A stretch of 64,000 bases of DNA from Daphnia pulex (lineage: Eukaryota > Arthropoda > Branchiopoda > Diplostraca > Daphniidae), in assembly GCF_021134715.1 (NCBI RefSeq), contig NC_060023.1:5208001-5272000 (forward strand), given 5' to 3'. Positions 1-64,000 of the stretch are shown here, one piece after another (positions within the stretch are counted from its first letter, which is position 1; each line of letters opens with the position of its first letter). The notes beneath the pieces are model-generated. The model was not told the origin of the DNA. It searched no databases and was given only the letters and a program-made list of their open reading frames with translations. The position numbers and the translations under genes were made by a program.

Positions 1-21
1 CATGATGATATGAATTATTTT

Positions 22-302
22 CGAATTTTCCCAGATTTATTCGTTTCCCGAGTTTCTGAAATAAGAGACTGCAGAAGACTTCATTTACGGTTTACAACCT
101 CTATCAGCTGGCGTAGGCCGGAAAATTAGTGTCGTTTCTATACACCACTGGCGCTCTGCTTCCTTTTTTACTTAAGGGGCGTATAGAAACGACACTAATT
201 TTCCGGCCTACGGCAGGCGATAGAGGTTGCAAACCCTAAATGAACTCTTCTGTAGTCTCTTATTTTAGCAACTGGGGAAATTAATAAATCTGGGAAAATT
301 CG
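22..302. repeat. Long foldback (inverted repeat) element
   Basis: Two arms of about 120 bp (22-143 and 181-302) are imperfect reverse complements around a loop of about 37 nt. The best-matched core is GGCCGGAAAATTAGTGTCG and its complement; the outer arm ends carry CGAATTTTCCCAGATTTATT and its complement. There is no coding capacity. This is the architecture of a foldback MITE. No clear target-site duplication was identified, so the exact ends are uncertain. Confidence 0.85.
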
Positions 303-914
303 GAAATGGTTCCGATCATAATGGAAATCTTACAGTTAATTTATAAAAGGGAAATGTAAAAAGGGTTTGAATATAAAAATTCCTTCTTAAAAATTAAATA
401 TATAAAAAGCAATATGAAAAGCCCATTTGCGCCATAAGACAACACGGCCGGCGTCGGAGTGATCCGATACTTTGTGCGCCACTTTTCTAGGCATAAAAAA
501 TAGGGGAAAAAATCTGAAAAAAATTCAGACAATAGAAAAAACGTAAAATGACATAAATCCCAAGTTTGGTGAATTTATGTCATTTTTTCGATTTTTGCCA
601 CCCGAAAAACCCATATGAAAAATACACGCCGCCTTATGGAACGGCGCGGGGTGATCCCATACTTATGGAGGGGACTGTATATTACTAAAAACTTTGAGAC
701 ATTAATTAATCGCACGGAGTTAGTATAAGCTGCATATATATTTACTTAAAACTTTGAGATATTAATTAATTTTTTAAATATTCCAACGGGAACCTTGCAA
801 CCCCAATAACGGATGCCTGCATATTTGTCGTAACTTTATATTTATTGGTAAAATTAAAGTTAATTTAAATTCCAATCCCTTCGGGTACCTTGCGGCGTAC
901 GTACGCTGCCTACA
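303..914. other. AT-rich stretch without a gene
   Basis: No supported gene. It holds a small hairpin (AAAATGACATAAAT at 545-558 pairing with 573-586) and two near-copies of AAACTTTGAGAYATTAATTAAT about 60 bp apart (around 687-709 and 747-769). Both look like non-autonomous repeat debris. Confidence 0.5.
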
Positions 915-1272
915 GTGGTCTACTGAAATATGGACTTTCACCAGAAACTATGGACTCCGCTAGATGGTACAGCCTGTCCGAAAGTATAGACTTGGAGAGC
1001 GTCAAATTTCGGCTTAAGCTTTTCTTATGCGCCGTTGCCTGTTTTACGAAATTGTGTCTTCTGCAATTTTTAATTGTGTTCCGCTTTATTTGCAATAGCA
1101 GACAACCCAAGCAGTTAAATTTCACATATGATCTCCGTTGTCGACCAAAATGTCTAAGAATTAGAGTCCAAGTAAAAGTAACGAAACTGGGCATCAAATT
1201 AATGTAGACAGCAGCTCGACGGATGTTGGAAACCGTAAATGTCTAAAGTAATTGATAAAATGTGCAAATCTA

Positions 1273-2730
1273 ATGAATGACTTTGCAGTTGCTACAGGAT
1301 TTGAAAGAACAGTCGTCGTTTCAAATGCATCATCGATTCGTTTCCGATTTCCCATTACAAATCAGGTGGCTATTAATGTATTACCCTGTTCTTTTTGCAT
1401 AATCATTGCTTTATTATGTCAACAGGTGCGTCAAGTGGGTCCAATTACAAGAAACTCATTAAGGCAGTTGATGAATGACCAAGCCATTCGTAACTCTACT
1501 ACTAACCCCAACATTAACTCAACACTTCTTCTAAATAGTAACAAACCTGTAAAGCTAGTGCGTGTTGTTACACCAGGGAACACATTGGTATGGACAATTT
1601 CCTTAATATAACATATTTATATGTTGTGGTACTAAGAATAGAACATTTTTTTAGAGGTTAGGAAAAACGCCCAACATTCGACTAACTCAAATTAGAGTAA
1701 CAAACCCCAACGTGCAGCTCAAGCAACCACAACAAAATAAGGTAGGTTAAATGAAATGTTAAAAATCAAAAAATTTAATGTAATAACTTCAGGTGTTTAT
1801 TTCTTTCGCGTAGTCATATGCTTCTGCTGGACCAATTGTTCTTTTCCGAGGGGAAAGTCGTGGCGATCATCGCCCAATCGTGGACATAGATGCCCCAGAA
1901 GGAATAGTAAATAATTTAGATAGCGATACTGACAAGACCCATGTGAATGAAAGTGGTCCTTCTACATCAAACAGCAGCGGTAAGACCAACGAAATGTTTT
2001 AAAATGAAACTGCAGTGCTCTAAATAATATTTCTATTTTCAGAGTCGTTGAAGGGCAAGACAAAGACACGAAACAGATGGACAGAACCAGCTACGAAGAA
2101 AATGTTGGAAGTTTACGAGGCTTTAAAAAAACCGGATCTGTCGAAACCTCACAAAAGGATGGCCTTGTGGACTGCGGTTTAAACAACTAAAAAATTACTG
2201 TTTCTCTTTTTTTTACATGTTCTAAATATTTAAGATTGCGGAACAATTGGCCGACGAAGGTTTTTCGTTTTCTGCAGCTCAATGTATGGACAAATTCAGT
2301 AAACTTCAAGGGCAATATCGCTCTCGTTTGGATTTTAAGGGGAAAAACCTCGACCCATGGGTACATCATGCTACTTTGCAGCGAATTGAAGGACACAAAG
2401 CTGAAAACAGCAGTGCTTTCGTCCGGGAAACTGGGACCAAACGAAAAGAAGAGGCTGATTATCCAACCTCTGATTGCGATGTAAACATACACTTCATTCA
2501 TTTATTGCAGGAAGAAGACGAGTGTTGGTTATCGAACTCAAAGAGACGGAAGACGCAGGTTCCAAAAAAATGCTGATTTTTTGAAAGAACTTATTGAGAG
2601 GGAGAAGGAAGAAGCTGAAGAAAGAAGAAATAGGTATGAAGAACAAAAGATAAGGGATGATGCTGTTGCAGAACATAAGAAGACAATTGCTGAACAAAGT
2701 TCAAAGAGAAGTGAGCTTCAAAAGTCCTGA
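1273..2730 (+). CDS. Myb/SANT-like (trihelix) DNA-binding protein, 7 exons, one homopolymer frameshift
   Basis: Seven exons join in phase: 1273-1365, 1426-1587, 1655-1741, 1814-1979, 2043-2176, 2235-2480 and 2511-2730, with introns of about 55-72 bp. The product is about 368 aa. The N-terminal half is polar and not recognised. The SANT/trihelix domain begins at NRWTEPATKKMLEVYEAL (exon 5) and runs through the tryptophan- and cysteine-containing helices of exon 6 (SFSAAQCMDKFSKLQGQYR). A charged, probably coiled-coil tail rich in E, R and K follows and ends at TGA 2728-2730. In the last exon a run of seven A near 2566-2572 shifts frame into an early stop; with six A the tail is open to the end. 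Family knowledge: such proteins partner Harbinger transposases, and the neighbouring minus-strand transposase fits. The ATG at 1273 is the first in-frame methionine. Confidence 0.7.
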
Positions 2731-3135
2731 ACCGAAGCCTTGCGCTTACTTTCCGCTGCCCTTGTTCAGCACTTGACTCAACAGAAACCTACTTAATTTT
2801 TCAATATGAATCATTTCTATTTTATTCCAAGTCACGCTGCTAATAGAAATCAAAGTAGAGGAAATCCTGCAGTACAAACCTTTTCTGTCACCCTTTTCAA
2901 ACAAGAGACCACCAATTAAGTTATTTTATTTATTTCATTTGGCATTGTGATATCGTAAGAAGTCAAATACACTCTTTGTTTATTTATTCAGACAGCCACG
3001 AAATAACCTGCAAGTTAATCTCTTCTGATTTTAGCTTCATTTTCAATTCAAAATCTATATTATCATCATTTTCTATATCTTCCTCCTCCAGTGGGTGGTC
3101 CCTAAGAAATTCGGTCATGTTTACTGTCTCGAAAA
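2731..3135. other. No gene seen
   Basis: This AT-rich interval between the Myb/SANT gene and the MULE fragment has no supported reading frame or RNA gene. It is probably 3' UTR plus internal sequence of the Harbinger-like element. Confidence 0.4.
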
Positions 3136-3410
3136 ATGGTTCATCAAGTCAAATCAAACAAACAGGCGCGGCTGTTGAAAACGGCGAAAAGATGGTACAT
3201 AGATGGTACATTTAGTATCGTCAAGAAACCCTTCATGCAGATATGGACGATTCACGCCTTCTTTCGTTACAAGAACGAAAAGAAAATGGTGCTTTTAATC
3301 TGTTCAAGTGGGTTTGTACACAAAAATGCTGGAGCAGGGACAAAGTTTAAGAAGACAAAGAAAAACTTACCGAGAATTGAACGAAAAACTGTTCAAATTT
3401 TAGGATGATT
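3136..3410 (+). pseudogene. MULE-type transposase fragment
   Basis: The open stretch contains LLKTAKRWYIDGTFSIVKKP followed by FMQIWTIHAF. The pattern WYxDGTF, then a hydrophobic strand with IH, is the start of the MULE transposase catalytic core, whose first DDE aspartate lies in DGTF. The remaining catalytic core and any terminal inverted repeats are absent, so this is a fragment. It lies inside the Harbinger-like element, suggesting later insertion or rearrangement. Confidence 0.6.
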
Positions 3411-3545
3411 ACAACTAGCAGCACCTCACCAGCAAAGAATTTTTGGAAAAATGTGCCAATATTTATACACATTTTAATGCCATTAAATACGCAAAAACTG
3501 CGAATGATGCCCGTGTAACGGAAATAGAGACAGAATAAGTCACAT

Positions 3546-3680
3546 AACACTCTCCAAAAAAGACTCCCGGTGCCACCCGGGAGTAACAAAAAACAAAACA
3601 ATTGAGTGATAACACTCTCCAAAAAAAGACCAAAAAAGACTTCCGGTGCCACCCGGGAGTAACAACAAAACAAAACAATT
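3546..3680. repeat. Direct repeat, 2 copies, with internal hairpin
   Basis: Two copies (about 3546-3606 and 3611-3680) share AACACTCTCCAAAAAAGAC, the core CCGGTGCCACCCGGGAGT and a trailing AACAAAACAATTGA. The core can fold (CTCCCGG...CCCGGGAG). The second copy has an extra CAAAAAAGAC. Reverse-strand open frames here only reflect the repeat and are not called as genes. Confidence 0.75.
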
Positions 3681-4575
3681 GAAAAAAAAACAAAAAAATA
3701 ATGTTAGAGGATTTCGTGCGTCATCCAATCTATTTTTTAATAAAGTGGTGTATGCTCAGAAGACAAAATATATGCCACGGCCAGCGGTATTCCAGATGTT
3801 CGTTGGTTCCAGCTGGCGCCCTGCAACCCACTTGTTGAGACAGTATGTTGTGTGCTAGTACCTGACCAACTAGGATACCCTAATGGCGAGTCAACATTCA
3901 TAGCATGAACAGCCACAACACACACCGTGCCAACCTTACACACACCACATTAAAAAAAAATAAGAAAGCAAAACGGCACATCCTAGAAGGCTCTACCCCC
4001 CAAAAAAGCTATTATCTAAAACCAAAATCAAAATTTTGCTTGGGTTGGCGGCACCTGAAAATTAACAGTATAAACAATTATACAAATGTGACGATTGTTT
4101 TATTTATAAATTTTGTATATGGTACATATACAATGAATTCCTATAATGGTGTCTATTTTGACAGCTACATTTCACGCCCCCGTCATGTAAACAAATACAG
4201 GGCATTAATTTTATTTTTTCCTAAATTACAACGTATGAAATAAAAAAATAGAATAGTACTCACAATTTAACGTGTGTATGTCGAAGAAAACAGGTAATCC
4301 AAAATAATCCAAATCACAAAGCACTATTAACATATCACTATCACTACACGTACGAACGAAAGTATACTGACACAAACGTCAAACGAAACAAATAAAAAAC
4401 AATAAGGCCGCAGCGCCTCTGTCGGGGGTAGTCGACCAGCCATCAGGAACGGGTTGGGTTGCTCCAGCCGTCAGGAAGAGGGAGGGTACCACAGCCATCA
4501 GCCGTCAGAGCGCCCCTAGTGGCCTGACGGTGCAATAGCGCGGATAGCAAATTGACATGAATAAATCGATAAATT
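3681..4575. other. No gene seen; AT-rich with short repeats
   Basis: No supported coding region. Around 4430-4520 there are several copies of a CAGCCRTCAGGAA-like motif. The rest is AT-rich sequence with no recognisable gene. Confidence 0.4.
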
Positions 4576-4735
4576 GAAATGGGGTGCGGAAAAGGTTGAA
4601 GTTGGTGCCGAAACGATCGAAATTGGTGCCGAAACGGTCAAATTGGGTACCGAAATGGACAATATTTTTTCATAATCGAGGAAGTGTGGTTTGCATGAGG
4701 TGCCGAAAACGACAAAATCCAAGTGCCGAAACTGG
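4576..4735. repeat. Degenerate minisatellite of GGTGCCGAAACG units
   Basis: About six imperfect copies of a ~19-bp unit of the form GAAATTGGTGCCGAAACGRTC lie side by side. On the minus strand they read as a repeated FGTNFDR peptide at the 3' end of the adjacent transposase frame, which may be how that frame decayed or was extended. Confidence 0.6.
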
Positions 4736-5140
4736 TGGACACCGTACAAAGTTGTGTAAACAGCAGCAGGCTATTATTATATCCGACAGGTACTCTAAAT
4801 TTTGCACATCGGTAACTTTAAGTCTTCTAAATTTAAACTTGTGAAGAGCAAAGCATCGCTCAACTACTTGGCGGCTACGTCGCTGCATATATTTGTACAC
4901 CACCTCAAACTTGATCGAAATTAACAAAAAAAAATTTTGAGAAAAATTCATATTGCTTTTTTTTAATATACCTGTTTCAGTGGATGGTCTAATCGATAAG
5001 GAATCATAACACGTGGCAGCAACGTGTAACCTCCATCAGCCAACAGAATGTAGTCTGTGTCGGCAAGCAGCATGTCAACATGTCGCCCGATAAAACTTTT
5101 CCTGAATATTCTAGAGTCTTGCATCACAACGAGTTCAAAG
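4640..5140 (-). pseudogene. HARBI1-like (PIF/Harbinger, DDE_4) transposase, C-terminal part
   Basis: Two exon-like blocks on the minus strand. The upstream one reads DSRIFRKS...DMLLADTDYILLADGG...LLPRVMIPYRLDHP. After a ~70-bp intron with GT-AG ends come RRSRQVVERCFALHKFKFRRL and IIACCCLHNFV. The order DSRxF, GGYxLLPxxMxPY, RQVVERCF and IIACCxLHN is diagnostic of the DDE_4 nuclease of HARBI1/PIF transposases. The N-terminal half with the first catalytic aspartate is not seen, so the protein is incomplete. It faces the Myb/SANT gene within the same pair of inverted repeats. Confidence 0.75.
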
Positions 5141-5543
5141 GAATAAAATAGTCTATGCGTCGTTTAACAATCGCCGGTGTACTGATTGTTATCTCAGTAC
5201 ATTTATTCAATAAAATATTATTCTATTCAAATTAACTTAAAATTTATTAAACGTATACAACAATCTTTATGATTGGCAAGCTCGCCATTGTACTTCATGA
5301 GACTATATGAGACACATAAGATAATTGTAGTTTTTTTTAGATCATTTCACTATTTATTCCACGTTTACGTTTTTTACGGATTGTTGTTATAGTTTCTGGT
5401 GAAAGTCCATATTTAGTAGTCCATATTCCATAGTACGAGTCCATAGATTAGGCACACTCTGATTTTTCCTTTTACATAAATGTATCCAATGAAAAAACGT
5501 AATGTACATTAAGGGTATGGGCTAAGAAATGAGGACTGCGTTT

Positions 5544-5720
5544 GTAATAACGCTGCAGCTATTCTTGACACGACATGTCAAAATTCTTTTTTTGGTATTC
5601 TTTGTCTTTCAAAATTCGGGTGGGGGGGGGAGAAAACAGTCAACCAAGAATACCAAAGAAATAATGTTGACATTCCGCTGCAATGATATTCAGTGTCAAG
5701 AATAACTGCAGTGGTATTAC
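5544..5720. mobile_element. MITE with ~65-bp terminal inverted repeats
   Basis: The left arm starts GTAATAACGCTGCAGCTATT and the right arm, reversed, starts GTAATACCACTGCAGTTATT. Both continue through TCTTGACAC, ATGTCAA and GGTATTCTT, with small insertions. Total about 177 bp, no coding capacity, and a G-rich centre at about 5620-5632. Target duplication unclear. Confidence 0.75.
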
Positions 5721-6047
5721 AATATTTCCCGTCGTTTGGGAGAGTTACATATTTATGGAGACGGGTGTACCATAGAGGTCGTATGCAATGTCGGACAGGT
5801 TTTTTGCAAAACCACAGCAGAAGAAAACAACAGATGACGAGCTTGATTAGACAATTTTTCGCAATGTTGAAACCACAATTTCAGAAACCAGTATTACAAA
5901 TTCATCGATTTAAAAAAGTTATTTGTAACGAAAAATTCACAGCTGGTTAGTACGGATTTAATTAAACTTTCGATAGACACGCAAGGGAGAGGCCCTATAA
6001 GACAGCGCTCTTATCGACACCAACGGAGCCACACAGCAGCGCTGCAT

Positions 6048-6702
6048 ATGCAGCTCTCGGAACTAAAAAAAGCAGGAATTATAGGAGAATCAACTTCAGC
6101 TTGGGCCGCTCCATTAGTTTTCGTAGAAAAGAAAAATGGAGAATTCCGAGTATACATAGATTATAGGAACTTAAATAGTATTATGAAAAAAGATCCAATT
6201 CCAATGCCCCGTTTCGACGATACCTTGGATAAATTGTATGGAAAGAAATTTTTCACTACCCTCGATTTAGCCTCAGGTTACTATCGGATCAAACTAGATG
6301 AAGATATAAAAGAGAAAACAGCCTTTGTAGTAAAACATAATCTTTATCATTTTACAAGAATGTAATGTTATAACACCAGAGGGCATCCAACCGGAACCCA
6401 CGAAAACGGAAAAAATTGTTAATTATAAAGTGCCAACCTCTGCACACGAAGTGCGTTCGTTCTTGGGTCTAATTGGTTATTATCGAAGATTCGTTCCGAA
6501 TTTTGGTTCAATCGCAAAACCGTTAGAAAAAATCGCATTAAAAACACACAAAGATATAGCAAAGAAGAAATTTGTTTGGACAGAAGAAGACCAAACAGCA
6601 TTTGTAAATTTAAGAAATCGATTAGTAACGTCCCCCATACTTGCCATACCAAATTTTGAAGAAAATTCCTCCTATTTACGGAAGCATGTGACTACGGAAT
6701 AG
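6048..6702 (+). pseudogene. Gypsy reverse transcriptase remnant lacking the YxDD palm
   Basis: The first block contains LKKAGIIGESTSAWAAPLVF, then DYRNLN and FFTTLDLASGYYRI, the N-terminal RT fingers and the first catalytic aspartate region of Ty3/gypsy. At about 6362 the frame stops just after the F-x-R-M position. The next block (6370-6702) begins beyond the catalytic YxDD motif, with EVRSFLGLIGYYRRFVPNF of the connection region. The polymerase active site is therefore missing by deletion. RNase H follows (FTEACDYGIEAVLSQVQNEE, from about 6674) and is frameshifted near 6780. Confidence 0.8.
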
Positions 6703-6984
6703 AGGCGGTCCTTTCGCAGGTACAAAATGAGGAGAAGCAACCCATTGCTTACGCAAGTAGGCAATTTATTGAAGCAAGGCGAAACAAGATATCATACGAC
6801 TGAAAAAGAAGCACTGACTATCGTGTATGCAATCGATCATTTTTAACATTATTTACGACGACTTAAGACAGACCCTTTGAAGTTATTACATACCACGCCA
6901 CTTAACAATGGCTTGAATTGCTGAATTCAGGAAGGGATATTTTTGAAATTCCGAAAGGAGTGCTCTACCGGAGAGAATCCATGT

Positions 6985-7412
6985 ATAATAAAAGAACAAG
7001 CTTTTGGGGGAGCCTGGGAGGATTCTGTGTCTGTCATGAACATTTTGGGGGAGGAGCTTATTCATGTCACGGACATTTGTGGAGGAGCTTATTCATGTCA
7101 CAATACACACGCGCTGTGATTGGTCAGTCGCAAATCACCACCAGATGTCTATAGCGTCGCCGTGATGACGCAATATTTGATGTCCAACCATGACGCAACA
7201 ACCAGATTTGCGTCACCACCAGATGTCTGTAGCATCGCCGTGTAGATGAAATCTTCAAGTAAGGTAGGGAATCTACTGACTGGGAAGATTTCCCACGATA
7301 AAATCTATTATGGCCAGATCGTGCTATTAAGCTACAAAAAAGAGAATATAAAAAAAGTCTGACTTTACGCTAGACCAAAGTTCCCCGGATTTGACCGTTG
7401 CTCAGGTTACTC
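6985..7412 (+). other. Foreign block inside gypsy pol, possible solo LTR
   Basis: This ~430-bp GC-richer block interrupts the pol frame between KGVLYRRE and the integrase zinc-finger region. It carries two copies of GGAGGAGCTTATTCATGTCA-like sequence at about 7050-7100, a TATA-like GAGAATATAAAAAA at about 7342 and an AATAAAA signal at about 7422. These would suit a solo LTR, but its ends and a target duplication were not established. Confidence 0.35.
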
Positions 7413-7413
7413 G

Positions 7414-7840
7414 TTGGTGACAATAAAAAGCAGAAAGAACGAGATCAACCACCAGCCGGTTGTGCCCCTAGCGTTCCGCCCCCTGGTGTTGAAAGATATG
7501 CACGAAGAACCGATGGATAGTCATCTTTCCTTTTTACGAACATATTTGAAAAAAAATAATCACTATTGGCCAAACATGAGAAAAGAAATTCACGAATATT
7601 GCAAAGCGTGTGAAATATGTGCAGCCAATTCCAGGTGAACTTAAAAAACATCCGTACGAGTTCACAAAAGCACTATTTTCAAGCTATCGGGAACGACTTT
7701 TTAGACCCGATAATTTCGCGTAAAATCAAGGGAATAAACACATTCTCATGATAACTGTTATTTTTCACGATGGGTGGAAGCAGTAGCATTAAAAGATAAA
7801 CAAGCTATCACTACTGCTATATTTGTGTTTTACCAACCTG
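7414..7840 (+). pseudogene. Gypsy integrase: H2C2 zinc finger and start of core
   Basis: The frame holds HEEPMDSHLSF, YLKKNNHYWPNMRKEI and CKACEICAANSR. The histidine plus CxxC pattern and the YWPxM motif mark the HHCC zinc finger of retroviral-type integrase. Downstream frames, broken by stops, keep a match to the catalytic-core strand (GWVEAVALKDKQAITTAI at about 7770). It ends near the tandem-repeat array. Confidence 0.75.
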
Positions 7841-8093
7841 GTCTCACCAAACGCGACAAATGGTTCTGTCGAACCCGATTTTTGTCGCTGACAAAAGGTC
7901 CCAGCGGAGTACCAACACTTTTTTTCTTTTTTTAGGAATCTCCGGAGGAGGGCTGGCAACCGTTTTTTGTAGTTGAAATTTTATGATTTACCCTTTTCTG
8001 AATTATTTCAGCCATCGAAAACGAAATTTGAAATCGTGCTGCCCCCCCCCCCCAAAAAAAAAATTTTTCTTCTGCTGAACCTCTTTTTGAGAA

Positions 8094-8985
8094 AGACCGA
8101 TGAGCCCTAGAACCAACGGCAAGCGTGAAAATTCTATATACTACACTTGAAAAACCTTTTTTATGGCAACGCGACAAAAGGGCCGATCGAACACCGATTT
8201 TTTTTTATCCCTAAAAATTTTTTTTTCTCTAGTATAGAACCTTTTTGGAAAATACCTACGAGGACTATAGAACCAACGGCAAGCGCGAAAATCCTATATA
8301 CTACACTTGAAAAACCTTTTTTATGGCAACGCGACAAAAGGGTCGATCGAACACCGATTTTTTTTTTATCCCTAAAAATTTTTTTTTTCTACTAATGACC
8401 CTTTTTCTAAAAGACCGGTGAGCCCTAGAACCAACTGCAAGCGTGGAAATTCTATATACTACACTTGAAAAACCTTTTTTAAGGCAACGCGACAAAAGGG
8501 CCGATCGAACACCGATTTTTTTTATCACTAAAATTTTTTTTTCTACTAATGAACCTTTTTTGAAAAGACCGACGAGCCCTAGAACCAACGGCAAGCGTGA
8601 AAATTCTATATACTACACTTGAAAAACCTTTTTTATGGCAACGTGACAAAAGGGCCGATCGAACACCGATTTTTTTATTCCCTAAAAATTTGTTTTTTCT
8701 ACTAATGAACCTTTTTTGAAAAGACCGGTGAGCCCTAGAACCAACGGCAAGCATGGAAATTCTATATACTACACTTGGAAAACCTTTTTTATGGCAACGC
8801 GAAAAAAAGGGCCGATCGAACACCGAGTTTTTTTTATCCCTAAAAATTTGTTTTTTCTACTAATGAACCTTTTTTTAAAAGACCGACAAGCCCTAGAACC
8901 AACGGCAAGCGTGAAAATTCTATATACTACACTTGAAAAACCTTTTTTTTAGCGCAACGCGACAAAAGGGCCGATCGAACACCGA
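8094..8985. repeat. Tandem array, six units of about 157 bp
   Basis: The marker AACCAACGGCAAGCG (one copy has CTG for CGG) recurs at 8111, 8271, 8429, 8583, 8739 and 8897, giving spacings of 154-160 bp. Each unit continues TTCTATATACTACACTTG, AAAAACCTTTTTTATGGCAA, CGCGACAAAAGG and CGATCGAACACCGA, then a T-rich run of variable length. A degenerate partial unit precedes it at about 7850-7920. Open frames on both strands follow the period and are not genes. It is satellite-like. Confidence 0.95.
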
Positions 8986-9183
8986 TATTTACAACATTTT
9001 CTTTTACCAAACCTTGTCGTATTGCCTCAGCTTTTTTTCCTAAAATGCAATAAAAGAAGGGAAATAAAGAAAGTGTTTTTTCACCGCGGTTGGGTGATTA
9101 CCTAGTATTGACATACAAGATCGCAAAAATTGAGAAAATTGCTTGAACTTTTTTCCTGTGTTTAAAAAATACGAGAAGTATCC

Positions 9184-9229
9184 GTAAGGCGATCATTTTG
9201 AAGGCGGTAATTGAATGTGATCGCCTTAC
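9184..9229. repeat. Short perfect stem-loop
   Basis: GTAAGGCGATCA (9184-9195) pairs perfectly with TGATCGCCTTAC (9218-9229) over a 22-nt loop. No gene lies around it. It could be the remnant of a small inverted-repeat element. Confidence 0.6.
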
Positions 9230-9500
9230 CTTGGAAAATCTTAAGAGACAAATATTAGTTATTCAAGTTAACTGCTATTCTGTAAAACATTTGTTGCTAA
9301 AAAAATGAGATTACTGACAATTATTCTTTTATAAAACCTCAATTTAAAAAAAGTTTCAATTGTCAAATTACTACGTTAAAAACTAAAAAAAATTTCTGTC
9401 AGTATTTTTGGTAAACCAACAATGTTGTCAGTTCTTTCTAAATTAGAAACATAATCCTGTTTGCGGTCCTATTATTTTGTAATATAAGTTATTCATATGT

Positions 9501-12010
9501 TCTTACTGTGCTTATAACTAAAAAATTAAGAATAAAGGAGATAGGTTGACAGAAGTTACATTAAAAGCCTCTATGAAATCGCAAAACCTGTTTTTTAAAT
9601 GATTCTTTGCACATTTATTTCCTTTCAACACGTTTAACAATGAAAACATTTTAATAAATGCCGAGTTTATGACCATCTTTTCAAGTTTTAAAACCGAGTT
9701 CTGAGTTATGCTGCTTGAAATGTTCATTTTCAAAATACACTATTGGCGGTACCACCAATTCTTAAGGCAATTTTGTACCGTAGTTCTGCATTTTTCTTAC
9801 AATCTTTCGATCCTGACTATTACTTCCTTAGGACACAGAACCTTTGCCTAATCGGCTTGATTGCTTGTTGTTGAATTGGAAGCCAATTTCCTGGTAAGTG
9901 ATTTTTCAATTTTTCCAGTTATAGTTTTTTTCAGGAACACTTTTCTATTTTTAACAATTGTTTCATCATTGTTACAACCATCACCATCTTAATCTTTCGA
10001 TCCTGACTATTACTTCCTTAGGACACAGAATCTTTGCCAAATCGGCTTGTTTGCTTGTTGTTGAATTGGAAGCCAATTTCCTGGTAAGTGATTTTTCAAT
10101 TTTTCCAGGTACAGTTTTTTTCAGGAACACTTTTCTATTTTTAACAATTGTTTCATCATTGTTACAACCATCACCATCTTCTGAAAGCAGGGAGAAACAA
10201 GCTTTTATAAGAAAATAAGTCAAAATATTTTTAAAACTTATTGTTATTACCGTTTTCATCGCTCCATTCTTTGAGTAGGACCTCATTCGTGAACGGCAGT
10301 TTAGGTTTGATGATCATTCCAGAAGCGTTTTTTTTCTTCTTGGGGGAAACAAAAATGGTAGTTTTCCTTTTGTTCCCTTTGTTTTTTTATCTATTGTATC
10401 ACGTTCATTTTCTGAAAACAGAAATATTAAGTCTTAATAAGTAAATAAGTCAAACTATATCAACATTTTGTTACCGTTTCCTACACTTCTGTGAATCGTA
10501 GCCTTTGTTGTGATCGGAAGATCGAGCATCTCGTTATTTTCCTCATCGGTGCTGTAAACATCGTTCCCAAAGTTTCTTAAATCCGATTGGGGTTGCATAC
10601 TCCGTTTTCTTAAGACCGCGTTAATATTTCATCAGAATCTCCACTGTCTTTAATGGTAAATAAATTGTTTAAGGCTTGGAACAATTATGTGTAAATCACT
10701 CTTCTTACCACATTCTTCATCAATTGGGTGAACGAGGACTTTAGCTGGGGATTGCTGGTAGGTAATTATTGGTAGCTTTTTCTTAGTTTCAGCAGTCCTT
10801 TTAACCTTTGGGGGGGGGAGGGGGGGGGGCACAGAAACGCGGTTTTTTTTTTAATTTCTTGGATCTCGATTTGCGAGGTTGATGTCCACCAGCTGTAAAT
10901 AATGGTATGACACAGTTGTATAAGACACGTAATTAAATAACTATGTTAATTAATCTACTTGGTTTTGAATTTGGTCCGGAGACAGAATTAGTGAAAGTTT
11001 CGCTGTTATTTTCATCAGTTACACTAGTGCCAGAAGATTTGTTTGTTTGTTTATTTTTGGGTTCACTGTCACTTTTTTTCGTCTGGTCAATTTTACTGCA
11101 TCATCAGAATCCTCACTAGCTTCAAAACTTAGGTCATTAATGTTTTTCCCACCAACATGGAAGTTTTCTATAGCTGAGATTACAAAATATAAATTTTTTA
11201 AAGATCTGTATGTTGTTATATCAAAAGAGAAGTGTACCTTAATTCATTTTGTCTTCTTCTTCAGAAAGATGATTGGCTTCTCTAAATGAATCTTTATCTG
11301 ATAACTGAGCATCTTCAATTTCCACAGCACTTGAACGGTTAGCTAAAAACACTTACTTTGTAAATTATTATAATGTCACTTAATATATTCTATCATAGCC
11401 TACCCTCAAATTCTGCAACATGAGCTTTTAATTGCAATTTGCACAAACGAAACGCTGGTTGTTTCACTAATTTTTTTTCCTATATTTCCATAAGCACGAG
11501 TTCTGCAACTGGAAACTTTTTCATTTGGTGTATGCATAAACATAACTACGTTAGCCCCACTGTCTATTTCAAGTGCAGCCAACTACCATTATAACAGCAA
11601 CAGTTTAGTGAAAAAATAAACAAATAAATGCAATACAAAAAAATACCGTGCGTTTCACTGAACGAATTCGTTCCCTCTTCGTGGACTCCTCAATTGATAT
11701 CTTTAGCCCATCACTATACTTTTTTTTGGCAATTGTCTAAACCTTTCTATCACATCTTCAGTACGAGAATTTTTTTCCCCATTTCATTTGCTAGAAGACA
11801 GAAAATTAAGAAAAACGTAAATAGTTAACTTACTAAATTTACGTTTTATTTATTAGCCTAGATAAAAACACACATGGTTAGCTGCAAGTTCTTCCAACTT
11901 CCCCAACTCTAGTTCGGCTGCACTTGTGAACCCGTTTGCGCGACAGCTGTGCCACTTTTTCTCTCGCTGTGAACAACTAGCGCTCATGGTGGTGGTACTA
12001 ATTATTAGAC
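9501..12010 (-). pseudogene. Unrecognised multi-exon gene, frame-broken (minus strand)
   Basis: A series of coding-like, lysine- and serine-rich blocks joined by GT-AG sites runs from a likely first exon at about 11885-11986 (MSASCSQREKKWHSCRANGF) through blocks near 11630-11790, 11380-11585, 11240-11340, 10950-11160, 10490-10830, 10240-10430 and 9990-10186. Recognisable peptides include ANRSSAVEIEDAQLSDKDSF and PKLPFTNEVLLKEWSDENG. No known family was recognised. Frames break at A/T homopolymers near 11080, 11490, 11720 and 11775, each by one base. The 3' part contains a 190-bp tandem duplication. Plus-strand splice-like signals (GTAAGTG at about 9895 and 10085) also exist, so strand assignment near the duplication is less sure. 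It is either a decaying gene or a real gene with sequence errors. Confidence 0.4.
9801..10180. repeat. 190-bp tandem duplication, 2 copies
   Basis: The block starting AATCTTTCGATCCTGACTAT at 9801 is repeated at 9991 and both end ACAACCATCACCATCTT. Copies differ at a few positions (CCTTTGCCTAATC versus TCTTTGCCAAATC), so the duplication is not brand new. On the minus strand each copy spans one coding-like exon; the 9801 copy carries a stop (TAG for TTG) that the other lacks. Confidence 0.95.
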
Positions 12011-12047
12011 GCGTACGACTAGATATATACACATATTTCAATGTTTA

Positions 12048-13258
12048 TTAAGAAGAACTTGAGAAGAGATTAGGATAAAAGACAAGGCCTCTAACAGTAT
12101 CATCTCTACAAATCAATCCATTTCTTTCCATGAAGTAAAGACGTTCTTGGGCCAACACAATAGATATTTGGAATTCCTGTGAAACCTCCAATGCTGTGAG
12201 TTTATCCCTAGCCTGTAACTATAATAAATTTAATATGTTAGGATTACATTAAAGAAACAGTGTGGTAGTATTAATCAAATAATGGACAATCTCAATTTGG
12301 CTGTGGGTTTAATAACTATTATGTCATGTGCAACAGCCAGTAGATCAGAAACAGCAATTGTGTTGAAAGTGTCGACCTCAGAATGTGAAATCATTAAAAA
12401 TATATATCGACACGATACTTAAAGGCGAAGTTGACGATACTTGGCAATTCAATCAGCCCATTAATAAGCTCTTAAAATTGATCGCAGGGCGCAGAAAAAC
12501 TGGGTGCCACTTAACACGGTTTTTTAAGTAGGACCAAATCAAGTACATAAGAATTATAAAATTGAATGAGCTTACCAGCCTGCTCACTTCTTTTTCAAGC
12601 AAGAAGTCTGTTTTGGATTGAAGTTGAAGAACTAACACTCCACTGTCAAACTTCCGGCAAATTATAGGCAACTTAAGTTTTTCCATATAATTACACGCCT
12701 TAAAAAAATCTTCGGGAGAGAGAAGTTCTAACCCACGAGCTCGATTTACGCGGCAATAAGCGTCACTCATAGCCATGAGCCCCCCAGTATCCTGCGATAC
12801 AAATGAATAAAAAAGCTCATTAGAATCAACTACGATCATCAATGCAACTACTGACACTTTGACAGCTTACAGAAATGGCTTTTAACAAAAAGGATGCAAT
12901 TTCTTTGGCTAGCTGATGGTAAAAGACATCATTTGAAGAGCAAGAATTTCTAGTCACTGGATCGTCAATGCCAAGACTCAACAAATAGGATTTAAATTTT
13001 ACGGTTTCGTCTTCGCTTATATCTCCTTGGCGATCCTAAAAAAGAAAAAAATTAAGCAACACGAGTAATAAAAAAATTATGATTCTTTACTTTAATTTTA
13101 TTGGACATAACATTTGCTAGTTGAACCATATCTTTAGCCATGTCAATTAGATTTTGCATGTCTTGAAATGCAATATTTATATTTGAAGAATTATTTTCCA
13201 CTTTTTCTTGCAAACGTCTCTCAATTCCTACAATTCCAGATCTAAATGTGGTTGGAAC
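12048..13258 (-). CDS. Vps36: VPS36, ESCRT-II subunit, lacking the N-terminal GLUE domain
   Basis: VPS36 is a subunit of the endosomal ESCRT-II complex that sorts ubiquitinated cargo into multivesicular bodies. Four minus-strand exons join in phase: 13091-13258, 12871-13035, 12576-12791 and 12048-12218 (239 codons, stop at 12048-12050). The first carries SGIVGIERRLQEK and DMVQLANVMSNKIK; the next QGDISEDETVKFKSYLLSLG; then VNRARGLELLSPEDFF and FDSGVLVLQLQ; the last RNGLICRDDTVRGLVFYPNL. These are the helical hairpin and tandem winged helices of the family. The lipid- and ubiquitin-binding GLUE domain (about 140 residues) is not found. The first exon has an acceptor and no ATG. An upstream donor GTAAGT (13346) lies just past the ERCC1 stop, but the exon before it has no in-frame ATG. 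The 5' end is therefore unresolved. Confidence 0.88.
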
Positions 13259-13378
13259 CTGCAATAGAATATTAACTATTAATATTACTGTTTACCACGT
13301 AAATTTCAACGTAATTGTGGATTAAAGAAGGTCGATCATTAACTTACAGCGCTTACAGCATGAAGAAAAGCTTGATAA

Positions 13379-14422
13379 TCACTTAACAAATTTGTCGTGG
13401 AGTACACGAAACAAGCGTTTCGCTTTCTGGGGTCCAAATCCGGGATTCAAACTTAGATCTTCTTCAGTTGCCTCGTAAATTTTGTCAAGTGTTTGAAAAT
13501 TGGATAACAACGTCATTGCATTCGTGCGATTAACTGACTTGATGGAAGATAATGCATCTGCAATCTATAAAAAATCAATAAAACAGCTACCATAAGTCAT
13601 CAAGTCATGATAAAATTGGTGCAAACAGTATTATTACCCCAGATAGTGTGCTATTGTTCTCTTGTTTTCCCATAATCAAATCAGGAGGTTTGTGCTCAAA
13701 CACTTTGTAGGTTTCAATAATTTTCCCAGCTTCTTGAGCATTCCATGAGAGAAGAAGTGTTAAATCAGCTAACAAACACATCTTTGTCAGTTCTTTTATA
13801 GGTGTATAGGGGTCCTTGATGTCCACCTATTAAAAGAAAAAATAATGTATTCAATATCAATTAACGTATACACAGCACAAATCATTTGGCCTTTTGACAT
13901 ACTTGAACTAGCAGTATTCGTAGCTCATACTGTTTTCCAAGGTCCTTTAGACGATCATGAATGTACTGGTGGGAATTCAAATATGAAATTAATAAACGAA
14001 CACTGAATTACATTTATTCACAGCATTACTTGAGGGTTCAAATTGTGATATCGCAGACTTAAGAACAATGCACAGCAAGTATGCCCCATAACATAATCTG
14101 GAACAATATCCCCATATTCCCATGGAACATTTCTTATAGATTTCAATAGAGGATTTCCTCTCTGATTAATTAGAAACATGTAATAAATAGAACATTGAAT
14201 TTTTTTATGATCGTATTTTAATAAAAATTGTACAGTTCACACAAACAGTAGCTATACTTGTCTTTGGTTCACTATAACTGAACCTGCTTTATAGGAAATA
14301 GCAATTTTACTTTCAGCATGCTCATCGAGTTTTTCTGTTGAAATCTGAGGTAGAGCTTCATAAAAATCGGATTCTTTCAGTTTCCCGAATGCACACGGCA
14401 CAACCGCACAGGCCCTTACCAT
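13379..14422 (-). CDS. Ercc1: ERCC1, DNA excision repair protein (XPF partner)
   Basis: ERCC1 is the non-catalytic partner of the XPF nuclease in nucleotide excision and crosslink repair, acting in the nucleus. Five exons (14258-14422, 14030-14161, 13903-13965, 13638-13826, 13379-13564) give 244 aa with consistent phase 0 joins. The central pseudo-nuclease domain (about aa 46-170) shows [19 protein letters not shown], the cysteine-containing [17 protein letters not shown] and [20 protein letters not shown]. The C-terminal tandem helix-hairpin-helix that binds XPF is in the last exon: [18 protein letters not shown], then [19 protein letters not shown]. The ATG at 14420-14422 is the only in-frame start after an upstream TGA. 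The human protein has a longer, poorly conserved N-terminus. It is head-to-head with the JmjC gene and immediately upstream of VPS36. Confidence 0.95.
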
Positions 14423-15203
14423 TAAGTAATAAGGAGGCCTAAATTTGCCTAAATGAACATACTTGACTCATCCGCGCCGCTGCCGCTTCCCGTCGGCAAA
14501 GTCATCGACAGCATAAAAGTCGATTTCCTTTGTTTTGACAAAAGAGGCTATGGAAGAAAAATTCTAACGTTTCATTTGAATACTTTCTCGCTTTTCTCGT
14601 AATATCTCCTTTCCCGTCGTTACATGTATATGCTGAACGAAAATTGACAACGCCAAAAAATTCACAAAAAAAGAAAAGTTTCAGCATGTTCGTCTACTAA
14701 TGCAGGTTGCTGTTGAATGCTGTTGAATGTACGTAAATACGTAATAGTTTTGAGAATTTTTGTTAAGGAGTTAGATGAGTTAGATATGCTTGTTCCATCT
14801 GCATTGTTATCTGTACATATTTAACGTGAATGCGTAGTGTAGTGCTTGATGTAGTTGCTAATTAATTGGTGATAGTTTAGTGTGTACTGTGACAACGAGT
14901 GTAAATTTGCCTTTTGCCGTGGATTGTTTACATCACTGTTTTAAGATTCCCTACGAGCTGGTAGTGGTTGAACTCCACAAAAAGTTTCCGATCAAGAAAT
15001 AGGAAAGGTGGATCTTTGACATTCGTCGTATACATTTTCCCAAGCATCTTCCCTATTAATTGTAAACACACCCTTTTTCTATTCACGTTTGCGTAAGGTT
15101 TACTTTTATGGAGGAATGAAAGACGCTTATTCCGGTCAAATTTGTTACCTATTTTATTTTTGTAACAATTGGGCTTAATTAAATATATAATAATAATTAA
15201 ATT
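14423..15203. promoter_or_regulatory. Shared 5' region between divergent ERCC1 and JmjC genes
   Basis: 780 bp separate two divergent start codons. Open frames here show no family resemblance. The interval presumably contains both promoters and 5' UTRs. No TATA box or other specific element could be assigned. Confidence 0.5.
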
Positions 15204-16662
15204 ATGAAGACCATAAGTTACAAACTATTTTATTCAGGACAATTCGTATCTCGAAATTTAAGAGAAGTCTTTGAAGAAAAAATGATGTCGGCTTCAGCTT
15301 CTTTCTCTTGGCGGATCATTCTGCAAACATTTATTTATTCATTTGTTGTTGCTGCAGTAGCAATTATTTTGAATTTTGAAATTCAGCAGCAATTATGGAT
15401 TTATTTAACCGAAACATCATGCCTGTTGAAAAACAATTATATACTGATGGAAGTTTCACGACCAATCAGTAAGTATTTGGCAAATTTAAATGTATAACTG
15501 ACGACGAAAAATCATTTATTCATTTATTGTTCAAAGGCGAGTGCGCTATCTGCGAACACATTACTGGACCAGAAATATTATATAATCCAACTATTTCAGA
15601 GTTCACCGAGATTGCTTACGCTTCAAAACCACTAATAATCAAAGGAGGTGCAAGTAAGTTTTTTTTAAATCATTTTCATGTAGGCTACCCAACATTTACG
15701 TGCAGCCATAGGACTTTTTAGAATATTTTATGATAACCTGTTATAATACAATAAGCGATTGAAACATTAAGATTTATTAATATATAAATTTGTTAAAATA
15801 TTAGAGCACTGGCCAGCCATAGAAAATTTTAGCTTCGAGTTTTTAGTTCGGCTGTACGATGAAAGCGGGTTAGAAGCATACCAAAGTGTGGAGGAGGAAT
15901 GCCAGTTTTTGCCATTTAAATCCAACTTTCAATCACTCCATGAAGCTCTCCATATGAACATTAGTGTGCAACCTGAAGGACAGTGGTACATTGGTTGGTA
16001 GGCTTACAGAAATCAACTGAAAAGCGAATGTATTGTTGATGACTAACGCATTAATTGTGTTCGAAATACAGGAGCAATTGCAACCCATATATTCGAAAGA
16101 TGTTGCGGACATACTATACGAAACCAGACTTTATCCCGCCAGATTCAGAATCTTCATCTTTAGATTGGATTTTCATGGGTTCCCCTGGACCTGGCACCAC
16201 ATTGCATGTATGCGCATGAGATTTTTCCTTTTTTTTTCCCAACTTTTAAAACAGTTGAATTCTAAAACGTTTGCTGCTAAAGATTGATTACGTCCTTCGG
16301 CCGTCATGGCAAGCTCAAATCAGTGGAAACAAATTGTGGCAGTTGGTTCCTCCTCCTGAATGTGAATTTAATGAATTTTGCCACACATTTAACTTCACAG
16401 CAGAAAAGGTATTTCATTTTTAAAAGAATAACTAAATAAATTCAATACTAAATGAACAAAAACCTACTTGGTTTTCTCATTCCAGGGCGATATAGGTATA
16501 ATGTGAATTAATACGACATTCTGTTGCGAGTTCTCAAAATTAATTACGTTTATTTTGATTTATTATTTGCCAGTATTTATCGACACAAACTGGTGGTATC
16601 ACAATACTTTTGTACTAGTTGAGGGCGGGCTCTCAATTGCTGTTGGCTCCGAATATGATTAA
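15204..16662 (+). CDS. Membrane-anchored JmjC/cupin-type Fe(II)/2-oxoglutarate oxygenase
   Basis: Seven exons (15204-15468, 15537-15653, 15805-15997, 16072-16207, 16283-16408, 16486-16495, 16574-16662) join in phase to 311 aa. Exon 6 is only 10 nt. Near residues 33-54 is one hydrophobic segment (IILQTFIYSFVVAAVAIIL), suggesting a type II membrane anchor. A short cysteine-containing motif, ECAICEHI, follows. The catalytic fold shows GSPGPGTTLHIDYVL with the iron ligands H237 and D239, LRPSWQAQISGNKLWQLVPP with a possible 2-oxoglutarate-binding K254, and GDIVFIDTNWWYHNTF with the distal ligand H292. JmjC oxygenases hydroxylate or demethylate proteins or RNA; the substrate of this one cannot be told. 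A second possible start is Met27. It is divergent from ERCC1. Confidence 0.82.
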
Positions 16663-17781
16663 ATGGTTTTCAAGTCTACAATCTTAACATTTATTTCTAA
16701 TGATTTGCGTTACAGAACAGGAAACCCAAGATGAAAAATTAAATGGTTTATTTTTGTGGTAATATTATAGGAAATAAAGTATAATTTTAAAAAATTTATA
16801 TCATCGTCATAAAATTTTGAACATTCACGAGTGTTTGGTTTTATGTCATATTATTGGAAGAAAAAAAAACGCGGCACGATTTTGAAACTGCATCTAGCAA
16901 GAGTTACTAATGAAAACTGGCAAAACAACAGATTATAGGGGTGGTGTCCATGAAGGGAATTCCGTCATTCACATTCAGGCCTCAGATTATGAAGGGACGG
17001 TTTAGCTCCGCTCTCTGCCAATTCATCGAAGATTTTCAACAGAAACAAAATTCGCCAAAATCCATATGCAGTTGTTCTGCATATGGATGCATTCTTCTGC
17101 TCTCAAATTTACAGTTAAATCAATTTAAAATTTTCAGTGATTCTTATTTCTTTCAATCTATTTTGCCACTCTGAGCTTGCTAACTTGCCAAACAACCAAT
17201 CTCTTGGTACCGGTATGCATTTTTAAAACTGAATGCTGAGCCTTTCGATTGCCAAATAGTCATTTTACGTAGATTTTTGCCGATATCCCTTTGTCCCAAT
17301 GTTAAATTGAATAGCTGAACCATTCTCAGTGGCAGAACACCGTCTGTACTAAGAAATTCAAAATTTGGTAGGTAATTATCTGTAAATCTAACTTAAAGAC
17401 TCCGTTGAACCTTTTTTGTTTTTTTCATTATGGGTTGCTTTTACAGTATGTCTTGCATGTCGACAAAGGCAGGCATATTGCATACAACACGAAAGAGACA
17501 ATATTGTAAATTAAACCAATTTACTGATTTATCGGATATACTTTGTCCTCGATCAGTCATTTATCTTCATCGTTAAACAAAAAGTAGACCCAGTCTTTTT
17601 CACTCTTCCTGGAGGTATTTTATATGATTAAAAGTAAAATCAAATATAAAATAGAGTACAAATATACATATTTAGAAATGTTATTTAAGAAATACTCAAC
17701 TCATCAATTTATATTAGCAGAAAAAGTTATAAATAGTATTGAATCAAGTGACAATTTCCAGAAATTGAACATATTTTTTAA
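16663..17781. other. Intergenic, no gene; small hairpin
   Basis: No supported gene between the JmjC stop and the UBFD1 stop. The two genes converge here, so both 3' UTRs lie in this interval (AATAAAG at about 16773). A perfect stem TCCATATGCAG (17061-17071) / CTGCATATGGA (17077-17087) is present. Confidence 0.5.
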
Positions 17782-18876
17782 TCAAAAATAATGCCACTTC
17801 CCTAAAATAGTTTCTTTTATTGCATCCACATATTGACATGGTATCCAATAGATCCAATATCTTGAAGCTTCAGTAGGACCAAGCTGAATTCCCTGATGAA
17901 AGAGATGTAAAAGAGGTAAAAAAACAGAGAACAAAGAATCATTAAGAGAGCAAATGTGCCAAGAATCTTACAATAATGTGGTATTCTTCATGTCCTTCTA
18001 TTGGCTCATTCACAATGGTTTTTATTGATGACATGCTGATTTTCTCTGTCCTTTCTTTTGTTCCTACAATTGTGCGTAAAATAAGTTGTAGAATTCTTGA
18101 AAATTCCATTAACAAAAAACGTCTGTATATACCTATCCAGATTTGGTCATTTTCCATCTTGAATGTCAATCTTACTTTGCCTCGGCTGCACATCCCATTC
18201 AATGGATGAGGTGGTAATCCTTCCTGAAAAATCAAAACAACTTTAAGAAGTACTTTTCAAATAAGTGTGTAGATATGCAACAAACTTTGGCATTCTTAAC
18301 ACCAGGCATAACATCCTCAGGTAGTCCTTTGTCCAAAACTTTTTTATGTATTTTCTGATGACACAATGGTTCTTTAATAGCACTTGCTGGTTTCAATTTA
18401 TCTTCAGGGATCCACTGACAAAAGAGAATTAATTTCAGACAATTTTCATAAATAAGTTATCTGATAAGATTGAAAATTAATACTGTTGCTGTTTGATGAG
18501 AGAGAGCTAAAACATCATCAAATGTTGACCCAATGACCATAACTTTCGATCCTGAAATAATTCCAGAATCTCTTAAGGATTTGTCATCATGAGCAAGGCC
18601 TTTGACCATGAGTTTTTGCATTTCTTTTGGTACACCTTAAAAATTTACATTTCATTATTTAATATTTTTTCTACAAGAGTAATTTCAAAAATAACTGAGT
18701 TCTCAGTTCTCACCAATGATGGTGTGCAAATGTTCCTTTAACTGAGCAATTGTGGAATCCAGATTGAAGATAACATCATATTTCTTTTTGTTAAAAACTA
18801 CCTTAAATTCCACATCTTTTGCAGTAACATTGCCTGGAAGTGTTAATTCTTCAAGAATGTCTTGTTTTTCCTCCAT
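17782..18876 (-). CDS. Ubfd1: UBFD1, ubiquitin-like domain-containing protein
   Basis: Six exons (18714-18876, 18484-18635, 18286-18414, 18133-18223, 17972-18063, 17782-17892) join in phase to 245 aa. The ubiquitin-like domain occupies about aa 18-90 (VFNKKKYDVIFNLDSTIAQL, then KLMVKGLAHDDKSLRDSGI). The C-terminal half is the conserved UBFD1-specific domain: KEPLCHQKIHKKVLDKGLPE, GKVRLTFKMENDQIWIGTKE, NEPIEGHEEYHII and GPTEASRYWIYWVP...YVDAIKET. UBFD1 is known as a polyubiquitin-binding protein linked to NF-kappaB signalling in mammals; its molecular role is poorly defined. Start ATG 18874-18876 precedes MEEKQDILEELTLPG. It is head-to-head with Kish. Confidence 0.93.
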
Positions 18877-19554
18877 TTGATAATGTAGACGTTGTGCAAA
18901 CGTCTACGAACATTAAAACGTGCTACGACTGAAGTTTCAACAATTGGCTAATAATATATGTGGACAACTTTCAATTCTAAATTAAGCAGCACTCCTACCA
19001 GATTTGCACAAACATCTAAATCCTCGAAAATCAGGTATTTTCAAAAATAGTAGATTTCTTTTCAAGTTTGAGAAAGCAAACCAGACTGGAACAAACGAGA
19101 GAGGAGACGAGTACTTTTTTCTATTTACTAACGGGTAGTGACACCTATTGAGAATTAAACAGACTTGACGGACTATATATATATACAACGCTGTTGACAG
19201 TACACTAATAAAATAAAATAAATAAAATATATTGCTTTTTTTGTATGGCTAACTTCATTTTTAAAATGGGGAAAAAAATAAGAAAGTCAAAATATAATGT
19301 AAAATATGCATAGCTAAAGTAGGTAGGTACAAAATATAAATTAATATTGGATTTTTCCGTATATGTATTTTCAATAAATAACGACAGCAGCCGCTAGGAA
19401 GCAGGCCAATTTTGACAAGATCAACAAAACAAAAAAACAAAACTTTTGAGTCTGTTAATCTCATCTCATAAATATTTGTTGAACTTGATTTTGCCTATCT
19501 CACATAAAAGGGCTAGGAAATAAGCGTGTAGACCTATTGCTAAAATACTACAAT
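18877..19554. promoter_or_regulatory. Shared 5' region between UBFD1 and Kish
   Basis: About 680 bp between divergent start codons, AT-rich, with no supported gene. It should contain both promoters. An isolated TATATATATA tract lies at about 19174-19185. Confidence 0.45.
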
Positions 19555-19975
19555 ATGGTATTCTATTTTAATGATATAAAACTTACTTGCTTACCTCATA
19601 TTTCTTGTTATTTGTAGTCAGCCTTGTTCAACTTCCAGTCTCTTCTTACGATCACATTACTTCTTATATGCACATGTGCGTATATTCGATCACTGACTCC
19701 AAGTCTACTAGATCGTAACAAAACAGGGTGAGAAGTAAAATTGTGTACCTAAAGGACTTATGTTTATGTAGGTTCTCGTAAATTATCAAGATGTTGACTG
19801 TTTTGTCAATTTACATGTCAATTCAGAATTTTCACATTAACAAGTTTTGTTTTGTTTTTTTCGTTACAGTTTTTTGGGGTTGTTCTGGAAAAGTGCTCGA
19901 ATTGGTGAGAGGAAAAGTCAGTACATTGCTGCAGCATGTGTCTTAATGGCTGTCAATATTTTGTTCTGGTCTTAG
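19555..19975 (+). CDS. kish: Kish (TMEM167), small Golgi membrane protein
   Basis: Three coding exons: the ATG alone (19555-19557), 19618-19727 and 19870-19975. They encode 72 aa, the usual length of TMEM167A/Kish. The sequence shows [20 protein letters not shown] (first membrane segment), [34 protein letters not shown] and a second membrane segment [16 protein letters not shown]. The family acts in the early secretory pathway and Golgi. The ATG-only first coding exon is supported by the exact family length, a 60-nt intron ending TTTGTAG and the SALFNF start of exon 2; its donor GTATTC is weak. Confidence 0.92.
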
Positions 19976-22336
19976 TCTCATTTGCTATTTGAGGTGTAAC
20001 AATTAAACAGCACATACAAAATTAATTTCATAATTCTAATTCTTTCTCAATTTCTAAGAATAAAGTTTAAAATGAAATCATTTAATCATATCTTTTAAAA
20101 AGTATCCTCAACACAGTCTACTTGTATGGAGCCATTTATTTTTGTTTTTCATTTAATAATAATTCTACTAAATCTTCTCTAATTCGCTGGTTCGCCGTAA
20201 GTCGAACACGATATGGGATTGGAAGAGAAGATCTTATCTACACATCATCTTCTCATATGATGCATGTATGTAGGAATTTATTTATAATCTTCGTGACTGA
20301 TCACGCGGACCTCGTTTCACTTCCCTTCGATGATGGCACATGTCCTCAGCTTTTTTTTTACGTAATATTTACTCATAAATGCTACAAATCCATCTATTGA
20401 GGAAATCGAGTGGTGAAATGTCGGTAACTGGTCGGTAATTGCGGAGTACCGTGCGCAGTAAAAAAAAAATTAAATAATAAAAAAGGATAATGTTGGGTTA
20501 AGCTGGCTTCATAACTCGCGTCTTATTCTCAATAACCTGCTTAGCAATAAACTCGTCTCGTCTCAACTTGGAATCATCCCAACGGGGAATTCCACTTGAG
20601 ATGTTAAGTTTTGGAAGGATGAATTATGCATGTCTGCGCAATCCGTTGATTGTCTTATTAAAGATTTTAGTTTAATTGCCTTCTGCTGTCCGTTTCTACG
20701 ACGTTAACGGTTTGTCTATGTGGTTAGCTATTCCTTATTGCACCGAGCTAAGCTACATTGTGAACCACACCCGTCACTCTCATTATGCACGTCCTCAAGG
20801 CTTGGTCTATAGCTAGGCATGTGTCGCTCAAACTTACTATTGGTCGCGGTCCGCTCACCGAGTTAGCTCTAGGGACCACCCAGGAGGCTATGGTATGCCC
20901 GGCCAAACAAGCCTTACTTTGCACTGGGCGATGTGTATATAGTGTACGTCGTGGCCTGCAAAGCATCTTCTTGCTGGCTATATATTTTCTTCCTTTATAC
21001 TCTATTGATTTTTTTACTAGCTCACGCTCGTGGGCTGCCGGGTTATCTCCAACTATGGTTCGCTTTATACAGTGACAACATCAGCCATCTTGTAGGTTTT
21101 TCGATTATTTCTCCGACGACACACATATTTTTTACATATGATAGTTAGCTATAGCATTAAAATTTATGGGTGGAAACTAAGACTAGGTCGTCCATTTGCT
21201 TGGTCTTTATTCTTACGTCACAATTATCTGGAAACTCCTTGGACATTCCATATCTTATTAAGGAATCAAGTTTTCACGCGTTTCTCTGAAAATGAAAAAT
21301 GAATCATGTGAAAAATAGAACGTCCGTGTGGCCTATGAAAAGGTATCTTGAAAAGGAAGTTCACTCCTGCTTTTAGCAAGGAGAGAGGATTCGAAAGGAT
21401 CAAAATTAATTGTTTATATAAGTTGATCCAGTGTTGAGTACTGTATATACGTAAGCCTATACATATAATTCTGAACGAACAATAGTTTTACGGACCCTAG
21501 TTTCAGAATTTCCCGTTTGAATCTTTGAATAAAAAAGCTTTTAGGAGACTCAATTTGTCTGTATCTTCAGCCAGCAACTTCAAGTGAAAGTTGACGTGCA
21601 TTTCAGAACACGGTAATCGTCTAGTTGAGGGTAAAGGGACAACAAGGAGGAGGCGAAAACTATATCGACGGAAAGAAGGAAAAAAAAAGAGAAAACAAAA
21701 TTTCGTTGAGGGGGGGGGGGGGGGTTGAAAGCGGACGAGGCGATGCGAGTGCGTCGACGTGGCCGACGAGCGATTCATCTGACAAGGGTGGAGTCGGTGG
21801 GCGTAGAAAGAAAAGGGAGATTACAGGACCGTGCGCGGAGGTTTCGAGCGTATATACAGCAACGCATCAAAGATGGCACCAAAGAAAAAGAGAGAAGGGA
21901 AAAAAGAAAAAAAGAAAAGAACAAAAAAAAGTTAAGTATAACGAATAAAACGTCGTCGGATTGGTATAGGCAAAGTCAATGTTCTTGTGCGTTCTTCGAG
22001 CGCTGTGCACGCTATGACACACTGGGCATGCACCGAGTAGCAGCTAGTATAGACCGTGAGCAGAAATATGGCTGACGGACTTGTGTTGGCCCCTTCTCCG
22101 GTGCATAGTCGAGCCCGGTTACTTGATCGCGACGGACGCGTGAGGAGCAGCGTCTTGTGGTCGACCCAAAGGGCTCCCAGTCGACCATGTGCACTAGGAA
22201 GATTTTGATTTCGGGCCTGGCTTTGGCCTAGGTCCCCCCCACCCCAGTGAATATTGGCCAGCACAATCATCGTCGTCTTCTTCTTTCCCCCTCCCCACCT
22301 TATTGTCTACCCAAAAGAAAAAAAAATTTGAGAGAC
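19976..22336. other. Intergenic and probable NCKX 5' flank; no gene seen
   Basis: No supported gene in 2.3 kb. It contains a poly-G tract at about 21711-21724 inside a purine-rich stretch (21640-21940) and a GC-richer region at 22080-22250. These may belong to the promoter and 5' UTR of the downstream exchanger gene. Long overlapping open frames here have low-complexity products and match no family. Confidence 0.45.
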
Positions 22337-23858
22337 ATGGGTCGACTGGTTCGATCGCGGTTAAAAGCTGGCATCAACATGCGACGCGACTCGTACTTTC
22401 TGGTCGTCAGCTGCACCTCGCTCCTGCTCTACGCCATTTGTTTGTACACGTTCCTTCACTTGAACGGTTACATTGGTGCCAACAAATTGGTAGCCGCACC
22501 TTCTCCTTCGGCAACCGGGGCCCGTGGCCACTTGGATCCCAACGCCGCCGAAAAGAACTCGCAGCTCTTCGCCGCCCCCTATCTCAAGAGCCAGGCCCAG
22601 TTTGACGACGGGAAAATCCACGAATTCCAGCGCAACGTCGGACATCCAGTCGACTGGGAGATGCGGGTCAAAGGTAATTTCGGAATTATTTTTGAAAAAA
22701 CCCCAAAAGATAATTGCGTTGATATTTTTCATCCGTTTGGAGACAAGCATCAGACTTAGCTCTATGGTCACGTAGTAGACGTCGATACCGAGCGAATACA
22801 AACAACATTCGCTGTATCAACGCTTTGCGTGTTTGAAGAACGACTCCTTGGCATCAGTTCACCCCCCCCCAACCATCCACCCAGCCCACCACCCGTCCCA
22901 CCCCCGGAGAGTGCAGTATAGTATATTACACGCCTACTTTTTTTTTTCTTGAGACTCAACTTATTTACCTCCATACAATTCATGCAATTTCGAGTATTGA
23001 TGCGGTTGCGACGTCGGACGAGTCAGACGCAATAAATTCTTATTTTTTCATGCTCCCCTGTTAAACCGACAAAAGAATCGATGCACAACTTATGACGCTA
23101 TATGACGTACTCCATATATTCCGGCATTCGTGATCATATGCATACACAAGTTTTTCTGTCAAGTTTGATTTCTTTTTTATCCGGGCCACTGATGTCAATC
23201 TTCTTGTCAACTCATTCTGAAAAGATTCTTTCTTGTGTGCTACGTGAGAGTAGCCGAAATTCAAGCTCGTCGTCCAATCGATTTTGAGTTCTCATCCAGG
23301 CGCATTTGGGTACTTTTTATTTTGTATTTTCTTTTTTCCCTTTTTTTTTTTTTTTTTATTTGTGTTCAAATCCGGATTTTTACAAAATACCCTCTTTTGA
23401 GTTAAAAAAAAAAATCAAATCTCGATCCTCAAGAAATGTTCAAGTTGCATGCGTTCTCCTCTCGCCAAACATGTGAACTTCAATACCGTCTTTTGCTCCG
23501 GCATCTCCTTATTCAAATGCCCACTCAATGTATGCGAAGTGAAGTGGATTGCCCGTATGCGAGGAAGAAACAACGTATCGTGCGGATTAGACCGTTAGAC
23601 GTGGCCTGCCGATAGGCCAAGTCACGTAGACTAAGGGACGAGACATCGCTCATCCTCGTTTCGGGGGTCGTTTGATTGCTATTGATATGGACAACTGGCT
23701 CTAATATGTGTTGAATGAGCTGATCGACACACAAGATATGGTTTCAAACTTAGCAGTGTGTACCAAACTGTTAGGCATGACATTCTCGAGTGTATACGCA
23801 TGCCCGTCGGACGTGTGTTTTCCCCGGCAATGCTTGCGCCGCCCGTGCAATGCCTCTC

Positions 23859-23900
<42 letters not shown>

Positions 23901-26900
23901 GCATTGTGCTGTACTATCCGTGCGTCGAGGAAAAACGGGCAAAAGGGCTCAAAGTGGATCGATGAACCGGCTTGGGTCTCAGCGGGTCTCGGAGACGGAC
24001 GAAAGGACCAGCAAATCGATAGATGTAAGAGGTTTCTCACATCGAGATCTTGCTGACCATTTCAAGCGCCTTCTTCACTAGTAATGTCCTTGTATTAGTC
24101 CGAGTGTCCAACAGAATGTCCTCTGGCTCTTAATATTTGGACGTCGCCATACATTTGTAGTGTATATACAGACCTGAATCGAAAGATGGGACGATTGCAC
24201 ATCAACATATGAAGCACGAAAGTCGTTAGTTTTACATACAATTATTTGGATGGGAATTTAGACGATTTAGACTGTTCCACAAAGATCAAGAAGGGAACTC
24301 ACAGACTTGCTCACAGATCTACAAGAAAGTCGCTCCTAGTTAATCATGGTTGATCATCAATAGATATTTATCTTTTATTTTCGATTTCACAACATGGAAA
24401 TCAATGTCGCTCATTTTATTATACACTACAATAAAAGATATTCGATTTTACGGAAGTTAAAAACAAATGAATTTCTAAAATAATTATGTACAAAATTAGC
24501 GTAAACGAGAATAAGAAAATGTATTATTTATTTGTTATTGATCTCTTTACTTGCTCTCTAAGAAAAAATGTCGGGTTTTTAACCGAGAATAAATAACTCG
24601 GTTATCAACGTTAAGACTTGAAATAATATCGTGATTTTTTTTCTTTACCGAGATTAACATAAATCCATTGCCGATATTGTGGCGCCTTTCTTTATTTCAG
24701 TTCTGTCCGCTTTCAAACCAGATATACACACCCCTTATTAAAAATTTGTTGTTTCACAAGGTTTTCTCCTTGGATTTTCCTTAATCCTTTCCCAGGGTCA
24801 TGAAGGAGAAAATCCTAAAACTAAATTCGAATCTGTCAACTCAACCTATAATTTTACCTCGTATAAAAAAAAAAATTTACGCCGCGCTTATAGCTCGGCT
24901 ACTTCTTATTCCTATTTTGAATTGATCGTACTCTGATACGAAGTCTTCAAGTAAAGACTTGACTGATTTCCATCTCGCTGCGCTACTGAATCAGCTTTTT
25001 CTTGCTATAATTTGCCCATCCATGCACTGCAACATATTAACTCCGTACGTCAGAGCTGCTGTGGACTTGGATTTTGTCTTGTCAACATGCAATCTGATCG
25101 CTTTGCAAAAGATATATACCTTTCATCTTTCTAGTCAAGGGCATATACTCCGTTATAATTAATGTAGCTCTGCTGATCATACAATCATCATACAATAATT
25201 GAGGCAAAAGGGAACTTATAGCATGATAAGGCTATCGTCGTAATGTTTCGCTTCGCCTTTTCACTCCGATTCACCCTGTGATGTATACCAAGTACGCGTA
25301 ATCTCTTCCCTATTCCCTTTCCCGTCGTTGATTTCTTTGATGAGCCGACACCCAAAAGGGCGATGATTTTTTTACCAGGAATTTGATTATTTGATTTAGG
25401 CTTTTTTTCAAGATTCAAAAAATATCTGAATTGTTGGTTAGCAAATCAATCAAAAGAATAATAAAAAAAATCTCGGTAAAAATCAAAACAATTTATCGAG
25501 ATGCAATCAAGAAATATTTCAAGACTTTGTCGATTGAATAATAATTGAAAAAAAAAAAAAAAAAAAAAAAACTTAAAACTTGACGTAAAACCCACGTTTT
25601 TTTATTGTTTCTGTTTTCCTAATTTCAGAATTGGGTATTGAAGACATTGGCGAGTATTTAAGGGTGGAGCGAGAGAAAAGAGAGCACATTCAAATGTTGC
25701 TGGAGCAGTCCGGACCAGCCCAAACGGCAGTGACCAAGCGAGGTCCGCCGCGGAAGACGGAGCAGCGCCGGTTGCTGGCCGAAAAGCAGTTGATGAGCGA
25801 CAAACTCTTATCGAAAGAAGAAGAAGTTCAGGGTGGCGAGGAGTCGGTGTGGCGGCGGATAAGCCGCTCAATCAACAGTTCCAACGTCGTCGGCCATGCG
25901 ACTGCCGAAGTGAAGAAAGCGGGAAACAACGAGAGCGTCGTCGAGAACAAGCCGCAGCCTCTGTTCCCCACGGATCTGTTCACGCAAGAGGAGCGCCAGC
26001 GTGGCGCCGTCGTCTTCCACGTAGCCGGCGTCGTCTACATGTTCGTCGCCCTGGCCGTGGTCTGTGACGAATTCTTTGTGCCGTCGCTCGACGTCATCAT
26101 CGAGAAGCTGAACATCCCGGACGACGTGGCCGGCGCCACCTTCATGGCAGCAGGTGGCAGCGCCCCGGAGCTCTTCACCAGCGTCATCGGCGTCTTCGTC
26201 TCGTTCGACGACGTCGGCATCGGCACCATCGTCGGCTCGGCCGTCTTCAACATCCTCTTCGTCATCGGCATGTGCGCCCTGTTCAGCAAGACGCTCCTGA
26301 CGCTGACGTGGTGGCCGCTCTTTCGTGATTGCACCTTCTACAGCATCAGCCTCATCGCCCTGGTTCTCTTCTTCATGGACAACTTGATCGTCTGGTGGGA
26401 GGCGGCACTTCTCCTCCTCCTCTACGCCGCCTACGTCTCATTCATGCGCTGGAACGAGGATGTCGAGAGAGTGGTCAAGCGCTTCCTCTACCGTAACACC
26501 ATGCCTCGCATTTCTTCGACTGATCATCTCGTTTCTGCTAACAATGTAAGCTACATAACAAGCAACCATTCCGCACTCAACCCACCATAATTCCTTTTAG
26601 GCTCTTTTGGATGTTATCCATATTTCAAGTCGTTAAGTCTTTAACGAGGTTACGACTTGTGAGCTTCTTTTTTTTCTCCGTTCAATTTAACTGTGAAACG
26701 TTAGATTGGCTTCTTTCCAGTTGTCCTTCTTTCGTAAATTACCACCATTCCCGACCATTCCAGCATCGATCGTTTATACTCTAGAGCCACATAATCGTCA
26801 ATCAAGTGCTTAGGGTAGATTTAAGACAGAAAAAGTTCTATAGAATTCAATAGAATTCAGTTCAATACAAGCGCTAAATATTGCGGACGAGAGTTCTGCA

Positions 26901-29900
26901 GTAGAAAAAAAAGATATTGATATTTTCACAAATAGATTCTTCTTGGTCTATGGCCACTTCTATCATGAACTCATTTTGACTTGAATCCTTGAAAAGACGT
27001 GCAGAGAAAACTGGCTAAAGACAGCATAATAACGAAGTAAAATCGGTAATGTATAACTAAATATCGATACTACTTACGTACGTATAAGATTTGAGAAAAT
27101 TGAAGAAAAAAATGCTACAATGTTTTGTGTTTTTGAACTGTATGGGGTTATACTGTCTGGTGTATTACGTCATATTTTATAGGCTTTTCACAGTACAGTT
27201 TGTAGTTTATATGCTGTGAATTTGTGGTAAACAATACGTGCATGTGCTTGTATATAAGGGCCAGATCATTTTGCTGCCATCGGCGCGCGCCGAGCGGTTC
27301 AGAAAGCCAAAAATCAATAGCCCTTTGTGACTCGAGTTATGAAGAAGGGGTTTGAGTAGTATTATACACGAGGGAGCCATGGGCACTCAACGGATGAATG
27401 TATTAACATTCGTATGGGAGGTGGGTCACGAACTGAGCGACAGAATTCAGACCATCCGAGTCCCGAGTCCCGTGCGCATTTGTGACAGTTATTATTTACT
27501 GTGTGCCTTTGTCCAATACGAATTCATGTTCAAATATGGTTACAGGGAACGCCATCAATATTAAAGCAAATTAGGTCAACACCGTTACTTTTACATCTTG
27601 CCGCTAACTTGATTTCCCCTTTCGACAAAAAGGTGTATAACATGATATAGAGTAAACAGCATTTTCTTATGAGCGTAACATAATCACACTCCGAACATGC
27701 CATAATTATTTTATTTTGTTTTATTCAATGAATGAACCAAGAACTTCTTTGTCGGAAGGTCTAGCAGCAGCTCCGCTGTGTGTTTTAGACGGCTATGTCG
27801 GATAATTAACTAATAAATGTGATTTAAAATTGATAGAATTTATCGATTAAACTGAACGCTAGCAACGTGGATTTCTTGAAGTAGTAGCCCTAGCTCGCCT
27901 TATCTAGTACATTACTGCCTTCCAGCGTATCATAAAACATAATAAAAAGCTACGAAATAGCTGTGGGTTTATAAGGTTTATCAATTCATCCTCAGTTCTA
28001 AACTCATGCAAACTCAAGAGCGCTTAGCCAATATTTTATTAATTTTTTTTTTCTCCCATCGACTTTTTTCCCCAGATAAATTATGTCGGAGTTATCGATT
28101 TCTTGCTGTCGCGTTTTAATGCTACCAGGGCAACATCTTCTACCGATTCCATTGTTTAACTTTAAAAAAGGATAAAAGAATTATAGGATTTATTTATTTC
28201 ACGAACAGAAATTGACACACTAATAGAATTGAATTATTCATGCCATCAAAAGCGAATCTTGACACTCCAATGCGAGCTTAAAGTATGCTTACTAATTCAC
28301 TTCTAAAGTATAATTTTTCGAAATTCATTTCGAACCATCTAGACGTATCTTTTGCATCTGCGGCAGTCATTTTTATTTTTATTTTTTCAACAATCATTGC
28401 ATAATTTTTAGACCAAATCATCACCATAAAATATGACAACCATGGAGTTGACAGGTATAGCCAAGGTCAATAACTAAAATTTTGGGACTGGTAAAGAAAA
28501 AAAAAAAGGAAAAAATGGAAGGCAAAGATATTGGTCAACCGCGAAGACCGAAGAGAGAAACTCGTGGAATTTGTTGATCTATTGATTCGGTTCCGACGCG
28601 TGGAGAAAAGAGTTTGGATTAGGGTGACTGGCTTTTCATATAGTTCATTCTTTTTTTTTTTCCCTTATGCTGTCGAAAGGAGAGGGGGTTGGGGAAGGGG
28701 GACGAGGTCCTATACCCGAGATCCGATGTGTTTTAGAAAGACTTGCACGGCATCGTAATCTGACCGTATGACGTGACCACACTTGGCGAGGCGAGAAGCA
28801 TGCTAAAGGGTCATCAGTTCGTGCTAGCAGCTACTCCAGGCAGTCGCTGGGGATAGCGGTCGCAGCCGAGTGCACACGCCATTATTTCATCGTACCTAGC
28901 ACGAGTCGGCTCGCTTCCACTCCCCTCTCCTTGTATCCGCGCACACGACGTTTCGTCTTTTCTCAGACACTCATCGATCTACGAATTCTACGCCTCATTC
29001 TTTCGTCATTCTATCAGTTTTTTTTTTTTCTTTTTTTCCCTCTTTTTTTGTTCCACCTTCCGGCTCGGTTTGCAGTAGGCCCATCTCCTGCACACACACT
29101 GTATTAGGAGAATGCGTTACCGATAACACATTTGTTTGATTGCGCTTCACTAAGTCATCGATTCCCTGTCGAAAACCCGTCCATTCGCCCTCAATTTCAA
29201 TCGATTTATGCCGCAGTTACGATATCCAGGATCTTTGAGCTGATAATAATTTAGCTGACGCGGTGGGAACATAGTTGTCAATGGAAATAACTTGTGAGAC
29301 TCTCGATTAGTCAAAAGTACGTGCGCGTTTCAGTCAAAATTGTAAAAGCGCTTGCAAGATTATTTCTATGAAACCAGTTAAATGAACATTCTTGATGACT
29401 ATATTCATCTCTATTTTACTGTCAGCGTTAAAAATGTCATCATTTTCAGCGTGATGGACTTTCGAACTGTCTTAGCGCTGATGTCATTGTCTATAGAAAG
29501 CCGAAGGAAGTACGGAAACAATGTAGGCTAACAAGGAATCCCTTGTCCCTAGAGAAATTGAAATAAGTGGCCGATCGAAATTTTGCGTGAAGCTGTCTTC
29601 ATCAAAATCAATGACTGCAGAACTACCGTCACTAAGACAGTACTGAGAACGAGCTTCGACCACAAGGCAAATTGTTGAAATGAACGCGCATGCGTAGTTT
29701 CTTAGCTTCTTGTATTTTTCCGTAATTTTGGTGATTTTAAGAGCGATGTTTTCAAATTTTTCATATAATTATACACCAGTTAGCTGTTATTATAAAAAAA
29801 TAAATAAAATGAAATGTAAGCCAACTAGTAAAAAGTTTTCTCTCCATGGGATAAAACTTTCGACAATGACTGTTGTATATTTGGCAGGAGGGTTTATACC

Positions 29901-32900
29901 GTAATGGGAACTATTCCAATCGTAATTGTTTTGCCTTTGTCCCATAGTCTTAACATCGCTTAGCATTGCTACTGCTGAAGCTGATTTGTCAGTTGCTTAT
30001 TGCTTCATGCAGCATTTGTACCGTAATAATGTGTGTGGCTCTAAGAGAATAATAATGCCTTTTTGTGTGCTCGATAAATTTTCCATTACAATACATTTCT
30101 TGTTAAGTTCGAGTGAAAATGACAGACAATGATGAAAATGGCGTTACCAAAGAAAGTTTCTTTGAGTTGGCCGTTAAAAAATAGCTATGATTAAGTCAAT
30201 CGCCTTTGCGTTCTAAATGTTGCTAAAGAGGTGATGTTAACTGAACGGTATGCATGAGAATGTAGGCAATAATGGAAAAGATGACCCATTTAATAAGTTA
30301 GTCGATGGCCATTGTTTAATCAATTAACAATCGAATTGATCTAGGTTTCTTGGATTATTTAAACTTTTAGGCAAGCAACCGAGGTCCTCCAAGTCAAGTG
30401 TCGGTAAGCAGTGGCGGCGGTGGATCTTCAGGAACCACTGGAAACACGGCTGGTGCGTACAATAAATTAGGCCCAAATTAACTAAGCTAGGAGCTACTAA
30501 AACACACAATAATCAATACAAGTTCTCGCCGTTACGAAGTTTTAATAAAAACACGGCCAATTGAGTCCTATATAGTGTAAAGATAAATTAACACAACTAC
30601 TACTAAAAAAAAGTCTTTCAATTTAGCAGGTACGAACGTCAATGACAGAAGTCGTGCCGCAAGTGCTGGCATACGAGGTTCCAAGTTTCGCCATGGACTT
30701 CTCACGTTAATGATTCACAGCATTGACCCCATGCATGACGGAGGTAATATTTTCCTTCTTATTTTATTCATCTTGTTTTTAATTTGAAAAAATCTAGTTT
30801 TTACGCGTTTTTACTTGAATTCAATTTTAAATTCAATAACAACGGCGTCCTTTTTCTTTTTCAATATTACGTATTATGTACGCACTCTTTGTTTGGGACA
30901 AAAAAAAAATTCAAAAATTTATCCTGCTGCTCTGCTGAACGAATTTGAATTGCTGCATCGACCAAAAAACAGGTCATGTTGACGACAAGGCAAACAAATT
31001 ACATGCCATCGCTTCATTGCGAGTGTTGTTGGATGCTACCAAGGAGCAGACAGTAGCCAATGGCCGTGATCCAAACGAAGAGGTGAATGAAATGTTTCTC
31101 TTACTAACCTGTGTAACCAGCGTGCTACGTTAAATAACATGGTCTTTCATACTGCATTCATATTTCAAGTTGTAACGATCATTTTTTGTTTGGATTTCTT
31201 GAGCAGTTTTCCAACACTGGGCGCTCTGAGATGACTCCCGTCGAATCGTTCATTGTCAGCGAAGCAACGGCAGCGTCCGCCTCAGTTTCTGCGGCTACAG
31301 CCGTACTTACAAAAACGGAAGCCGGTGTTTCGGCAGTAGTGGATTGTACTTCAATGTCGAACCGACAAGATGTTAATGGTGCCATTGGGGGTACCGATGG
31401 GGCTGGTGAGGGAGGTGGTAATGGCGACGATGAGGTCATCAAACCTCTTGACCTGTCTTGGCCGGAAGGAACTCGTAAACAATTAACATACTTATTCCTG
31501 GCGCCCATATTATGGCCACTGTGGCTGACCTTACCCGACACACGAACTCCACAGGGTAAGTCAACATTTTTCTTCCTTTTTCTTATTTCTTTTTTGACAA
31601 TGTGTTGGTAAAATTTTCAAGTTGCGAGACCTAGTATTAACTATTAAGAATAGAAATTCACCTAAGTATACAATTCAAATTTAATTTTAGTATATATTAT
31701 TGCTCTATTTAAAAAAAAATCGTGGTTTCGTTACGCCAATCCAGCGCCAATCCAGCAAAACAAGGATAAATGCGTAAACCAATTTTCAAATAAAACTGAC
31801 GGCATTTTAAATTGCAAAAATGCATTTATAGGCCTAATCTGTTTGTCATGCAGAATTTTAAGCTACAAATAAAGTGTCACATATTCAAAGTGGAATAACT
31901 AACTTACACAAAGCACATAGTTGTTTTTGTTCGTTTTTTGTAGACGCATGTAGCGGCTGTAGGCCTGTAGCGCATAAGTTGTTAAATCGATAGGCTACAG
32001 CTATAATTGAACAGATGATGATGACCGATTCTTTTGTACTAGGGAAGCGGTTCTTTGTCGTAACCTTCATTGGCAGTATTCTTTGGATTGCTGCCTATTC
32101 GTATTTGATGGTTTGGTGGGCTAATTTGACCGGTGAAACGGTTTACATACCTCCAGAGGTAAGTCAAAGACATTTAATCTAGAAACACTTTTACTTTTTT
32201 CTAGTAAGAACAAGAATGCTTTCTTTTATTCTTCAAATAATATACAAAGGAAAAATATATGGATCGTTTAAAATTGGTTTTTAATTGACAACAAATTGTT
32301 ATTGCAAAAAGTTAAATACCAGGCTAATTTTTTTTTGTATTTAATTATTTTTAGTTTTTAAATTTTATTCTATCGCTCTTCAGTAGTTATTCACGGAGCG
32401 GCGTTAAGTCGCACGTTGTCTCACTATCGCATTAAACCCAAATTTTTAAATCCAATTAGAATTTACTTAAATCTTTAGATAATGATTATATAGCTTACAA
32501 ATATTCCACGGTACTGGTACCTTTTTCATCCTTCTAGGATATGTCCAAAACAATAAGAATAAAGCTTTCATTTTTTATGAGTTGCAATTTTATTGCTATG
32601 CGTTGCTATGCGCTTATGGCAACAGCAAAACTAATCATTAATAAGTTCGGTTCAGTACCGATATACCAATTACCAAAATATTGTTAAAGTTGAAGATTGG
32701 AACCGATTGGAACCATGGGAAAAGTTCGATTTCAATGAATGCATGTGATAAGCAAAGCTGAACATGAGATCACCATGGATTATGACTTTCTGCTATGGTA
32801 AATGCCGTAAATTTCCATCACATAGAAACCGTACACAATAATTTGACTGCTTTGCAATGTCTAAAGAAAGTCTACGCAACAAAAATCTGGTGTTGTTCCG

Positions 32901-33966
32901 TAATTTTAGAAAAAAAAAACAATATCTGGCAAAATGACAAATTTCTTTGAAGGACTAAGATTTTTAAAAAGTAACATTGTTTAATGAGGAATGTATATTC
33001 CCAAACTTACGTTAATACTAATGTTGTTTTCAAATTAGTAAACTAGTATGGACCAATAGAGACTTTTACCATAGACTGTTGGTTTTGGAATTATTGGAAA
33101 ATATTCATTTACCTTATTTTTTGTGTTTTCCTTGTAGGTTATGGGTCTAACATTTTTGGCTGCTGGCACTTCGATCCCTGATTTAATAACGTCGGTGATC
33201 GTGGCAAGAAAGGGTTTGGGAGACATGGCTGTCTCTTCTTCAGTTGGATCAAATATTTTTGATATTTGCGTCGGGTAAATAATTAAAAAAAAAAAATGTT
33301 TCTTATATTAGTTATCTTATATAAGTTTAAAAATCAAACAAGTCGTTTTCAGTGAATGTCGTTAAAGAGGTCGAAAGATATTTGTAAATAATAAGAAAAA
33401 GAATTCAAAGTAGGATTTTTTAAAAGATAAATCAGATTTAGATAAATGAGAAAAGAAGGAATTGAGTTTTATTTTTAATTAATTTTTGTATCTTGAGACT
33501 TCAGTGGTAAAAAAAGGAGATTAAAAGAAATTTTTTACTTATGCTTAAAAGTTTGGACTCAAATTGTTGGAACCAATTTAAACTAAATTTGCCTGCTTTT
33601 CCTAATTCTTGATGATTATTATAGATATCCGACCAAGTGATAACACGAATTTTCTTTCTTTTTATTTATTTTTTATTTTTACATGTTCTGGACCAAAACT
33701 GGATAATGTACGGGAAACAAAACAGTCTACCGCTTCCATGGTTACTATATTGCATCATAATCGGCAGCCCAGTGCAAGTGAGCAGTTCGGGAATGGCCTG
33801 CTCTGTTCTCGTGCTTTTTGGTATGCTGTGCTTTGTTGTGCTGAGCATTGCGTGCTTCCGATGGAAAATGAACAAGGCCCTAGGAGTTACCATGTTCCTA
33901 TTCTACTTTGTTTTTGTCGCCGTTTCGCTTGGATTTGAGTATGGTACAATAAGTTGTCCGGTTTAG
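22337..33966 (+). CDS. Nckx30C: NCKX-type sodium/potassium/calcium exchanger (SLC24 family, Nckx30C-like)
   Basis: Plasma-membrane exchangers of this family extrude calcium and potassium in exchange for sodium. Nine exons (22337-22673, 25629-26545, 30371-30452, 30630-30743, 30973-31082, 31207-31555, 32043-32158, 33138-33274, 33726-33966) join in phase to exactly 801 codons. An N-terminal signal anchor is in exon 1 ([20 protein letters not shown]). The alpha-1 repeat starts at G281 ([20 protein letters not shown]) with the key acidic residue E293. A hydrophilic loop with Gly- and Ser-rich, acidic segments spans exons 3-6. The alpha-2 repeat starts at aa 676 ([18 protein letters not shown]) with D690, and NIFDICVG contains D717, the position equivalent to Asp575 of NCKX2 that confers potassium dependence. 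Introns 1 and 2 are about 3.0 and 3.8 kb, unlike the short introns elsewhere. An in-frame ATG at 22247 would add 30 residues; 22337 has the better context (GACATGG). Confidence 0.95.
22674..25628 (+). other. Large intron 1 of the NCKX gene
   Basis: No gene seen inside. It holds a TG microsatellite (about 23862-23900), a long T run (23339-23358), a short poly-C run near 22861 and an A run just before the acceptor (25549-25571). The size suggests room for regulatory elements, but none can be named. Confidence 0.6.
23862..23900. repeat. (TG)n microsatellite
   Basis: An uninterrupted run of about 14 TG dinucleotides is followed by ATATGTGTGTG. Several apparent reading frames crossing it, with Cys-Val or Thr-His repeats, are artefacts. 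Confidence 0.95.
26546..30370 (+). other. Large intron 2 of the NCKX gene
   Basis: No recognised gene in 3.8 kb. It is mostly AT-rich, with GC-richer islands at about 27285-27310 (GGCGCGCGCCGAGCGG) and 28680-28960. An alternative promoter is possible but unsupported. Confidence 0.5.
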
Positions 33967-36119
33967 GTTATTCTGCCGATGATCTTCTAATAATTTCTAA
34001 CCGAAGTGTTTTCATCGAATTTAAACAGATAATTTTCTTGGTTTATAAGTTTGCATTAAATAAGCATATAAGTTTTTTTTGTTAAATATTTATGAGAAGT
34101 AACTTTTTGTTGGTACTAAATGGTTGTTACATATTTCTTTGCGAATTTATTCGATTTTCCCTTCTATTCTTCTTGTTTGTAAAAACTATAGAGTAACAAA
34201 GATAAGCAGTAGGTTATTTTCGCCACGCTCTTCCTATTTGGCCCATCTGCCTCTATCTTATTTAATTTCCAATACCGCCTTTTGAAATTTCAGTTTCACA
34301 TGGTCTCAATTTCCTGGGACAGTAACTTTCGTGGAATAATTAATATTGACGTACTATATAGTCTGAACTCCGAAGTAACCGTTTTCTAAAAAAAAAGGAA
34401 TGTGCATCTGATGTTACAGGAGCCTATGGCGCGATCCGAGATCCAAACAAATTGAATCAAGCTACTCTTTTTTGTTCAAAGGCATTGAAATATTCTCTAC
34501 AATTTGAAAGTAGGCCTAATAAGAAAAAGACACAAATTTTGTAAGTATAGCAATGCGCAAAAACTGGGAAATTTAACTCTTTTTCTATCACGCGAAACGA
34601 CTGTTAATAAGCAATCCGCCAGCTTAAGTAGTAAAATAAATCTTTTTTGAAGAAACCATCTTCTGAAAAGGAATTCGGAAAGAGACTTCAAAAATATCCG
34701 AGACGGATCCCATAACCGCTAAGCGTTTATCGGCGGCCAAAAAGAAGGATTTTGTATAAATAATTTTTTAAATCCCAAATATCGCACAATTCGGAGGGAA
34801 CGAGGCTTTCTGATTCCTTAATTTTTATCGATTTTATTTTCCGAATATCTTCTAAGCTGTAACAAATTTAAATCCTATGTCTTTAAGCATTAGAATCGCC
34901 TTGTGATTTTGTACAAGGTAAACCCGTTCCACATTGTTGAAGTCCATTCCCCTTTGATTATTTTTCAAAAACGACTTGATTTACCACTTGATTTGCGGAC
35001 TGCTTGTTAAAAATCTGTTACCATGAATGAAACAATATTACTTTTACAGTTACATTTACTACAGTATCGTTATTGAACTGTTGTACGCTAATATTTTTTT
35101 TGTAGTAATACTTAAAAAAAATGTAGTTCTAAAATTTTTCGTTTTTCATTCATTTTAACCGAAGTGAAATCTAAAAGATGATCTTTTAAAAATTTCATCT
35201 AGCTTTTAGCAATTAATTCTTGTTCGATTTCTCATTTACTTGATAATGGTGTTTTGCAAAACCCTTGTATCGCACAAACTAAACTAACTTGTTCAATTTC
35301 TTCGGTATTTTGGATCAACAAATGATGATTTCAGATTCTGAAATCACACACACACGCAGACAGGAGTAAGAAAAATTAAATATCAAACCATGACAGTTAT
35401 AACAGGACTTTTTATAATGAACTAAATTGCTAATGAGTTTTATTTAAAGTAGTTGAATCCTTCCTTGTGTAGATGCCCACTAACTATAAGAAATTTCTAA
35501 TGGGAAAGTTGTAAGCAATAACACCATCTTACTTATCGCGCACTACTAATTTGATTACTTTAAATTTCATTGAAATATATAATCATTTTTTTTGTGTTGG
35601 CATTTTTCATTTATTTTGGTAAACTGTCTAGTTAACTAGTATGTGTGACAAGAATTTTTACTTCATTTATTGGAAATAGGGGTAGCCTGTTTTCAGATAA
35701 TATTCCTCCAGACATCGATGGTCGTATTTTAGAACTGGAAAGTAGACATGTGATTTTTCGATATCCTTCATATTCTAGATCAATTTGTAAAGCCCCTTCT
35801 TCTTTCGATTTTAACTCGATATCTTGTTATTGTGTACGTGCAACGGAGAGCGGAAATGGTGATTAACAACAAGTCATTTTTTGGGTCAAAAGCAATACAC
35901 ATGGAAATTCAGTAGGTATCTATCTGTTTTAGAAGAAATCACAGAACATTTTATTGATTTGTATTTCTCCGTTTTGAACTAACGCATCAATGACGTACGG
36001 TCAGCATATATAATGGAATCTGTCCGATTACGTATTAAAATTTGTATAAACAACCTATAGTTGACCCTGATGTCGATCTACGAGCTTGATTAATTCCATG
36101 AATGACGGGCAAAAACGAC
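33967..36119. other. 3' flank of NCKX and intergenic, no gene
   Basis: AT-rich sequence with no supported reading frame. It probably contains the NCKX 3' UTR. A short CA repeat lies at about 35347-35356. Confidence 0.45.
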
Positions 36120-36555
36120 ACCTGCTACCTTCGACACTGGCTACCCCGACACTAGCTACCCATACGGCCGACACTGGCTACCCCGACACTAGCTACCCCC
36201 AATTTGGTACCCCTGGAAAACGGTAGTTAAACAGAATACTCCCGAAAAATTTAATTCTAACTTAGGCTACTTGGTTGATTCAAAGCATATTGTATGAAAG
36301 AATCATATCACAATAGGCAGACATATGCCAAAAGCCTTAGACTGTTTGTTACAATCAATAATCAGCCGGCCACAACACAAAAGGCCAGGGGAGTATTCTG
36401 TTTAAGTACCGTTTTCCAGGTGTAGTAAATCGGGGGTAGCCAGTGTCGGCCGTATGTGTAGCCAGTGTGGGGTAGCTAGTGTCGGGGTAGCCAGTGTCGA
36501 CCCCCCGGGTAGCCAGTGTCGACCCCCCGGTTAGCCAGTGTCGAAGGTAGCAGGT
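36120..36555. mobile_element. Foldback element with repeated GACACTGGCTACCC motifs
   Basis: The left arm (36120-36244) begins ACCTGCTACCTTCGACACTG and ends CTGGAAAACGGTAGTTAAAC followed by AGAATACTCCC. The right arm (36389-36555) is its reverse complement, with extra repeat units. Each arm holds about four to six copies of GACACTGGCTACCC or GACACTAGCTACCC separated by C runs. The arms flank about 145 bp of unrelated sequence. No coding capacity. Unequal unit number in the arms suggests slippage or unequal exchange. Confidence 0.9.
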
Positions 36556-37723
36556 CCACGCCATGCCCATGCCCTTCCGTACCGTAGTGCAGGGTGCTAT
36601 GGCGTCTCTGACGTATAAGAGATTGCCTGACGAATAATATATTTGTGGATCCCAATCGTACGAAAATCATACGACGCTTATCAGAAATCGCGTCGTATAT
36701 TAGTAATCGAGCAATCTCTCGTGAGTAAACTGGTCAAGGACGTCAGTACGCCACCCTAACACTGCGGTGCTGAAGCGCTCCAGTTCTTCTTTTCCAAACC
36801 CAATTTTTACTCAAATGCAGTTGTATACGCGGAGGTTAAAACGCGAAAGTTGCGTTTCGACTTTCGAGCATCTAGTTTGAAACCAAGTAGCCTACATCCT
36901 AACAAGAATCTAGAAGAATTAAGGCAGATACAGGGATTTGAGTGAACAAATGTATGATTCAGGCAAATGTCTTAGCAAAATCTTCTGAATTTGAGCATCA
37001 TGTAGAGTAAGTGACCGACGCGTCCCGCCCCCCCCCCCTAAAAGGCGAATGAAATGCTTCAGAAAGGGGTCCATAAAAATCATGATATCTCTAGCATCTG
37101 AAATAATAAAAATAAAACTTATGACTTATGAAAGAGGTATGAAAGAGCTACCCCGAGGAGAATTTTCCCGTCTTGTTATGCGTTGCGTTAAATGGGATGG
37201 TTAAACAACGCGTTTTTTGGACATTTTAGGGTTGGAATCTCAATTTAGAAGGAGTTTTTGTGAATTGAAAACAGAATTAATTTTATTGCTCGTGTTTGTC
37301 CCTTACTCCCCCCCCCCCATTTCCAGTTAAAACATGCTCCAACCATGTCTCAATGCATATTTCTCGTTATAAATGATTTTGCTGCTGTATCAGATTTGTG
37401 GAACTATGCACAAAGAACGTTTTGGATACCCTCGAGAGCATCAGTCAGATCAGTCTAATGATTTTTTTTCGCAAACCAACTATTTTGTTCTAGATGTCTA
37501 AATACGTGTCACTTGTATCTCTGTTTCGTTTGCTTTCAAATCTAGAAAAGCAACATTTTACTATTACACTTGATCCTTAATTGGGATAATTTCATTGTGA
37601 TCCAGCATCATAAAATAATTAATAATAAAGCAGTGATACTACGCAGTTCAAATTCAAGAAAACATTTTCCCTTTTTTATTGACATTTAGAAATCCCTCCT
37701 GCATTCTATTCGTTGTCTTGCAG
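36556..37723. other. Intergenic, no gene
   Basis: No supported gene. Poly-C tracts lie at about 37026-37039 and 37306-37318. At about 36877 the sequence AAACCAAGTAGCCTA is a partial inverted match to TAGGCTACTTGGTTGATTC in the loop of the foldback at 36261-36280. Confidence 0.4.
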
Positions 37724-37841
37724 AGCAAAACCATGGGTTTACTTCAGTGCTTCGAGTTAGCCTTAACGTTGATTGTTTTAACAAATTTTGATGGAACACG
37801 GACTTGTGCCGGTGAACAACAAATCCCTTCGTTTCCTGATG
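37724..37841 (+). other. Candidate orphan exon encoding a signal peptide
   Basis: A good acceptor (GTCTTGCAG, ends 37723) precedes AGCAAAACCATGGG, a strong start context. The frame from 37733 encodes MGLLQCFELALTLIVLTNFD followed by a plausible cleavage region (GTRTCAGEQQ), and a possible donor GTACCA follows at 37842. No downstream exon or family match was found. It may be the first coding exon of a lost or distant secreted-protein gene, or chance. Confidence 0.3.
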
Positions 37842-38774
37842 GTACCAATCCTTCTCGTGCTGCCATCTAGTGGCGACATGTTTTAACAAGCAATCAACCA
37901 CTCAAGCGCACCAAATCCATGGACCCCACTTTTTTCCCATTCCGCTATAAGACCTAAAAATCTGAAATAATTCAGATATATCCAGATTTCTATTCGGGAT
38001 TCACCTGTTTTTGCAGAATTTAAATATTTCTTGCCATTCGGGAGATATTTAATGTTAAAATTTGGGTTTTTTCAAATTTTAACAATTTTGGGGGGTCTTA
38101 TTTGGTATCGCTTTTTGGGAAAATGCTAACCTTAAAAAAAAAAATTCTCCCAAAAGTTTGCTTGGCCATCCCTCAATACCAATCCAAAAGGAATTTACAT
38201 TCCGAATTAGATTGGCCGAGTTATTTCCAATCTAGTAAAGTGTAATTTTGACCAGTTTCCCACCCAGCCTAGTCGCCATTTTTTATTACTCTCCCTTGCG
38301 TTCCTGGTGGATGACAGCCGAAGCATACGAGTTCTCTGCACCTCGGGCTTCATATTGCTGGCCACTAGACTATATGAAAGGGCCTACAGTATGTCTCCCG
38401 TTCTAAAGTGAAGGCCAGGAAAGCGTAGCTTCCACTATTACTTTTTTAACTCTTTTGTTTTATTATAACCTCTTTTTGTTTACTGTTTTTTATCTTGATT
38501 TTAATAAAATTGGTTGTCCAAGTAAAATTTCTATGCCTCCTTTTTTAACAGTTAGTCATCAACCAAGAAGTTGAGGGACATTTTAAAAATGTTATATTTT
38601 ACTCATTTTGAAGCTCGGAGTCATCTCTCCCTTCTTCCCCTGTCCTCTCCTCGGTCATCAAGATCTTCTTGCGGTCGTGAAGAGTTACCACCGATCTTCC
38701 ACTTCCGTTTACCTCCGAAAGTTTTTTAAGATTAATTTTTCAAAAATGACAATCTTAATTATCCTTTCCGAATT
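37842..38774. other. Intergenic, no gene
   Basis: AT-rich sequence with no supported gene or recognised repeat. Confidence 0.4.
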
Positions 38775-38840
38775 GATCGAGATTCGAACCCCAAACCATA
38801 CAAGTGGCAGCCCGCGTTGCTAACCATTATCCCACCATTG
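38775..38840 (-). repeat. tRNA-derived sequence (SINE head or tRNA pseudogene)
   Basis: On the minus strand a B-box-like GGGTTCGAATCTC (38779-38791) is preceded at the expected distance by TGGTTAGCAACGCGGGCT, resembling an A box. A complete acceptor stem and cloverleaf could not be paired, so it is not called a functional tRNA. Confidence 0.5.
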
Positions 38841-39843
38841 ACATACAATTACAAGGGTAAGCGTGGTTTGGTTGGTGTGTTCACCAAACAATGTAACGAA
38901 AGTCGAAGTAAAGCTATGGTAATATCGCTAGCGACGCTACTATCGGTATCGATTTCAGAACCGGTCGTAAAACACTTAGGTTATATGCCTTATTAAAGAT
39001 TTTTTTCAGCGGTGGTTTAATCTAACTGCTATAAGAGCACATCCATTTCTTTATAGTTTACATGCAACTAATAATTTTTATAATTCCATGTTACTATAGT
39101 AATAAATTTTGCTATAACTTAATCTAAACATGAAGTGCGACGTGGGGTGGCGGGGCGAAGCCTCCGCCTCACCTAAGTCGCACCACTCATAATATTGACA
39201 GATTATTAGTCAATTAGTTATAAAGAATCAATTATGAAAGAGAATAAAGGGAAACAGAATTTTCGAAACGTTATAGTATGTATTAATCTACTATAACCCT
39301 GATTTTCTGTCTCTTTAACGTTTAAAAAATTACCGAAGGACATTACCGAAGGAATCTTGTTGCAGAATCTGAAGAACATAAATCGTGTATGCTTCAAATC
39401 TACGGGTTGTACTCACATATCTTGCCACGTCAAGATTTATGAACATATTGGAATCTACCAGTTGCCTTTATTCCCTTCATTTCTTCCTCCGGCTCCTTTT
39501 CCTCCGCCTGCCACATCCGTTACTAAACCCGTTGTTCTTCCACCAGCGGTGGCGTCTAAACAGAAAATCCCGCCTGATACTCTACCCAATCGTACATACA
39601 AAAGGGGTCTTATTCCAAAGAATCTTTTTACTTTCGAGATGGATGACTCTCTCCCAGTTCATTAGTTAGTGAGAGTTATTGTATGGATTTGGCATTTATA
39701 TATGTGTCTCTTTAATTCAAACCACGTTCCTTTATAGACGCTATTGGCGACCATGATTCCCTGGAAAGCAATAAAATTTTCTCTCACGCCAAAAACAACA
39801 CCCTCGTCCCTTTACTGCCTCATCACGGGTATATTCCCAGTGG
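38841..39843. other. No clear gene; possibly upstream part of the Copia remnant
   Basis: Open frames around 39357-39669 encode a proline-rich peptide with no family match. They may be decayed Copia sequence between integrase and RT, but no diagnostic motif was seen. Confidence 0.35.
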
Positions 39844-40830
39844 ATGGTTATTTCCAAAGTTAAAACGGATCAATTCGGTCACCTCCTTTGCCGCAAGGCT
39901 CGATTATTTGCCAAAAGATATCGCCAGAAAAAAGGGTTTACAACCTTGAGTTTTTTTTCACTTGTAGTCGGCTACAACTCGCTCCACCTCATCTTGGCTA
40001 TTGCTGTTGTGCGGGACCTCGAGATCGTTCTCCTTGATTCTACGACGACTTTTTCAAAAGTGTTGTTGAAGACGAAAATTATATTGCTCAATCTGAAGGG
40101 TATTTGGTTTTCGGCCGTGAAACTGATGTTTGCCGCATCAACAAGGGTATTTACGGCATATGTCAAGTATTCCGTATCTGAAACCAGTTGCTCCACACCT
40201 TTCCTCTTCGTTTTGACCTTTCAAATAGCACTGCAGATCCCTGCGTCTACCATCACTCAAGACTTCTTTCCTGTGATTGTTACCTTGGTCAGTGATGATT
40301 GTCGCTTGTAATACTATGGCTGTCGTCGATCAACTTCTTTGTTTTCTCAAAACTTGATTTGAAATTAAGACTGCTGCCTCTGATCTGTTTGTTGGCATGG
40401 TTATCACGCGTGATCGTCCAAACAAAATGATTTATTTATCCATTTTTCAATTCATCGATAAATTATTGGTCACCTTTAACATTCGACGTCTTGCGCGGTG
40501 ACCATGCCGGTTTTGAAAAGGGACCTCGCGTCTTTCTGCTTCATCGACCCCGGCGTCTCCTACTTACATGGCTTCTAAGTGACATATTTCTTACTGCCAC
40601 TCGAGGGGAGTCAAATGTACACGGCTCTCACAGTTCGACTAGACGTCACCGTCATGGCAAGTTAACTTGCACTGTACTTTCATAATCCAGCCGTGACCGA
40701 ATTGAAAGCTGATAATGTGTCATTTAATACCTCGGTTCAACACACCGGCATGATCTCTAGTTCGGTGTAAGGGCCACGGCAACCACTTCGTCGTTGGGTG
40801 TTTGGACGCTAATTACGCTGGTGAAATATA
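39844..40830 (+). pseudogene. Ty1/copia reverse transcriptase and RNase H remnant
   Basis: Pieces in different plus-strand frames follow the Copia order: a block with LHLILAIAVVRDLEIVLLDS (about 39980-40045, N-terminal RT), then SEGYLVFGRETDVCRINKG and IYGICQ (about 40090-40165), a DPCVYHH piece (about 40230), a LVACNTMAVVDQLLCFLK-like piece (about 40305), GMVITRDRPNKMIYL and an RNase H motif LDANYAGEI (about 40800). At least three frame changes and several stops make it inactive. The reverse-strand frame across this region is a shadow. Confidence 0.65.
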
Positions 40831-40997
40831 ACACTGCTAGTGATTGTTCAAGAAAAGTAGTTTCAATTCGAAGATTAATAGAAAATCTTAATGCTGTTCA
40901 TCTGGAATCAATTTTGCTAAAAGTCCAAACCAGTGTTCTATACTGCTATTGGTTTTTGCTCTTCTCCTCCTGCTAGGTGCTAAGCACGTATGTAAAA

Positions 40998-42470
40998 CAG
41001 CGAACTGGGAAACGGCCCGCGAAATCGCGAATTGGGACACAAATTGACGATTTATTCTTAAAGTAAAATACATAAAATAAGAGGTTTATTGCAAAATCTA
41101 ATAAATTAAATTTAAAATATAGGGGGTAAATTTAAAAAAGGATGTCTAATATTCAGAATTAAACGAGATATCAATATCTTAATATTAGATGTCAATATTT
41201 TAATTAGATAATGACTCCTCTTTCTCATAGTGCCGTACCTTACGTCCCAAACTATAGCCCCAAATTATTTTACAGAAAATATTATTTAAGTCTTAACGTT
41301 TTTCATTCATCCCGTTCACGTTCATAAAATATTTGGGATTCACTGTAAAAAATAAAAATAAAACGAAAAACCGATAACATTTTCGAAAAAATATTTGCAT
41401 TTTTCTGCCATAAGGTGCTATGATGCTAATTGGGACCGTCGAATGGGAAACTTTGTCTATACTCTATCACAGACTTCTTACGGAATAAGTATTCAGTAGC
41501 TTCGAGGTTCAATGCTAGATTAGAATGCGTGTTATCGTTCTGCTGGGTTCGAATCCCAAATCTAAGCAGTTAATTCGTTATTAAATTCCCAATTGAATTA
41601 ATATCTTTAAAATATATCTATTCATCGTCCTTTGTCAAATGAATTTTTAAAAAAGTTTTTCGGGTTGACATCCCGCTTCAGATCACTCGTAAGATCGTGC
41701 ACATTTACAATAGTTGAACCTTCGAAACTTGTTTTAGCAATAAACAAGCTTATCCACTATTCCAACAATTCCAATTAAGAACATTTCAAGATTTCATAAG
41801 CAAAACCTAAGCCAATTTACCCGATTTCATTTCCATTTCCATTTGATTTCACGATTTCATTTCAATTTATCGCAATTATCAAAGAGAATAATAATTAATA
41901 TTAATACTGAAAACATAATTAACCGTTTGGTCATTTATGAGTATCGAATTTATAAATATATTCTTCATCTGCCGTGATTATACCGCCACGCCATCATAAT
42001 TTTATACTCAGTAAGGTAAAGCTGGGTTTGCTCAAGTTTGGGACATTCGCAACACGGACATCCAAATTCCCAATCAAATTTCTTTATAAATAAACATATA
42101 TTTTTTTTTTATTTTGTAAACCGTAGGTTATTCTTTTTAGATTTAGCAAATGAGTTATAGAGATTTTCAAAATTCATTTTTTTGTTGTTGAACAGTTTTG
42201 ATCAATTGTCGAAAAGTTAAGCAGACAAAAAATACTTTTTGACAGCACAATATTTTGATTTTTTAAATCAGAATATCTTTATATTTTCTATTGCACCATT
42301 CGTAGTGGTTTAAGTAATTCGATTCAGAGAAAAATCTGCTTCGAATGAAATAATTAGTTTTAAAAAATAAGTCTGTCCGAATTAGAATTATTGTCCCACG
42401 ATTCGCATTTCGTCGATACACGTAAATGCAATAAGAAAGTCTATTAGAAAAAACGCTGTCCCAGTTCGCT
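40998..42470. mobile_element. ~1.47-kb inverted-repeat element inserted in the Copia remnant
   Basis: Left end AGCGAACTGGGA (40999-41010) and right end TCCCAGTTCGCT (42459-42470) are perfect inverted repeats. A second matched block (CGAAATCGCGAATTGGGACA, 41019-41038) has a related inverted copy at about 42390-42410. GGGAC-type motifs recur internally (41428, 42045). It separates Copia RNase H pieces on either side, consistent with insertion. No transposase frame is visible, so it is non-autonomous. No TSD was confirmed. Confidence 0.55.
41490..41565 (+). repeat. tRNA-derived B-box sequence
   Basis: GGGTTCGAATCCC (41545-41557) matches the polymerase III B box, with ATGCTAGATTAGAATGCGTG upstream as a weak A-box candidate. 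No cloverleaf closes. It is likely a SINE head or tRNA relic. Confidence 0.4.
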
Positions 42471-42509
42471 AATTTACTATAGAATTAGTTGAGAACAAAA
42501 CCTTTTGTG

Positions 42510-42585
42510 TGGTGTATGTGGGGACTAAACTTCAATTAGCGGATGAGCTAACTAAAGCAGTAGATGGTGATACTAACCAGTTAAA
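42510..42585 (+). pseudogene. Copia RNase H C-terminal remnant
   Basis: The frame reads VYVGTKLQLADELTKAVDGD. LADxxTK is the conserved tail of Copia RNase H. It continues the element interrupted at about 40.9 kb. Confidence 0.6.
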
Positions 42586-42746
42586 ACCGTTAAAACTCCT
42601 TTATTTTCAAACGGAAAATAAATAAAAAATAGGGCAAGTAAATAAGGGAACATTTCACAATAAATGGAAAAAATGTTCTGTAAAAGTTAATACAATATAA
42701 TAAATAACAATAAATAACAATAAAATAATCGCATATTCTCACATAG

Positions 42747-42986
42747 GGTAAAAATGAAATTGCTTTGAAAGATTGCACAAAAGCTTTAGAATTGAATCCA
42801 ACATATTTCAAAGCACTTATGCGACGAGCCAAACTTTATGGAAAATTAGATCAACTTGACAAGGCTTTAGCTGACTATAAAGAATGACATGAACTAGAGC
42901 CCACCAATGGGGAGTTAATTGTGCCTTGATGAATTTGCCTAAACGTATTGAGGAGCAAACAGAAAAGCTCAAACAAGAAATGTTTG
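42747..42986 (+). pseudogene. TTC1 (tetratricopeptide repeat protein 1) exon, disabled
   Basis: The exon, bounded by an acceptor (ACATAG, ends 42746) and a donor (GTAAGC at 42987), encodes a TPR unit NEIALKDCTKALELNPTYFK, then KALMRRAKLYGKLDQLDKAL and LPKRIEEQTEKLKQEMFG, the characteristic C-terminal part of TTC1. A TGA falls after ALADYKE and a one-base shift follows near 42920. Intron signals persist, so this is a duplicated gene segment, not a retrocopy. Other TTC1 exons were not seen nearby. Confidence 0.7.
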
Positions 42987-43303
42987 GTAAGCCTTCAAAT
43001 TATATCTTCTTTTTTTTTACTTGTTACTAACCTGTGCAAAATATTTTGTGCATGAAAAATGAAAAATTTGTGAAATATGTTTTTTAAACCTTTTGGATTG
43101 TCAATACTACTACCATAAAAAAAGTAAGCCTTTAGTTTCTAAATTGTTATACATAACCTGACTTTCATTTCATGTTTTTTCAAACAGACACTACAGTGAG
43201 CCACTAAAATTTGGAGGCTCCACAACAAGTACGCCCAATCATAAGGTAGAGGTGAGATAACTTCGATTGTTTTATTTGTTCCAAGTGTTGTAGAACATTA
43301 ACT

Positions 43304-44740
43304 TTATTTTCGGTCAGCCAAAGATGCGATAGCCATTGCTATCTTGTTAATTGCCTCGTTTTTCCCACGCTGAGATTCTGCAATGATTGCAAGGGACTGC
43401 GCTCGTTTCTCTTCGATGTCAAGCATCCTGCCTTTAAAATCCTCATTTTTTCCTTTAGATTGTTTTGCGACATTACATTTACCCTAGTATAAGAAAGGTT
43501 ATTACTGTGGGGATTTTTAAAGTCAGAAACTGAGTTACCTTCTTCTTTACTGAGTAGTACAACACCTCAGTGACATTTTCTAGGGTCACCGTAGGATTAT
43601 CTTTAAGAACTCGCGTCATACTCTCCATGTATGGCCAGTCATTTTCCTCCTTGTCGTTTGAGGTTTTTCCATTTCACCGAGCAATCGACGTCGGAACGAC
43701 TGCTGAATCCTGCTTTCTTCAGCTCCTTTCAACCTGTTGGATAGCTAACTGTTATTGCTTATCATGAAAAGTTAGAAGATCTGTGACATTACCTTTTTCC
43801 AAAGCTGTTTTTTCGGTGCGGTTGATTTTTCAAAATCATCATTGAATATTTCCATGATGGAAATGAAACACTCCGCTTCAGTCCAATTACGTGCTTCTCC
43901 TAACTCGGTGTGATTAGCTTTCTTAACATTTTTTTTTCTTGGACAAATTTTCTAGTGTGGCCGCTTTTGCATCCTCGTCAGAAGCATCTGTTGCAGTTGG
44001 CCTCTTCTTATGTGATGCTTGAGTCTCTTCGTTGCTGTCCACCAACACTACCTCGTCGTCATTCTCATCCCCGTCTGCCGAATGCCGCTCATTCTTGGCC
44101 CATTCTTTTTCCTGCTCGGCCCATTCCTTCGCCTTGTCGGGCCATTCCTTCTCCTTCTCGGCCCATTTTCTCTCTCTCTCCGTACGATATTTTTTTCCTT
44201 TTCTCTCTCTTCACGATCTCTCTTCTCACGATCTCTCTCTTCACGATCTCTCTCTTCATGCTCTCTCTCTTCACCATCTCTCTCTTCACGCTCTCTCTCT
44301 TCACGATCTCTGGCTTCACGATCTCTGGCTTCACGATCTCTGGCTTCACGATTTCTGTCTTCATCTCTACTCGATGCTTGTTCCCCTGCGGTGGAATGAG
44401 TGGCTACAAGTGATCCTGCTGCTTTGGCTTGTTCAAAATAGGCTGTTGCTTTCGCGATAACAGCTGCCTTAAAATCAGGATCTGGGCACATTAGGACGAA
44501 ACAACATTTTATGATTATAATATTCACAAATACTAACTTTTTGAAATTTTACCTTTCAAGAATTTCTCCTCATATTCAGGTGTCACCTGTTTACACAAAC
44601 TTCCCCCACACGGAAATTCAAATTTCAGGACGACGTTTCCAGGCTTGACTCTGAATTCGGTTGGATAAGACATGGCCGTGCTTTCGCTTTGAAAGGCTAC
44701 TGTGAATTGACCTTTGGAACGTTTGCGATTGTGGCATTTT
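43304..44740 (-). CDS. Second Myb/SANT-like gene with charged repeat, frame-broken
   Basis: Minus-strand blocks in order: about 44550-44740 (RSKGQFTVAFQSESTAMSYP and PCGGSLCKQVTPEYEEKFLK); a block at 43920-44500 with DPDFKAAVIAKATAYFEQAK, an E/R/D-rich repeat region (about 44195-44370, built of 12-15-bp units) and an acidic tail ADGDENDDEVVLVDS; a SANT block with NWTEAECFISIMEIFNDDFE (about 43800-43890); then DWPYMESMTRVLKDNPTVTL (about 43590-43650); and a last exon 43304-43483 ending IAMAIASLADRK. The motif order (WTE..., CxxKWKxLK, then a long helix ending before the stop) fits a Myb/SANT-like DNA-binding protein. One-base shifts occur in an A run near 43930, within the repeat and near 43660. 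The start codon is not determined. Confidence 0.5.
44195..44370. repeat. Tandem simple-sequence array encoding an E/R/D-rich segment
   Basis: About fourteen copies of a 12- to 15-bp unit of the form TCACGATCTCTCTCT or TCACGATCTCTGGCT. In the minus-strand gene it would encode a charged repeat such as REARD or EERDR. Changes in unit length alter the frame downstream. Confidence 0.85.
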
Positions 44741-45540
44741 ACCTTTAAGCGTTCATTGCCCTTACTCTCCTATTATCAAACCAAACAGTTGCCCTTGACC
44801 AAATTGGTAACTCTACCTCCGATTTTCTTTCATTTTCCATTTGCTGGCTTGGGGAACCCAGCCATGTAGCATTCACATAAAGGATGATGTTAATTCTTTT
44901 ATTTTTTATGTCAAATGATTCCAGAATGAATTCCGGGTGGATAAAAGTACAAGCTATGTGGCTTACCCTTTCTGATCCAATATTGGTGGACATAGCCAAA
45001 GCAAGTACACTAAGGTAATAATTAAGTTGCAATTTGACTTGATACAAAAGTTAAAGTTTGTAATTGTCATTGCAGAAATTGCGGAACGGTGGACTTGGGT
45101 TAGTGTATAGCTGGATTCACCGGAAAAGAAAAAAACGACGGTATTATCCTGAACTCTCCTTTTTTATGCGTCCTTGAATTTGCACAGCCTAGTTAACAGC
45201 ATTCATTTTTCACTAGAACGTATGATCTCATTGTTTGATAGTAATAACGAAGCTGATATGCTCGTCAATGCTGCTCGGTTGTGGCAATCGGTCAAACAAA
45301 GTTTAGGGTATGTAGAAATTTACTTTAAACGTGTATTATTAAAATTTAAAAACAAATCACTTTTTATTTTCCGTACACAGAGAAGGTGTCCTTGTGGTCA
45401 TTCGGTTTGTCCAATTATGAGTGACTTTTACAAAGCATAAAACAGATTTGGCATCTGAAGAACGTCGAGAGGTCATGACGTATTTTCGCTCCAGGCTGCC
45501 AGTGTAATGACTTGAGGTGACACTGCAAGGCTTCGGTGAT
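44741..45540. other. No recognised gene
   Basis: Two open frames (44745-45047 minus and 45174-45440 plus) show no family resemblance. The plus one contains FDSNNEADMLVNAARLWQSV and has an acceptor-like CAG before it, so an exon is possible but unsupported. Confidence 0.3.
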
Positions 45541-45799
45541 ACTGTGTATTGACACTTAGCACTGAGAGGTGCTCTTAGGTTGTGAGTTGAGTCCAGACTG
45601 ACTCTCCATTATTGGGGTGGGGCTGAGGACGATACAGATGAGGGGGAGACCTCTTGCGGAGATATAACATGCCCCTTTCCCCTGTTTTTTGGTCTTTTTA
45701 ACGATAGATACATATAGTACAATTTGATTGAATTCAGCGACAATGGTAGATACATATAATACAATTCGATTGAATTCAGCTTCGGTCTTCTTCTTGAGT

Positions 45800-46700
45800 T
45801 CATTTCCTCCATTCTGAGTTGGGGTTGTTGACATCGTAGACTGGGCGGCGATTTCGTTCGGGCTGTTTACGGGTAGGCTGGGTGTTTTGCGATCCGCGGT
45901 GGCGATTACGGCGGTGGACTGGTGGTATTGTAGTTGGTTCGCTTTGTGTTGTCGAGGCCGGAGGTGGTGTGGCTGGCTCGTTTTGGTCGGCTGGAACTGG
46001 TGGTTCTTTTGCTGTGGTTGCCGGGCAGACGGACGCTGAAGACGTTTTACGCTGGCCACCGGCTGCTTCCGCGTACGTCAAGGCTGGATTGGGTCCTCCT
46101 GGCATCACTGGGGTGCGTTTTAAAAGATGGCGGCGATACGACGGAATTCTTTCCCGTTTGCTGTGTACACCAGGTAATCGTTGTTAGGGCCGATGCCGAT
46201 GACTTTTCCGGGGGTGGACCAACCAGAAGAATTTGGGCCTTGAATGAGAATGTGATCTCCGACGGCCAGATTTCCTAGTACGCCGGTATTGTAAAACTCC
46301 TTGCTCTTCTCGCGTGCTGCGTCTACTCGCCGTTCAAGCTCTTCCGTTTGTCGCTGCCACTCTTTAGCAAATTAGCGTTTGTGCGCTGGAAGGCCGTCGT
46401 GAATCAGTCGTCCAAAAACACTTGTGGTGACGCTCGGGTGACGGACCGCCACCGCAGCGTGGAGCGTTTCGGAAGAGCATCAGTGCTTGGCTCATTTTTT
46501 CTGCATCCCACTTCCCGCCGACTTTGGAACCGCAGATGAGTTTTTTTATTTGTTTGATTTCAGCTTCTGCTCGACCGTTGGACTGTGGGTAGTGGGGTGA
46601 TGATGAATGCCAAGAGACATTGTAAGTGCGCAGGAAATCCTGGAACTCGGTCGCTTTGAAAGGCTGATTGTCCGACAAGAATCCTTCCGGCGCAGAGAAC
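45800..46700 (-). pseudogene. Gypsy integrase core end and C-terminal tail
   Basis: Minus-strand frame with SDNQPFKATEFQDFLRTYNV and SWHSSSPHYPQSNGRAEAEI: the second catalytic Asp and the Glu of the DDE integrase. A frame shift near 46380 leads to a chromatin-distal tail rich in P, T and Q (for example NRHRGSQNTQPTRKQPE). The upstream part of the core lies beyond the hAT insertion (48940-49130). Confidence 0.8.
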
Positions 46701-48931
46701 CAGGGTTGGGACTATCGTTCCGATACTCGATGAAAACGTCATCGTAAATAGTTTTTTTTTTAATTTCCCGATTATCGGCCGATACATTTTAAAATTGTCA
46801 TCGATCGATAATCGGAAAACTATCGATCGATGAAATAGCCGATACCGATAGTTTTTTTTCAATTTACGAGTAGAAGACATAAAATTAGTTAGTATACGTA
46901 TTTCAACTCAGAATCAGTCAAACAAAAAATTTATGTTCATCCTCAATTTTTTACCTATCATGGCCCAGCAGAAAAGGCTGGGAATTCGCATTATATCTGC
47001 ATTAACTGTCCGAATAAGATTAAAAACAACGGTAAACAAAAGACTATTTCGGTGAGTGACATATCTCGACAAAACCTTTACTCACATTTATCGTCCAAAC
47101 ATCCTGGTCTGCTTTCTTCATTCAAAGCTGCTAGTATACGTGGCGAGCAAACGCCGTCAAAAAGAAATCGAGAGGAAGATTCAGACACTGCTGATCTTCA
47201 AGTAAACAAAAGACAAGCTACAATTCAAGATTCACTTACATTGCCACTAAGAAAGCCACTAAGGCCTGTCGCTCTATCGCAGGAAGAATTTGATGATGTT
47301 GTGTTAAACTACATTGTAGATAGTGTTTTGTCTTGTAGACATGTAGAAACAGAGCCCTTTCGTGAATTAATGAAACAAGTTTCGCCAAGTATGATTCCAT
47401 TATTTTTCATTCTCAACTATTTTATAATAATTATGCTTTATTAATAATAATATAGATCATTCAGTAATGTGCAGAAAAACTTAAGCAAAGCGTCTGCAGG
47501 CTAAATATGTTGCAGCAAAAGAGAACATTGTAGATCATTTATTGAAACTGAATCACGTCTGCACGACAGCAGACCTTTGGACTGCACATGGAAAGTCATA
47601 CCTTGGAATGACTTGTCATTGGCTGCATCCAACATCTTACGAAAGAAACAGTATATGTCTTGCAATTCGACGTGTAACTGGAAGCACACTTACAACGTGA
47701 TAGCATCTAGTCTTGACTCAATCAATTTAGAATTTGGAGTTGAAAATAAGACTGCAATAACAGTTACTGATTCTGGACCAAATATGTTGAAAGCCTTCAG
47801 GTTATTTGGAGCAGAAGCAATGGCATCTAATGATGAGACACCTGATGGTTCAAATGAAGAAGAAAAAGAAGATATATTATATACGGATTTGGATTTTGCT
47901 ATACTTACTTTAGATACTACTGAAGATGATATTTATAGACTTCCTATGCATTCTCCTTGTGCTGCACACCTACTAAGTCTGTTAGCGAAAGCAGACGCAG
48001 AACTGGCTTTATCGGACACACAATTCAAGAAAAAATCAAGATCGGCTATTGGGAAATTACAGGCCCTATTTAATAAACAGCAACATCCATCTTTAAGTAA
48101 AGACAAAATAAAAGAATTCCTTGGTAAGATTTAAGCTCTGTAATTTGCATATCACAGTTTCCTTTAATTACTTTTTTTTATATTTCTACTTTTGTTAGGA
48201 ACGTGGTTTGTTATTCCAAATGATACGCGTTGGAACGCTTGGTTTGACGCAATTAATCACGTAAAGACTTTGGTCTCAGACGTGAATACTGTTAAGACAA
48301 TGAAGAAAAATTTGAAAGATGTCTGCGAATTTTTGAAAGTTCCTGCTCTCACTTCATAAGACTATCTGTTTATTTCAGAATATGTATCAGTGATGACACC
48401 AGTAGCTTATGCTTTGGAAATCTTGCAAGGGTAGCAGCATACCCAAGTTACGTCTGGTTATTTACTGCAAACCATTGTTTTGATTAGAAGACGTCTTGGC
48501 CAACTCGCTGAGAAAGAACCACCCCTTCTTATCTGCAAGCCGCTCGTACAAGTATTACTAGACGGCATATCCAAACGTTTTGATAGGTTGTTTAACCTGG
48601 AATATTTTCAATTGGCTGCTGTCATCCATCCCAAGTTTAAGCTTTGCTGGTTAGACGACAGAGAAGAAAATGAAAAGAAGCTCCAGAAGAAAATTATATC
48701 GAGAATTGAAAAAAAAATTACAAGCAATGCAGGAAGAAGATCAAAGTAATTCAAGCCCTTGCAAATCTATATCGCCCGAAGAAGAAAAACACGATTTTTT
48801 CACAACTCTTTCAAAAGGAAAAAAATGTGACCAATCTTCTGACAATATTTGGAAAATTGAATTAACCCGTTACCTCGAATCAAAGAAAACAGATGACCTC
48901 ACATGTCTCAATTTTCTTTACAACGTTCTCT
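46701..48931 (+). mobile_element. hAT-family DNA transposon inserted in gypsy integrase
   Basis: The left end CAGGGTTGGGACT is typical of hAT termini. It is flanked on the left by CAGAGAAC (46693-46700) and on the right by GAGAGAAC (48932-48939), a 7/8-bp match expected for the 8-bp hAT duplication. The gypsy integrase frame resumes on either side once the element and one copy are removed. The right terminus (CAACGTTCTCT) is poorly preserved. The transposase lies inside on the plus strand. Confidence 0.85.
47052..48750 (+). pseudogene. hAT transposase, frame-broken
   Basis: Blocks include an N-terminal region with NLYSHLSSKHPGLL (a BED-finger-like C-terminal histidine region), ENIVDHLLKLNHVCTTADLW with TAHGKSYLGMTCHW (about 47515-47620, around the first catalytic Asp), ITVTDSGPNMLKAFRLFG with the second Asp region, MHSPCAAHLLSLL, GTWFVIPNDTRWNAWFDA (after an intron ending near 48198), and AAVIHPKFKLCWLDD. 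This order is standard for hAT transposases. The C-terminal hATC dimerisation motif is not evident and frames change near 47620 and 48360, so it is probably inactive. Confidence 0.8.
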
Positions 48932-49159
48932 GAGAGAACGTTGTGAAGAAAGCTCGGCTGCTGTTGATGAGTCGGTGAGCTGTGGTGTTCTTGTCGTTGT
49001 TGTTGAGCAAAACCCATTCTGCCATCTAGCGTTGACTGGTGAAGTCTTGTGGTGCGGAGAAGTAGGGTGACTGTTTAGACTCACCCGATATAGAAGAGAA
49101 GCGTCGTTACGGGTCTGGCAAGAAGAAAGCGTCATCCCTACAAGTGATCTAGAAATTAA

Positions 49160-49680
49160 CTGTGTGTTCCCCTCTCAACTGGGGGCTGGTTGTGACGGGA
49201 GGTGGCTGACGCAACTTTCACACGACTTAGCAGCGTTGTTGATGTCAGCGTCCATGTGTGGCCAGTATACTGACAGACGGACCCGTTGTCGCATCTTGGT
49301 TGAGCCCTGGTGCATTCCAACTAGGATTTTCAGCATCTCCGGGACCTTAGCGCGGGGGATCACTACTCTTGGGCCACACACAATCATGTTGTCGTGGTCG
49401 TCGATCGCCAGGCTTTCTATTTTATCTCATAATGGACGTAGGTTGGCTGGTAAGTTGGTCTTTCCGTTTGGAAACCCGCTTAAGATTACTTCTCTTAGGT
49501 CCTGTAGGTCTCGATCTGCAGCCGCAGCTATTTTGATGCCTTCCAGGCATATGTCTGTTGCTTTTTCTTTTGATCCTGTCCACTCGGCTATCATACCGAC
49601 GACTGCTTTTCGGGCTGTGTAAACCATTGGTCCTTCTCCAAGCAAGTCCTCCTCGGTTGGTTTGTCCGTTGGGGAGCGTG
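49160..49680 (-). pseudogene. Gypsy RNase H end and integrase zinc finger
   Basis: Minus-strand frames show IVCGPRVVIPRAKVPEMLKI, LVGMHQGSTKMRQRVRLSVY, WPHMDADINNAAKSCESCVS: the HHCC zinc finger with the YWPxM motif. One frame shift lies near 49415, between the linker and the zinc finger. Confidence 0.8.
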
Positions 49681-49689
49681 ATGAAGCGT

Positions 49690-51191
49690 CAGCTTAAATT
49701 TTTTGGGTGCCGGGCACCCAGCGGGCATGGAAGCAGAACCGAGACATTTTCAATATCAGTCGGAGCAGTCGCTGGTTGTCTAGCTGGTCCAGCGTGTAGT
49801 CGTTGAGGATGGGAATCAGCGGCCGGTGGTCCAGTACCAGTTCGAATGTAGGTAGGCCCTTGAGGAACTGCTTGCACTTGCTAATGGCCCAGGCCGCTCC
49901 GAGGCATTCCAGCCCGATCATGGCGTATCTTGATTCGGCTGGGGCGATGAATCTTGATCCGGCTTGCACCATCCGCCATTGTCCGTCTGCTTGCTGCTGC
50001 TTCAGGATAAATCCGAGTCCGCGGCGGCGCGATGCGTCGGAGAATAGCTCTGTAGGTCGGGACGGGTCGTAGTAGGCCAGCGCTGGGACATTTAAAAGAA
50101 GACAGCGTGCTGCTACGAATGCTTTGTCGTGGTCGTCGAGCCATACAAATGCGACTTATTTTTTCAGAAGGGGGGGGGGGGGAATGGAGCCAATGCTGTT
50201 GCAATTTCGTTGCTGAAAAGGCCGACTTGTTGGTAGAGGCCGTTGAATGACCGAAGGTCAGTCTTGTCGTTTAGACGATGGAATTCGGCTATTGCTCTGG
50301 TGAGTCCTGGGCTTGGTCCATATCCATTTCTTTCCAGTCGGTATGTCGCCTTCTTGTCGCCTTCTTGTGATGCGAATGCTCTAATTGTCTTCTTGGTGTT
50401 GAAGGAAACGTTGTACTTGTCTGCTCTTTCGACGATCCCCTCTGTCAGGGCCAACATTTCGGGATATGTGGCAGTGTACACGCACATATCTTCCACGCAT
50501 ATGGCGATAGAAAGGTCGCCGAAAATCTGGTGGTAATGGCTCCCGAAGCTATCGCCTGAATGGCTGATCCCCATTGGGAGGCGGGTATACTGGAATAGGC
50601 CGAAAGGGGGAGGAGAAGGTGGTTAGCGTCATTGATTCTTCCTCGAGGCGTACCATGTGGTAGCCCTTGAGGCCATCAAACATGGTAAAGTAGTTCATTC
50701 CGGTTGGAATCGATCACACGGCTTCAAAGGGCGTCTTGTTCGAAAAGATGGTGCCTAGGAACCATTTGTTGAGCTCCTGGAAATCGACTGTAATGCGGAC
50801 GCCTCCTGACACGGATTCTTTTCGTAGTGTGACGACTCCATTGATGAAGGATGTTATGGTTCCTGGTTGTACTGCTCGGAGTAGTCCCTGTTCCACTTGG
50901 CTCATGAGTTCGTCGTGGAACATCTGCATGAGCGGTTCAGCAATGTTTCGATGACCGCGTATCTGTACTGGAATGGCTCCTTCTCGTAGTGTTGGATGCA
51001 CCGGTTCACAATCCATCTCTCTGCAGACTCCGTCGAAGACTTTTGGGTGTGCGCGACCATTAGTTTGGCTAGGTCGAAGTCTCTCTGTTCCTTGGATGGG
51101 CGGTCTGTGTCGGTGATTTGATGGACTCGGAAGTGTGGATAATCGACAGGAATCATCCCTAGTTGTTGCTGCGACGATCTCGATAGGACTG
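49690..51191 (-). pseudogene. Gypsy reverse transcriptase and RNase H
   Basis: Blocks on the minus strand: EPLMQMFHDELMSQVEQGLL and VVTLRKESVSGGVRITVDFQ (fingers), NYFTMFDGLKGYHMV with the first catalytic Asp, LPMGISHSGDSFGSHYHQIF, ICVEDMCVYTATYPEML where YxDD would be (the second Asp is present but the first of the pair reads Glu), KYNVSFNTKKTI and the RNase H block MIGLECLGAAWAISKCKQFL with LVLDHRPLIPIL (about 49790-49940). Frame shifts occur at about 51010, 50710, 50600 and 50170, the last at a poly-G run. Confidence 0.8.
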
Positions 51192-51587
51192 CCCACATAA
51201 CACAAAACATCCGGCGGATGTCCGTGCTAGAGCCGAACAGCCGAAACATATCCTTGTCCCGATGCGGATGTCCAGTGGATGTCCCACTGACGACCTTTTA
51301 GAACATCCGATAGATGGCCGGAAAAGGACAGCAACTCTACGTAGTTTGGCTATCCATATTGATGTGTGGATAGGATGTGTGTTGTATAAATAATTTTCAT
51401 GCGAAAAAAGGAAATTTTTGGAAGAAAATATAAAAAATTCAAGTTTCGTAAATTCGTAATGAAATAGCATTAAGACACAATTGAACCATAAAGCACTTTA
51501 TTTAAGAAAAATTTTTACACAAACATATTTTTTGTACATTGGAAAAAGTCAAAGCACTTGGATCTAGAAAAGATTAGAAAAAAGAGT

Positions 51588-52505
51588 CTAGTCTTCAGGG
51601 AGAGGTGGAGACTGTTGCTGGGATCTACCGGGTGCAATACCGGCTTGTTCGTTAATCTCAGCTTCAAACTGAAGAGGTTCAATCAACTGTTTCTGGCCGT
51701 GTGGTGGCGAACCGACCAGAGCTTTCATGTCATGGTAGTTGAGCGTCTCTTTAAGAAGCAACTCCTCTGCAATCTAAATACAATTCACATCAATAAAAAA
51801 AACTGGCGTGTTGACATTTTCATGTTGTACCTTCTCGAGCATGTGGCGGTGCTGGAGAAAAATACTTTCGGTCCTCTTGTAAGCGCTGGCGATAATATTC
51901 CGAGTTTCGTCATCCATCGTGTTAGCCAATCTTTTACTGTAAGGTCGAACTCCGAATTCCCTCGAATTGCGATCCTCATCCGGGAATAAAATGGGACCCA
52001 TTGATTCATTCATTCCGTACGTTCTCACCTGTCCAAAACAATTTGACGTCACGTAATAAGACGAGATGACAGAAAGCGTGAAAATTTATTCAAACCTGCG
52101 AGTAGGCAATTTTGGTGACTTTATGTAGATCATTTTGTGCTCCGGTTATCACTCGGAACGTGATAGATTCGGCCACTCGCCCGCCTAAGGCCATGCACAT
52201 CTGCCCGAAAAGTTTTTCAGTAGAGAAGAGTCGCTTGTCGGTGGGCGTGTACTGAGCGAATCCCAGGGCCTGGCTCGCACGAGGAACAATGGTCACTTTC
52301 AGAAGAGCGTCAGTGTTGACATTCGCGAGTTAACATTTCGTCAATTTCCACTAAAAGTTGATTTAATGTCTGTTCACTTTCACAAGATGCTCCATCAAAA
52401 GCACCACCACCCTGGGAACGCTGGCGGCCAATGGCATCGATCTCGTCAATGTAAATAATGCAGGAACTCTTTTCGTGCTTCTTTGAACAAATCTCTAAGT
52501 TAAAC
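51588..52505 (-). pseudogene. Captured mitochondrial m-AAA protease fragment (paraplegin/AFG3L2 type)
   Basis: Four exon-like blocks in family order with intron signals kept. About 52310-52505 holds the Walker B region ([17 protein letters not shown] and [10 protein letters not shown]). 52096-52310 holds [19 protein letters not shown] and [12 protein letters not shown]. 51831-52028 holds RTYGMNESMGPILF and DETRNIIASAYKRTESI. 51588-51774 holds IAEELLLKETLNYHDMKALV and ends PPLPED*. In intact m-AAA proteases the end of the ATPase domain and the zinc-binding HEXXH motif lie between the first two blocks; here they are deleted. A frame shift also precedes [10 protein letters not shown]. The fragment cannot be a working protease. 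It lies wholly inside the inverted-repeat element, so host-gene capture is the simplest reading. Confidence 0.75.
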
Positions 52506-52559
52506 AACAACAAAAAAGCAATTAGGATTCGTTTTCAAAAGATAATTAACGTTTCTAAC

Positions 52560-53957
52560 ATACCGGACGCGAGCCGCTTCCAGTCCTCCAACTACTTGGG
52601 GGATTTTGAAGAAGATACGTTTCCATCTGGTTCAACTCCACCTTCCAACACAAGAGCTTTGGCGTCTACTTCCAAATATCATGGTAATTATCTTTTTTTG
52701 TGGTGTTCAGAAAACAATTTTTCAATTTAAATTGTTGTTTTTCAGCAACAAGCAACCGCCCTGGATCTTCAGGCGTTCGTTCCAATGACTATATGGATTT
52801 TGAAGACGAAGATACGTTTCCATCTCGTTCATCTCCACCTTCCAATACATGAGCTTTGGCGTCTACTTCTAAAAATCATGGTAATTATCTTGGTCTATAC
52901 TCTTTATTCGCTTACTTTGTTGGTTATATAAGTAATCTGAATGGAACAGCATGTATTTCAATTGTTTTTTTTTCTTTCCAGCTTCCGGAATTCGCCCTGG
53001 ACCGAGTTGTGATGAAGAAGAGACGTTTTCATCTCGGTCGCATCAAACTTCGAAGAAACGAGCTGTGGTGTCTACTTCAAGATATAGTAATAATCGTGTC
53101 AATTTTCGTTATTGATTTATTGCTGATTATTAATGTTAGAATTATTTTTCTTTATTTAGGTGAAAATATCGTGAGCAAGGAAAACAAACAAAATGAAGCT
53201 GGGAATAGAAGATCCAAAATTTCATCTCGTCCTGGTGGTATGATATTAGTTCATTATTCGTTTAACATTCTCATTGCTGAAGTCGTTTAATTTCCAATTT
53301 TTGTTTGTAGAATCTCCGGATGAGTTTGTACAAAGAGGCATAGTCTCCATAACTCACGATATGAGAGATCTGCGATTCCTGGGATCTGCTGTCTTGGATC
53401 AGCTAAAGAAAATGGAAATGAAACTTATGCGGCATCAGGATCACGACGATGATGACGAGTTTCTTCAAAATCTCCCTCTCAAAACAATGGATGAATTCAA
53501 TTTTTTTGACGAAGAAATTAATAATAAGTCTATTCGGAAGATTTTGGTACGTAATAATTTTGCCACCAATATTATTTTAATTGTGTTCTTAATCTTTTCT
53601 ATCATCTCTTTCTTTAGCATAATCATCTAACTGGGATTGGAGGGCGGGATGGAAGAAATATAGTGTGCTCCATTGCCAAGCGGATATTTTCAAAGGAATT
53701 GGCAAAGAATTTTTCTTGGTTTGGGCAGAAAGGAAACAGGAATCTCTCTCTGACCAATATAGGAAAGGCGATTATGAGTAAATTTTTATTTTCTCTAACT
53801 GTTATATACAAAAGTTAACTCAATTTTAAACGTACTTGTTTTAGGAGCGGCTAAGCGTGAAAAGCCCGTTATTTCTGAACGGGATGTAATAGATGTTATG
53901 ATTGACTTCCTTAGGCACTGCAAGGACAAACCAAGGAACAGACAACAACAGCAATAA
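52560..53957 (+). CDS. DUF4806-domain gene inside the inverted-repeat element
   Basis: Plus-strand exons, some with exact boundaries: about 52560-52683, 52746-52879, 52982-53086, 53160-53237, 53311-53546, 53618-53777 and 53845-53957, ending at TAA. The C-terminal exons encode QNLPLKTMDEFNFFDEEINN, then GIGGRDGRNIVCSIAKRIFS and KELAKNFSWFGQKGNRNLSL, the pattern of the DUF4806 domain found in many arthropod and cnidarian repeat-associated proteins. The three N-terminal exons are repeats of one another (EDTFPS-S-PPSNTRALASTS). The second has TGA where the first has AGA, a nonsense change. The function of DUF4806 is unknown. The start codon was not determined. Confidence 0.6.
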
Positions 53958-54494
53958 AGTTTTCCGGAAAAAGATTAATTCAGTATATTTGTTGAGATCT
54001 GGTTGGTTTCATTTAATTTTCGTTATACAATTTGTTTTGTTCCCATGCGTCCGCTTTGTTGACTTACAATTTGTCCATTTGATCCCCTAATTTTTAGTTT
54101 CCTGTCATTCTGAATTTTCTGTTCTGAAATTTGTTTTCTCCTTTTTGAATAATTTCAGTGTTGATGTAATAAAATGACCTAGAATAATATTACAAAGATT
54201 GCAACAAGATTGATTGAAGGCTTATTTTATTAGTTTTTTACAGTGAATTACACATTTAATAGGCATATTATATGAAATGAAATCAAAGCCAAGGAATGTT
54301 ATCCCTATGTCCCAATTGATGAACGGCGGATGTCGGTAGGCGCCGATTTGGGTAGGTCTTCTAACGTTATTCCGACCTCCGAACGCCCTCCTGTGCGGAT
54401 ATGCGGCGGTCCCTCGGACATCCAACGGATGTTTTGTATGTCCCAGTACGACATCTGGCGAACATCCGTGGGACTGCCGTGTGCTATTTGGGTG

Positions 54495-54858
54495 GTTGCC
54501 TGAGATCTTCTAAGACGTGGACTGTCGACTCTATGCAGCGTGATGACCCGTCGTTGGCCGTCCAGTTGATCGAAGCCTTGAATGATTCTAAAGATTGAAT
54601 GTGATTGCTGGTGGTGGTTTCGGCGTGAGTGCCGGCATTGAGTCGTACATCTCCGAAATGGCTGCAGAAAACTGATGGCGGAATTGCGTCCAAGGTTGAT
54701 CCGGTATCGGGCAGCGTGAGTACCTGAGTGGCCGGTCCTTCTTTGGGGGTGATAGAGATTGCGACTGTGTCTTCTTTATTTGAGGCGATTCGGTTTACGT
54801 AAATTGCCGAAAGTTTACCTTTTACTGGGCAGACGGATTTAACGGATTTGTTTCTCAA
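54495..54858 (-). pseudogene. Gypsy aspartic protease region
   Basis: The open minus-strand frame contains VLTLPDTGSTLDAIPPSVF, with the catalytic DTG of retropepsins, after a Thr/Glu-rich linker. It runs towards RT through the insertion point of the inverted-repeat element (HVLEDLRQP at the left of the join). Confidence 0.8.
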
Positions 54859-55019
54859 GTTTATCGCCTTCTAAAATGCTTCCGCAATCTTATTGGTGTG
54901 CTTTCAGGCCAGCAGCAAGTCAGAATTTTGTCCTGGCCAGCTACATAGCTCCGGAGGTCTGTATAAATTTTGTAAGCTGGTCTCTTCTGTTGTTCTTTGA
55001 CAGCAATGTTTTTATACCA

Positions 55020-56421
55020 TAATTTTAGGTAGCGTTGGCTGTCATTTGGGCCTTAGCCATAGAACGTACAATGATCATGTACAAATATCATCGAACAGAT
55101 TGCATTTTCTTTTCGTGCCCAAACTTTGACTGGCCACTGTATTGCTGATACTTTGCTTGACAAAGAAGCCCATAAGCTGAAGAACTTGCACGAAAAGCAT
55201 TTGCTAGCCGTCAAAATTTCTATCACATAAAAAGTTAGTCGTTTCTTTGTTTTCGTTTTTTTGGCTAAAAAGTTTATCTTATTAAATTGCTTAAACTCAC
55301 AGGGAACAGTATACAGAAATGAGTGTATCCTCGCAAGTACGCTCCGTCATGCGAAATAAAAAACTTTTTGTGGAAGAGATTCCGTTGGTTATCTTCCGTC
55401 TAGAAGAAATTATCGCTTCTCTGGACGTAGCTCTCTAACCATGGCTGAATTTCAATTCACGTTTTACAACGTTTCGTGGGAAATAGTACACATGCAAAGG
55501 TCCTTACAATTTTCTACAGTTTCTTAATGGACTATATTAACCAGAACCAGACAACTAGTCATCTGAGAGAAATCAAAACCGAACCTAACGTTCGCGCTTT
55601 ACTTCAGCAAGTCTGCGATCTGGTGCAGCGAGAAGAATTGAACGCGTCATTAATTGTATTGGAACTACTAGGAAATACTGGACCGTCTACTTCACATTCC
55701 ACATGTTCACCCAACACTGAATCTACTGGAGCTGACTCTTTGCCGACGTACCTAATTGATGAAAAGTAACTTTTAACATTTTTACCTTACTCATTGATGA
55801 TTCGACAGGAATGGCGACTTAAGTATGGTTGGCCCGCTGTGTCGCGAGCCTATAGCAAGCAAAAGTCCCCTTGCTCGCCAAGTGTTTTTACTTTTGGAAA
55901 ACCAAAATAATTCAGACCTAGAATTTGTACTTCCAACTGATGCTGCTGCGAGCCAAATTAGCCATTTGGTCAAAGCACACCATGTAATATTAGCTGCAAG
56001 ATGTCGTTGGTTTCATCGAGTTCTTTTGTCTTGAATGCGAGAAGCAATTGACAGGTATACAACAACAAAATATGCTTTCGACATCGCTGTCGTGTTTAAA
56101 CTGCTCTTTTCTGACAAGGAAAATCACATTTCCCGACTGTTCTGCCCAGCTGCTATCAGTGTTTCTTCGTTTCCTTTATGGTGACCATATTGATTAAACT
56201 ACTCTCAGTAATGAGCAACTACTAGAGTTGTTAATCATGGCTGACCTGTTTGAGGTTGAACAACTTAGTTCCGGCTTGAAGATATCCTCGGAGGTGAAGT
56301 TTCTAGGCCTGAGCTTTTGCGGTTAGCCCTGGCGGCTGACTGTGACATTAATAGAGCCGTCAACTATTACCTTGCGCAGCCGGATCCTAGTAACGTTAGT
56401 GCCAAAGGTCCCAGTAAATAA
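55020..56421 (+). pseudogene. BTB/POZ-domain gene, degraded
   Basis: Plus-strand pieces in order: YTEMSVSSQVRSVMRNKKLF (about 55310-55437); a block 55476-55769 with ALLQQVCDLVQREELNASLI; a BTB start DLEFVLPTDAAASQISHLVK and AHHVILAARCRWFHRVLL (about 55915-56035); the BTB end FLRFLYGDHID, TLSNEQLLELLIMADLFEVE (about 56165-56260); and a C-terminal tail LRLALAADCDINRAVNYYLA, perhaps UBA-like, ending at TAA 56419-56421. Stops (56033, 56195) and frame shifts (near 56270) break it. BTB proteins often act as CUL3 ligase adaptors; the exact family was not identified. Confidence 0.55.
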
Positions 56422-56869
56422 ATATTCAAACTTTCCCCACTCGTGATGCATACATTTTAAATTTCCGCCTATCGTTCTGTTTCAACAGCTGCTCGAAGCT
56501 TTCATCAACCATTGTATTGGTTTTCTTGCGTGGTTTCCCTCACTTGCTATCGCCTATTCACATCCCATTAAAAATATTGTTTAATAATGTTGTGATTGTT
56601 TACGGTTTTTTTTCTTTAACCTTGTATTTTATTCTGGTATTTTATTGATGGACGACGTTTTGTATTCTATAATTATTTCTGTGAACCGTCTCGTTATTTA
56701 TGACGTCGATTGTGCAATCATCTCTAAATTCATCCTTAACGAAACATCACTTAGTATTCATCAAAAATACAAAATTTGAATTGCCTCCTTTGGTTATTAT
56801 TATCTTCAGACCAATTATTACCGACAGAAAATTTAGAGTGAAAATTTCGATTTTTCAAAGTGATGATGG
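56422..56869. other. No gene seen
   Basis: AT-rich 3' flank of the BTB pseudogene, up to the C-terminal end of the Harbinger-like relic. Nothing supported. Confidence 0.4.
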
Positions 56870-58372
56870 TTACAACATAGATGCAATGCGGTTTCTCTTG
56901 ATATGTCCGATATGAGCCTCGCGATCCATGGGAAAGTTATCGTCCTCGTTTTCGTCTTCGTCGCTTCCGTCAGCATAATCGTTGTCATCTTCGTCAAGGC
57001 CGTCAACTTCTATTATGAAATTGTGCAGGCAGCAGCAAGCAATAATGACACTTGGTATCAAATCTAGTCTTAACATGTAGAGAAATTTTAAACAACAAAA
57101 TTTCATTTTTAGGTGGGCAAATGCACGCTCTATTGTTGATCTGTCACCATTTAGCGTGCGGTTGAATAACAGTTGTTCCTGGAAAACATTAACGTATTAA
57201 GGGATGATTTTGCAGCATACTCTGCAACGCAATGTTTACCGCAGTTGCACCTTCTCGCGGGTATGATTTCAGCAAATAGCTGGAAAGAGGATAGGCAAGA
57301 TCTGCGATTAAATGCTAATCGGTTCTGGCAAGTTTGTCGTGAAGCGTTTTCCCTAGCTCGCTATTCGCATAAACACGGGCGTCATGCATAGATCCTGGCC
57401 AGCCAGTGCTTACCGATGTAAATGACAGATTTTTTCTACAGGTCGCTTGCAGGGTTACTGCAAAAAAAATTTCGACAAGTATATGCAGCAAAGTTTTAAG
57501 ACGGTTGTAGTATTCGTATTAGAGTGCCGTCCAGTGCGCCTAGAATGAACGCATGAAAAACAACATGTTAATAACTCTTGTTTACCAAGATCATGTGGTT
57601 TCTTGGAAAACACTACCTATGGTGTATGGAAGACGAAAATCTTCGCTGATACTACGATATTCATTCTCTTCGGGCCAACCAATGAAATCAATACCGTGAG
57701 CCAGTATTATTTGGCACGCTGAAATGAAAATGAAATGGGCATCACCTGGAATGATGTTAATGGTGTTATTACATAACAAGTAGAAGAAAGCAATGATATC
57801 TAACAGTAACTGGTTCACCACCAAAAATCAAGCATATTCCCTTCCAAAAAAATTTGTGGAGAACCTATCGCCTAACATTTATCACCTTTTAACATTCCGA
57901 AGCGATCTCCAATTGCTCTGAAACTGTCTTGGTTGCTTATAGTCCATAAAAATAAGAGAAGTTTCACATAGGGCGAAAGGGCTGTATTATGGATTGTTGT
58001 GTTAATTGGCTGTGTCAAGTACACCGTAAATCTCTGCAGCAATACCTGTATGAAATAATATGAGATTGAATACAGGAATAATTATGTTTAAACTCAATAG
58101 GATTACAATACATTATAAGCATTTCTAGACATCCTGAAATGTTGTTTGAATAAATCGTCTGGATACCTCCAAACTGTGTCTTGGATATAGTTTCTGATAC
58201 CAACAAAAGGCGAAGGGCCGAATCGTAATTGCTGGTTAACTATGAGACCAGCAATTCTACCTGGATATATGTATTCGTCTATTAAATCCATTTCGATGTC
58301 GTCGTCATATATTATTTCAAGAACTGCCGCAAGCATAACTGGCAACTCGTCCATTTTTACTACGATGTCCAC
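56870..58372 (-). pseudogene. Second PIF/Harbinger (HARBI1-like) transposase, degraded
   Basis: Minus-strand pieces follow HARBI1 order: an N-terminal block (58103-58372) with DTVWRYPDDLFKQHFRMSRN; a middle block (57591-57824) with IGWPEENEYRSISEDFRLPY around the first catalytic region; a block at about 57120-57170 with RTLNGDRSTIERAFAHL (the RxxIERxF helix); and a C-terminal block with LIPSVIIACCCLHNFIIEVD and an acidic tail DEDDNDYADGSDEDENEDD. Stops and shifts separate them. Terminal repeats were not found. It is a different lineage from the 4.6-5.1 kb copy. Confidence 0.7.
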
Positions 58373-58592
58373 AATTATAAAATGTCACTGTCAACTTTCA
58401 AAGGAAAAATTAGCATTGATCTTGCAAGTAATTTATCTCGCCGCAAGATATCGCAAGATAGGTATCCACCTCCTGTCAGCGTAGAACGTTTTTTTTTGGA
58501 ACGCACCCTGAATCCCTTTTCTGAATTCAAACGAATCCGAATTCGGATTCTCCACTTGACGAGTCCCGATCTGCAAGTAATCGCCATGCCCT

Positions 58593-59364
58593 GCGATGTG
58601 GAACCGGTCATTGTAAAAATCGCTCATGCAGCCGCTTTCGACGCAAACCTTCAGCAGCTTGCTTCTAGCAAAGTTATTTTACTACAATATGACAAAGTTA
58701 TTGACTGAATTCTATAGCGTCTTCGAACAAAATGTGTAGTAACTATGGTCCACTCATCTAGTAGAACACAGCATACTGAGTTACATCACTAGACGTTCAA
58801 GTCTAGCCGAGAAGCTTCGCAATCTCATCTCGTCGTTCACAGAGCAACAGCCAATCAAGAGGACGCTACATTCACTGACATCCAGCTATCATCCGTTCCA
58901 ATCGTCTTGACTAAGTGACCCAGTTGTTGAGCAAACTCTACTGAATCTCTCGTCGATAATTGTTGCCGAAGAAGCAATGCGATGTGGAACCGGTCATTGT
59001 AAAAATCGCTCATGCAGCCGCTTTCGACGCAAACCTTCAGCAGCTTGCTTCTAGCAAAGTTATTTTACTACAATATGACAAAGTTATTGACTGAATTCTA
59101 TAGCGTCTTCGAACAAAATGTGTAGTAACTATGGACCACTCATCTAGTAGAACACAGCATACTGAGTCACATCACTAGACGTTCAAGTCTAGCCGAGAAG
59201 CTTCGCAATCTCATCTCGTCGTTCACAGAGCAACAGCCAATCAAGAGGACGCTACATTCACTGACATCCAGCTATCATCCGTTCCAATCGTCTTGACTAA
59301 GTGACCCAGTTGTTGAGCAAACTCTACTGAATCTCTCGTCGAGGATTGTTGCCGAAGAAGCAAT
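58593..59364. repeat. 386-bp tandem duplication, 2 copies
   Basis: The block starting GCGATGTGGAACCGGTCATT at 58593 recurs at 58979. The two copies are nearly identical, with single changes such as GGTCCACTC/GGACCACTC and TCGATAATTG/TCGAGGATTG. High identity implies a recent event. The unit lies upstream of gag-like sequence and may be internal retroelement sequence. Confidence 0.95.
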
Positions 59365-59610
59365 CAAATTTGGTGAAACGGATCCGGCTAACATTGTGTT
59401 CTTCGCTGGCAAATCATGACACACCCGTTTCACCCAGCTCAACAAATGAGACTGCCATGTCTGCCAGAGCTGGGTACAACGCTTACAGAGGAGGAGGAGG
59501 AGGAAGAGGCTATTGTGAACGTAAAAGAAGCTATCAAAGATACAAACACGACTATGGAAATCGCCACTCTGACGGAAATGGATCCACCATCATACACTCT
59601 AAATGTTGAG
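59365..59610 (+). pseudogene. Gag-like remnant with RGG-type stretch
   Basis: The open frame contains AGYNAYRGGGGGRGYCERKR and ends HSKC just where a CCHC zinc knuckle could begin. This resembles the linker of Copia-type gag proteins, but no further motif supports it. Confidence 0.3.
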
Positions 59611-59840
59611 ACCCGTACTACGTAGTACGGGTACGTACTATGTGAGTACTATGAGTCTTAGTATTCCTTTCGTAGTAGTGAAAATATATTTTGTTAGTAT
59701 GCACTCTACGAAGAGACCATACTATAATTTTCGACCCGTACTATGTAGTATGTGCACGTACAAACCCTCTTCGAGCTCCGTTAGTATGTTCATAAAAAAA
59801 GACAGTAGTATCCGCCACTACGAAGACCCGTACGAGTAAA
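59611..59840. repeat. Perfect 22-bp palindrome and related TACTA-rich repeats
   Basis: 59611-59632 is a perfect palindrome with core CCGTACTACGTAGTACGG. Related pieces follow: CCCGTACTATGTAGTATG (about 59737) and a terminal GAAGACCCGTACGAG (about 59821). The block may be a small MITE with palindromic termini. Confidence 0.6.
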
Positions 59841-61143
59841 ATGGATTATACCACACCCTCTTCGTATCCCTTTTGGCCTTCTCGTCCTCCAAACGCCCCC
59901 TCTAGTATTTTAATTATATAAAATTTAATTTTAATAGTATTTTAGTACGTCTTAAGTTTTAATTTAAAAACTAACTTTATCTATCTTATAAAACCCATCT
60001 TTGAAAATAAAAGTGTCCATTAAGCTTAAATAAAAAACCATGTCTTTCTAGCTTTTACATTAAATTAAAAAAGAATTATTAGGATTCTCATAAAAATGTG
60101 CCTTTATTGCGATTGAAGGCTGTTTTCAAAGAGTTATAAGAATATGTCCCTAGACTGACTTGAAATTATTAACTAACTATTGATGTGACGGTAAAGCAGT
60201 AGGATTTCGTCGTTCTTTACCCAACCCGAAAGTCGCCAATCTTTTCTCCGTGGAAAAAACCATCGAGTCTGGTTTAGAAGTCCTCTTTAAAGGCACAAAG
60301 TCATTTTTTGGCAAAGGCTGTGTCACCATCATCCATCATGATCGGAGAAAGAAATGGAGATTCAATCTTTTTGCTGCTTGTGACTCCAGTTAATTGCAAA
60401 CAGGGAGATAATTTTGTGACGCAACTCAGCCACATGTTGGATATGCATCCCAAATCTAGCAGCACCAGCAGAACCAAAGGTACCTGTTTTCACACCAGAA
60501 GAGAATTGGGATGACTGTACATCACGTTTCCTCACAGTAAATTCGATTGAAGACTGGAAGGCAGCAGTAAAAACACGAGGCCAGCAATCGGGACAGTCAG
60601 TGGCACACTACGCTCACGATAAAGCAAAAATCCATCACCTTTGCCCGAGACAATGACAGAGACAATGAGCGTTCGTCGGGAATTTGGTCAGTGGAATCAG
60701 ACACACTTTAACTATACTTGCATCTCCACAACGGTAACCTGTCACCATCAATATTCTCATTCATGATAGAATATAGACGAATAGGTAGGCAGCCAGCACC
60801 GCATCACCGATCGTCGATCCACTACAATGGAGGTGATGCGCATAAAGGCGGAGATGGAAGAAGTAAAAAAAAATTAAAATATTAAGAAGGAAGAATTAAT
60901 AATAATAAGACTGCAACAACACGTTTCGCTTCCAACAAGTCACTATCACCAGCCAAATAATGTGCCTCACTTTCAACCAGAAAATCATCAGCAAATACTT
61001 CGACAATACCCTCAATCTGGACCACATGAGCAACATCCAAGATTTGATACCCGTAACAACTTGCTATCACACCAAAGGTTACCATCAGCTTGTATTAGAC
61101 TGAACATGAGATGGAACGACCAGCATAGCAACGAGCAGTTGAA
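59841..61143. other. No gene; probable retroelement debris
   Basis: No supported gene. AT-rich to about 60180, then more balanced composition with stop-rich frames that lead into the gag zinc-knuckle remnant. Confidence 0.35.
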
Positions 61144-61245
61144 TGTTATCGGTGCTACAAGCAATGACACATTGACTACGATTGTCCAAAGGAGAAAGGG
61201 TGTTCCTATTGCAAAAAACCGGAACACTTGATTAGTGCCCGAAAT
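61144..61245 (+). pseudogene. Retroelement gag zinc-knuckle remnant
   Basis: One frame reads CYRC, a stop within the spacer, then HIDYDCPKEKGCSYCKKPEH followed by LISAR. The pattern CX2CX4HX4C and a second CX2CX4H match tandem CCHC nucleocapsid knuckles. The stop and the missing last cysteine show decay. Confidence 0.55.
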
Positions 61246-63234
61246 TAAGCGGGAAAAAAAACCTGACAGGCTCAGCGACACAACAACTCAGTAGATCAGT
61301 CAGTCCACACTAGAAAAACAGAAGGACAAGTCATCCGGGGCAAGACCGTCAATAGTAGGACTTCCAAGACCCAAAGGAGAAAGCGGATCGTACAATCAAC
61401 AGTCCTTGAAGCAGCAGATTCTTCAATCATCCTAGGAACGAAATAGGCCGTTGATGTAGGAGCTGCCTCAAACATGGACGAAAGAAAAATTATGTGTATT
61501 TGAGGAGCGGCGGAAGTACAGGAATTGGCAAATTCTCTAGTAGCAGACAAAAGAGGAGTGAGGTAAGGGGAAGAAGTCAGAGAGAGAGAGGAGGTTTCAT
61601 GGTTTCAACTTAAGCCCATAAGCAGAAAAAAGAAGACGAGACACTGTTAATCGTAGCAAGAATGATGATCGTCCGATCAGAGCCCCGACAGATTGTAAAA
61701 ATTAAATGGGGTTTCAGGGTTATTCAACCGCATTGAACAGAAATAAAGTTCTAAGAACCGAAAACTTCATATTTTTTCGACTATTCCAAAACTTTGACAA
61801 TTCTGAATTTTTCCTCATTTCTCTTTCTCATTTTCTTCAACCTCTGCTTACATTTTGTTTCTTTCACCGTCTGTCCGTCCTCCCACCTGACGTGAAATCT
61901 CTGACCGAGATATTTCTGTCATGTTAGAATCCATGGCTTTTTCTGTATCTGCCTGGAGGAACAGATCTGGAGCGTGACAAATATTTTGACAAAGTTTTCG
62001 GTCCCAGGTTTCTCTGTCAACTTAGATCGCAGCCGCCTGTTGGGCCAGAAATATCCCTTAAACACAAACACGACAGCTCACGCCTGATTCTTCGGAAAAG
62101 CCGTCGAAAAGATTATGTCCTGACAGGTGATAAAGGATTAAAATGTCCAAACAAGTAAAGACTCGGAAGCAATTATCAAATCAGAGGTCTTCAATCGACG
62201 AGAAAACTAACTATATAACTAACGTTTTTTTATGTTAGGGGGAGAAAAGACGATACACACCTCGATCCAATTCAAATTTTTAAAGATTGATTGAATAGAC
62301 TTTTTTTATTCTAGGGACACCACTGTCGACGCGAAACAATCTAACGCCCTAAATGAGGCGCCTCTAAATAACTCAAAAATGGTTACTACTCAAAACAGAA
62401 AATGACAAATAGGAGATGTGAATCACATTGAATCATTTATGGATATTGTGTTTACAATATATATGTATATATATATATATAATTGATATGTGTATTATTA
62501 AACAGGATGGCATTGAATTTGGAGTCATTTCAAACATTTCGAACAGTACGTTCAAAGTGGAATTCAAAGTACATTTGAAGTGTACATTCCCAGGAATTAT
62601 TTTCACATTGAACGTAAAAAAATCTTACATCCTTTTAATTTTGTTTTTAAATACTGGAACTAAACTAATGCCAAGCAAGTTTTTTTAAAGTAGTTTTCGC
62701 TTTTTTATTTAGCTTGAGCCAAGCCTTTTTCCTACCAGTTAATTTCCACCAAATTTTGGGAGGTTGGAAACTGCTTTATTGATTGATTGGAATTTAAGGA
62801 TTTGTTTTAACTTGAAAAAGGTTGGCCTCAAGCCATTTATATTGAGCCAGGCATCCGCTTATCTTTTTCCAAACAATAAAAAAAAATTTCCGGTTGTAAC
62901 AAAGATATTTAAGTAAAAATTTACGAATCTTAACTTAAATTTCTTGAAGCTTTATTGGTTATTTTCTTGAATACAGATGAATTGCAATTTCATCATATAG
63001 TATTTATCATATAGTCATTAAAGAGGACTAGAGGTAGTTCCTAATTCGAGACCCTTTTTTGGCTATTGCCGTTTTGCATGTTATGGTATAGGCCGAACAC
63101 CTTCCTAAGTCGGGACACCAATAAAAAGTACGGGACGAAGATCCCAAATCATCCGCCATCTACCTTTGAATGTGAAGTTACTATCACTTTCAATCATTTT
63201 TTGACAAAAATTAAAACAAGAATCAAAACATCTT
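61246..63234. other. No recognised gene; (TA)n tract
   Basis: No supported gene. A (TA/AT)n microsatellite lies at about 62456-62482. A purine-rich GAGAGAGAGAG run is at about 61580-61592. The remainder is AT-rich. Confidence 0.4.
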
Positions 63235-63300
63235 TGGTCTAATAGATGGCGTTGAACTACCAAATCAAAGTTAAAAACCGTCCGGGTTCGAATCCCATGA
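63235..63300 (+). repeat. tRNA-derived B-box sequence
   Basis: GGGTTCGAATCCC (63284-63296) matches the B box and is preceded by GATGGCGTTGAACTACCAAA, a weak A-box-like region. The TTGAATTATTAAAT tail and the B box resemble the copy at 41.5 kb. Likely a SINE head, not a functional tRNA. Confidence 0.4.
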
Positions 63301-64000
63301 TATTTTGAATTATTAAATGGATAATCGTATGACTTTATCTGGAAATTTTAACACAGTCGGCATCCATCTTAACCTAAATTCTATGACTACTTTTAAAATT
63401 TATTATATAACGCTCATCTAGAACACACAACCCCCCCCCCCCCGGCTCGCTAACTGGCCTAGCGACAGAATTTTAATGTTTGAGATCTTAAAATTATATT
63501 ATTTGTATGATTGTTTACTAGGGTTCATTTTCCCCCGAAAAAGAGTATTTTTAAAATCGCAACTCTCACTAAATTTTTTAAATAGAGCTCATAATCTATT
63601 ACTACTTGCGTCTAAAACATAAAACATATCCAGAAATCGTAGAGGTTAGATTTTTCGTTCTAAAGATATTTTTATTTTAGTTGGTGACATTTGAGCGGTG
63701 AACAGAAAATTTATTTCTGGTAAAGAATATAGAGAGACATGTGCAATTCCAATTCATTGGCAATCACATTTTTCGCATTAGATCTCCCGTAAAAAAAAAC
63801 AGCTTGCCGGTACTCGAAAATACCGAAGAATACCAATTTAAGCTAATCCTAGCTAAAATGGGTATAATGGTGAAAATTTGTGTGCTTAAATCAGAACAGT
63901 TCAGTCAAAGTCTAGCGAGGTAAAAAATCTGCAACTAGTTCTAGCTGGAATTAGTTTTTTTTTAATTGTGCATGCTTTCCGCTATTAATTTTAGATATTA
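63301..64000. other. No gene seen
   Basis: AT-rich sequence with a poly-C run at about 63431-63443 and no supported coding region. Confidence 0.4.

Follow-up and report, generated by a model that had tools for sequence, protein, structure and literature searches.

What kind of mobile element interrupts the retrotransposon gene at this Daphnia pulex locus? The window, as we call the whole stretch of 64,000 nucleotides that was analysed, contains a 3301-bp insert (51192–54492). It lies between two minus-strand stretches from the ORF list that we take, from their motifs, to be parts of a gypsy-type pol: a left part on the reverse transcriptase side (50714–51191) and a right part on the protease side (54495–54858). 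The initial annotation had described an inverted-repeat transposon with a 2-bp duplication, a DUF4806 gene and no transposase, and had called its terminal signature unknown; all of this stands except the last point. Judged by its ends, its flanks and related same-ended copies in the genome, the insert is very probably a non-autonomous animal CACTA transposon (TRC, CMC superfamily) that is moved in trans by the transposase of related elements.

Ends and target site of the insert

The left terminal inverted repeat is CCCACATAACACA (51192–51204, plus strand) and the right one, reading inward, is CCCAAATAGCACA (54480–54492, minus strand), exactly where the termini had been placed before. The inverted repeats are short: the two ends agree in 11 of 13 bases, and in only 16 when the first 40 are compared. 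TG flanks the element on both sides (51190–51191 and 54493–54494), as had been claimed.

It had also been proposed that removing the element together with one TG restores the pol frame. We joined 90 bases of each flank, leaving out the element and keeping either one TG or both. With one TG at the join, two of the three frames were open, among them the minus-strand protease frame; with both, stops appeared in the protease frame and one other frame was open. This agrees with the proposal and is modest evidence, weak when taken alone. The restored frame leads into an ORF ending at 50902, and the reverse transcriptase motifs lie in a different frame (ORF 50714–51205), so the gypsy-type pol is broken at a further place too. 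Both flanks were searched against the genome and neither had an uninterrupted paralogue there; thus, no true empty site was seen.

Inside the ends, GGATG/CATCC-type motifs are repeated in both orientations, with six sites in the first 300 bases (51208–51377, mostly CGGATGT/ACATCCG) and four in the last 300 (54328–54467). The terminal 600 bases thus hold ten sites, whereas 2000 base shuffles gave 0.97 on average and never more than 6. The middle 2701 bases hold six further sites of the general type, and the CGGATGT/ACATCCG form occurs four and three times in the two terminal 300-base stretches and not at all in the middle. In plant CACTA elements, an accessory protein binds comparable subterminal repeats, and by this analogy the motifs in the window element are candidate binding sites of such a protein.

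Related copies in the genome

The genome searched comprised 133.2 Mb in 13 contigs, in which the window corresponds to C7:5208001–5272000. Window positions 52550–54492 gave 23 match rows. Fifteen of these, the window counted, have a match inside the last 214 bases on the right, and 14 of the 15 stop no more than 9 bases short of the end. A search for further copies by their ends had been suggested, and it showed that other genomic copies share the same terminal bases. The terminal pattern itself is common (741 places with at most one mismatch, versus 602 for a reversed control), so we accepted copies only by longer matches or paired ends.

An exact 2-bp duplication flanks six of the ten copies with both ends located: the window element (TG), C8:2185828 (TG), C2:7115322 (TA), C5:3772599 (TT), C8:3180648 (TA) and C8:4756544 (AA). 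With a chance of 0.078 per copy, six of ten corresponds to a P of about 3.6e-5. The remaining four are C4:8071240 (TT/TC), C7:3121618 (AA/GA, or GAA/GAA if read as three bases), C3:4000144 (TT/TG, with a damaged right end and a large nested insertion) and C11:6411770, which has lost the right GGG. Beyond these ten there are further copies with just one end recognisable or within the sequence examined. The 2-bp duplication first noticed at the window element is real for the family; its sequence varies (TG, TT, TA, AA), and TA is not required.

We also considered C3:4000144–4010367 as a 10.2-kb autonomous element and rejected it. Its outer parts match the 992-bp copy C8:4756544–4757535, and its interior was read by eye as a non-LTR retrotransposon, with no CACTA transposase recognised among its ORFs. 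The nested insertion of this copy contains an inverted self-match of 630 bases (90%; L056:2109–2738).

Captured host-gene pieces and an annotated chimeric protein

About a third of the window element is filled by a feature that the initial annotation had missed, a captured piece of genomic DNA from an AFG3-type mitochondrial AAA protease gene (51590–52591, minus strand). It aligns with the parental gene at C9:7424359–7425764 (in L071). Over 51590–52316, with exon limits set by us, the exons are identical at 520 of 590 bases (88.1%) and the introns at 77 of 130 (59%). Since the introns were kept, DNA and not mRNA was captured. ORFs of this stretch match Peptidase_M41 (E 3.7e-20 and 5.1e-10) and AAA (E 1.5e-7) in Pfam, and one exon matches AFG3-like protein 2 (6nyy, E 3.1e-16). 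We scanned the 13 ORFs of at least 60 residues in or reaching into the element against Pfam, excluding the edge pol ORFs (two left, two right). The only matches over the curated cut-off were Peptidase_M41 in two ORFs and AAA in one, all from the AFG3 piece. No transposase domain was found in the 13 ORFs, in line with the earlier statement that none is visible, and the element, being kin to CACTA elements, is thus non-autonomous.

The main gene is indeed of DUF4806 type (52594–53957, plus strand). It has several exons (matches at 53310–53549, 53612–53782 and 53769–53954), its 5' part is missing, and the joined 3' exons match PF16064 with E 2.6e-8.

A sister copy of 5506 bp lies at C8:2185828–2191333. 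Compared with the window element, its two ends show 98.7 and 99.4% identity and part of its AFG3 stretch shows 98.3%. It also carries an Rh ammonium-transporter stretch (PF00909, E 2.1e-6; PDB Rh type A, E 7e-9), a ribophorin-I-like stretch (PF04597, E 8.1e-4, under the curated cut-off; parent C7:7809129–7809942) and a piece of unassigned kind that is 94% identical to C2:7771795–7772046. Both elements hold non-TE host gene sequence between their ends, with parental copies elsewhere in the genome, as Pack-TYPE elements do: AFG3 on C9 for the window element, and an Rh cluster on C12, the ribophorin-like gene on C7 and the further piece on C2 for the sister. The window element has DUF4806 and AFG3 stretches that are absent from the sister, which in turn has the Rh, ribophorin-like and other stretches. 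From this pattern, both seem to have arisen by deletions from a single larger ancestor that carried genes. One DUF4806 exon is seemingly repeated in tandem in both copies (window 52594–53085, L054:940–1321); outside these repeated exons, the copies are 98–99% alike where they overlap.

An NCBI gene model (P0041, D. pulex, 298 aa) maps onto the sister element (L054:3867–5104). It runs from a ribophorin-like start (E 0.009, under the cut-off) through an Rh part (PF00909, E 2.6e-22) to an AFG3 AAA domain (PF00004, E 5.3e-15). The public name of this protein, "ammonium transporter Rh type B-B-like", misleads, as it is a predicted transposon-borne ribophorin-like/Rh/AFG3 chimera.

Captured and host AFG3 differ by 16/12/46 mismatches at the three codon positions over 657 aligned bases in four blocks (a partly out-of-frame block with 11/8/23 in 58 codons and a 20-codon block were excluded), and captured and host Rh by 8/4/33 in three exons of 165 codons in all (excluding an 18-codon piece with 2/1/4). 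Non-coding identity to the host is 51% (99/194) for Rh, next to the 59% for AFG3. We considered horizontal transfer because the captured exons differ mostly at third codon positions while the element copies are near-identical. Two observations count against it. In a tree of 10 sequences (P0041, being the same sequence, was dropped), the captured Rh segment and the host gene form a group (support 0.847) in which the former has a long branch of its own. The ribophorin-like piece, in turn, is nearer its parent (exon 92.8%, other 90.7%, with rough exon limits set by us). It is possible that the captured pieces stem from a diverged source copy, were captured at different times or came from another species.

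DUF4806, the transposase and the superfamily

CCC-starting terminal inverted repeats are found at both ends of the window element and its copies. CMC elements have the terminal consensus CMCWR; the left terminus, CCCAC, is one base off, which counts against a CMC assignment. For animal CACTA elements ("TRC"), passages in DeMarco et al. (2006; PMC1636069) describe CCC-starting ends and 2-bp duplications, the latter in 7 of 14 copies of SmTRC1 of Schistosoma, and give CCCTAGTAGCACCG as the end of a Tribolium TRC element.

No intact transposase was found in the genome between exactly window-family ends, so we infer the helper from relatives. At C10:11322680, a transposase exon lies beside DUF4806 exons and a window-family terminal region; this transposase piece gave 40 match rows in the genome. 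A related element, C10:5491112–5495263 (4152 bp), has the ends CCCAGGTAGCACAG and CCCAAGTAGCACAG; DUF4806 lies on its plus strand and a broken CACTA-type transposase on its minus strand. It is flanked by CG on one side and AC on the other, without a target duplication, which, like the broken transposase, counts against the CACTA explanation. Among the selected transposase relatives, the residues D, D, CxxC, HxxxH and E are kept in 17 of 17 rows. A predicted transposase model matches RAG1 and Transib and ends in what appears to be a BAH-like domain; the C-terminal domain read in this way spans residues 602–730 of P0003. The Daphnia ORF L076:1703–2578 matches DUF4218 narrowly (27.3 vs a cut-off of 27 bits). 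Transposase_21 passes its cut-off for the relative P0020 (29.7 vs 28.6 bits), whereas P0003, P0026 and the larger Daphnia transposase ORF, L076:2575–4044, stay under it; the last of these matches no Pfam family.

Three equal-scoring transposase matches (C10:10719806, 10733382 and 10746961) are spaced about 13.58 kb apart, which looks like tandem duplication of a stretch holding a CACTA copy. A minus-strand ORF outside the CACTA element (L075:2311–2595) has a motif known from Kyakuja-Dileera-Zisupton transposases.

DUF4806 and transposase recur together. We listed 26 DUF4806 places, including weak matches (E up to 1) and three window-family copies. Six of them have a transposase match no more than 3 kb away; random placement, which takes no account of transposon clustering, would give 0.08 within 5 kb. 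The source of the transposase query is among the six; without it, five of 25 remain. Four pairs are divergent and two run in the same direction. The three pairs on C3, which may be duplicates of one locus or event, have weak transposase matches (E 7.5e-4 to 3.7e-3), of which that at C3:6375215 gains support from a longer ORF; in two of the three, DUF4806 was recognised only via an 80-base DNA match. The DUF4806 protein itself had no match among PDB sequences at E 1, and its predicted model has a mean pLDDT of 42. A DNA-binding role of DUF4806 rests on 2023 work as cited in PMC11075544, and the passages on DUF4806 that we consulted contain no link to CACTA.

In the mechanism we favour, a RAG1-like CACTA transposase from related full elements would move the window element in trans. 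It would recognise the CCC...CACA ends, excise the element and join it at a staggered two-base cut. The full elements would have two genes, one for the transposase and one for a DUF4806 protein; like TNPA in plant CACTA, this protein would probably bind the subterminal sites of CGGATGT type. In the window element the DUF4806 gene is still present, and the AFG3 fragment occupies the side on which the transposase would be expected.

DUF4806 could instead be mere cargo of a CACTA element, captured like AFG3 and with no role in mobility. We regard this as unlikely. It would fit the 20 of 26 DUF4806 places with no transposase match within 5 kb, which we also counted against the CACTA explanation, and short copies of 611–1380 bp without a matching DUF4806 stretch moved too. 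However, DUF4806 adjoins transposases of different subfamilies (37–47% identical to the C10:11322680 piece) more than random placement gives, and its protein has relatives in Daphnia magna.

The proposal of the initial annotation, a superfamily not yet described that has CCCA ends and makes 2-bp duplications, we consider highly improbable. The window element holds no transposase and L076:2575–4044 falls into no Pfam family, as such a superfamily would allow, but the CMC/Transib/RAG1 residues in all 17 relatives, the DUF4218 match of the second Daphnia ORF and the RAG1-like fold of the model argue against it. The Tribolium end resembles CCCAGGTAGCACAG in 11 of 14 bases. CCC ends and 2-bp duplications had already been published for animal CACTA (in passages of PMC1636069), so the termini do match a known superfamily; this, together with a related element with a transposase inside, led us to reject the idea. 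A clear match to a named family, which the initial annotation had itself given as a result that would refute it, thus exists at the superfamily level.

A degraded P-type transposase (TNP-like_GBD, PF21788, E 1.1e-6) lies next to a family end at C9:5305907–5307359, a point against the CACTA explanation. Its remnant (L068:1908–2565, C9:5305907–5306564) is inside a CACTA-family terminal region, nested or adjacent. Movement by a P-type transposase is very doubtful: the remnant does end about 0.8 kb inside the family end C9:5307359, but this is the single such site among 42 P-type match rows in the genome, the other end of that copy was not found, P elements make 7–8-bp target duplications whereas those here are 2 bp, and CACTA transposase and DUF4806 co-occur at six places. 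The Pfam scan found no P-type transposase in the window element ORFs.

As a CACTA element, the insert can be compared with several known systems. It is like SmTRC1 and the TRC elements of Tribolium and Aedes in its CCC repeats and 2-bp duplication, and full elements of both systems have a CACTA-type transposase, which the window element itself lacks. It differs in that DUF4806 recurs as second gene and a host-gene piece fills part of the element (TRC as in the passages of PMC1636069). Ten CACTA families, CactaA1–A10, were reported from D. pulex by Schaack et al. (2010; PMC2884549); they share host species and superfamily with the window family, a comparison made by text passages, and the passages on them do not mention DUF4806 or gene capture. 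DNA transposons with host gene fragments are described in passages on Pack-CACTA/Pack-TYPE elements of plants (PMC8903248), animal Pack-TIRs (370 in 100 genomes; PMC8277862) and the C. elegans element Turmoil-1 (PMC2572040); some of them give rise to transcripts or reading frames that are chimeric. In contrast to these, the carrier here is an animal CACTA, the sister holds pieces of several unlinked host genes, and DUF4806 is retained. The main text of the Pack-TIR paper (PMC8277862) has CACTA once, in an Arabidopsis reference, and Daphnia never. CCC ends of animal CACTA (2006), CACTA in D. pulex (2010) and gene capture by animal DNA transposons are already known. In a literature search largely outside subscription journals, we found no report of a CACTA element with a DUF4806 gene, of fragments from several host genes in an animal CACTA, of a BAH-ended CACTA transposase or of gene capture by CACTA in Daphnia.

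Plant En/Spm elements encode the TNPD transposase and the DNA-binding protein TNPA. The two-gene layout and subterminal repeated motifs are alike; the ends and duplication length differ. We know of no relation between DUF4806 and TNPA. Tentatively, and as a joint reading, we suggest that animal CACTA may be a two-protein system of a BAH-ended RAG1-like transposase and a subterminal-binding BEN-type DUF4806 protein, a counterpart of TNPD/TNPA of separate origin, and that transposase-less Daphnia versions may capture host-gene pieces and build chimeras such as the ribophorin-Rh-AFG3 protein on C8.

The ends and duplication fit animal CACTA, which closes the question of an unnamed superfamily. 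DUF4806 gains a recurring genomic partner, the CACTA transposase, and this pairing gives it a testable role. An animal CACTA element has brought exons from three host genes, none linked to another, into a single annotated reading frame; what public databases list as a Daphnia gene is therefore the product of a transposon. The BAH-like domain, if real, would hint at the way in which a RAG1-like transposase might read chromatin. RAG2 is the histone-reading partner of RAG, and the domain would then be a point of comparison for RAG and RAG2.
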